34,763 bases of DNA, from contig CADASI010000014.1 of NCBI GenBank assembly GCA_902790525.1, forward strand, positions 1 through 34,763, in the 5' to 3' direction. Every line of letters begins with the position of its first letter. Position 1 is the stretch's first letter. The position numbers were made by a program, and so were the translations under genes. Under the pieces are notes generated by a model. It did not search any database. It saw only the letters and a program-made list of their open reading frames with translations, and was not told where the DNA came from. The DNA comes from an uncultured Eubacteriales bacterium (GTDB lineage: Bacteria > Bacillota > Clostridia > Christensenellales > Aristaeellaceae). Below, one piece after another: positions 1-34,763 of this stretch.

Positions 1-188
1 GTGCCGCCGTCACGGGTGTAAATGCCAAACAGGCACTTCATCAGCGTTGACTTGCCGGCGCCGTTTTCGCCCATCAACGCATGAACCGTGCCCGCCTTCA
101 GCTGCAGCTTCGCGTGATCCAGCGCCTTGACGCCGGGAAACTGCTTATCGATATCCAGCATCTCAAGCAGATACTGCTGTTCGGACAT
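1..188 (-). CDS. mglA: Sugar ABC transporter ATP-binding protein, MglA-like (partial, runs off the window edge)
   Basis: Only the first 62 residues are inside the window. They show an N-terminal ABC ATPase start: a leader with [10 protein letters not shown], then the Walker A sequence GENGAGKST at about residues 40-48, followed by LMKCLFGIY. This is the pattern of CUT2-family ATPases (MglA, RbsA, XylG), which carry two fused nucleotide-binding domains. The start ATG at 188 follows a GAGGT ribosome binding site. It lies downstream of mglB on the same strand, so it should energise import of the sugar that MglB binds. The permease gene would be beyond the window edge. Galactose specificity is inferred from mglB only. 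Confidence 0.85.
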
Positions 189-251
189 GATTTACCTCAC
201 CACTTTTCACCGATTTCGTATTGATACATCGCCTCATAGAGGCGCCACTCT

Positions 252-292
252 GCCGCCCATCCCGCGGACGGGCGGCACAATGCCGCCCCTAC
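252..292. repeat. REP-like hairpin repeat (family GTAGGGGCGGC...GCCGCCC)
   Basis: On the minus strand it reads GTAGGGGCGGCATTGTGCCGC then CCG, i.e. a GGCGGCA/TGCCGCC stem with a TTG loop. Two related hairpins sit at 19786-19811 and 19837-19861, where stem bases differ but pairing is kept. A second GC-rich arm (TGCCGCCC at 251-258) can pair with GGGCGGCA at 270-277. It lies in the mglB-mglA gap. Confidence 0.6.
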
Positions 293-303
293 GCAATCTC
301 AAA

Positions 304-335
304 TCGGTTCCGGCGACCGAGGTCGCCGGAACCGA
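304..335 (-). terminator. Hairpin between mglB and mglA (attenuator or terminator)
   Basis: A perfect 15-bp inverted repeat (TCGGTTCCGGCGACC and its complement, separated by GA) lies 33 bases downstream of the mglB stop codon. On the minus strand it is followed by TTTGAGATTG, a weak U-tract. Such hairpins in sugar-transport operons commonly stabilise or attenuate so that binding protein exceeds transporter; here that role is inferred. Confidence 0.65.
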
Positions 336-368
336 CAGATCGGAGTGTGCAACTGATTTGTCGAACAA

Positions 369-1415
369 TCAGCCCACGTTCTCCTGGGTGATCTTGGCGT
401 ACGGAATGAAGGTGGACACGCCGTCGTCGTTCAGCTTGTACTGATCCAGGCCGTCGATCCACTTGCCGTTGATCAGGTAGTTCATCGCAAACCGGATGTT
501 GGCCTCGCCCATGGCGTCGCCGTCCTGCTTGACGGTAGCGGTCATCTTGCCGGCCTTGATGGCCTCGATGGCCTCGTCCACGGCGTCAACGCCGATGACG
601 GTGATGCAGGGGTCGCCCTCGTTGCCGGTGTTGTAGCCGGACTGGTTCAGCGCGGCGATGACGCCGGTCGCCATCTGGTCGTTGTTGGCGAAGACCAGCT
701 CGATCTCCGGATGGGCCGCCCAAGTGGCCAGCATCTTCTCCTGAGCCTGCGCGGTATCCCAGTTGGCGACGATCCAGTCGTCAACCACCATCTCCATGGG
801 CACGCCCAGGGCCTCGGCGGTCTCCTGAGAGTACTGGGAACGGGCAATGGCCTCGGCGTTGTTCGGCTCGCCCTCGAACTCGACGAACTGCACCTTGCCG
901 TCGCCGTTGAGGTCGATCTTGGAGGGATCGGCAGTCCACAGGTCATACAGGATCTCGCCCTGCATGTCGCCGGCCTCGCGGGCCAGGGTGCCGATGAAGA
1001 AGGAACCGGAGTCCTTCACCACGGAGTCATAGGTCTCGTCCGTCGGGGGCTTGTTGTAGAACAGGAAGGGGATGCCCGCATCCTTGAACAGATCCACGAG
1101 GGTCTGGCCGGAAGCGACCTCAGCCAGGTTGATGATGACGAAATCGGGGTTCTCGCCCACGATCTGGGTCGCCTGCTCCTTCTGCTTGCCCATATCGTCG
1201 GCGGCGTCGTACATGGTGAGGTTGATCTTGCAGCCCAGCTCCTGACCGACCAGCTCGGCCCACTTGGTCATGCCCTGACGGACGGAAGAGCCGTAGGCAT
1301 CGTCAAACTTCCAGACGAGCACGCGCACGTCGTACTCATCCTTCATCTCCGCCATCGCGGAGAAGCAGGACAGCGCCAGCATGACAGCCAGCATGATAAC
1401 CAGGACTTTCTTCAT
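369..1415 (-). CDS. mglB: Galactose/glucose-type substrate-binding protein MglB
   Basis: A 348-residue extracytoplasmic sugar-binding protein of the CUT2 class that delivers hexose to the MglA-containing ABC importer. Residues 1-22 are a signal peptide (MKK, a hydrophobic stretch, then AMA before Glu23); Cys17 is not in a convincing lipobox. Residues 168-179 form the EF-hand-like calcium loop typical of E. coli MglB (D-x-N-x-D-G at 168-173). Other matching landmarks are NWDTAQAQEKM, FANNDQMATGVIAAL and GVDAVDEAIEAIKAG. The start is fixed by AAGGAGGTAAC seven bases upstream of the ATG. It is the first gene of an mglB-mglA operon with a good promoter at 1522-1550. Galactose or glucose as ligand is family knowledge, not shown here. 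Confidence 0.93.
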   Translation of the reverse strand: MKKVLVIMLAVMLALSCFSAMAEMKDEYDVRVLVWKFDDAYGSSVRQGMTKWAELVGQELGCKINLTMYDAADDMGKQKEQATQIVGENPDFVIINLAEVASGQTLVDLFKDAGIPFLFYNKPPTDETYDSVVKDSGSFFIGTLAREAGDMQGEILYDLWTADPSKIDLNGDGKVQFVEFEGEPNNAEAIARSQYSQETAEALGVPMEMVVDDWIVANWDTAQAQEKMLATWAAHPEIELVFANNDQMATGVIAALNQSGYNTGNEGDPCITVIGVDAVDEAIEAIKAGKMTATVKQDGDAMGEANIRFAMNYLINGKWIDGLDQYKLNDDGVSTFIPYAKITQENVG

Positions 1416-1521
1416 TACGGTTACCTCCTTGTTTTTTGCGTTATAACAGAGGGCGGATGCCCTCAGATAACCATCGGGATGTCCAAATCACGTCACAATC
1501 CCCTAATCTCTACTTAAAAAG

Positions 1522-1550
1522 AGTATAGCATTCGACCACGAAATTGTCAA
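1522..1550 (-). promoter_or_regulatory. Sigma-A promoter of mglB
   Basis: On the minus strand: -35 TTGACA (1545-1550), a 17-base spacer and -10 TATACT (1522-1527). Transcription would start near 1515, giving a leader of about 100 bases that contains a small GAGGGC/GCCCTC hairpin. No clear catabolite-repression (cre) site was found. Confidence 0.85.
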
Positions 1551-1629
1551 TATGCGTCGTCGGATTTTGTACTTTTTCACATGATATCTGTGTATTTGAA
1601 TACAAATGGCAAGGAATGAGAATAATACA

Positions 1630-1675
1630 TATTTCAACAGTAAAATACCGACGTCGGTATTTTACTGTTGAAATA
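1630..1675. repeat. 46-bp perfect palindrome between spoIVB and mglB
   Basis: The two 23-base arms meet at ACGT (1651-1654), with ATACCGAC|GTCGGTAT in the centre and TTTCAACAGTAAA flanks. It lies about 37 bases past the spoIVB stop and about 80 bases upstream of the mglB -35. A shorter GCGGGAC/GTCCCGC hairpin sits at 1682-1700. It may end spoIVB transcription, although no U-tract follows. The centre also resembles a TetR-type operator dyad; this is inference. Confidence 0.75.
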
Positions 1676-1711
1676 ATGAAGTGCGGGACTTTACGTCCCG
1701 CGCCCATCGCA

Positions 1712-2938
1712 TCACGCCGCCGCCGACTCCAGCATGGCCTCCAGGCTGATGGCGTAGCCCATCCTGGGGTCGTTGATCATCACATGGGTCACCGCGCCGA
1801 TCAGTCGGCCTTCCTGTATGACGGGGCTGCCCGACATGCCCTGCACGATGCCGCCGGTCTTCCCGATAAGCGCTTCGTCCGTCACGCGGATCACCATGTC
1901 CCGGGCGTCCCCGCCACACTCGTTCAGGCGCACGATCTCACAGTCGTACTCGCCCACTTCCCCGCCGTCCACCGTGGTCAGCAGCGTGGCCGGTCCGGTG
2001 TGGATCTCGCGCCTGGGGGCCACCGGCAGGCCCTCCGGGTAGAAGTCGCTGGCCGTCTGGACGTCCATGCTGCCGAATATTCCCCGGCCTGTGTTGCGCT
2101 CCACCGCGCCGATGGCCGTGGGATGGAACACGAAGTCCCCCGTCAGCTCCCCCGGCGCGCCCTGGGCGCTGGGGGACACGTCCACCACGCGGTTTTCATA
2201 CAGCTCCCCCTTGCCCACGGGCATGGTGACGCTGGTATCCACGTCGGTGATGGCGTGCCCCAGCGCCCCGAACAGGCCCGTCTCGGGGTCGGTGAAGGTC
2301 AGCGTGCCCACCCCGGCGGTGCTGTCGCGCACCCACGCGCCCAGCCTGAAGCGCCCGTCGCGGCCGTCCAGCGCCGGGGTGACGGCCTTCGTCATTCTCT
2401 CGCCGCCGCGCTCGACGTCGATCTGTAGCGTCTCGCCGCCCTCCACCATGCCGGAGAGCGCCTCCGCGCTGTCGACGGCCTGCCCGTTCACCCGCTTGAT
2501 GATGTCCCCCGTTTTAATGCCCGCCGCGCGGATGGGGCTGGGGGTCTGCCCCAGGTCGGAGGCCCCCACCACGATCACGCCCTCGGTGTCGATGGCGATG
2601 CCCACGGACTGTCCCCCGGGTATCAGCACCCGCTCCGGCTCCACCGACACGTTCACCGTCTTGACGGGCAGCACCCCCAGCAGGCTGTAGGTCAGCCGCG
2701 CGTTGCCGGCGTCCCCCGCTTTAAGCGCCATGCCGCCCGGCCCGCCGCTCAGATCCGCGTCGCCCGAATCGACGCGCGCGCTTAAAAACGCCGCCGTGGG
2801 CACCTCCGTGGCGCTGCCGGAGCGCACCACGATATCGCGCGGCAGCGACGCCACCGGCGCCATGCCGCCGCACAGCATCAGCGCGGTCACCGACGCCGCC
2901 AGCAGCGTCGTCAGCCGCCGCCTGCTCAAATCCCTCAT
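1712..2938 (-). CDS. spoIVB: SpoIVB serine peptidase (S55), sigma-K checkpoint signal
   Basis: A secreted serine protease made in the forespore. In Bacillus it crosses to the intermembrane space and cleaves SpoIVFA, which frees SpoIVFB to process pro-sigma-K. The protein has an N-terminal membrane anchor or signal (about residues 10-30), a PDZ domain (roughly 105-185: GIAIDTEGVIVVG, IRAAGIKTGDIIKRVNG) and the S55 peptidase core. The likely catalytic residues are the His of GHAITDVDT (about 228) and the Ser of GMSGSP (about 369). The start was set at the Met at 2938 because GGAGGG lies seven bases before it; an in-frame ATG at 2953 lacks a comparable site. About 408 residues, near the usual family size. 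Its targets are encoded at 13090 and 13791. Confidence 0.93.
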   Translation of the reverse strand: MRDLSRRRLTTLLAASVTALMLCGGMAPVASLPRDIVVRSGSATEVPTAAFLSARVDSGDADLSGGPGGMALKAGDAGNARLTYSLLGVLPVKTVNVSVEPERVLIPGGQSVGIAIDTEGVIVVGASDLGQTPSPIRAAGIKTGDIIKRVNGQAVDSAEALSGMVEGGETLQIDVERGGERMTKAVTPALDGRDGRFRLGAWVRDSTAGVGTLTFTDPETGLFGALGHAITDVDTSVTMPVGKGELYENRVVDVSPSAQGAPGELTGDFVFHPTAIGAVERNTGRGIFGSMDVQTASDFYPEGLPVAPRREIHTGPATLLTTVDGGEVGEYDCEIVRLNECGGDARDMVIRVTDEALIGKTGGIVQGMSGSPVIQEGRLIGAVTHVMINDPRMGYAISLEAMLESAAA

Positions 2939-2978
2939 GTCGCATCCCTCCATTTTCCAGCTTCGTTCGCCCCTGCCT

Positions 2979-3008
2979 TAAATTTGCCGACAGCATTGTG
3001 AGGCATGC
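2979..3008 (-). promoter_or_regulatory. Candidate sigma-F/G-type promoter of spoIVB
   Basis: On the minus strand GCATG (3004-3008), 15 bases, then GGCAAATTTA (2979-2988). This resembles the sigma-F pattern GYATA-N15-GGnnAnAnTR with mismatches. spoIVB is under forespore sigma factors in Bacillus, so the position is sensible, but the match is imperfect and untested. Confidence 0.35.
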
Positions 3009-3150
3009 TGGCAATTGTGCCGCGCGGTGGGAATCCATGGCGGCGCGCGGTTCAAAAGCTCCCGGGCGCGGCGGGTTGGCAATTTCTTCCTCTGCATTAT
3101 GATTTTAACCGCTTTTAACCACATTTATGCCTTTTTTGATTCAAAACCGG

Positions 3151-3179
3151 TTGCTATATTTCGATAAAGCGAGTATAAT
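3151..3179 (+). promoter_or_regulatory. Sigma-A promoter of tilS-hpt
   Basis: -35 TTGCTA (3151-3156), 17 bases, -10 TATAAT (3174-3179). The predicted start site near 3186 leaves a short leader with GGAGGG before the ATG at 3205, and rules out an upstream in-frame ATG at 3127. Confidence 0.8.
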
Positions 3180-3204
3180 TGAAGGGATTATGGAGGGTCC
3201 GTTC

Positions 3205-4554
3205 ATGCGCAGGGAGACTTTGCTTACCCCCGATTGCTCCGCGGTGCGGAGCGGGCGGCTGCTGGTCGCGCTGTCCGGCGGCGCGGACTCGGTGGCGCTT
3301 CTGACGATGCTCTCCCGGGCGCGGGAGGCATACGGCCTCACGCTGTTCGCCGCCCACCTGGACCACGGCATCCGCCCCGAGAGCGCGGAGGACGCCGCCT
3401 TCTGCCGCGCGCTGTGCGTGCGTCTCGACGTCCCCTTCCTCTGCAGGCGCATCGACGTGCCCGCCGAGGCCGCGCGGCGCCATGTCGGCCTCGAAACGCT
3501 GGCCCGTCAGCTGCGCTACGAATGGCTCCGACAGTGCAAAGCCGAGACGCGCTCGGACTGCATCGCCCTGGCCCACCACATGGACGACCAGGCCGAGACG
3601 GTGCTGATGCACCTCGCCCGGGGCGCGGGTCCCGAGGGCATCGGCGGCATGCGGGAACTGTCGGGCGACCTGTACCGGCCGCTGCTCCGTTTCCGCAAGG
3701 CGGAGCTGGTCGAATACCTCCGGGAAAACGGCCTTGAATGGCGGGAGGACTTCACCAACCAAATCGACGACAACCCCCGCAACGCCATCCGCGCGCATGT
3801 GATCCCCGGTTTGGAGAAAAGCTATCCCCAGTTCGTCCGGGCGGCGGCGCGCTACGCCCGCGCCGCGCAGATCGAGAGCGACTGCCTCGCGGACCTGACG
3901 CGGGAATATCTTGAAAGCCACCGCTTCGGCGATGACCGGCTGTCGTGGCTGGAGCTTGACGAACTGCCCCACCGGGCGGTGCTGCGGCGGGCCATTCGTG
4001 CGGCCTGTCCGGAGGATATAGACTGGGACGCCCTCAACGCGCTGGAGGCGCTGTGCGGCATGCCCCGCGGCAAAACCGACATCGGCAAGCACTGGTTTGC
4101 CGAGCGCACGGGCCGCCGGCTGTATTTTGTCCCGAAACGGCCTCTAGCAATCCCGCCGGTGCCGCTGTGCTTAAACGGCGAGACGATCTGCCCGCCGCTT
4201 TGCCGCATCGCGGCGACGCCCTGCGCGCCCGTGCCCATACGGGACGACCCCTGGCAACAGGTATTGAACGCCGCGGCGCTCGAGGGCGCGGTGGTGCGCA
4301 CCCGGCGGGACGGCGACCGCATCCGTCCGCTGGGCGGCGGGGACAAGCTGCTGTCGGATTTCTTCATCGACAAAAAGCTCGACCGGCCCCTGCGGGACGT
4401 CACGCCCCTCGTGGCCGTGGGCAGCCGCGTGCACTGGGTGTGCGGGCTGGGCATCTCGCAGGAGGCAGCGGTCAAGCCCGGCGACAGCGCCGTGCGGCTT
4501 ATATGTGAATGTGATATGAAACTATACAACGGAGGTAAGCATCATGCGCAATGA
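3205..4554 (+). CDS. tilS: tRNA(Ile)-lysidine synthase TilS
   Basis: It ligates lysine to C34 of tRNA-Ile(CAU) using ATP, so the tRNA reads AUA codons. The N-terminal PP-loop motif SGGADS is at about residues 24-29 in VALSGGADSVALL. HLDHGIRPES and ALAHHMDDQAETVLMHLARG follow, as in TilS. The C-terminal third has the TilS substrate-recognition region, including TRRDGDRIRPLGG. The start at 3205 is supported by GGAGGG seven bases upstream and by the promoter position. At 449 residues it is of normal length. It overlaps hpt by 11 bases, and the order tilS-hpt-ftsH is the standard Firmicute arrangement. Confidence 0.94.
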   Translation: MRRETLLTPDCSAVRSGRLLVALSGGADSVALLTMLSRAREAYGLTLFAAHLDHGIRPESAEDAAFCRALCVRLDVPFLCRRIDVPAEAARRHVGLETLARQLRYEWLRQCKAETRSDCIALAHHMDDQAETVLMHLARGAGPEGIGGMRELSGDLYRPLLRFRKAELVEYLRENGLEWREDFTNQIDDNPRNAIRAHVIPGLEKSYPQFVRAAARYARAAQIESDCLADLTREYLESHRFGDDRLSWLELDELPHRAVLRRAIRAACPEDIDWDALNALEALCGMPRGKTDIGKHWFAERTGRRLYFVPKRPLAIPPVPLCLNGETICPPLCRIAATPCAPVPIRDDPWQQVLNAAALEGAVVRTRRDGDRIRPLGGGDKLLSDFFIDKKLDRPLRDVTPLVAVGSRVHWVCGLGISQEAAVKPGDSAVRLICECDMKLYNGGKHHAQ

Positions 4555-5092
4555 CATCGAGAGGATCATGCTGACCGAGGAACAGATCCAGAACCGCGTG
4601 AAGGAACTGGGCGCGCAGCTCGCCGAGGATTACCGCGACAAGAACCCCGTGATGATCTGCATTTTGAAGGGCTCCACCATGTTCTTTGCCGACCTGCTCC
4701 GGGCCATGCCCATCCGGCTGACGATGGACTTCATGGCGGTGTCCAGCTACGGCAGGAGCACCAAGTCCTCTGGCGAGGTGGAGATCCGCAAGGACCTGTC
4801 CGGCTCCATCGAGCACCGGCACGCCGTGATCGTGGAGGACATCATCGACTCCGGCTTCACGCTGAGCTACTTAAGCCGCATGCTCTCCGCCCGCGGGGCG
4901 AAGTCCATTAAAATCTGCACGCTGCTGGACAAGCCCGCCCGCCGCGCCCCCAACATCACGCTCAAGGCGGACTACTCCGGCTTTGAGATCGAGGACGCCT
5001 TCGTGGTGGGCTACGGTCTGGACTACGACGAGGCCTACCGCAACCTGCCCTACATCGGCGTATTGAAGCCCTCCGTATACGAAAATAACTGA
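4544..5092 (+). CDS. hpt: Hypoxanthine phosphoribosyltransferase
   Basis: This purine salvage enzyme makes IMP/GMP from hypoxanthine/guanine and PRPP. It has the type I phosphoribosyltransferase pattern: LKGS near residues 41-44, SSYG(R)ST in the flexible loop, the PRPP-binding acidic motif VIVEDIIDSG at about 95-104, and LDKPARR. At 182 residues it is of usual size. The ATG overlaps the end of tilS and has GGAGGT seven bases upstream, which indicates translational coupling. It is followed by a separate promoter for ftsH. Confidence 0.94.
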   Translation: MRNDIERIMLTEEQIQNRVKELGAQLAEDYRDKNPVMICILKGSTMFFADLLRAMPIRLTMDFMAVSSYGRSTKSSGEVEIRKDLSGSIEHRHAVIVEDIIDSGFTLSYLSRMLSARGAKSIKICTLLDKPARRAPNITLKADYSGFEIEDAFVVGYGLDYDEAYRNLPYIGVLKPSVYENN

Positions 5093-5116
5093 TTTGTACT
5101 TTCAACCCGACGAAAA

Positions 5117-5134
5117 AGCGGTTATAATACCGCT
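5117..5134 (+). promoter_or_regulatory. ftsH promoter with the -10 element enclosed in a dyad
   Basis: A consensus -10 TATAAT (5123-5128) is flanked exactly by AGCGGT and its complement ACCGCT. The best -35 at 17 bases is weak (TTTCAA, 5100-5105). The dyad may be a regulator site or may be chance; similar arrangements occur at three other promoters in this window. Confidence 0.6.
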
Positions 5135-5181
5135 GTAAAGCACGGTCACAAAGCCGTCTTCCGAAAGAGAGGAACCCCGTT

Positions 5182-7233
5182 TTGAACAAGAAACCCCTGC
5201 GCAAGGTCCTTCAAGGGCCGCTGATGTATCTGCTGCTGCTGGCGGTGATTTTGCTGGTGGTGCACATGCTGACCGACGGCACCGGCGCACAGCCCAAGTC
5301 CATCAGCTATTCCACGCTGCTGGAATGGGTGGAGGCCGACCTCCGGCACAGCCAGGGCGAGACCCTTCCCGAGGAGCAAAAGGGCATGACCCTCTCCACG
5401 GTGGTGATCCAGTCCAACACGCTCATGGGCGTCACCGAGGAGAACCAGGCCTCCTACGACCTGACCGGCAACTACGACCTCACCTGCGTCATCCCCAGCG
5501 AGAGCCAGTTCTACGCCGACGTCGGCGCCATCTATGAGAGCGTGCTGGGCCGCAAGGTCAGCCCCACGGAGTACCACTTCAACATCACCTCCAAGCTGCC
5601 CGCCCAGGCGGCCTGGTGGGTCGAATGGGTGCCGCTTCTGATCACCATGGTGCTCTTCGGCGCGCTGTGGTACTTCCTGATGCGCCAGCAGACCGGCGGC
5701 GGCAAGGGCATGATGAGCTTCGGCAAGTCCCGGGCCCGCATGACCGACCCCAACGGCAACAAGGTCACCTTCAACGACGTGGCCGGCGCCGACGAGGAAA
5801 AGGAAGAGCTCAGGGAGATCGTGGAGTTTCTGAAAAACCCCCAGCGCTTCACCAAGGTGGGCGCGCGCATCCCCACGGGCGTGCTGCTGGTGGGCCCTCC
5901 CGGCACGGGCAAGACGCTGCTGGCCCGGGCCGTGGCCGGCGAGGCCGGGGTGCCCTTCTTCACCATCTCAGGCTCGGACTTCGTGGAGATGTTCGTGGGC
6001 GTCGGCGCGAGCCGCGTGCGCGACCTGTTTGACCAGGCCAAGAAGAACGCCCCTGCCATCGTGTTCATCGACGAGATCGACGCCGTGGGCCGTCAGCGCG
6101 GCGCGGGCCTGGGCGGCGGCCACGACGAGCGCGAGCAGACGCTGAACCAGCTGCTCGTGGAGATGGACGGCTTCACCCACAACGAGGGCGTCATCGTGAT
6201 GGCGGCCACCAACCGCGCGGACATCCTCGACCCGGCGCTTCTGCGCCCCGGCCGGTTCGACCGGCGCATCGTGGTCAACTACCCGGACGTCAAGGGCCGC
6301 GAGGAGATTTTGAAGGTGCACAGCCGCAACAAGCCGCTGGCCCCGGACGTGGACCTCAAGGTGCTCGCCCGCCGCACGCCCTACTTCACCGGCGCGGACC
6401 TGATGAACGTGATGAACGAGGCGGCGCTTTTGACCGCCCGGCGCGGCGAGGAGAAGATCGACATGAGCGCCATCGAGGAGGCCATCACCCGCGTGATGGC
6501 AGGCCCCGAGAAGCGCTCCCGCAAGGTCACGGACATGGACCGCAAGCTGGTGGCCTACCACGAGGGCGGCCACGCCATCGTGGCGCACTACATCCCCGAG
6601 TGCGACGACGTGCACGAGATCACCACCATCCCCCGCGGCTCCGCCGGCGGCTACACCATGTACCTGCCGCAGGAGGAGTTCCACTACATCACCACCGCCC
6701 GCATGAAGGCCCAGATGGCCAGCGCCATGGGCGGCCGGGTGGCCGAGGCGCTGGTGTTCGGCGACGTGACCACCGGCGCGTCCAGCGACATCAAGTCCGC
6801 CACCGAGATCGCCCGCAGCATGGTCACCGAGTACGGCATGTCCTCCAAGCTGGGGCCGGTGTACCTGGGCACCGAGCACGAGGTGTTTCTGGGCAAGAGC
6901 TTCAGCCAGCAGAACTCCGGCTTCTCTGAGATGGTCAACGAGGACATCGACGGCGAGGTGCACAAACTGCTGCAGGAGGCCTACGACCGCGCCGAGAAGA
7001 TACTGACCGACCACATCGACCAGCTCCACGGCCTGGCAAAGCTGCTCATCGAGAAGGAGAAGATCGACAAGGCCGAGTTCGATGCGTTCATGAACGGTGA
7101 AAAGAAGGCTGAGGAGACCGTCGAGACGACGTTCGTCGAGGAGACTGCGGAGGTCGCGGAGGATCACGATATCCCCGAGGTCCCGGAAGCCGACGAGACC
7201 CCGGAGGCACAGCCTGAAGAAGTTGACGAATAA
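5182..7233 (+). CDS. ftsH: ATP-dependent zinc metalloprotease FtsH
   Basis: A membrane-anchored AAA+ protease that extracts and degrades membrane and regulatory proteins; in Bacillus it is needed for sporulation. TM1 spans about residues 15-30 and TM2 about 146-167, with a small outer domain between. Walker A GPPGTGKT is at 238-245, Walker B FIDEID at 295-300, the second region of homology [19 protein letters not shown] at about 344-362, and the zinc site HEGGH at 460-464. The last 45 residues are a very acidic, low-complexity tail. The start codon is TTG, chosen because GAGAGG lies eight bases upstream and a later ATG would cut into TM1. 683 residues. Confidence 0.96.
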
Positions 7234-7246
7234 TCCCATCAAATAC

Positions 7247-7280
7247 GGAACCTTCGCCTTGCCGCGAAGGTTCCTTTATT
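7247..7280. terminator. Bidirectional terminator between ftsH and tmcAL
   Basis: GGAACCTTCG (7247-7256) pairs with CGAAGGTTCC (7265-7274) and is followed by TTTATTAT on the plus strand. It is placed between convergent genes and overlaps the tmcAL stop region. Confidence 0.8.
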
Positions 7281-8439
7281 ATATGCGTATGAACTTCTCG
7301 GTAAACTCCCTCCCGGGCAGGCGGCGTTCGGGATCGTCGTGCAGCAGCGCCCAGAAGTCGGTGGCGCGACACTCCAGTTGAAACACGGGATCGTCGCGCA
7401 ATAGCCCCGGATTTGAGACGATGGGGATCGTCGCGCGGCGCTTGAGCTCCCGCAACAGCGGCGCGGCGTCCCGCCGCGCGCCCAGCAGCCGGGCGTATGC
7501 GGGCGCGGTGTGGGCGTCGACCATCTCCCGCGTCATGCCCAGCGCGGCGTGGGTCAGCATGCGGCTCAGCCGCGCGCGGGTGTAGCGCTTGCACTTGAGC
7601 GCCTCCAGAAGCCCCTCCCGCGTGGCGGCGGCCCGGCAGGCCCTATAGAGCCGGTGCTCGAGGCCCTCCGACACGTCCGGCAGCCCCGCCATATCGTCGA
7701 TCGTCATCTCCCAGAGCCGGTTAAGCAGCAGGTCGTCCATGGCGTGCATGCGGTCGGGCTCAAGCCGCGCCGGCTCGGGGATGCAGCCCAGCGCCGCGTC
7801 GGCGTCCCCCCGCGCAAACGCCCCGCGTATCGCCGAGGCGGAGGCGTAGGTCCCCAGTTGACCGTCATGATACCCGCCCCGCCGCGAAACGGCCAGCGGT
7901 GTCATGTCGAGATTGGCCTCCCGGATGGCCCGCACATACTCGGCGGCCAGTATCAGGTTCGGGTGGTTCAGCGCGTCCGCGGGGACATCGAGGTATTTTG
8001 AGACCGCCTCTCCCCAGGCCCGGGCGTGGCTCATTCCCTGCGCGAGCGCCCTCTGTACGTCAGAAGATACCGACGTCGGTTCTTTTTGGTGGACATTCGC
8101 CAGCCGCTCGATCAGTCCTATGTCTGTAACCTCGCTCCCGAAGGACAGCACGTCCGCCCCCAGCCCCCCGAGCACGCCCACCCCGCCCCGGGCGAAGGCG
8201 TCGGCGGCGCGTATGGCGAACAGCGCGGGCAGCTCGAACACCGCGTCCGCGCCGCATTTAAGGGCGCAGGCGGCCCGGTCCCACTTGGACAGCACGGCAG
8301 CGTCCCCGCGCTGGGTGAAGTGGCCGTCCATGCAGACGACCACGCAATCGCACCCGGTCAGCCGCCGGGTCTCGGCGATGTGCCAGGCGTGGCCGTTGTG
8401 AAAGGGATTGTACTCCGCCACGATGCCCGCGATCCGCAC
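7279..8439 (-). CDS. tmcAL: tRNA(Met) cytidine acetate ligase TmcAL
   Basis: It uses acetate and ATP to form N4-acetylcytidine at the wobble base of elongator tRNA-Met. The N-terminus VRIAGIVAEYNPFHNGH carries the HxGH-type nucleotidyltransferase motif at about residues 12-18, followed by DGHFTQRGDAAVLSKWDRA and the FGSE and HPNLILAAEYVRAI segments of the family. The start is GTG at 8439, preceded by AAGGGAGGTGGGAAC and by a promoter whose -10 lies at 8459-8464; longer in-frame extensions would begin upstream of that promoter. 386 residues, close to Bacillus YlbM. A patch coding HQKEPTSVSSDV uses AT-richer codons than its surroundings. Confidence 0.9.
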   Translation of the reverse strand: MRIAGIVAEYNPFHNGHAWHIAETRRLTGCDCVVVCMDGHFTQRGDAAVLSKWDRAACALKCGADAVFELPALFAIRAADAFARGGVGVLGGLGADVLSFGSEVTDIGLIERLANVHQKEPTSVSSDVQRALAQGMSHARAWGEAVSKYLDVPADALNHPNLILAAEYVRAIREANLDMTPLAVSRRGGYHDGQLGTYASASAIRGAFARGDADAALGCIPEPARLEPDRMHAMDDLLLNRLWEMTIDDMAGLPDVSEGLEHRLYRACRAAATREGLLEALKCKRYTRARLSRMLTHAALGMTREMVDAHTAPAYARLLGARRDAAPLLRELKRRATIPIVSNPGLLRDDPVFQLECRATDFWALLHDDPERRLPGREFTEKFIRI

Positions 8440-8458
8440 GTTCCCACCTCCCTTCTTT

Positions 8459-8487
8459 ATTGTAGCGCGCCGCGGGCGTTTTGACAA
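8459..8487 (-). promoter_or_regulatory. Sigma-A promoter of tmcAL
   Basis: Minus strand -35 TTGTCA (8482-8487), 17 bases, -10 TACAAT (8459-8464). The leader would be only about 13 bases. The -35 overlaps TTGACA on the plus strand (8481-8486), but no matching plus-strand -10 was found for the kinase gene. Confidence 0.7.
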
Positions 8488-8569
8488 GGATTTAATGCGC
8501 TGTTCGGCAGGAAGGCGGCGCACAATGTCGAAAATGATGTTGTCGCAACGCACAGAAGGGACGTCGATT

Positions 8570-9562
8570 ATGGCAAAGCTCTACTTTCGCTACGGCGCGA
8601 TGGGGTCGTCGAAGACCGCCAACGCCATCATGGTTCAATACAACTACCAGGAGCGCGGCCAGAACGCGCTGATGCTCAAGCCCCGGCTGGACAACCGGGA
8701 CGGCGCGCGGGTGGTGGGCTCCCGCTCCGGGCTCACCGCGCCCTGTCGCTTCGTCGAGGAGATGGACGAGTTCGACCTCTCGGCCTACAACTGCATCATC
8801 GTGGACGAGGCGCAGTTTCTGACCAAGGCGCAGGTGCAGCGGCTGGTGGACATCGTGGACGACATGGATATCCCCGTGATCTGCTACGGCCTGCGGGCAG
8901 ACTTCCGGGGCAACCTGTTCGAGGGCAGCCACTGGCTGATGGCCTGGGCGGACACCATCGAGGAGATCAAGACCGTGTGCTGGTGCGGCCGCAAGGCCAC
9001 GACCAACGCTCGGCTTCTGAACGGCCGCGTGGTCAAGTCCGGGGAGCAGATCGTGCTGGGCGGCAACGAGAGCTACGTCGCGCTGTGCCGGAAGCACTGG
9101 GCCAAGGGCGAGCTGGCCCCGGAGGAGATCCGCCGCATCTCCGCCGGCAAGGAGGCTTACATGCCGCTTTTGCTGGAGGCCGACCCCAGCGAGGCCATGA
9201 TCCGCAGTTACCTGGACGACAGCGAGTTCTACGCGCTGATAGCCCGCGGCAGGTGCGTGGCGGTGGCCGTGGTCCTCGCCCTGGGCGACGGCGCGTTCGA
9301 GCTGAAAAACCTGGCGGTGGAGGAAGCCTGTCGCGCTCAGGGCTACGGCAGCAGGCTGGTCAGATACCTGATCCGGCAGCTCGGCGGCCAGGCCGACCGG
9401 CTGGTCGTCGGCACTAGCCCCGCCAACGTGGGCTTCTACGAGCGCCTCGGCTTCGTCCGGGAGGGCGCGATCCCCCACTTTTTCCGGGACAACTACCCCG
9501 AACCCATCTATGAAGACGGCGTCGCGCTGGACGACATGATCACCCTCTCCATAAAGCTGTGA
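8570..9562 (+). CDS. tdk: Thymidine kinase fused to a GNAT N-acetyltransferase domain
   Basis: Residues 1-190 are an E. coli-type thymidine kinase (dT to dTMP salvage): Walker A GAMGSSKT at 9-16, IIVDEAQFL near 80, and the zinc-binding lid CWCGRKA with LCRKHW near 180. Residues from about 198 to 330 are a GNAT domain with the acetyl-CoA loop RAQGYGSRL at about 255-263 and ANVGFYERLGF. Stand-alone Tdk is about 190-200 residues, so this is a true two-domain protein in one frame. AAGGAGG at 9149-9155 lies five bases before an in-frame ATG at 9161 (Met198), so the GNAT part may also be made alone. Start ATG 8570 has AGAAGGGA upstream. The acetylation substrate is unknown. Confidence 0.9.
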   Translation: MAKLYFRYGAMGSSKTANAIMVQYNYQERGQNALMLKPRLDNRDGARVVGSRSGLTAPCRFVEEMDEFDLSAYNCIIVDEAQFLTKAQVQRLVDIVDDMDIPVICYGLRADFRGNLFEGSHWLMAWADTIEEIKTVCWCGRKATTNARLLNGRVVKSGEQIVLGGNESYVALCRKHWAKGELAPEEIRRISAGKEAYMPLLLEADPSEAMIRSYLDDSEFYALIARGRCVAVAVVLALGDGAFELKNLAVEEACRAQGYGSRLVRYLIRQLGGQADRLVVGTSPANVGFYERLGFVREGAIPHFFRDNYPEPIYEDGVALDDMITLSIKL

Positions 9563-9605
9563 ACTGACCGCCCCGTCCGATCACCGGACGGGGCGGTTCA
9601 CATTT
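9563..9605 (+). terminator. Terminator after tdk-GNAT
   Basis: ACCGCCCCGTCCG pairs with CGGACGGGGCGGT around a short ATCAC loop, followed by TCACATTTTC. It starts directly after the stop codon. Confidence 0.75.
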
Positions 9606-9664
9606 TCGCCACTTTATCGACAAAATTAACGCCCTGTATGTTGTATTGCGTCGCCTGTTGCGAT

Positions 9665-9717
9665 AGCATACGTTTGGGTAAATCAAACGATACGTTATGC
9701 TTTCAACAGGAGCTGTT
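9665..9717 (+). promoter_or_regulatory. Structured leader of the Na/Pi cotransporter gene
   Basis: AGCATACGT (9665-9673) pairs with ACGTTATGCT (9692-9701, one bulge); an alternative inner pairing is CGTTTG with CAAACG. Next, AACAG-GAG-CTGTT (9705-9717) puts the Shine-Dalgarno core in a 5-bp hairpin. No strong promoter was found (weak TTGTAT-17-TAGCAT). A regulatory role is inference. Confidence 0.45.
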
Positions 9718-9720
9718 ATC

Positions 9721-11514
9721 ATGGACATATTCAATATCATCACGCTCTTCGGCGGCCTGGCCATGTTCCTCTACGGCATGCGCATGATGGGCGACGGCCT
9801 GAAGGAGAGCTCGAGCGGCGCACTGAAGAACATCATGGGCAAGGTGACCGGCACGCCGGTGAAGGCGTTTCTGCTGGGCCTGATCATGACCGCGGTCATA
9901 CAGTCCTCCACCGCCACCATCGTCATCACCTCCGGCCTCGTGGGCGCGGGCATCATATCGCTGCACCAGTCGCTGGGCATCATCATCGGCGCGAACGTCG
10001 GCACCACGGTGACCGGCCAGATCATACGATTGCTGGACTTAAACGCCAGCGGCGCCTCGTTTTTGCAGTTCTTCAAGCCCTCCACGCTGGCCCCGCTGGC
10101 GCTGATCGTGGGCATCATATTCATCATGGCCAAGCCCTTCAAGGGCTCCGACAAGGCGGGCCGCATCGTGATCGGCTTCGGCATACTGTTCTCCGGCCTT
10201 CTGAACATGACCGCCGCCGTCAGCACGCTGACGGAGACCGGCATCATAGAATCCCTGTTCTCCCGGCTGGGCGAGAACCCGTTCATCGGCTACCTGATCG
10301 GCGCGGGCGTGGCCTTCGTGCTGCAGAGCTCCTCGGCCACCATCGGCATACTGCAGGCGTTCTCCATGTCAGGCCAGCTGACCTTCAACGCCATCTACGC
10401 CGTGCTGGTGGGCATCTACCTTGGCGACTGCGTGACCACCGCCATCGTGTGCAACATCGGCGCGAAGCCCGACGCCAAGCGCGTGGGCGTGGTGAACATA
10501 CTGTTCAACCTGAGCAAAACCGTGCTCATACTGGTGGGTGTGAACATCGCCCACAGCCTGGGCCTGCTGGACAAGCTCTGGAACAGCGTGGTCTATTCCG
10601 GCAGCATCGCCAACACCAACACCGTGTTCAACCTGTCCTGCGCCATACTGATGTTCCCGATGCTGGGCGTATATGAGAAGCTCAGCCACAAGCTGGTCAA
10701 GGACGTCCCTACCCCCCGCTCCGCCGCGCTGGCCAGCCTGGACGTGCTGAACCCCGTGTTCCTGAGCACCCCCGCCCTGGCGCTGAACAGCTGCTATCAG
10801 GTACTGCTTGACATGTTCCGCATGGCGCAGAGGAACATCGGCCGCGCGTTTGACGTGGTGAAGACCTACGACGCCGACACCGTGGCGCAGATTCGCGCCG
10901 ATGAGGAGAACCTGGATATGATGGCCGACCGCACCAGCAACTACCTGGTGATGCTCTCCGGCCACATCGACACCGAGGACAACGTGGCCATCATGAACCA
11001 CTACATCTCCGCGCTCTCCGAGTTCGAGCGCCTGGGCGACCACGCCATGAACATGGCGGAGTGCTCCGAGACGATGCACAAGGCCGACCGCGTGTTCTCC
11101 GAATTTGCCCAGCACGAGCTGGACGTGCTGCGGGAGATCATCGGCACCATACTGGACTACACCGGCCAGACCTTCGAGTACTGCGACATCTCCGCCGCCC
11201 AGCACATCGAGCCGCTGGAGGAGGTGGTGGACGACATGGTCAACGCCATGAAGGAGAACCACTTAAACCGCCTGCGGCAGCGCACCTGCTCCGTGCTGGC
11301 GGGCACGGAGTTTCTGAACATGCTCTCCGACGTCGAGCGCATCTCCGACGTCTGCTCCAACGTGGGCGTGTTCACCATCGCCCGCGCCAAGCCCGAATTG
11401 AAGCATGAGATCCACGACTACGTGTCCCGGCTGCACGCCGGCAAGGACACCTTCTTCAACCAGGAATACCAGACCGCCCACGACAAGTACTTCGCGATCC
11501 TCAACGTCGAATAA
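9721..11514 (+). CDS. Na/Pi cotransporter family protein with PhoU-like C-terminal domain
   Basis: A NptA/YjbB-type sodium-phosphate symporter. The membrane half (residues 1 to about 330) has the duplicated QSS signature: TAVIQSSTATIVIT near residue 60 and AFVLQSSSATIGIL near 207, plus many glycine-rich transmembrane helices. From about residue 355 a soluble all-helical PhoU-like region follows (LDMFRMAQRNIGRAFDVV, ALSEFERLGDHAMNMAE, LSDVERISDVCSNVG). 597 residues is usual for the fused form. The start is the ATG at 9721, with AGGAG eight bases upstream; an in-frame ATG at 9697 has no site. Monocistronic by spacing. Uptake or export of phosphate cannot be told from sequence. Confidence 0.92.
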   Translation: MDIFNIITLFGGLAMFLYGMRMMGDGLKESSSGALKNIMGKVTGTPVKAFLLGLIMTAVIQSSTATIVITSGLVGAGIISLHQSLGIIIGANVGTTVTGQIIRLLDLNASGASFLQFFKPSTLAPLALIVGIIFIMAKPFKGSDKAGRIVIGFGILFSGLLNMTAAVSTLTETGIIESLFSRLGENPFIGYLIGAGVAFVLQSSSATIGILQAFSMSGQLTFNAIYAVLVGIYLGDCVTTAIVCNIGAKPDAKRVGVVNILFNLSKTVLILVGVNIAHSLGLLDKLWNSVVYSGSIANTNTVFNLSCAILMFPMLGVYEKLSHKLVKDVPTPRSAALASLDVLNPVFLSTPALALNSCYQVLLDMFRMAQRNIGRAFDVVKTYDADTVAQIRADEENLDMMADRTSNYLVMLSGHIDTEDNVAIMNHYISALSEFERLGDHAMNMAECSETMHKADRVFSEFAQHELDVLREIIGTILDYTGQTFEYCDISAAQHIEPLEEVVDDMVNAMKENHLNRLRQRTCSVLAGTEFLNMLSDVERISDVCSNVGVFTIARAKPELKHEIHDYVSRLHAGKDTFFNQEYQTAHDKYFAILNVE

Positions 11515-11517
11515 TCC

Positions 11518-11560
11518 TTGACAATCCCTCCCCGTTCGGCTACACTGTAGCGGTGGAGGG
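11518..11560 (+). promoter_or_regulatory. Promoter of the alkD-Nudix-zinc-ribbon operon, -10 in a dyad loop
   Basis: -35 TTGACA (11518-11523), 17 bases, -10 TACACT (11541-11546). CCCTCCCCG (11526-11534) is complementary, with one bulge, to CGGTGGAGGG (11551-11560), which is also the Shine-Dalgarno. The -10 lies in the loop. The leader is only about 16 bases. Confidence 0.7.
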
Positions 11561-11568
11561 ATTTATCT

Positions 11569-12285
11569 ATGTCCGCATACGATCTGTCACCGCTGCTGGA
11601 CCGACTGGAGGCGCTGCGGGACGGGAAATACGCCGCCTTCAACGCGAACCTGGTGCCCGGCGCGGCCACCGTCGCCATGGGCGTGCGCATGCCCATGCTG
11701 CGCGCCATTGCGAGGGAGATCGTCCGCTCCGACGACTGGCGGGACTTCCTGGAGGCCAGCCGCGAGCACGGCGTCTATGAGATTCGCATGCTGCACGCCA
11801 TGGCGCTGGGCGGCGCGAAGTGCCCGATCGAGGAAAAGCTCGGCCTGATCGACGCCTTCCTGCCGTTCGTGGACAACTGGGCGGTGTGCGACGGCCTGTG
11901 CTCCAGCCTCAAGCCGAAAAAGGCCGACCGTGACGCGCTTTTTCGCTTCGTCCTCGCCTGCGCCGAATCGGAGTTGGAGTTTCGCAAGCGCTTCGGGCTG
12001 GTGATGATGATGGCCCATTACCGCGAGGAACCGTACCTGCACCGGGTGATGGCCGCCTATCGGGCGTTTCACCACGAGGGCTACTACGCCCGCATGGGCG
12101 CGGCGTGGGGGCTGGCGACGCTGTGGCTGTTCGCCCGCGACGACGCGCTGGCCATCCTCCGGGACGATCTGTGGGACGACTTCACCCACAACAAGGCCAT
12201 ACAAAAGCTGCGGGAGAGCTATCGCGTGTCCGAGGCGGACAAGGCGCTGGTTCTGTCGCTGAAGCGAAGGAAGGGCGGCACATGA
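11569..12285 (+). CDS. DNA alkylation repair protein, AlkD-like
   Basis: A HEAT-like-repeat DNA glycosylase that, in Bacillus AlkD, removes 3-methyladenine and 7-methylguanine without base flipping. The diagnostic segment FVDNWAVCD (about residues 100-108) contains Trp104 and Asp108, spaced like the Trp109/Asp113 pair of B. cereus AlkD. Conserved LKPKKADRD, ELEFRKRFGLVMMMAHY and GAAWGLATLWLFARD helices follow. 238 residues is normal. The ATG at 11569 has GGAGGG eight bases upstream. The stop overlaps the start of the Nudix gene (ATGA), so the two are translationally coupled, suggesting a small nucleic-acid or nucleotide damage operon. Confidence 0.88.
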   Translation: MSAYDLSPLLDRLEALRDGKYAAFNANLVPGAATVAMGVRMPMLRAIAREIVRSDDWRDFLEASREHGVYEIRMLHAMALGGAKCPIEEKLGLIDAFLPFVDNWAVCDGLCSSLKPKKADRDALFRFVLACAESELEFRKRFGLVMMMAHYREEPYLHRVMAAYRAFHHEGYYARMGAAWGLATLWLFARDDALAILRDDLWDDFTHNKAIQKLRESYRVSEADKALVLSLKRRKGGT

Positions 12286-12764
12286 AGGCGACCACGCTGT
12301 GCTACATCGAACGGGGCAACGAATACCTGATGCTGCACCGCACGAAGAAAGTCAACGACGTGAACCACGACAAGTGGCTGGGCATCGGCGGGCACATCGA
12401 GCCCGGCGAGACCCCCATGGAGTGCATACTGCGCGAGGCGCTCGAGGAGACCGGGCTTCACCTCATGGACTGCGCGTATCGGGGGTTGGTGCACTTCCGC
12501 TCCGACACCGATCCCGACGAGGACATGCACCTGTTCACCGCCACGCGGTTTGAAGGCGAGATCCATCCCTGCGACGAGGGCGACCTCGAGTGGATCGACA
12601 AGGCGCGCCTGATGGCGCTGACGCTGTGGGAGGGCGACCGCATCTTCCTCAGGCTGCTGGCGGAGGGCGCGCCCTTCTTTGAACTGACCCTGCGCTACCA
12701 CGGCGACCGGCTCATGGCCGCCGAGCTGAACGGGCAACCAATGGATATCAACGGAGGCGATTGA
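12282..12764 (+). CDS. Nudix hydrolase (MutT-like)
   Basis: It has the complete Nudix box G-x5-E-x7-RE-x2-EE-x-G between Gly37 and Leu59 (GHIEPGETP, REALEETGL). Nudix enzymes cleave nucleoside diphosphates linked to another group. The overall layout (YIERGNEYLMLHRTKK at the start, DEDMHLFTATRFEGE mid-protein, EWIDKARL) resembles 8-oxo-dGTP diphosphatases of the MutT/YtkD type, but the substrate is not proven. 160 residues. The ATG overlaps the alkD stop codon and has GGAAGGG upstream inside alkD. Confidence 0.88.
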   Translation: MKATTLCYIERGNEYLMLHRTKKVNDVNHDKWLGIGGHIEPGETPMECILREALEETGLHLMDCAYRGLVHFRSDTDPDEDMHLFTATRFEGEIHPCDEGDLEWIDKARLMALTLWEGDRIFLRLLAEGAPFFELTLRYHGDRLMAAELNGQPMDINGGD

Positions 12765-12765
12765 C

Positions 12766-13026
12766 ATGCGCTGTTCCTGCCACGTTTGCGACACCTACAT
12801 GGTCCACTCCGAGGGACTGGAGCTCGGGTGCGTGTGCCCCGAGTGCGGCTACCGCTGCAAGGCCTGTCTGGGCACCGATACCGTGGTGAGCCGCGACCGC
12901 CTGAAGGGCCTCGCGAACGACCCCGCCATCATGCGGGACATCATGACCAGCTTCGACCCGCAGGACGCGCCGGCGCCGGGCGTCACGCCCGAGGCCGGGC
13001 ACGCCCACTGGGACCGCTATCATTGA
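12766..13026 (+). CDS. Small cysteine-rich zinc-ribbon protein, function unknown
   Basis: An 86-residue protein with eight cysteines in two clusters: C-x-C-x2-C at residues 3-8 and C-x-C-x2-C-x3-C-x2-C at residues 22-34. This pattern can bind one or two zinc ions. The C-terminal half is polar and ends in HAHWDRYH; no catalytic motif was recognised. It begins one base after the Nudix stop codon and has GGAGG eight bases before the ATG, so it is probably the last gene of the alkD operon. It could be an adaptor or nucleic-acid-binding protein, but nothing in the sequence decides this. Confidence 0.7.
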   Translation: MRCSCHVCDTYMVHSEGLELGCVCPECGYRCKACLGTDTVVSRDRLKGLANDPAIMRDIMTSFDPQDAPAPGVTPEAGHAHWDRYH

Positions 13027-13039
13027 GGAAAAGTCCACA

Positions 13040-13083
13040 GGATTAAATCGCCCTCCCGCGCATAGTGTATCATGACGGGAGGG
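13040..13083 (+). promoter_or_regulatory. Candidate sporulation promoter and SD-complementary dyad before spoIVFA
   Basis: CATAGTGTA (13061-13069) resembles the -10 of mother-cell sigma factors (sigma-K CATAnnnTA; sigma-E CATACAnT is a partial match). A GGATTAA-like -35 lies 14 bases upstream, weakly sigma-E-like. CCCTCCCG (13051-13058) is exactly complementary to CGGGAGGG (13076-13083), the Shine-Dalgarno, and encloses this -10. Bacillus spoIVF is sigma-E dependent, which supports but does not prove the call. Confidence 0.4.
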
Positions 13084-13089
13084 ATTGTC

Positions 13090-13794
13090 ATGTCCGAAAA
13101 CAGCACGCTACGCATACACGCGCAGGTCCGGCCCGGTGCGCCGGAGGCGAAGCCCATCAAAATCGAAAAGGCTGACGCGCCGAGGCCGCGTCAACATCGG
13201 CAGAAGCGTCGGCTGAGCCGCACCGATCGGCTGAGCCGCACCGATCGGCTGCTCCGAAACACCGCCTACGCCTGCGCGCTGCTGTTGGGCGTGCTGGCGC
13301 TGGGCAACGTGGAGCAGCCCTGGGCGAAGAAGGCCTCCGACACCGTGGAGCGGGCGCTGACCATGCGCATCGACCTGGACGAGTCCATCGGCGCGCTGGA
13401 GTTCGTGCGCAACATCATGCCGGAATCCGCGCTGGTGTTCATGAACCTGTCGGGCCGCGCGGCTCTCGAAAGGCCCGTGGAGGGTCCCGTGGCCCACGCC
13501 TGGAGCAACTTACAGCCCTGGATGATGTTCAACTGCGCCACCGGGACCGAGGTGCGCGCCGCCGGGCCGGGCACGGTCACGGCCGTCTCCCCGCTGTCCG
13601 GCGACCGCTACGGCGTGCTGGTGGACCACGGCGAGGGCGTGGAGAGCCTGTACGCCCAGCTCACCCGGGTGGATGTGGCCCAAGGGGACGCCGTCGACCG
13701 GGGACAGGCGCTCGGCGCGGGTGGCGAGGACGTGTACTTCGAGTACCGCATGAACGGGGAGTCCGTCGATCCCGCCCCGGAGATGGGCCTGTGA
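13090..13794 (+). CDS. spoIVFA: SpoIVFA-like protein: one TM helix and a degenerate LytM/M23 domain
   Basis: A 234-residue protein with a basic cytoplasmic N-terminus, one transmembrane helix at about 57-73, and a C-terminal LytM-like beta domain (about 150-234: ATGTEVRAAGPGTVTAV, GVLVDHGEGVESLYAQL, GDAVDRGQALG). The zinc ligands of active M23 peptidases are missing; where HxH is usual it reads YAQL. SpoIVFA in Bacillus has this build: it anchors and inhibits SpoIVFB and is cleaved by SpoIVB. The next gene is SpoIVFB, overlapping by four bases, which supports the identity. The start ATG 13090 has GGAGGG six bases upstream. An 18-bp in-frame tandem duplication gives SRTDRLSRTDRL (residues 43-54). 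Confidence 0.82.
   Translation: MSENSTLRIHAQVRPGAPEAKPIKIEKADAPRPRQHRQKRRLSRTDRLSRTDRLLRNTAYACALLLGVLALGNVEQPWAKKASDTVERALTMRIDLDESIGALEFVRNIMPESALVFMNLSGRAALERPVEGPVAHAWSNLQPWMMFNCATGTEVRAAGPGTVTAVSPLSGDRYGVLVDHGEGVESLYAQLTRVDVAQGDAVDRGQALGAGGEDVYFEYRMNGESVDPAPEMGL
13210..13251 (+). repeat. 18-bp tandem duplication inside spoIVFA
   Basis: Units CGGCTGAGCCGCACCGAT at 13210-13227 and 13228-13245 are identical, followed by a partial CGGCTG. The repeat adds six residues (SRTDRL) to the basic cytoplasmic tail just before the TM helix. Perfect identity suggests a recent event. Confidence 0.85.
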
Positions 13795-14672
13795 TCGAGC
13801 TTCATGCCAGGCATATGCGGGTGAGGCTCCACCCGCTGGCCCTGCTGCTGCCGCCGCTGGCGCTGGCGCTGGGCATGCGGGAAGCGCTGCCCGCGCTGCT
13901 GATCAGCCTGGCGGTGCACGAGGCGGGCCACCTGGCGGCGGCGCACGCGGCGCGGGTGCGCATGGACGCATTGACGGTGATGCCCTTCGGCTGCGCCCTG
14001 CGGCTGGGGAACCTCTACGCCCTCTCGCCCGGACAGGTGCTTACGGTGTCCGCGGGCGGGCCGCTGTTCAGCCTGCTCCTGCTGTTCGAGGACGGGGCGC
14101 TGGCCCATTGGGGGCTCCTGTCCCCCGCCTTCGCGCGCATCTTAATGAAGGTGACGCTGGCGCTTTTGCTGTTCAACCTGCTGCCCGCGCTGCCGCTGGA
14201 CGGCGGGCGGATGCTCTACGCGCTGACGGCCGGGCGGCTGGGCCGCGACGGGGCCGCGCGGGTGGGGGCCGTCATGGGGTACGTCGTGGCGGCGGGCCTC
14301 GCGGCGGGCGCGGTCTGGCTGGGCCTGCGCGAGGGCCGGTTCAACCTCGCGCCCATGCTGTGCGCCGTGTTCATACTCAAGGGCGTGGCGGAGGATCGCG
14401 CCGCCCTGGGCGAGGCTCTCCCCGTCTCCCTGCTGAACGCGCTTCGGACGCGGGACGCCCCGGTGCCCCTGCGGCTCTACGCGGTGCGGGCGGACTGCCC
14501 CGCGATACGCGCCCTGCGCAGCGCCGCCCCGGACGCCGCCGCGCTGTACGCCGTGTACCGGGGCGAGGCCCTCGCGGCCCTCGTGGACGAGCGCGCGCTA
14601 TTGTGTTTGGCCCTCGAGCGCCCCGGGGCCGCCGTCGCCGAGGCCATGGAAAACCGCCCCCGGGTCGCGTGA
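13791..14672 (+). CDS. spoIVFB: SpoIVFB, M50 site-2 intramembrane metalloprotease
   Basis: The protease that removes the propeptide of pro-sigma-K in the mother cell. Zinc motif HEAGH at residues 43-47 and the second metal motif NLLPALPLDGG at 129-139 lie in predicted membrane helices. RLHPLALLL near the start and VMPFGCALRL also align with Bacillus SpoIVFB. After about residue 200 a soluble part (LRLYAVRADCPAIRALRS...AVYRGEALAALV) looks like the CBS-type domain of this subfamily. The start is GTG at 13791 inside GTGA, overlapping the spoIVFA stop, with GGAGATGGG upstream; an ATG at 13815 is possible but less likely. The stop codon lies inside the loop of a 15-bp hairpin. Confidence 0.9.
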   Translation: MIELHARHMRVRLHPLALLLPPLALALGMREALPALLISLAVHEAGHLAAAHAARVRMDALTVMPFGCALRLGNLYALSPGQVLTVSAGGPLFSLLLLFEDGALAHWGLLSPAFARILMKVTLALLLFNLLPALPLDGGRMLYALTAGRLGRDGAARVGAVMGYVVAAGLAAGAVWLGLREGRFNLAPMLCAVFILKGVAEDRAALGEALPVSLLNALRTRDAPVPLRLYAVRADCPAIRALRSAAPDAAALYAVYRGEALAALVDERALLCLALERPGAAVAEAMENRPRVA

Positions 14673-14685
14673 CCCGGGGGCGGTT
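14652..14685. terminator. 15-bp hairpin spanning the spoIVFB stop codon, terminator of acsE
   Basis: AACCGCCCCCGGGTC pairs perfectly with GACCCGGGGGCGGTT around a GCGT loop. On the minus strand it is followed by TTTT, so it should end the cooC-acsE operon; on the plus strand no U-tract follows, and the stem contains the last codons and stop of spoIVFB. Confidence 0.75.
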
Positions 14686-14696
14686 CAGCCTGTCGA

Positions 14697-15482
14697 TCAG
14701 ATCTCCAGATAGGAGTCGGCGTACAGGTTGTTGTTCTTGATGATGTCGCAGGTCTTGATGGTCTCCATCAGCCGCTGATCGTTGGGGTTGACGATGGCGG
14801 AGGTCAGGCCCTGCATCATGGCCATGGCCAGCATGCAGCTGTCAAAGATCGGACGGATGTGCTTCGGCATGCCGTTGGAGTTGTTGGACAGGCCGCCGGT
14901 GGAGTTCAGGCCCATGTCGGTGAACATCTTGATGGCCTCCAGGACCTCCATCTGCTTGTCCTGCATGCCCTTGACGACCAGGAACAGCGGGTCGAACCAC
15001 AGGTCCTCGGCCTCCATGCCGTGCATCAGGCCTTCCTCGAGCATGCGCTGGCAGTGGGCCATGCGCTCGTCGTTGTCGGAGGCGATGCCGTTGGCGGAGC
15101 ACAGCGCGATGACGATGGCGTCGTTGTTCGCGGCCAGCTCGATGCGGTTGAAGCGGTCGCCGGCGTCGGCGGAATTGACGATGGGCTTGCCCTTCTCGCG
15201 GTTGTACACCTGGATGCCGGCCTCAATGGCCTTCATGTTGGAGGTGTCCAGCGCCAGCGGCACGTTGTCAAAGCGCTCCTGGAGCAGCTTGACGGCCCAC
15301 TGCATGCGCTCCTCGCCGTCGGACTCGGCGGGGCCGATGTTCACGTCGATGTAGTTCGCGCCGGCCTTGAGCTGCTGCTCGCAGCGGGTGAGGATCGGCT
15401 CGGGGTCGCGCTCTTCAAAAGCCCTGCGGATCGCGGGGGCGGTGACGGAGATGCGCTCGCCGATGGTGATGAACTTTGCCAT
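14697..15482 (-). CDS. acsE: Methyltetrahydrofolate:corrinoid/iron-sulfur protein methyltransferase AcsE
   Basis: It moves the methyl group of CH3-THF to the cobalt of the corrinoid iron-sulfur protein, the entry step to acetyl-CoA synthesis in the Wood-Ljungdahl pathway. A pterin-binding TIM barrel is seen: FITIGERISVT at the start, AGANYIDVNIGP, VPLALDTSN, KPIVNSADAG, and NSTGGLSNNSNGMP in the pterin-binding loop. 261 residues matches the family length. The ATG at 15482 has AAAGGA upstream. It is the last gene of the cooC-acsD-acsC-acsE operon and is separated from acsC by a 12-bp hairpin. The substrate partner is encoded directly upstream. Confidence 0.94.
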   Translation of the reverse strand: MAKFITIGERISVTAPAIRRAFEERDPEPILTRCEQQLKAGANYIDVNIGPAESDGEERMQWAVKLLQERFDNVPLALDTSNMKAIEAGIQVYNREKGKPIVNSADAGDRFNRIELAANNDAIVIALCSANGIASDNDERMAHCQRMLEEGLMHGMEAEDLWFDPLFLVVKGMQDKQMEVLEAIKMFTDMGLNSTGGLSNNSNGMPKHIRPIFDSCMLAMAMMQGLTSAIVNPNDQRLMETIKTCDIIKNNNLYADSYLEI

Positions 15483-15512
15483 GGTTTATCATCCTTTCTG
15501 TTCCTTTTAAAC

Positions 15513-15540
15513 ATGTCGGCGCGGTATCCCGCGCCGACAT
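15513..15540 (-). other. Intercistronic hairpin between acsC and acsE
   Basis: ATGTCGGCGCGG pairs with CCGCGCCGACAT around a four-base loop. No U-tract follows in the direction of transcription (GTTTAAAAGG), so a processing or mRNA-stabilising role is more likely than termination. This is inferred. Confidence 0.6.
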
Positions 15541-15551
15541 ACTTGCGCAGA

Positions 15552-16898
15552 TCAGGCGTTGAAGTCCTTGATGAACTTCACGAGCTGGACGGCCTCCATC
15601 GGGCCAACCACGACGTTCCAGCCGGGCAGCTTGGCTTCGATCTCGCCCTTCATCACGGCGACCTTGCCGGGGATGATGAGGGTGCGGGACTTGATCTTGT
15701 TCTCGATATCGGCCTCGTCGAAGAACTTCTTGATGGTGCCCGCGGAGAACTTGCCGGCGGCCCACGCGGTCAGCACGGACATGCCGCTGGCGTCGGTGAT
15801 CAGCAGGTTGACGGGGCACTTGGACCGCTCGTACTCGCCGGAGACCAGGAAGTAGGTCAGGGCGAAGTCCACGGTCAGGGAGCAGACGGAGTTCTCGTCC
15901 GCGCCGTTTAAGGCATAGATGCCGGGCTCGACCTTCATGGGCTTCTGCGGATCGGTGAAGATGTTCTGCCTCAGGCCGTAGAGCGCCAGCGCCTCGGCGT
16001 AGGACATGCTCTCCATGACGATCACGGAGCCGTAGCGCAGCGTGAAGGCGGCGGCCAGGGCGGTCTGCATGTGCACGTCGCCCTCGGCGATCTTCGCCAG
16101 GTTCACGATGCTCGGATAGCCCAGGGTGCGGTCCTGATCCTTCAGGTTGCCGCGGCGCACCAGTACGGCGTTGGCGAAGGTCTCCTTCGCGTCCTTGCCG
16201 GTGCAGTCGACGATCAGGTTCTTGTTGCCCTTGCCCTCCAGGGCCTTGATGTTGTCGTAGATCTCGGAGATGTCCGCGCCGGTCACGCCCAGGGTCACGC
16301 CCGCGGCGGTGGCCACGGCGTTCATGGCGTCCAGGTTGTCCTTGTTGGCGCCGTTCAAGATGGGCTTGCCGGCCTTGCAGACCTCCAGTGCGGCCTTGGC
16401 GACCTCGGCGTCGGCGCAGTTGAGTACCAGCGCGCGGTCGGCGGCCATGGCCTTGTTCACCAGCGCCACGTACTTGTCGGCGCCGTTGCCGGCGTAGTTG
16501 AGGAACAGAAACTCCACATACTCGCGCTCGCCGATGCGCTCGTAGTCAACCTTTTTGATGTCGGCGATCTTCTGGTCGATCTCGGCGTCGTCCATGCAGG
16601 AGCACAGGGTCACCGCGAACACGTTGCGGTTGACGAGGGTCTTCTCATGCCTGAACAGCACGGTCTCGCCGCCCAGCTTGTGCTCGTTGGCGCCCGCGCC
16701 GACGGTGATGGTCTTCATCAGGGGGGCGGTGGACTCGGACAGGGTGGCCAGCGCCTCGGCGGACATGTGGGGACACTTATCAATGGATACGGAGCCCTGC
16801 GCGACCTTCATGGCGAACGCCATGCAGGTGGGGCTGCCGCACTCCTTGCAGTTCTTCTTGGGAGTCAGCTTAAAGATGTCAAGACCTTTCAGTGCCAT
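15552..16898 (-). CDS. acsC: Corrinoid/iron-sulfur protein large subunit AcsC
   Basis: The gamma subunit of the corrinoid iron-sulfur protein, carrying the [4Fe-4S] cluster that reactivates cobalt. Cys17, Cys20, Cys25 and Cys42 form the N-terminal cluster motif (CKECGSPTC, then DKCP). The central TIM barrel and the C-terminal corrinoid-binding region (DASGMSVLTAWAAGKFSAG) follow. 448 residues, as in known acetogens. The ATG at 16898 has AAGGAGG upstream; acsD ends 24 bases before. It works with AcsD and accepts methyl groups from AcsE to pass to acetyl-CoA synthase, which is not encoded in this window. Confidence 0.95.
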   Translation of the reverse strand: MALKGLDIFKLTPKKNCKECGSPTCMAFAMKVAQGSVSIDKCPHMSAEALATLSESTAPLMKTITVGAGANEHKLGGETVLFRHEKTLVNRNVFAVTLCSCMDDAEIDQKIADIKKVDYERIGEREYVEFLFLNYAGNGADKYVALVNKAMAADRALVLNCADAEVAKAALEVCKAGKPILNGANKDNLDAMNAVATAAGVTLGVTGADISEIYDNIKALEGKGNKNLIVDCTGKDAKETFANAVLVRRGNLKDQDRTLGYPSIVNLAKIAEGDVHMQTALAAAFTLRYGSVIVMESMSYAEALALYGLRQNIFTDPQKPMKVEPGIYALNGADENSVCSLTVDFALTYFLVSGEYERSKCPVNLLITDASGMSVLTAWAAGKFSAGTIKKFFDEADIENKIKSRTLIIPGKVAVMKGEIEAKLPGWNVVVGPMEAVQLVKFIKDFNA

Positions 16899-16922
16899 GG
16901 TATATATCCTCCTTCCCCTGCT

Positions 16923-17867
16923 TTACATCAGGCTGTCGATGAACTTCGAAATGGTGGCGACAGCGGCAGGGTGCCTCATGATGACCAGATTGGAGCCGCC
17001 CACCAGACAGGCGGAGGCGGTGCACACTTCCATCTCGATGCCGCGCTCGTCCAGGGAACCCCACTCGGGAGACTCCTCCTCGGGGGACATGGACTCCTTG
17101 ACGCCCCAGGTCTCGGGGGACACGGGGGTCACGATGGGCATCTGGAGCTGCTTGTCGCTCTGGGCAAGGGCGGCGGCCTTCACGCGGTCCAGCGTGGAGG
17201 ACAGATACTCAAAACCATAGCCGGCGGCGGAGGAGCCCACGTTCATGCACACGGAGGCGTCCGGCACGCCCAACTGGCTAAGCAGCACGTTGAGCTGCTT
17301 GGCCAGGTTGATGTCCACGGCGGATTCCGCGCCGACCTTCTGGTTGTAGGCCAGACCGGCGGAAGCGCCGACGTTCTTGTAGTTTTCCTCACGGGCGGAG
17401 AGCACGAGGATGTTCTTGCCCTGCAGCGCGTCGGAGACGGCGTTGAAGATCTGGGCGTCCTTCTCGATGTTCTTGCAGCCCATGACGAGGATCGGCATCT
17501 CGACGGCGTCGGCGACGGCCTTGGCCAGCGCGACGCAGTCCTCGACGGACTTGTTCTCGCCGTTGGGATCGGCGGACTCAAAGTGCAGGCAGATGGCGGA
17601 GGCGCCCTCCATGGACTGGGCCTTCACGGCCATGTCGACCACGGATTCGCACCCGGCGTAGAACGCCTTGATGCCGTCGGACACGCAGCCCTCCAGGCCC
17701 TTGTCGGAGATCTCGACGGCGATCCTGGGCTTGTTGGCGATGGGCGCGTCAAAGGTGTAGAAGGGCAGTACATTTTCGCCGCCGATCACGATGCTCTTGT
17801 CGCCCGTGCCGAGGGTGACGGCATTGATCTTGGCGTTAAACGCCTGCTTTTTCGGAGTGAAAGCCAT
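16923..17867 (-). CDS. acsD: Corrinoid/iron-sulfur protein small subunit AcsD
   Basis: The beta (CdhD-like) subunit, a TIM-barrel partner of AcsC in methyl transfer to acetyl-CoA synthase. Landmarks include GGENVLPFYTFDAPIANKPRIA at the start, AICLHFESADPNG, PILVMGCKNIEKD, the VCMNVGSSAAGYGFEYLSST segment and MPIVTPVSPETWGVKES. 314 residues is close to normal. The ATG at 17867 has GGGGGAAT upstream. The gene follows cooC by 33 bases and precedes acsC, consistent with one transcript from the promoter at 18739-18767. Confidence 0.94.
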   Translation of the reverse strand: MAFTPKKQAFNAKINAVTLGTGDKSIVIGGENVLPFYTFDAPIANKPRIAVEISDKGLEGCVSDGIKAFYAGCESVVDMAVKAQSMEGASAICLHFESADPNGENKSVEDCVALAKAVADAVEMPILVMGCKNIEKDAQIFNAVSDALQGKNILVLSAREENYKNVGASAGLAYNQKVGAESAVDINLAKQLNVLLSQLGVPDASVCMNVGSSAAGYGFEYLSSTLDRVKAAALAQSDKQLQMPIVTPVSPETWGVKESMSPEEESPEWGSLDERGIEMEVCTASACLVGGSNLVIMRHPAAVATISKFIDSLM

Positions 17868-17900
17868 GTTGTATTCCCCCTGTTTGTCGTTGTGCCTGGG

Positions 17901-18674
17901 TCATAAACCCAAAGTGTGCAGAATCGAGTTGAGCGCGACCTTCACCGGCGCGTCCTCTGGTACTTTGGCGCTGGGCTTGCCGTCACAGTCGTACTCGTAG
18001 ACGAGTTCGTCGTGCGGCAGCACGCCCGCCAGGTCCAGTCCGTGCTTCTCGATTTCCTCCTTAACCCCGTCGCTCAGATTGCCGTCAGGCGCGCGGTTAA
18101 CGATCAGTTTCATCTGGCCGGGCCTGAGCTCGAGCTCTCCGACCATTTCGGCGATGCGGGCAGCCGCCTGGATGCCCCGCCGGGAGCAGTCGCTGATGAG
18201 CAGCAGGGTGTCCACGTGCGGCAGCGTGCCGCGGGAGATGTGCTCCAGCCCCGCCTCATTGTCGATCACCATGTAGCGGTATTGCCCGTAGTACTTGTCC
18301 ACCTGGGACTTCAAAACCCCGTTGACATAGCAATAGCAGCCCTTGCCCTGGGTGCGGCCCATGACGAGCATGTCAAAGTCGTCCTCCTCGATGAGGGCGG
18401 AGTTGAACTTGTACTCGGCGTACTCCTGCTTGGTCATGCCCGAGGGTATCGGGGAGACCGGCAAAAGCTCGGCGCGGGCCATCTCCTCGCGGATATCGCC
18501 CAGGGTGGTCTCCACCGCCACGCCCAGCACCTCGTTGAGGTTGGAGTTCGCGTCGGCGTCCACCACCAGAAGCGGGCCCTTGCCTTCCTTGATGAGCTGT
18601 TCGATGATCATGCCGCAGGTGGTCGTCTTGCCGACGCCGCCCTTTCCGGCCACAGCGATTACATGCGTTGACAT
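17901..18674 (-). CDS. cooC: CooC-type nickel-insertion ATPase for CO dehydrogenase/ACS (AcsF-like)
   Basis: A MinD/ParA-family P-loop ATPase that matures the nickel centres of CO dehydrogenase or acetyl-CoA synthase. The deviant Walker A GKGGVGKTT is at residues 10-18, LLVVDADANSNL at 35-46, and the CxC metal motif typical of CooC at Cys113 and Cys115 (GKGCYCYVN). VIDNEAGLEHISRGT follows. 257 residues. The start is the ATG at 18674 with GGGAGAG just upstream; a longer in-frame reading starts upstream of the promoter -10 and is rejected. It is the first gene of the operon. CooC and AcsF are hard to tell apart by sequence. Confidence 0.9.
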   Translation of the reverse strand: MSTHVIAVAGKGGVGKTTTCGMIIEQLIKEGKGPLLVVDADANSNLNEVLGVAVETTLGDIREEMARAELLPVSPIPSGMTKQEYAEYKFNSALIEEDDFDMLVMGRTQGKGCYCYVNGVLKSQVDKYYGQYRYMVIDNEAGLEHISRGTLPHVDTLLLISDCSRRGIQAAARIAEMVGELELRPGQMKLIVNRAPDGNLSDGVKEEIEKHGLDLAGVLPHDELVYEYDCDGKPSAKVPEDAPVKVALNSILHTLGL

Positions 18675-18738
18675 GTTCTCTCCCGAATGGTTTATTGGCG
18701 CGCAGGTTACAGAAGACCGTTGCGCACCCACATCTTTT

Positions 18739-18767
18739 ATGATACCACAAACCCCCGGGTTAGGCAA
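18739..18767 (-). promoter_or_regulatory. Promoter of the cooC-acsD-acsC-acsE operon
   Basis: Minus strand -35 TTGCCT (18762-18767), 17 bases, -10 TATCAT (18739-18744). The leader is about 60 bases. A TTGACA further upstream (18778-18783) has no -10 at proper distance. Confidence 0.7.
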
Positions 18768-18812
18768 GTTAAACATGTCAAAAAATGCGATAAAATAACA
18801 TCATATATACAT

Positions 18813-18891
18813 AAATGATTGTCGGGGCCATCCGTTGGATGTCCCCGACCCGCGCAACCGCTCGCTTTGCTCGCCGGTTCGCTAATCATTT
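18813..18891 (-). repeat. 79-bp structured repeat, copy 1
   Basis: Bounded by AAATGATT (18813-18820) and AATCATTT (18884-18891). In the orientation of copy 2 (34267-34345) it shares AGCGAACCGGCGAGC, GGTTGCGCGGGTCGG and CCGACAATCATT. The GTCGGGG...CCCCGAC stem of this copy is GTCGGCG...CGCCGAC in the other, and ATCC/GGAT here is TTCC/GGAA there, so pairing is conserved. It sits between the terminator of the 18945 gene and the cooC promoter. Confidence 0.8.
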
Positions 18892-18894
18892 ACA

Positions 18895-18938
18895 TGCAAT
18901 AAAACGCCTTCCCCGTTCAATTGTCCGGGAAAGGCGTT
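18895..18938 (-). terminator. Terminator of the small membrane protein gene
   Basis: Minus strand AACGCCTTTCCCG pairs with CGGGGAAGGCGTT (one G-U) across a 10-base loop, followed by TTTATTG. It begins seven bases after the stop codon. Confidence 0.8.
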
Positions 18939-18944
18939 AAACGG

Positions 18945-19301
18945 CTATTCCTGTGGCTCCTCCTGCTGCCGGGCGCGCTTGCCCGAGCGGCGGTATTCCT
19001 CCGCCATGCTGCGCAGGTTGTCCAGCGAATACTGGGCGTCCTCGGTGTTGTGGCGTATGGCCTCGCTGTTCTCGATAAGCTCCCCGAAGCCCGTGAGCAG
19101 GCAGCCCGCCATCCACGCGCAAAGCGTGCCGATGGCGCCGATGAGCAGGCCCGCGATGAAGATCGTGAAGCCCCCCGCGTTGTCGTTTAAACCCGTGCCG
19201 GTGATCCACATGCCGATCATGCCGATGCCCGAGAACACGATCCCCACGAGGAATACGACCCTCGCCAGCCCCTTTATCTTTCTTCCAATATTGTCAAACA
19301 T
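18945..19301 (-). CDS. Small membrane protein with two TM helices, function unknown
   Basis: 118 residues. Two hydrophobic segments (about 13-34, VVFLVGIVFSGIGMIGMWI, and 43-72, GGFTIFIAGLLIGAIGTLCAW and onward) are followed by a charged helical C-terminus (ENSEAIRHNTEDAQYSLDNLRSMAEEYRRSGKRARQQ) that may form a short coiled coil. No recognised domain motif. GAGGAGAT lies nine bases before the ATG. It has its own consensus promoter and terminator, so it is monocistronic. Its position between the acs operon and the CooT region may be fortuitous. Confidence 0.75.
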   Translation of the reverse strand: MFDNIGRKIKGLARVVFLVGIVFSGIGMIGMWITGTGLNDNAGGFTIFIAGLLIGAIGTLCAWMAGCLLTGFGELIENSEAIRHNTEDAQYSLDNLRSMAEEYRRSGKRARQQEEPQE

Positions 19302-19337
19302 GGTTACATCTCCTCAATATTCTGATTATGCAACCAT

Positions 19338-19366
19338 ATTATAACATTTTTATTTCAGCCTGTCAA
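19338..19366 (-). promoter_or_regulatory. Consensus sigma-A promoter of the small membrane protein gene
   Basis: Minus strand TTGACA (19361-19366), exactly 17 bases, TATAAT (19338-19343): a perfect match to consensus in an AT-rich patch. It implies strong constitutive expression. Confidence 0.88.
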
Positions 19367-19386
19367 TAAAATTTAATAGATTTGTA

Positions 19387-19614
19387 TTATATGCGGGTGA
19401 ACAGGAACTTCTGGTTCATGCCGTTGCAGTCCGCAAACACGGTCAGGTTGTCCGCATCGCGGACAACCACGGTCAGCTCGGCGTTGTCCGATTTCAACAG
19501 CGCGCGCACGTAGCCGACGGGATCGTCCGTCTCGATCTCGTCGAAAAACACGTCCCGCATCTGGTTGCCCGAGCAGCTGTTCTGGATTTCGCGTACCACT
19601 TCGTATTCGGCCAC
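19387..19614 (-). CDS. 75-residue protein of unknown function, next to CooT
   Basis: A small acidic protein starting AEYEVVREIQNSCSGNQMRD, then VFFDEIETDDPVGYVRALL and a beta-rich C-terminal half ending FLFTRI. Two cysteines (about 14 and 63). No family was recognised. The start is GTG at 19614, with AAGGGGGG seven bases upstream; no ATG fits. It lies downstream of cooT on the same strand but is separated from it by a 366-base gap filled with a composite repeat, so whether it is cotranscribed is open. The context suggests, without proof, a part in nickel or CO dehydrogenase maturation. Confidence 0.65.
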   Translation of the reverse strand: MAEYEVVREIQNSCSGNQMRDVFFDEIETDDPVGYVRALLKSDNAELTVVVRDADNLTVFADCNGMNQKFLFTRI

Positions 19615-19631
19615 CTATGACCCCCCTTTGA

Positions 19632-19966
19632 GCAGAGTGCAGAGTGGAGAGTGCAGAGTGCAGTTTTGGTAGAAATCCTTCGGATTTCTTTTGATTGAAA
19701 AAGGACGGCAAAGCATTTATTCTATGTACAAAGCTGTATCTGTCCGGCGGGCGATCAGGGCAGGCGCAAGCGCGGAACCCCGTCGTAGGGGCGCCGATGC
19801 GGCGCCCGCCTGCTGCATGGTGTTTCGAACCATCCGACGGGCGGCGCATCGCCGCCCCTACAACGTTTTAATCGTGATACTCCCGGACAAACGGTCCCCT
19901 TTAATCAAACAAATCCCGCAGGGATTTGCACCAAAACTGCACTCTGTACTCTGTACTCTGTACTCT
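19632..19966. mobile_element. Composite heptad-flanked repeat element, copy A
   Basis: The element fills most of the 366-base gap between the 75-aa gene and cooT. Left edge: four to five GCAGAGT-type heptads (19632-19663), then GGTA and hairpin GAAATCCTTCGGATTTC (19672-19688) and TTTTGATT. Right edge: TTTAATCAAA, hairpin CAAATCCCGCAGGGATTTG (19910-19928), CACC, then ACTCTGT heptads (19941-19966), the complement of the left array type. The edges are imperfect inverted repeats of each other. The same architecture with different heptads is at 28211-28350. Inside are two REP-like hairpins. No transposase is present, so it is non-autonomous if mobile. Confidence 0.75.
19786..19861. repeat. Inverted pair of REP-like hairpins
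   Basis: Left copy GTAGGGGCGCCGATGCGGCG then CCC (about 19786-19808); right copy, on the minus strand, GTAGGGGCGGCGATGCGCCG then CCC (about 19839-19861). Stems GGCGCCG/CGGCGCC and GGCGGCG/CGCCGCC keep pairing while the bases differ. They are related to the repeat at 252-292. Confidence 0.7.
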
Positions 19967-19980
19967 AAAAAAACTGTCGC

Positions 19981-20181
19981 TCAGGCGCACGCCGCCTTCG
20001 GCCGCACCACCACGGTCCCCCCGGTCAGGTCCGCGGAGGCGATCTCGCCCTCGATGACGGCCTCGCGGCCCATGATGTCGGTCAGCGTGACGACGCCGTT
20101 TTCGCACTCGATGCGCATGACGTTCTTGAGCACCTCGTTTTCGGGGCGCTTCTCGAGATTATACACGGTGGAAAGGCACAT
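19981..20181 (-). CDS. cooT: CooT family nickel-binding protein
   Basis: 66 residues beginning MCLSTVY, the hallmark of CooT, in which Cys2 is the nickel ligand of a small homodimeric chaperone linked to CO dehydrogenase maturation in Rhodospirillum. The remainder fits the family: VLKNVMRIECENGVVTLTDIMGREAVIEGEI and a C-terminal GGTVVVRPK strand. AAGGAGGG lies eight bases before the ATG and overlaps the end of the upstream His-rich gene, so the two are one operon. Together with CooC at 17901 it indicates a nickel delivery route for CODH/ACS. Confidence 0.88.
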   Translation of the reverse strand: MCLSTVYNLEKRPENEVLKNVMRIECENGVVTLTDIMGREAVIEGEIASADLTGGTVVVRPKAACA

Positions 20182-20193
20182 GTGAAACCCTCC

Positions 20194-20649
20194 TTACTTC
20201 ATCGCGGCCAGCACGGTGGACAGCCGCATATTGCCCTTTTCAAAGTCGGATACGGCCTGCATCACCTGGTCGTACCCGGCGGGGTCGCCCAGCTCCTTCA
20301 GGCGCCCGGCGAGCTGGGCCAACTCGTTGGCGTGGGCGGTGTTGTGGTTGACCATGTACTGCATCAGCGCCACGATCTCGGCCCGGGGGTCCATGTCGCA
20401 GGTCTTGCAGTCACTTGCGCAGTTCGCCGCGCCGGGACAGCCGTGGGGATGCCCGTGTTCGCCCTCGTGGGTGTGGGGATGGCTGTGCGCGTGCTCGTGG
20501 GGATGGGCGTGCGTGGTGCCGTCGGCGTGGGTGTGCACGTGGTCGTGGGTGTGGGTATGCTCGTGCGCATGCTCGTGGGCATGGTCGTGGCTGTGCTCAT
20601 GGGGAATGTCGTGCTCGTGCATATATTCGTGATCGTGCTCGTGGCTCAT
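20194..20649 (-). CDS. Histidine-rich metal-binding protein (CooJ-like role proposed)
   Basis: 151 residues. The first 70 contain 29 histidines, mostly as H-x-H, then four cysteines at 71, 77, 81 and 84 (GCPGAANCASDCKTC), then a helical domain of about 65 residues (EIVALMQYMVNHNTAHANELAQLAGRL, VSDFEKGNMRLSTVLAAMK). The His-rich stretch should bind several Ni(II) or Zn(II) ions. CooJ and HypB have His-rich nickel stores next to CODH or hydrogenase genes, and here the downstream gene is cooT; a nickel reservoir or chaperone is therefore inferred. RBS AGGAGG precedes the ATG at 20649. The first 20 residues closely resemble those of the divergent regulator. Confidence 0.82.
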   Translation of the reverse strand: MSHEHDHEYMHEHDIPHEHSHDHAHEHAHEHTHTHDHVHTHADGTTHAHPHEHAHSHPHTHEGEHGHPHGCPGAANCASDCKTCDMDPRAEIVALMQYMVNHNTAHANELAQLAGRLKELGDPAGYDQVMQAVSDFEKGNMRLSTVLAAMK

Positions 20650-20684
20650 GTCCGTATCCTCCTGATATCATCCTTCTGCGCACC

Positions 20685-20713
20685 ATTATACCCCAATTCC
20701 GGCGTTTTGTAAA
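20685..20713 (-). promoter_or_regulatory. Promoter of the His-rich gene-cooT operon
   Basis: Minus strand -35 TTTACA (20708-20713), 17 bases, -10 TATAAT (20685-20690). Confidence 0.82.
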
Positions 20714-20714
20714 A

Positions 20715-20776
20715 CCCCTCCCCGGGGATTCCAACATAAAATTGTTTTTAATTTTACCGTTGTCGCCGCCCGGGGC
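20715..20776. promoter_or_regulatory. Candidate CsoR/InrS-type operators between the divergent promoters
   Basis: Two G/C-tract dyads, CCCCTCCCCGGGG (20715-20727) and GCCCGGGGC (20768-20776), each directly abut the -35 of one of the two divergent promoters. CsoR/RcnR-family regulators bind G-tract dyads of this sort, and such a regulator is encoded at 20828. Binding is inferred only. Confidence 0.4.
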
Positions 20777-20777
20777 A

Positions 20778-20806
20778 TTGCAAAGCCGCGCGGCATCGGG
20801 TAAAAT
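20778..20806 (+). promoter_or_regulatory. Promoter of the His-rich CsoR-family regulator gene
   Basis: -35 TTGCAA (20778-20783), 17 bases, -10 TAAAAT (20801-20806), with the start codon at 20828. Confidence 0.7.
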
Positions 20807-20827
20807 GGATGTGAGGTGATATTACAA

Positions 20828-21238
20828 ATGTCCGAGCATCACGATCACGAACACGATCATGAGTATATGCACGCCCACGGCATCCCCCACGACCACGATC
20901 ATGACCATGACCACGATCACAGCCACGATCACGGCCATGCGCACGACGCCGCGCACGGCCACCACGGCCACACCCACAGCCACGAGCACACCAAGGCCGT
21001 GCTGAACCGGCTGTCGCGGGCCATCGGCCACCTGCAGTCGGTGCGCACCATGGTGGAGGAGGGCCGGGACTGCTCCGAGGTGCTGATACAGATCGCCGCG
21101 GTGCGCTCCGCCATCGACAACACGGGAAAGCTGATATTGCAGGACCATCTCAAGCACTGCATCGTGGACGCCGCCGCCGAGGGCGACCAGCAGGCCATCG
21201 ACGACCTGTGCCAGGCGATTGACAAGTATATGAAGTAA
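20828..21238 (+). CDS. CsoR/RcnR-family metal-sensing repressor with a His-rich N-terminal extension
   Basis: 136 residues. Residues 1-54 hold 24 histidines. From residue 56 a complete CsoR-family domain follows: [20 protein letters not shown], then [18 protein letters not shown] and LQDHLKHCI. The candidate ligands Cys82, His107 and Cys111 have the same spacing (25 and 4) as C36/H61/C65 of M. tuberculosis CsoR (Cu(I)) and as InrS (Ni(II)), which also uses N-terminal His. The fold represses by DNA binding and releases on metal binding. Divergent to the His-rich gene and cooT, it probably controls both sides. Nickel is favoured by context, copper cannot be excluded. Start ATG 20828 with GAGGTGAT upstream. 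Confidence 0.88.
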
Positions 21239-21244
21239 AAGCCG

Positions 21245-21279
21245 AGGGAACAGGGAACAGGGAACAGGAAGCAGGGAAC
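21245..21279. repeat. Heptanucleotide tandem array (AGGGAAC)n
   Basis: Three perfect AGGGAAC units (21245-21265), one degenerate unit (AGGAAGC) and another AGGGAAC, starting seven bases after the regulator stop codon. It is the same type of heptad array as at 19632 and 28211 but with a different unit and no opposite arm. The rest of the 375-base gap before folT holds its promoter and leader. Confidence 0.75.
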
Positions 21280-21307
21280 GGGAAGAATGTAAAATCATGC
21301 GAAACGG

Positions 21308-21348
21308 TTGCATATTCGCGCCGTTCGCGCTATAATGGGCGTGAACGG
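21308..21348 (+). promoter_or_regulatory. Promoter of folT-folC, -10 in a dyad loop
   Basis: -35 TTGCAT (21308-21313), 17 bases, -10 TATAAT (21331-21336). CCGTTCGCGC (21321-21330) pairs with GCGTGAACGG (21339-21348) at nine of ten positions, so the -10 lies in the loop. Transcription should start near 21343, about 270 bases before the folT start codon. Confidence 0.75.
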
Positions 21349-21426
21349 AGGGATATCGGCACGAAAGCTGGCGGCCAGAGATGCAGCGGTCCGTCAAATC
21401 ACGCTTGGGTCGTAGCAACCGGAAAT

Positions 21427-21536
21427 CGATTGTATGAGTAGGAATGGCGCGTCAAGTACCGGCGGATGGGAGGTTGCCGCCGGGCGAAGGGGCGGTTCGC
21501 TCCGCGGTGCCATTATCGCATCCGCTATCACAATCG
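21427..21536 (+). ncRNA. Tetrahydrofolate (THF-I) riboswitch
   Basis: The P1 arms CGATTGT (21427-21433) and ACAATCG (21530-21536) enclose segments that match THF-I aptamers: GAGTAGGAATGGCGCGTCAAG, a GGCGG...CCGCC stem, GGGCGAAG, then GCGGTGCCATT and the conserved CGCATCCGC near the 3' side. AATGGC pairs with GCCATT. Known THF riboswitches sit before folT, exactly as here. A later hairpin at 21594-21620 is the likely expression platform. This was recognised by eye, so exact boundaries are approximate. Confidence 0.85.
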
Positions 21537-21591
21537 CGTATTCCCCATATGGCATGCCGTATGGGCGTTACAACTGAACGAATCAACCTCC

Positions 21592-21614
21592 TCCAATGAA
21601 TGGAGGCTTTTTTA
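21592..21614 (+). terminator. Expression-platform hairpin of the THF riboswitch, overlapping the folT RBS
   Basis: CCTCCA-ATGAA-TGGAGG followed by CTTTTTT and the ATG at 21614. It reads both as an intrinsic terminator (stem plus six T) and as a Shine-Dalgarno-sequestering hairpin, since GGAGG is the ribosome binding site. A second hairpin (CCCATATGGC with GCCGTATGGG, about 21546-21567) lies between it and the aptamer. Confidence 0.7.
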
Positions 21615-22195
21615 TGCGCAGATACACCACCAAGATGCTGGTCACGCTGGCCCTGCTGTCGGCCATCGGCGTGATACTGGCGCGATTCATCGTTCCCATG
21701 CCGAACCCCTACATGCGCTTTTCCATCGAGGCCGTGCCCTTCATCGTGGCGGGCTTCCTGTACGGTCCGATCCCCGGGGCCCTGGTGGGCTTCGTGGCGG
21801 ACTTCGTAGGCTGCCTGTTCTCCGGCTACGGCTACAATCCCGTCTTCGCCGTTCCCCCGGTGCTGATCGGCCTGTGCGCGGGGCTCATGCGCCCGCTTTT
21901 GTACAAGAAGGTCACCTATTTCCGCATACTGGGCGCGTTCATACCGGCGGTGATCGTGGGCAGCGTACTGTGGCAGAGCTACTGGCTGTCGTTCTTCTAC
22001 GGCTCCCACTCCTGGGCGTGGTTCCTGGGCACCCGGTCGATACAGTTCGCCGTCACCTCGCTGGTGAACGCGGCGGTGATCTTCGGGCTGTTCAAGAGCC
22101 ATGTGTTCGACACGCTGCGGCTGTGGCCGCCGGTCGCCATGAAGGAGGTCCGGCAGGACGACACCCATCACGCGATAGAGAGGGCAGTGAAGTAA
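21614..22195 (+). CDS. folT: ECF transporter S component for folate, FolT
   Basis: The substrate-binding membrane subunit of an energy-coupling-factor importer for folates; it needs the shared EcfAAT module, not present in this window. 193 residues with five to six hydrophobic segments. Features of FolT: MLVTLALLSAIGVILARFIVP, MRFSIEAVPFIVAGFLYGPIPGALVGFVADFVG and the C-terminal VTSLVNAAVIF. The start is the ATG at 21614 rather than 21596 because GGAGG lies seven bases before it. Folate specificity rests on the THF riboswitch upstream and folC downstream, which begins one base after the stop. Confidence 0.9.
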   Translation: MRRYTTKMLVTLALLSAIGVILARFIVPMPNPYMRFSIEAVPFIVAGFLYGPIPGALVGFVADFVGCLFSGYGYNPVFAVPPVLIGLCAGLMRPLLYKKVTYFRILGAFIPAVIVGSVLWQSYWLSFFYGSHSWAWFLGTRSIQFAVTSLVNAAVIFGLFKSHVFDTLRLWPPVAMKEVRQDDTHHAIERAVK

Positions 22196-22196
22196 C

Positions 22197-23489
22197 ATGA
22201 ATCTCGATCAAGCCCTGAAATACATCCACAACGTGAGCTGGATGGGCACCATCCCCGGCCTGGAGCGGGAGCTTGAGCTTCTGGACCGCATCGGCAACCC
22301 CCACAGGGGCATGAAGTACATCCATGTGGCGGGCACCAACGGCAAGGGCTCCACGGCGGCGATGCTGCAAAGCATACTGACCCACGCCGGCTATAAGACC
22401 GGGCTGTACACCTCGCCCTACATCATGCGCTTCAACGAGCGCATCCAGGTGGACGGCGAACAGATTTCCGACGGGGACATCTGTGCCCTGACCGAGTACA
22501 TCCGCCCCCACGCCGAGGCCATGGCCAACCATCCCTCGGAGTTCGAGATCGTCACGGCCATAGGCTTTGAGTATTTCAAGCGTCAGAAGTGCGACATCGT
22601 GGTGCTGGAGGTCGGCATGGGCGGCGAATGGGACGCCACCAACGTCATTGAGGACAACGAAGCCGCGGTGATCGTCAACATCGGCCTGGACCACACCGAG
22701 GTGCTGGGCGACACGCTGGAGAAGATCGCAAAGACCAAATCCGGCGTGGTCAAGCGGGGCTGCCCCTGCGTGATCTACCGGCAGGAGAAGGTCGTGGAGG
22801 ACGTTTTCCGGCAGGTATGCCGGGAGATGGACGCCCCCTTCTTCCCCGCCGACTTCGACAGCCTGAAACCCGTCAGCGCCGGTCTTTCCGGCCAACGCTT
22901 CGACTGGGGCGACATGCGGGACCTCCGCCTGCCGCTGCTGGGCGCGCACCAACTTAAAAACGCCGCCAACGTGCTGACGACCGTGCAGGTGCTCAAGAGC
23001 CGGGGCTGGAACATCCCCGAGGCCGCCGTGCGCGAGGGCCTCGCCGCCGTGACCTGGCCCGGGCGCTTCCAGCTGATGGCCGAAAAGCCGCTGTTCATCA
23101 TCGACGGCGGGCACAACCCACAGTGCCTCGAGGCGCTGGAGGACGCCATACGTACCTACCTGCCGGGGCGGCGCATCGTGTTTTTGAACGGCGTCATGGC
23201 CGACAAGGACTACGGCGACATGTTCAACCGCTTAAAGCCATTCGCCCGGGCCTTCGTGACCGTCACTCCATTAAACCACCGGGCGCTGTCCGCCGAGGCG
23301 CTGAGCGACTACATCCGCCAGAACCTCGACGCCCCCGCCACCCCCTGTGACACCGTCGCCGAGGGCGTGCGGACCGCCGTCGATCTCGCCGGGCCCGACG
23401 GCGTGGTGTGCGCCTGCGGCTCGCTGTACATGCTGGGCGAGGTCATCGAAGAGATAGAACGGCTCAAGCAGGGCGGCGCGATATCGTGA
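22197..23489 (+). CDS. folC: Folylpolyglutamate synthase / dihydrofolate synthase FolC
   Basis: It adds glutamate to dihydropteroate and/or tetrahydrofolate, trapping folate in the cell and making the forms used by folate enzymes such as AcsE. Mur-ligase fold: P-loop GTNGKGST at residues 46-53, TSPYIMRFNERIQVDG, LEVGMGGEWDATNV, GLDHTEVLG and IDGGHNPQ in the C-terminal domain. 430 residues is normal. It starts one base after folT with GAGAGGG about 12 bases upstream, so translational coupling is likely. It is under control of the THF riboswitch. Confidence 0.95.
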   Translation: MNLDQALKYIHNVSWMGTIPGLERELELLDRIGNPHRGMKYIHVAGTNGKGSTAAMLQSILTHAGYKTGLYTSPYIMRFNERIQVDGEQISDGDICALTEYIRPHAEAMANHPSEFEIVTAIGFEYFKRQKCDIVVLEVGMGGEWDATNVIEDNEAAVIVNIGLDHTEVLGDTLEKIAKTKSGVVKRGCPCVIYRQEKVVEDVFRQVCREMDAPFFPADFDSLKPVSAGLSGQRFDWGDMRDLRLPLLGAHQLKNAANVLTTVQVLKSRGWNIPEAAVREGLAAVTWPGRFQLMAEKPLFIIDGGHNPQCLEALEDAIRTYLPGRRIVFLNGVMADKDYGDMFNRLKPFARAFVTVTPLNHRALSAEALSDYIRQNLDAPATPCDTVAEGVRTAVDLAGPDGVVCACGSLYMLGEVIEEIERLKQGGAIS

Positions 23490-23495
23490 CATAAC

Positions 23496-23537
23496 ACAGG
23501 CCCCCCGGTCCATGCGTGCATGGACCGGGGGGCCTGT
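23496..23537. terminator. 20-bp perfect hairpin between folC and nfnB
   Basis: ACAGGCCCCCCGGTCCATGC and its exact complement are separated by GT. It lies between convergent genes and should terminate both; no long U-tract follows on either side. Confidence 0.75.
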
Positions 23538-23547
23538 ATTCATCCGC

Positions 23548-24972
23548 TTATTTCTTCGACTTGATGTACTCGTCGATGGCCGCGGCGGCATTCTTGCCCG
23601 CGCCCATGGCCAGTATGACGGTGGCCGCGCCGGTCACGGCGTCGCCGCCGGCGTAGACGCCCTCGCGGCTGGTCAGGCCGTCCTCGCCCTGGGTGACGAT
23701 GCAGCCGTGCTTGTTGGCTTCGAGGCCGGGGGTGGTGGACCGGATCAGCGGGTTCGGGGACGTGCCGATGGCCATGATCATGGTGTCGATGTCCAGCACG
23801 AACTCGCTGCCCTCCTTGACGATGGGGCGGCGGCGTCCGGAGGCATCGGGCTCGCCCAGCTCCATCTCCACGCACTTCATGCCGCAGACCTCGCCGTTGC
23901 GGGGATCGCGGGGGTTCTCAGGATTGTTGTAGCCCAGCACCTCCACGGGGTTGGTGAGGGTCTTGAAGATGATGCCCTCCTCCTGGGCGTGCTCGACCTC
24001 CTCCGCGCGGGCGGGGAGCTCGTTCATGGAACGGCGGTAGACGATGTAGACCTCGTCCGCGCCCAGGCGCTTGGCGCAGCGCGCGGCGTCCATGGCCACG
24101 TTGCCGCCGCCCACGACGGCGACCTTCTTGCCGTGGCGGATGGGGGTCTTGCTGTCGTCCCTGTACGCCTTCATCAGGTTGATGCGGGTGAGGAACTCGT
24201 TGGCGGAGTACACGCCCTTCAAGCTCTCGCCGGGGATGTTCATGAACCTCGGCAGGCCCGCGCCGGAGCCGATGAATACGGCCTCGTTGCCCATCTCGAA
24301 CAGCTCGTCGATGGTCAGCACCTTGCCGATGACCATGTCGGTTTCGATGTCCACGCCCATGGCCTTGAGGTTGTCGACCTCCTTGTTGACGATGGCCTTC
24401 GGAAGACGGAACTCCGGGATGCCGTAGGACAGCACGCCGCCGGCGACGTGCAGCGCTTCGTACACGGTCACCTTGTAGCCCATGCGGGCCAGGTCGCCCG
24501 CGCAGGTCAGGCCCGCGGGGCCGGCGCCGATGACGGCGACCTTGTGGCCGTTGGAGGCGGGAACGGCGGGCTTCTCGGTGGAATGCTCGCGGTGCCAGTC
24601 GGCCACGAAGCGCTCCAGGCGGCCGATGCCCACGGGCTCGCCTTTCACGCCGCGCACGCACTTGGACTCGCACTGGGTCTCCTGCGGACACACGCGGCCG
24701 CACACGGCGGGCAGCGAGGAGGAGCGGTTGATGACCTCAAACGCGCCCTCGATGTCTTCGTTGGCCAGCTTGGCGATGAACTCGGGGATGTCGATCTGCA
24801 CGGGGCACTTGCTGACGCAGGGCTTGTTCTTGCAGTGCAGGCAGCGGCGGGCCTCCTCGATAGCCATGTCATAGGTATAGCCGGTGGCGACCTCCTCGAA
24901 CACCTTGTTGCGGTAGTTCGGATCGAGGGACGGCATCGGGCACTTTTTCAGACTCATGTTCTTCTCAGCCAT
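23548..24972 (-). CDS. nfnB: NADPH-binding subunit of electron-bifurcating transhydrogenase NfnB (GltA-like)
   Basis: 474 residues of the glutamate synthase small-subunit family. N-terminal iron-sulfur cysteines occur in RRCLHCKNKPCVSKCP and CGRVCPQETQCESKC (about residues 43-105). The FAD site GAGPAGL (about 150) and the NAD(P) site VGGGNVAMDAARCA (about 290) follow, then MAIGTSPNPLI and VYAGGDAVTGAATVILAMGAGK. In the NfnAB complex it reduces NADP+ with electrons from NADH and reduced ferredoxin. The call as NfnB rather than stand-alone GltA rests on the adjacent nfnA, four bases upstream. The ATG at 24972 has AAGGAGG upstream. Confidence 0.88.
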   Translation of the reverse strand: MAEKNMSLKKCPMPSLDPNYRNKVFEEVATGYTYDMAIEEARRCLHCKNKPCVSKCPVQIDIPEFIAKLANEDIEGAFEVINRSSSLPAVCGRVCPQETQCESKCVRGVKGEPVGIGRLERFVADWHREHSTEKPAVPASNGHKVAVIGAGPAGLTCAGDLARMGYKVTVYEALHVAGGVLSYGIPEFRLPKAIVNKEVDNLKAMGVDIETDMVIGKVLTIDELFEMGNEAVFIGSGAGLPRFMNIPGESLKGVYSANEFLTRINLMKAYRDDSKTPIRHGKKVAVVGGGNVAMDAARCAKRLGADEVYIVYRRSMNELPARAEEVEHAQEEGIIFKTLTNPVEVLGYNNPENPRDPRNGEVCGMKCVEMELGEPDASGRRRPIVKEGSEFVLDIDTMIMAIGTSPNPLIRSTTPGLEANKHGCIVTQGEDGLTSREGVYAGGDAVTGAATVILAMGAGKNAAAAIDEYIKSKK

Positions 24973-24976
24973 GGTA

Positions 24977-25816
24977 TTAAGCCTCCTTGTTCAGCAGGTT
25001 GCAGAACTCGTCCCGCTTGTGCTGCTCGAAATCGTGGTACATCGCGCCGCGCTTCATGGCCTCGTCGAAGTCCACCTGATGGCCGTCGAAGTCGGGGCCG
25101 TCCACGCAGGCGAACTTGGTCTCGCCGCCCACGGTCAGTCGGCAGCCGCCGCACATGCCGGTGCCGTCGATCATGATGGGGTTCATGGAGATCACGGTGG
25201 GGATGTCGTACTTCTTGGTGAGCTGGCAGACGAACTTCATCATGATCACCGGGCCGATGGCGATGACCTCGTCGTACTGGTTGCCCGCCTTGATGAGCTC
25301 CTCCAGCGCGTTGGTCACCAGGCCCTTGGTGCCGTAGGTGCCGTCGTCGGTCATCATGCAGACCTTGGCGGAGCAGGCGTTGAACTCGTCCTCGAGGATC
25401 ACCAGGTCCTTGGTGCGGAAGCCCACGATGGAGTGCACCTCGCAGCCGTTGGCGTGCAGCGCCTGGGCCACCGGCAGCGCGATGGCGCAGCCCACGCCGC
25501 CGCCCACGACGGCGACCTTCTTGAAGCCCTCGACCTCGGAGGGACGGCCCAGCGGGCCCACGAAATCGGGCAGGAAGTCGCCCTCGTTCAGTGTGTTCAG
25601 CTCCATGGTGGTGCCGCCCACGATCTGGAAGATGATGTCCACGGTGCCGGCCTCGCGGTCGTAGCCCGCGATGGTCAGCGGGATGCGCTCGCCGTCGGCG
25701 CTGGCGCGCAGGATGATGAACTGGCCGGCCTTCGCCTTGCGGGCCACCAGCGGCGCCTCGATGACCATTTTGGTGACGGTCGGATTCAGAGGCTGCTTCT
25801 TGACGATCTTAAACAT
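24977..25816 (-). CDS. nfnA: NfnA, FAD/NAD and [2Fe-2S] subunit (sulfide dehydrogenase-like)
   Basis: 279 residues. An N-terminal ferredoxin-reductase-type FAD domain (ERIPLTIAGYDREAG), an NAD domain (VAVVGGGVGCAIALPVAQAL near 101-120) and a C-terminal [2Fe-2S] site, Cys222, Cys225 and Cys237 (MCGGC, then FACVDGPDFDGH). It is homologous to dihydroorotate dehydrogenase electron-transfer subunits (PyrK), but pairing with NfnB indicates the ferredoxin:NADP oxidoreductase. The start is the ATG at 25816 with GAGGGAAAGC upstream; a longer in-frame start at 25876 lacks a site. In acetogens this complex balances NADH, NADPH and ferredoxin. Confidence 0.9.
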   Translation of the reverse strand: MFKIVKKQPLNPTVTKMVIEAPLVARKAKAGQFIILRASADGERIPLTIAGYDREAGTVDIIFQIVGGTTMELNTLNEGDFLPDFVGPLGRPSEVEGFKKVAVVGGGVGCAIALPVAQALHANGCEVHSIVGFRTKDLVILEDEFNACSAKVCMMTDDGTYGTKGLVTNALEELIKAGNQYDEVIAIGPVIMMKFVCQLTKKYDIPTVISMNPIMIDGTGMCGGCRLTVGGETKFACVDGPDFDGHQVDFDEAMKRGAMYHDFEQHKRDEFCNLLNKEA

Positions 25817-25891
25817 GCTTTCCCTCTTCTCTGAATGGATGTGTGGCCCGCGCAGCAGACAGGCGTCCGGGCGCAAACCGGCTACCGTAAT

Positions 25892-25920
25892 ATGATAGCA
25901 TAACCAAAATCCAAAATCAA
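25892..25920 (-). promoter_or_regulatory. Promoter of nfnAB (extended -10)
   Basis: Minus strand -35 TTGATT (25915-25920), 17 bases, TGC plus -10 TATCAT (25892-25897). The -35 overlaps the stop codon of the upstream membrane-protein gene. Confidence 0.75.
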
Positions 25921-27008
25921 TCGTTTGGCGGCGGCGTTAAACGGGATTTTACGATGGTATCCTCCCGGGACAGCTCGTCGGCCACCTCCGCCTCGGCCTC
26001 CTCCACGGAGGTGTGGCGCATGCCCATGGCGGTGGTGACGATGAAGCCCACAATCAGTATCATGTAATAGGTCACAAACCGCCACGCCAACAGGCCGGAG
26101 AGCAGCAGCGCGTCCGGCAGCATGCCCGCGAAGTACAGCCCGAACACGCCCTCCTGCGCGCCGGACGCGCCGGGCAGGGGCGTGTAGGCGGCGGAGGTGT
26201 ACTGCATGCAGCCCATGGTGAGTATCTTTCCGTAGCTGTGCTCGCGAAGCCCCAGGCCGCGGTAGATGAAGTACATCACGCTCATCAGGCACACCACCCG
26301 CACCGAGGCGATGATCACCTGCCGGGCCACCTCCGCCCGGTTCGACGCCAATTCCCGCATGCCGGTGTAGAAGCCGTCGGCCATGCCGTCCGCGGCGCGC
26401 TCCAGCTTCTCGGGATTGCCGATGTTGAACCGGCGCATCAGCGCGCCCGCCTTCTTCACCAGCCAGCGCACCGGCCGCTGGTAGAACGCGATCATCAGCG
26501 ACCCGGACACCAGTATCACGTTGAATATGAAGCCCACGATCAGTATGGGCAGGTTGGGCCCCAGCTCCGCGAGCACGAATTTGTGGTACACCGTAAACAG
26601 CACCACGTCGAACACCAGCAGCATGATCTGAAAGCAGTGGAAGTGTATGGTCAGCGCGGCGGTGGCGCGGCCCACGGGCACCCGCCACTTGTGGAACTGG
26701 TACACCTGCATCGGCTGTCCGCCGGAGGCCCCGGGGGTGATGTAGGAGTAGAACGCCCCCAGCAGACACATGGCAAACAGCCGCCGAAACGGCAGCGACA
26801 GCCCCTGCGCGCGCAGCGCGGAGCCCAGGCTGAGCGTCTCCATCAAGAGCCCCCCGAACACGCAGGCCACGCTGAGCATGGCGTAGCGCAGGGGCATGTT
26901 GAGTATCGCTTCGACGGAGGCGGGAAAATCGCCGCTGCGGATGCCGATGTAGAGCACGATCGCCAGCACCAGCAGTATGAATCCCGCGTAGAGGGCCTTC
27001 TTCTTCAT
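25917..27008 (-). CDS. Lysylphosphatidylglycerol synthase TM-region family protein (flippase-like)
   Basis: An integral membrane protein of 363 residues with about eight predicted helices, matching the membrane half of MprF (UPF0104/YbhN family). The family motif PGASGGQPMQVYQFHKW is at about residues 92-108, and a second TPLPGASGAQEGVFGLYFAG lies near 290. The soluble lysyl-transferase domain is absent, so it probably moves or stabilises lipids rather than aminoacylating them; the substrate is unknown. The C-terminus is charged and cytoplasmic. The start ATG at 27008 has AAGGAGA upstream; it follows the amidohydrolase gene by 16 bases and is likely cotranscribed. Confidence 0.87.
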   Translation of the reverse strand: MKKKALYAGFILLVLAIVLYIGIRSGDFPASVEAILNMPLRYAMLSVACVFGGLLMETLSLGSALRAQGLSLPFRRLFAMCLLGAFYSYITPGASGGQPMQVYQFHKWRVPVGRATAALTIHFHCFQIMLLVFDVVLFTVYHKFVLAELGPNLPILIVGFIFNVILVSGSLMIAFYQRPVRWLVKKAGALMRRFNIGNPEKLERAADGMADGFYTGMRELASNRAEVARQVIIASVRVVCLMSVMYFIYRGLGLREHSYGKILTMGCMQYTSAAYTPLPGASGAQEGVFGLYFAGMLPDALLLSGLLAWRFVTYYMILIVGFIVTTAMGMRHTSVEEAEAEVADELSREDTIVKSRLTPPPND

Positions 27009-27024
27009 CAAACGTCTCCTTGGT

Positions 27025-28194
27025 TTATTTCCCGAGGTATTTGAGCGCCACCCCCGCGTGCAGCGCGATGAGGTGCGGCATGGCGGCCTCGTCCGCCACG
27101 AATTTCGGGCTGTGGATGGGCCACACCGCGCCGATGTCCGGGTTGCGCACGCCGATTTTGTAAAACGCCCCGGGGACCGCCTGCGTGAAGTACCCGAAGT
27201 CCTCGGTGGCCATGGTGGGAGCGTCCAGCGTGACGACACGCCCCGCGCCCAGCATCTGTTCGGCGGTATGCCTGGCGAAGTCCACCATGCCGTCGTCGTT
27301 GACTACGCCGGGATAGCTCTCCCGGATGTCGATCTCCGCGCGCGCGCCCATGGCGGCGCACACGCCCTGCACGGTTTCGGTGAACAGCTTTTTCACCCGC
27401 CGACGGGTGTCCGGCCCGAGGGTGCGGAGGATGCCCTCGATCTCCGCCCGGTCCGCCACCACGTTGGCCTGCGCGCCGGCGTGGAAGCTGCCCACGGTGA
27501 TCACGGCGGCGTCCGTGGGGGCCAGGCGGCGGCTGACGATCTGCTGGACCGCCGTAACCGCCTGGGCGGCGATGGCGATGGCGTCGATGCCCGCCTCCGG
27601 GGAGGCCCCGTGGCAGCCCTCGCCGCGCACGACCACTCTGAACACGTCCGAGGCGGCGTACATCTTGCCGTACTTGAAGCCCACGGTCCCGGCGGGCAGG
27701 TCCGGGTCCACGTGGGCCCCGAACACGGCGTCCACGCCGTCGAGGCACCCCGCCGCGATCATCCGCGCCGCGCCGCCGGAGCCCTCCTCGTCCGGCTGGA
27801 ACAGAAGCCGCACCCGGCCCTTCATCGTCGGCCGGTGCCCGGTCAGCACCATGGCCGCGCCCAACAGGCCGGCGGTGTGGAAGTCGTGGCCGCAGGCGTG
27901 CATCACGCCGGGGATCTCGCTGGCAAAGGGCAGACCCGTCTCCTCCTGTATGCGCAGGGCGTCCATGTCCGCCCGCAGGGCCACGGTGCTGCCGGGCCGC
28001 GCGCCCTCGAGCGTCGCCATCACCGAGGTGCCCACGGGCCGCGCCACCGCCCAGCCCAACTCCTCCAGCACCCCCACGATCAGCGCCGCCGTCTCCTCCT
28101 CCGCGTTCCCCAGCTCTGGGCGGCGGTGGATGGCGCGACGGAGGGAGAGGGCTTTGTGCGAGAAGGTATGTGACTGCGTTAGAATGTCTTGCAT
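27025..28194 (-). CDS. M20 family amidohydrolase (hippurate/IAA-amide hydrolase type)
   Basis: 389 residues. A metal-dependent peptidase/amidohydrolase of the M20D group, which removes acyl groups from amino acids or small peptides. Seen: RRPELGNAEEETA at the start, RADMDALRIQEETGLPFAS, metal ligands in MHACGHDFHT (Cys101, His103), catalytic and ligand glutamates in QPDEEGSGGA (136-137), GAHVDPDLPAG and ATEDFGYF near 335. A dimerisation insert (GCHGASPEAGIDAI) is present. The ATG at 28194 has GGAGGAAGG directly upstream. The exact substrate cannot be told. Confidence 0.9.
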   Translation of the reverse strand: MQDILTQSHTFSHKALSLRRAIHRRPELGNAEEETAALIVGVLEELGWAVARPVGTSVMATLEGARPGSTVALRADMDALRIQEETGLPFASEIPGVMHACGHDFHTAGLLGAAMVLTGHRPTMKGRVRLLFQPDEEGSGGAARMIAAGCLDGVDAVFGAHVDPDLPAGTVGFKYGKMYAASDVFRVVVRGEGCHGASPEAGIDAIAIAAQAVTAVQQIVSRRLAPTDAAVITVGSFHAGAQANVVADRAEIEGILRTLGPDTRRRVKKLFTETVQGVCAAMGARAEIDIRESYPGVVNDDGMVDFARHTAEQMLGAGRVVTLDAPTMATEDFGYFTQAVPGAFYKIGVRNPDIGAVWPIHSPKFVADEAAMPHLIALHAGVALKYLGK

Positions 28195-28210
28195 GTCCTT
28201 CCTCCGGGTT

Positions 28211-28350
28211 AATTAGGAATTAGGAATTAGGAATTCAGGTGGAAATCCTTCGGATTTCTTTGATTCAGGGTTACGACAGAACTCGGTTTAATCAGACAAA
28301 TCCCGGAGGGATTTGCACCGCAACTCCTATCTCCTAATTCCTAATTCCTA
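28211..28350. mobile_element. Composite heptad-flanked repeat element, copy B
   Basis: Together with the MITE-like insert it fills most of the 364-base gap between 28194 and 28559. Left: AATTAGG heptads (28211-28231), GGTG, hairpin GAAATCCTTCGGATTTC (28242-28258, identical to copy A) and TTTGATT. Right: GTTTAATCAGA, hairpin CAAATCCCGGAGGGATTTG (28297-28315, loop differs from copy A by one base), CACC, then heptads of type ATTCCTA (28323-28350), complementary to the left array. The array resumes at 28453 after the 100-bp insert. The internal part is only about 25 bases, versus about 210 in copy A. Confidence 0.75.
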
Positions 28351-28452
28351 GAGTGTGTTTCTAAATGCCGGGAGATGCAGTTTCGAGTGGATTTGACTGC
28401 ATTTCAAGGCGATTTCCCGCAGGCTTAGTGGGACTAAGTCAAACACACTCTA
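28349..28452. mobile_element. 100-bp MITE-like element with TA target duplication
   Basis: Terminal inverted repeats GAGTGTGTTT (28351-28360) and AAACACACTC (28441-28450) flank 80 bases containing CTTAGT/ACTAAG and TGCAGT/ACTGCA arms. TA lies on both sides (28349-28350, 28451-28452). Removing the element and one TA restores an unbroken heptad array (ATTCCTA then ATTCTCC). TA duplication is typical of IS630/Tc1-mariner-type elements and their MITEs. No transposase is encoded. Confidence 0.75.
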
Positions 28453-28510
28453 ATTCTCCCGCAAAATCATACATCATTTTCCCTCCCTTGTAAATCTCAT
28501 AATTATGAAG

Positions 28511-28539
28511 TTTTCACAAGCGCAAAGTTGTGCTATAAT
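28511..28539 (+). promoter_or_regulatory. Promoter of the TfoX-N gene (extended -10)
   Basis: -10 TATAAT (28534-28539) with TGC before it; weak -35 TTTTCA (28511-28516) at 17 bases. GGAGGTGAT precedes the start codon. Confidence 0.7.
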
Positions 28540-28558
28540 ATCCCCGGAGGTGATTTGA

Positions 28559-28882
28559 ATGTCTGCGCGAGAACTGGCGGACTATGTGACGGATCAGCTG
28601 AGCGGTTTGGAGGGCATACGGCGCACGCCGATGATGGGGGGTTACATCTTCTACATCAACAACCGCATCTTCGGGGGCATCTACGAGCCGGGGGTGATGG
28701 TGAAGATCACCGAGGCCAGCCGGAGGGCCATGCCGGACGCGGAGCCCATGCCACCCTACGAGGGCGCGAAGCCCATGCTTCCGGTGACGAACCTGGACGA
28801 CCGGGAGGCATTTTCGCGGATGGTGGCCGAAATGTACGACGAGCTGCCCGAGCCGAAGCCCAGGAAGCGGAAGGCGAAGTGA
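28559..28882 (+). CDS. TfoX N-terminal-domain protein
   Basis: 107 residues with the TfoX/Sxy N-terminal fold: PMMGGYIFYINNRIFGGIYE at about residues 23-42, then VMVKITEAS and PPYEGAKPMLPV. In gamma-proteobacteria TfoX acts in competence control with CRP, but single-domain homologues like this one are widespread in Firmicutes and have no established role. The C-terminus is basic (EPKPRKRKAK). GGAGGTGAT lies just before the ATG. It is monocistronic between a repeat region and a sugar transport operon. Confidence 0.85.
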   Translation: MSARELADYVTDQLSGLEGIRRTPMMGGYIFYINNRIFGGIYEPGVMVKITEASRRAMPDAEPMPPYEGAKPMLPVTNLDDREAFSRMVAEMYDELPEPKPRKRKAK

Positions 28883-28889
28883 CAGATAC

Positions 28890-28930
28890 TCAATCGATTT
28901 CGCTTAAGCGACGGAATCGGGTTTTCGTCT
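28890..28930 (+). terminator. Probable terminator after the TfoX-N gene
   Basis: CGATTTCGC-TTAA-GCGACGGAATCG forms an imperfect stem followed by GGTTTTCGTCTTTTT. It starts about eight bases after the stop codon. Confidence 0.5.
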
Positions 28931-29024
28931 TTTTCAAGGGCTATGATTTGTTGTGCAATTCTTCTCATTATTTGCGGTTTTAACGGATTAGTGCTCATAA
29001 TTTTCACAAAAATCCGGCCATGTT

Positions 29025-29066
29025 ATTGACAAAAGGAAAAATCCGCGTTAAAATATGATTGTCAAT
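29025..29066 (+). promoter_or_regulatory. Promoter of the chvE-ggu operon bracketed by an ATTGACAA dyad
   Basis: -35 TTGACA (29026-29031), 17 bases, -10 TAAAAT (29049-29054). ATTGACAA (29025-29032) recurs inverted as TTGTCAAT at 29059-29066, around the start site. It may be a repressor operator; the same octamer covers the mglB -35. This is inference. Confidence 0.7.
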
Positions 29067-29117
29067 GTTGTGGGCCGTCAGGCGCATGACAAATAATAAA
29101 AAGGAGTGACCCCTATC

Positions 29118-30161
29118 ATGAAGAAGATTCTTGCTTTCCTGCTCTGCGCGATGCTGCTTCTGAGCTGCACCGCCGCCCTGGCCGAAAAGGTTGGCGTTTC
29201 GATGCCCACCAAGGACCTCCAGCGTTGGAACCAGGATGGCGCCTACATGGAAGAGAAGCTGAAGGAAGCCGGCTATGAGGTCGAGCTGCAGTTCGCCTCC
29301 AACGACGTTCCCACCCAGCTCAACCAGGTTGAGACCATGATCGACGACGGCTGCCAGGTTGTGGTTATCGCCGCGATCGAAGGCTCCTCCCTCGGCTCCG
29401 CCCTCGACAAGGCCGCTGAGAAGGGCGTCAAGGTCATCGCCTATGACCGTCTGCTGATGGACAACGCCAACGTCGACTACTATGCCACCTTCGACAACTA
29501 CAAGGTCGGCACCGTGCAGGGCACCTACGTGAAGGATGCTTTGGATCTGGACAACGCGGAAGGCCCGTTCGTTATGGAGATCACCGCGGGCGATCCCGGC
29601 GACAACAACGCCCGTTACTTCTATCAGGGCGCGATCGACGTTCTGAAGCCCTTCATCGACGATGGCAAGATCATCGTGACCTCTGGCCAGATCGAGTTCG
29701 ACCAGGTTGCCACCCCCACCTGGAAGACCGACGTCGCCCAGAAGCGCGCTGAGGATATCCTGACCGCCAACTACGCCAACGGCGAGGAGCTCGACGTGTG
29801 GCTGTGCTCCAACGACTCCACCGCCCTGGGCGTGACCAACGCCCTCGAGGCCAACTACGGCGGCGAGAATTGGCCCATCATCACCGGCCAGGACTGCGAC
29901 ATCGCCAACACCAAGAACATGATCGCCGGCAAGCAGAGCATGTCCGTGTTCAAGGACACCCGCACCCTGGCGGCGCAGGTTGTCAAGATGGTCGGCCAGA
30001 TCCTGTCCGGCGAAGAGGTTGACGTGAACGACACCGAGACCTACGACAACAACGTGAAGGTCGTTCCTTCCTTCCTGTGCGATCCCGTGTTCGCGGATGC
30101 CAACAACTACAAAGAGATCCTGATCGACTCCGGCTACTACACCGAGGATCAGCTCCAGTAA
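29118..30161 (+). CDS. chvE: Multiple-sugar-binding protein, ChvE type
   Basis: 347-residue extracytoplasmic binding protein of the CUT2 group. Signal peptide 1-22 (MKK, hydrophobic stretch, ALA before Glu23). The mature part matches ChvE/XylF-type proteins: VGVSMPTKDLQRWNQDG, VELQFASNDVPTQLNQVE, VVIAAIEGSSL, VIAYDRLLMDNANVDYYATFD, AGDPGDNNARYFYQGA and NDSTALGVTNALE. ChvE binds several aldoses, including xylose, arabinose, glucose and galactose; specificity here is open. The start is the ATG at 29118 with AAGGAG about 11 bases upstream. It is followed by a hairpin and then the ATPase gene. Confidence 0.92.
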   Translation: MKKILAFLLCAMLLLSCTAALAEKVGVSMPTKDLQRWNQDGAYMEEKLKEAGYEVELQFASNDVPTQLNQVETMIDDGCQVVVIAAIEGSSLGSALDKAAEKGVKVIAYDRLLMDNANVDYYATFDNYKVGTVQGTYVKDALDLDNAEGPFVMEITAGDPGDNNARYFYQGAIDVLKPFIDDGKIIVTSGQIEFDQVATPTWKTDVAQKRAEDILTANYANGEELDVWLCSNDSTALGVTNALEANYGGENWPIITGQDCDIANTKNMIAGKQSMSVFKDTRTLAAQVVKMVGQILSGEEVDVNDTETYDNNVKVVPSFLCDPVFADANNYKEILIDSGYYTEDQLQ

Positions 30162-30183
30162 TCTCATTCGTTGAATGAACAAC

Positions 30184-30212
30184 GATGCAGGCGGGCGTGC
30201 CCCGCCTGCATC
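30184..30212 (+). terminator. Attenuator hairpin between chvE and the ATPase gene
   Basis: GATGCAGGCGGG pairs with CCCGCCTGCATC around CGTGC, followed by ATTTAGGAATACTTCTCTTTT. No separate promoter was found before the ATPase gene, so partial read-through is likely, giving more binding protein than transporter. Confidence 0.7.
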
Positions 30213-30251
30213 ATTTAGGAATACTTCTCTTTTGAAGGTTGGAGGAGAGCC

Positions 30252-31796
30252 ATGGCAAAGATATTGCTGGAAATGAAGAACATTACCAAGACCTTCCCCG
30301 GTGTGAAGGCCCTTGACAATGTCAACCTCCAGGTGGAGGAGGGCGAGATCCACGCTCTTGTCGGCGAGAACGGCGCGGGCAAGTCCACGCTGATGAACGT
30401 GCTGAGCGGTATCTATCCCTATGGCACCTATGAGGGCGACATCATCTACAACGGGCAGGTCTGCAAGTTCTCAAACATCAAGGATTCCGAGAAGCTGGGC
30501 ATCGTCATCATTCACCAGGAGCTGGCGCTGGTTCCCGAGATGACCATCGGCGAGAACATGTACCTGGGCAACGAGCGCGGCCACAAATTCGCCATCGACT
30601 GGAACACGACCTACGCCGAGGCGGACAAGTACCTGAAGATGGTGAACCTGGAGGAGAGCTCCAAGGTACAGGTCAAGACCATCGGCACCGGCAAGCAGCA
30701 GCTCGTGGAAATCGCCAAGGCACTGGCCAAGCAGGCGAAGCTGCTGATCCTGGACGAGCCCACCTCGTCCCTGAACGAAGAGGATTCCCGCGCGCTGCTG
30801 GACCTGATGCTGGGCTTCAAAAAGCAGGGGATGACCATGATCATCATCTCCCACAAGCTCAACGAGGTCGCCTACGTCGCGGACAAGATAACCGTCATAC
30901 GCGACGGCACCACCATCGAAACCATTGACAACCGCGGCCCCGAGCCCGTGTCGGAGGAGCGCATCATCAAGGGCATGGTCGGCCGCGAGATGACCAACCG
31001 CTTCCCCAAGCGCGAGGGCGTGAAGATCGGCGACGTGATGATGGAGGTCGAGCACTGGACCGTGCACCATCCCCTCTACCCCGAGCGCAAGGTGGTGGAC
31101 GACGTGTCCATCAACGTCCGCAAGGGCGAGGTCGTGGGCATCTACGGCCTGATGGGCGCGGGACGCACGGAGCTGGCGATGTCCATATTCGGCCAGAGCT
31201 ATGGCGTGAACTTCTCCGGCAAGCTCAAGATCGACGGCAAGGAAGTCAAGATGAAGAAGAGCGAGGCCGACGCTATCAAGCACAAGATCGCCTACGTCAC
31301 CGAGGACCGCAAGGGCAACGGCCTGATCCTCAGCCAGTCCATCAAGGTCAACACCTCCCTTGCCAACCTGAACAGCCTGGCGAAGCTGGGCGTCATCGAC
31401 CAGGACAAGGAGTACGCCGTGGCCGAGGAGTACCGCGACAAGCTCAAGACCAAGACCCCCACGGTGGAGCAGCTCGTGGGCAACCTCTCCGGCGGCAACC
31501 AGCAGAAGGTGCTGCTGGCCAAGTGGATGTTCGCCGAGCCGGACATCATGCTGCTGGACGAGCCCACCCGCGGCATCGACGTGGGCGCGAAGTACGAGAT
31601 CTACTGCATCATCAACGATCTCGCGGCTCAGGGCAAGTCCGTCGTCATGATCTCCTCCGAGCTTCCGGAGGTGCTGGGCATGAGCGACCGGATCTACATC
31701 ATGAACGAAGGCAAAATGGTCGGTGAGATGAAAGCGCAGGATGCCACCCAGGAGAACATCATGGCGCTGATCCTCCAGTCGGGAAGGGGTGCGTAA
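30252..31796 (+). CDS. mmsA: Multiple-monosaccharide ABC transporter ATP-binding protein (MmsA/GguA type)
   Basis: 514 residues with two ABC domains. The first has Walker [10 protein letters not shown] at 38-46, the [14 protein letters not shown] signature region and Walker [12 protein letters not shown]. The second has a degenerate Walker A ([11 protein letters not shown], near 300), a full LSGGNQQKV signature near 411 and [14 protein letters not shown]. The degenerate site in the second half is normal for this family. It energises sugar uptake with the two permeases downstream; the first permease starts two bases after the stop. GGAGGAG precedes the ATG. Confidence 0.94.
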
Positions 31797-31798
31797 CG

Positions 31799-32986
31799 AT
31801 GAATGAAAACAGGATGAGCGTTAGCGCTTTTTTCCAGAAATACACCATGGTGATCGCGCTGGTCGTGGTGGTCATATTCTTCGCCATCGCCACCGGCGGC
31901 GGCTCCCTGAAGCCCGGCAGCATCAACAACCTGATCTCCCAGAACGGCTACGTCTTCGTGCTGGCCTCCGGCATGCTGCTGTGTATCCTCACCGGCGGCA
32001 ACATCGACCTGTCCGTGGGCTCCGTGGTGTGCTTCTCGGCGGCCGTGGGCTGCGTGATGATGGACAAGGGCGCCAACATGTGGTTCGCCGTGCTCGTCAT
32101 GCTGGCGATCGGCCTGCTGATCGGCGTCTTCCAGGGCTTCTGGATCGCCAAGATCCGGGTCCCCGCGTTCATCGCCACGCTGTCGGGCATGTACGCCTTC
32201 CGCGGCCTCTCCAACGTTGTGCTGGGCGGCTACCGCGTTGACATCAGCAACGAGAAGTTCCTGTTCCTGTTCGGCGGTGGCCGCGACTGCTACATCCCCG
32301 ATTTCATCCGCCAGTGGATGGGCTCGGAGGGCAAGCCCAACCTGACCTGCCTGGCGATCGGCATACTCGTAATCGTGGTCTACATCCTGATGACCGTGAG
32401 GAAGATCCACATCCAGAACAAGCTCAGCATCCACCAGTCCGTGCTCGGACAGTGCGTCACGACGGGCGCGATCTCCGTGGTGGTACTGTTCATCACCTGG
32501 CAGCTCGCCAGCTTCAGGGGCATCCCGACGGTGCTGATCTGGATCGGCCTGATCCTGGGGATCTACCAGTACATCACGACCAAGACGGCCATCGGCAGAC
32601 ACCTGTACGCCGTCGGCGGCAACGAGAAGGCGACGGCCCTGTCCGGCGTCAAGACGCGCAACGTCTACTGGTTCGCCTACGCCAGCATCGGCCTGATGGC
32701 CGGCCTGGGCGGCATACTGACGGCCGCGCGCGCCAAGGGCATCGACCCGACCTACGGCGAGGGCTATGAGATGGACGCCATCGCTTCCTGCTTCATCGGC
32801 GGCGCTTCCGCCTACGGCGGCATCGGCAAGGTGTCCGGCATGATCATCGGCGCCGTGCTGATGGGCGTTATCAACCAGGGCATGAACATGGTGGGCGTTG
32901 ACTCCAACTTCCAGAAGGTGGTCAAGGGCCTCGTGCTGCTGGCGGCCGTCATCTTCGATGTCATGTCCAAACGTCAGAAGCGATAA
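31799..32986 (+). CDS. mmsB: Sugar ABC transporter permease 1 (MmsB/GguB type)
   Basis: 395 residues, about ten hydrophobic helices. CUT2 permease features: VLASGMLLCILTGGNIDLSVGSVVCF near 55-80, RVPAFIATLSGMYAFRGLSNVVLGG, GRHLYAVGGNEKATALSGV near 265 and the C-terminal ASAYGGIGKVSGMIIGAVLMGVINQGMNMVG. The length fits GguB/XylH-like permeases, longer than RbsC. It lies two bases after the ATPase gene and is followed 21 bases later by a second, distinct permease gene. Confidence 0.93.
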   Translation: MNENRMSVSAFFQKYTMVIALVVVVIFFAIATGGGSLKPGSINNLISQNGYVFVLASGMLLCILTGGNIDLSVGSVVCFSAAVGCVMMDKGANMWFAVLVMLAIGLLIGVFQGFWIAKIRVPAFIATLSGMYAFRGLSNVVLGGYRVDISNEKFLFLFGGGRDCYIPDFIRQWMGSEGKPNLTCLAIGILVIVVYILMTVRKIHIQNKLSIHQSVLGQCVTTGAISVVVLFITWQLASFRGIPTVLIWIGLILGIYQYITTKTAIGRHLYAVGGNEKATALSGVKTRNVYWFAYASIGLMAGLGGILTAARAKGIDPTYGEGYEMDAIASCFIGGASAYGGIGKVSGMIIGAVLMGVINQGMNMVGVDSNFQKVVKGLVLLAAVIFDVMSKRQKR

Positions 32987-33007
32987 GGGTGAGGAGGATG
33001 GCAAACA

Positions 33008-34207
33008 ATGGAGAATAAAGCCTTGAATAAGTCCAATATCAGAAAGCCGCATTCGATTTCCATGCTGAAAAAGAATGCCATGCTCATCATCCTGGTGCTG
33101 GTGTACATCTTCTTCACGATCATGACCAAGGGCCGGATGTTCAAGCCGACCAGCTTCGCCGCGCTGATCAACCAGAACGCCTATGTGTACATCCTCGGCT
33201 GCGGCATGCTGATGTGCATGCTGACCGGCGGCAACATCGACCTCTCCTGCGGCGCATTCGTCTGCCTGCTCGGCGCGCTGGGCGGCATGATGATGGTGGT
33301 GTGGAAGTGGGGCACCGGCCTGTCCCTGGTGGCCATGCTGGCAATCGGCGTGATTTACGGCTGCGGTCTGGGCGCGCTGATCGCCTACGTGATGGTTCCG
33401 CCGTGGATCGCGACGCTGGCCGGTTACCTGGCCTTCCGCGGCCTGGGCACCTCCATACTGGGCGTGTCCTCGACGAACTCCATCTCCTTCAAGGACAACC
33501 AGTCCTTCCTGAACATCTTCTCCGGCACGCTGTTCAAGACGCCCGAGGGCCAGATGAACATGCCCTGCCTGATCGTGGGCATCGTGGCCGCGGCGCTGGT
33601 GGTGCTGCTGATCTTCAACACCCGCGCGACCCGCCTGAGGAAGGGCTACGAGGTGGATACCCTCGGCATGGATGTCGCCAAGAGCGCGCTGGGCGCGCTG
33701 GCCATAGTGCTGGTCATGTACAAGCTGGCGCTGGCCGGCGGCATCCCCACCGTGCTGGTGTGGGTGGCCGCGGTGGTGCTATTGTATGCGTTCATCACCA
33801 GCAAGACCACGGTGGGCCGTCACTTCTACGTGGTGGGCGGCAACATGGAGGCGGCGCGCCTGTCCGGCGTGAACACCAAGCGGATCATGTTCCTGGCGTA
33901 TCTGAACATGGCGATACTGACCTCCATCTCCGCCATGATCGTGATCTCCCGCTACACGGCGGCCAACGCCGACGCCGGCAAGAACTTCGAGATGGACGCC
34001 ATCTCCGCCTGTGTGGTGGGCGGCGTGTCCGCCAGCGGCGGCGCGGGCACCGTGCTCGGCATGGTCATCGGCGCGACACTGATCGGCGTGATCAACCTGG
34101 GCATGTTCCAGATCAACCTCGACGCGAACTACCAGCGCGTCGTCAAGGGCTTCGTGCTGCTGGCGGCCGTGGTGTTCGACATTCTCTCCAAGAAGCGCAA
34201 CACCTGA
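33008..34207 (+). CDS. Sugar ABC transporter permease 2 (MmsB/GguB paralogue)
   Basis: 399 residues, clearly homologous to permease 1 over its whole length (ILGCGMLMCMLTGGNIDLSCGAFVCL, VPPWIATLAGYLAFRGLG, GRHFYVVGGNMEAARLSGV, SASGGAGTVLGMVIGATLIGVIN) but strongly diverged. The N-terminus is longer and basic. GguAB systems normally have one permease gene; two adjacent paralogues suggest a heterodimeric channel or two specificities. The ATG at 33008 has GAGGATGG upstream; a strong terminator follows at 34224. Confidence 0.92.
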   Translation: MENKALNKSNIRKPHSISMLKKNAMLIILVLVYIFFTIMTKGRMFKPTSFAALINQNAYVYILGCGMLMCMLTGGNIDLSCGAFVCLLGALGGMMMVVWKWGTGLSLVAMLAIGVIYGCGLGALIAYVMVPPWIATLAGYLAFRGLGTSILGVSSTNSISFKDNQSFLNIFSGTLFKTPEGQMNMPCLIVGIVAAALVVLLIFNTRATRLRKGYEVDTLGMDVAKSALGALAIVLVMYKLALAGGIPTVLVWVAAVVLLYAFITSKTTVGRHFYVVGGNMEAARLSGVNTKRIMFLAYLNMAILTSISAMIVISRYTAANADAGKNFEMDAISACVVGGVSASGGAGTVLGMVIGATLIGVINLGMFQINLDANYQRVVKGFVLLAAVVFDILSKKRNT

Positions 34208-34223
34208 AATCCCATGCGCACAG

Positions 34224-34258
34224 CGCCGGACAGGTCGATGACCTGTCCGGCGTTTTTT
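34224..34258 (+). terminator. Intrinsic terminator of the sugar ABC operon
   Basis: CGCCGGACAGGTC pairs with GACCTGTCCGGCG around GAT, followed by six T. It starts 17 bases after the permease 2 stop. Confidence 0.92.
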
Positions 34259-34266
34259 GGGGATAA

Positions 34267-34345
34267 CAATGATTAGCGAACCGGCGAGCGAAGCTCGCGG
34301 TTGCGCGGGTCGGCGGCTTCCGAAGGAAGACGCCGACAATCATTG
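34267..34345 (+). repeat. 79-bp structured repeat, copy 2
   Basis: Bounded by CAATGATT (34267-34274) and AATCATTG (34338-34345), the same length as copy 1 at 18813-18891. It contains GCGAGC-GAA-GCTCGC and GTCGGCG...CGCCGAC hairpins. It lies between the operon terminator and the GGDEF remnant. Confidence 0.8.
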
Positions 34346-34351
34346 TGCCGG

Positions 34352-34763
34352 TCAGGCTCTCTTTTTCGCCTCGTAGAGCCTGCGGTCGGCGTTGTCGAGG
34401 ACGTCCTTCAGGCTCTCCTCCTCGCCGCGCCGCAGCCACGCCGACGCTCACGCTCAGGTCATAGGGCGAGCGGGCCTGCGCGTTGAGCTTCGCCAGCGTG
34501 GCGTGGATGCGCTCCGTCAGCGCGCGGACGGTGGACGGCGATTCGGCGCTGACCAGCACCACGAACTCATCCCCGCCGTACCGGGCGATATTGGCCCGCC
34601 GGGGCAGGCCGCCGCAGGACTGGCGGAGCCCTGCCACTGTTCGTATTGGTACATGAGCTGCTTTCGGTTGTTCAGCCGGGTCAGCGGGTCGATGGCGATC
34701 ATCTCGTCCAGCCAGTTCTGGTAGAGGATCAGCGTGGCCATCGACAGCGCGGCGCAGGCCAGC
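34352..34763 (-). pseudogene. Decayed GGDEF-domain (diguanylate cyclase-like) gene, 5' part beyond the window
   Basis: On the minus strand the frame entering the window reads QNWLDEMIAIDPLTRLNNRK then LMYQYEQW, the start of a GGDEF domain after a membrane helix. Another frame then gives LRQSCGGLPRRANIARYGGDEFVVLVSAES and YDLSVSVGVA, and a third gives RRGEEESLKDVLDNADRRLY up to a TGA at 34352-34354. About 50 residues that normally include DxDxFK...ND are missing between the first two blocks. So there is one internal deletion and at least one further frameshift. Without the missing part it should not make cyclic di-GMP. An assembly error cannot be fully excluded. Confidence 0.8.

What the first reader, a model, noticed from the sequence alone, without database searches (positions are those of the whole stretch)
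19632..19966. Composite repeat: complementary heptad arrays, paired hairpins and variable cargo (copy A; copy B at 28211)
Two loci share nearly identical inner borders (GAAATCCTTCGGATTTC...TTGATT on the left; TTTAATCA...CAAATCCC and GGGATTTGCACC on the right), while the outer heptad arrays differ (GCAGAGT/ACTCTGT versus AATTAGG/ATTCCTA). In each locus the right array is of the complement type of the left. The borders are imperfect inverted repeats of each other. Heptad arrays are known in cyanobacteria (STRR sequences) and occur elsewhere, but this bordered architecture with element-specific heptads looks like a distinct non-autonomous element or retro-copied structure.
Basis: seen in the sequence. 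Interest (0 to 1): 0.75.

Follow-up and report, generated by a model that had tools for sequence, protein, structure and literature searches.

The report
Mobile hairpin element with heptad arms
Both repeats are copies of a small, gene-less, apparently mobile DNA element of one genus of uncultured Clostridia, whose two mirror-image arms of 7-letter repeats tend to change spelling together while the hairpins just inside them keep their form.

Summary
The window's genome has 98 AAATCC-loop-GGATTT hairpins (reversed control 0). Of 51 hairpin clusters read, 47 have a heptad array on both sides, 45 of those 47 of one class. The hairpin ends are confined to the genus: 25 of 28 genomes, against 1 site in 32 others. 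Copy A, heptads included, is missing from 12 of 14 relatives read. Another species has 12 near-identical copies in unrelated flanks. So the heptads are the element's inverted arms and travel with it.

New here: arm spelling differs between genomes on the same hairpins. At 33 orthologous loci, left-arm and right-arm change go together (Spearman 0.74); at L033 both arms changed around a 92% identical core, and at two loci the core looks flipped. Arm homogenisation plus spacer inversion is the known signature of polymerase template switching; 7-nt slippage would change array length.

No mover was found: no Y1 transposase in the window's genome, and reverse transcriptases do not track the element. 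Part of copy A's cargo is a nested repeat. Convergent heptad pairs are known from Xanthomonas. I call it a new variant of a known kind.

The parts
19632..19663 (+). copy A left arm: GAGTGCA-class heptad array
   Evidence: tandem repeat finder; parsed
19672..19688 (+). copy A left hairpin GAAATCCTTCGGATTTC, preceded by GGTA and followed by TTTTGATT
19689..19909 (+). copy A core (spacer), ending in AATCAAA
   Evidence: orthologous core in G005
19785..19861 (+). nested GTAGGGGC...GCCCCTAC palindromic repeat inside the core of copy A
   Evidence: only part of it in G005's copy A
19910..19928 (+). copy A right hairpin CAAATCCCGCAGGGATTTG, followed by CACC
19937..19966 (-). copy A right arm: complementary heptads
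28211..28235 (+). copy B left arm: GAATTAG-class heptads
28242..28258 (+). copy B left hairpin, same sequence as in copy A
28259..28296 (+). copy B core, TTTGATT...AATCAGA
   Evidence: ortholog in G005
28297..28315 (+). copy B right hairpin CAAATCCCGGAGGGATTTG, followed by CACC
28320..28350 (-). copy B right arm: complementary heptads

Best explanation
Each copy is a non-autonomous, foldback-type mobile element lying between genes. Its parts are [heptad array] - GGTN - hairpin - TTTGATT - short core - AATCAAA - hairpin - NACC - [complementary heptads]. Shown: copies with their heptads are dispersed in unrelated flanks, confined to one genus, missing from orthologous sites, and have end hairpins whose stems covary. 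Inferred: an unidentified mobilisation machinery recognises the conserved hairpin ends, and the heptads are inverted arms that mainly have to stay complementary. The arms evolve by 7-nt slippage, and DNA-polymerase template switching between them copies one arm onto the other and sometimes flips the core. This gives arms that change spelling together, and genome dialects as re-spelled copies disperse. Most copies are probably selfish DNA tolerated just outside genes.
For: 98 hairpins, control 0. Arm classes agree in 45 of 47 G000 and 45 of 46 G005 copies. Genus confinement. Copy A with heptads present in G005, and no array or hairpin in 12 other relatives. Near-exact empty sites at L042, L055 and L054 in G005 and L028 in G003. 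12 G015 copies at 93-100% identity with mean flank identity 0.28 and 0.29, and 2 to 4 right-arm units. In 395 kb of G005, 19 of 20 neighbouring arrays run GART strand then complement, 0 in the reverse order. Outer stem pair G-C in 72 and C-G in 67 of 156 ends; 6.41 of 7 pairs form against 5.59 with shuffled partners. Left-arm and right-arm divergence correlate over 33 orthologous loci, Spearman 0.74. Both arms re-spelled at L033 around a 92% identical core, and at L043 around the same two hairpins with part of the core lost in G005; cores apparently inverted at L018 and L057. Template switching homogenises inverted arms and inverts spacers (PMC8604942, passages).
Against: No mobilising enzyme was found, and target duplications are only suggested (3-4 bp at four sites, by eye). 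Lone arrays without the rest of the element stand at some orthologous sites (L019 and L038 in G003), which could be remnants or older arrays. In the GAGT class of G000 the arms of a copy are no more alike than shuffled partners (n=18, p=0.84). Per locus, own-arm similarity beats same-arm ortholog similarity in 19 and loses in 14 of 33 loci (p=0.20), so coupled change is clear only where spelling has changed. At L041 and L049 the G005 core is unrelated to that of G000, so some re-spelling is replacement. The inversion scores (58, 69) are not far above reverse-orientation scores of other rows (up to 49, or 65 with a nested repeat). Template switching in cis does not by itself explain dialects. 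Some cores are 97-100% identical while flanks are about 91-98%, which looks like constraint.
Confidence: 0.62

Rival explanations
1. It is a REPIN: two REP hairpins in inverted order, moved by a RAYT (Y1 HUH transposase), with heptads as baggage.
For: Inverted pair of hairpins; GGTN stands before at least 98 of 156 ends. Y1 matches in 16 of 28 genus genomes. G005's single, weak Y1 match (32.6 bits, C8:94412-94732) lies about 2 kb from an element end (C8:96733).
Against: No Y1 match and no first-look candidate in the window's genome; none in G001, which has 121 end sites. Eight of 8 Y1 loci fetched (L238-L245) have neither hairpin nor heptads in the DNA held; in the four read by eye (L242-L245) the gene has GGGGACGG-type inverted repeats.
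Confidence: 0.07
2. The elements are functional structured RNAs or termination/processing hairpins kept by selection between genes; dispersal is secondary.
For: Stem covariation; several cores 97-100% identical between species while flanks are about 91-98%; positions directly after stop codons at several loci, by eye.
Against: Presence differs between species at many loci; end sites run from 0 to 121 per genome within the genus; cores are deleted or swapped; no Rfam match at either copy.
Confidence: 0.13
3. A short hairpin element inserts into pre-existing tandem heptads (simple sequence repeats), so arrays are target, not element.
For: Unpaired arrays exist (window 21245-21284; 54 arrays against 19 pairs in the G005 sample). 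G003 has a left array without hairpins or right arm at L019 (five units) and L038 (by eye), and two heptad-like units at L003.
Against: Insertion into an array would leave both sides in one direction, but 19 of 20 neighbours are opposed. 13 orthologous sites in G005 or G003 were parsed with no array on either side (L038 and L003 in G003 and L059 in G005 are among them but show heptads or heptad-like units by eye).
Confidence: 0.09
4. The heptads are written or overwritten in trans from a template, or selected to match a species-specific heptad-reading protein, giving genome-wide dialects.
For: 15 of 16 G017 loci carry AGTGRYT arrays, found in 0 of 53 G000 and 0 of 46 G005 locus sequences, on the same hairpins. 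By eye, spelling shifts between G000 and G005 mostly run one way, with L049 and L066 the other way; no formal test.
Against: Several spellings coexist in one genome, and G000 and G005 share their commonest unit. Burst amplification of one re-spelled copy explains dialects; no writer identified.
Confidence: 0.08

Closest known systems
GGGAATC heptad repeats of Xanthomonas (Rehm 2015, PMC4692102; passages read)
   Same: Tandem heptads over-represented in non-coding DNA, with 70 and 75 convergent plus/minus pairs in two genomes; GGGAATC falls in the same GAATNNN frame.
   Different: Discussed there as G-quadruplex formers; the passages I read describe no conserved hairpin borders, element boundaries, empty sites or coupled arm evolution. 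The commonest units here do not give GGG runs, though tandem GAATTGG does.
Heptanucleotide repeats of cyanobacteria, and the P6b stem of the Nostoc trnL intron (PMC4476775, PMC3488679: search listing and abstract starts only)
   Same: Two alternative repeat classes within one stem-loop.
   Different: Confined to one intron stem; the element here is dispersed. Complementarity of the two sides there is recalled, not read.
Small dispersed repeats (SDR) of Nostoc punctiforme, Elhai 2008 (recalled; the paper itself did not appear)
   Same: Short hairpin-forming repeats often lying within tandem heptads.
   Different: Recalled as 21-27 nt units; paired inverted arms not recalled.
REPINs and RAYTs (search listing only; features recalled)
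   Same: Inverted pair of short hairpins in high copy number.
   Different: No associated RAYT shown; heptad arms outside the hairpins.
Foldback elements of eukaryotes (recalled)
   Same: Long inverted ends built from short tandem repeats around a variable middle.
   Different: Far smaller, bacterial, 7-bp unit; no shared sequence tested.
Template-switch homogenised inverted repeats (PMC8604942, passages)
   Same: Arm homogenisation and spacer inversion.
   Different: There in single yeast genes with short arms; here in a dispersed family with tandem arms.

Membership tests
REPIN / RAYT | Two short hairpins in inverted order with a conserved tetranucleotide outside | tested here: met
   inverted pairs; GGTN before at least 98 of 156 ends
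REPIN / RAYT | A RAYT in the genome or lineage, flanked by the same hairpins | tested here: not met
   no Y1 match in own genome; 8 of 8 Y1 loci fetched lack the hairpins; G005's weak match is about 2 kb from an element
MITE (non-autonomous transposon) | Inverted repeat ends, short length, dispersed copies | tested here: met
MITE (non-autonomous transposon) | Target-site duplication of fixed length | tested here: inconclusive
   about 3-4 bp suggested at four sites, by eye; none evident by eye in G015 flanks
MITE (non-autonomous transposon) | Autonomous partner with matching ends | tested here: inconclusive
   none seen in the loci read; genomes fragmented, copies at contig ends
Convergent heptad repeats (Xanthomonas type) | Heptad arrays in opposite orientation close together | tested here: met
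   19 of 20 neighbouring arrays in the G005 sample
Convergent heptad repeats (Xanthomonas type) | G-tracts able to form quadruplexes | tested here: inconclusive
   commonest units GAGTGCA, GAATTAG, GAGTACA give no GGG, but tandem GAATTGG (47 units in G000) does; folding not tested
Retro-element | Reverse transcriptase present where the element is abundant | tested here: not met
   8 of 28 genomes; three matches in the own genome, but none in G001, G005, G015 or G022
Known Rfam family | Match at gathering score | tested here: not met
   only a THF riboswitch elsewhere in the window

The most novel reading that the evidence does not exclude
The heptad arms are a species-specific, trans-read or trans-written address: genomes of the genus spell the arms of the same hairpin element in different dialects (GAATTAG and GAGTGCA/GAGTACA in G000; GAGTGCA with much GAGTGGA, GAGTGAA and GAATTGA in G005; GAGTGTG in G003; AGTGRYT in G017), and both arms of resident copies can be re-spelled in place. 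That would mean a dedicated machinery, a heptad-reading mobilisation factor or a templated array writer, co-evolving with the arms across the whole genome.
Probability: 0.1. Interest if true: 0.9.

Novelty: new variant of a known kind. Interest (0 to 1): 0.6.

Why it matters
Heptad repeats are common in bacterial genomes and mostly unexplained. Here they can be assigned a place: inverted arms of a dispersing element. The family, with dozens of orthologous copies in related species, lets one watch slippage, arm-to-arm copying and spacer inversion at many loci, and asks what moves an element whose only constant part is a 17-19 nt hairpin.

Tried and rejected
REPIN/RAYT: rejected as a membership claim. 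Reverse transcriptase as mover: rejected, though the own genome has three matches. Autonomous copy: looked for in G015 and G022, where copies sit at contig ends; only short copies seen. Rfam: no match at the element. Heptads as pre-existing target: held unlikely on orientation and empty sites, with L019 and L038 against. First covariation script misplaced the stem edges and showed no excess pairing (3.12 against 3.11); redone with fixed distances. One search failed on a script error and was redone. The alignment output was cut, and its L064 block was not usable. Two of 12 left arms and flanks were mis-cut by the script. The class rule files GAGTTCA with the other class, which makes L050 and its G005 ortholog look mixed. 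Literature searches searches showed me no description of this family; most subscription papers are not in that library.

Full report
What is there. Both reported loci are as described. In each, a purine-rich heptad array, a GGTN tetranucleotide, a 17-19 nt hairpin and TTTGATT or TTTTGATT are followed, after a short core, by the mirror image: AATCAAA or AATCAGA, a hairpin, NACC and the complementary array. Shuffled windows give 0.07 such arrays against 3. The window's genome (3.75 Mb, 199 contigs) holds 98 matches to AAATCC-loop-GGATTT and none to the reversed pattern. 71 of the 98 lay in DNA I held. Under a stricter G/C-flanked form they make 51 clusters. 47 of 51 have an array on both sides, at least one of them next to the hairpin, and 45 of those 47 have both arms in one class. 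The two exceptions are L028, a really mixed copy, and L050, whose right arm of GAGTTCA units is misfiled by my class rule; L050's ortholog is the single exception of 46 in G005.

Anatomy. The heptads of these copies fit GARTNNN. The array lies 4 nt or 9 nt from a strict hairpin on the left in 27 of 47 and on the right in 30 of 47 copies; where the end hairpin has decayed or is replaced, the distance is larger. At 156 ends found without requiring a hairpin (61 distinct hairpin strings; some loci overlap between sets, so not all are independent), 6.41 of 7 stem pairs form, against 5.59 (maximum 5.81 of 2000) with shuffled 3' halves. The outermost pair is G-C in 72 and C-G in 67. The hairpin is therefore a structure, not only a sequence. 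In 395 kb of the relative G005 (long stretches of contigs that have hairpin hits), 54 arrays of at least three units were found, none for the reversed motif. Among 20 neighbours under 500 bp apart, 19 run GART strand then complement, one is same-strand, none is the reverse order. 11 of these 19 pairs enclose the strict hairpin and 8 do not, several of the 8 with the usual spacing of 117-118. Heptad pairs may thus be a wider class than this hairpin family. Genome-wide counts point the same way: G010 has 399 heptad matches and 8 end matches; G033, of another genus, has 87 and 0. The heptad pattern's own reversed control runs from 0 to 85 per genome, highest in G013.

Distribution and mobility. 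With a longer pattern the ends occur in 25 of 28 genomes of the genus (0 in G004, G012 and G020; 121 sites in G001) and once in 32 genomes of other genera; reversed controls are 0 throughout. Named records with an exact match to one variant are three metagenome genomes of uncultured Clostridiales or Clostridia, one titled goat ileum. Copy A is present in G005. 12 of the 14 relatives whose orthologous gap could be read have no two-unit array and no hairpin there, and G001 has a different element of this kind at the same place. Near-exact empty sites were read at L042, L055 and L054 in G005 and at L028 in G003, with 3-4 bp repeated at the edges; I read these by eye and claim no fixed target duplication. 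Over 50 loci, G005 was parsed with both arms at 28, one arm at 6 and none at 6 orthologous sites; G003 with 11, 6 and 7 (the parser misses some arms, such as G005's right arm of copy B). Against a clean insertion story, G003 has a lone left array at L019 and L038 and two heptad-like units at L003. In G015, 12 copies at 93-100% identity, one of them the query, lie in flanks of chance similarity (mean identity 0.28 left, 0.29 right; two left flanks were mis-cut). Left arms are identical in the 10 of 12 cut cleanly, while right arms hold 2 to 4 units in the 11 of 12 that could be read. So the heptads move with the element, and array length drifts in steps of seven afterwards.

Coupled evolution of the arms. 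I compared orthologous copies in G000, G005 and G003. Where both arms could be read in two genomes (33 loci), change in the left arm and change in the right arm go together: Spearman 0.74, p 8.5e-7. With similarity below 6 of 7 as 'changed', 8 loci have both arms changed, 7 one, 18 neither (Fisher p 0.0055). At L033 all 16 G000 units have C at position 6 and all 8 G005 units have G or A, in both arms, around a core that is 92% identical over its whole length. At L043 both arms changed around the same two hairpins, with the middle of the core lost in G005. At L018 and L057 core and hairpins look inverted between species. The script flagged 6 of 42 comparisons as inverted. I accept L018 and L057 because the hairpin loops and outer pairs also swap sides, and leave L020, L064 and both L031 rows open. 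The scores alone are not decisive: 58 and 69, against reverse-orientation scores up to 49 in ordinary rows and 65 in one with a nested repeat. Arms also resemble their own partner more than other partners of the same class in three of four tests: G000 AATT class p 5e-5 (n 27), G005 AATT 0.0045 (n 13), G005 AGAGT 0.00025 (n 32). The fourth, G000 AGAGT, fails (n 18, p 0.84). In the array-only sample of G005 the GAGT class gives p 0.014 (n 15) and the AATT class, with n 4, p 0.41. Further results against: per locus, own-arm similarity exceeds same-arm ortholog similarity in 19 and falls short in 14 of 33 (p 0.20), and over 45 genome pairs in 26 and 17 (p 0.028). Coupling is therefore a property of loci that have changed, not of all. 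At L041 and L049 the G005 core is unrelated to that of G000, so replacement or independent insertion also occurs.

Dialects. The same hairpin ends carry different heptads in different genomes. The commonest units are GAGTGCA, GAATTAG, GAGTACA in G000; GAGTGCA, GAGTGGA, GAGTACA in G005, with more GAGTGAA than in G000; and GAGTGTG, GAGTGGA, GAATTGG in the fewer loci of G003. G000 and G005 thus overlap. The stark case is G017: 30 end sites and no GARTNNR array. Of its 13 copies read, AGTGRYT arrays stand on the left in 8, on the right in 9 and on both sides in 5, several copies being cut by contig ends; one has neither. A three-unit AGTGRYT array occurs in 15 of 16 G017 loci and in 0 of 53 G000 and 0 of 46 G005 locus sequences. 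By eye, G015, G017 and G022 also have genome-specific sequences outside the heptads.

Mechanism. Template switching between arms of imperfect inverted repeats homogenises the arms and inverts the spacer (PMC8604942, passages); both outcomes are seen here. Slippage favoured at 7 nt has been proposed for bacterial heptads (cited in PMC4679880, passages). I therefore propose host-replication template switching plus slippage for the arms, and an unidentified machinery acting on the hairpin ends for dispersal. The first half rests on comparison only; the second is inference. Dialects can follow from bursts of one re-spelled copy; a trans process is not excluded.

Mover. Y1 transposases: no match in the window's genome, 16 of 28 genomes in the genus, none in G001 with 121 end sites. 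The eight loci fetched (L238-L245, two of them about 2 kb long) contain neither hairpin nor arrays of three units; in L242-L245 I saw GGGGACGG-type inverted repeats at the genes instead. G005's single weak Y1 match lies about 2 kb from an element end. Reverse transcriptases: 8 of 28 genomes, with three matches in the own genome and none in G001, G005, G015 or G022. These are mostly incomplete, fragmented assemblies, so absence is not proof.

Relation to known things. Convergent plus/minus heptad pairs are on record in Xanthomonas, 70 and 75 in two genomes (PMC4692102, passages), so the bare arrangement is not new. In the passages and listings I saw I found no description of conserved hairpin borders with mirrored arrays, of empty sites, or of coupled arm change. 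I file it as a new variant of a known kind.

Noticed in passing
window 28351-28450: A 100-bp repeat GAGTGTG...CACACTC with inverted ends sits directly against the right arm of copy B; many high-identity copies in the genus, and G005 has copy B without it.
   Followed up: partly
window 19785-19861: GTAG-tagged palindromic repeat (GTAGGGGCGCCGATGCGG...CCGCCCCTAC) nested in the core of copy A; similar repeats lie inside some other copies.
   Followed up: partly
window 21245-21284: A lone AGGGAAC heptad array without a complementary partner nearby; in G003 at locus L049 the related spelling AACAGGG/AAAAGGG forms a paired element with another core.
   Followed up: partly
window 18800-18912: Another high-copy repeat, 92-98% identical to ten other listed places in the genome.
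   Followed up: no
window 21432-21529: THF riboswitch (RF01831, 62 bits), just upstream of a membrane-protein-like ORF at 21596 and a folylpolyglutamate-synthase-like ORF at 22197 (names recalled).
   Followed up: no
L001, L005, L008, L050, L063 (G000 against G005): Element cores 99-100% identical between species although flanks are about 91-98%; unexplained extra conservation of the cores.
   Followed up: partly
window 20194-20649 (-) and 20816-21238 (+): Two similar histidine-rich ORFs on opposite strands, full of short tandem repeats, next to copy A.
   Followed up: no
L242-L245: Y1 transposase genes of relatives bounded by GGGGACGG-type inverted repeats, apparently a separate REP-like system of this genus.
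   Followed up: no
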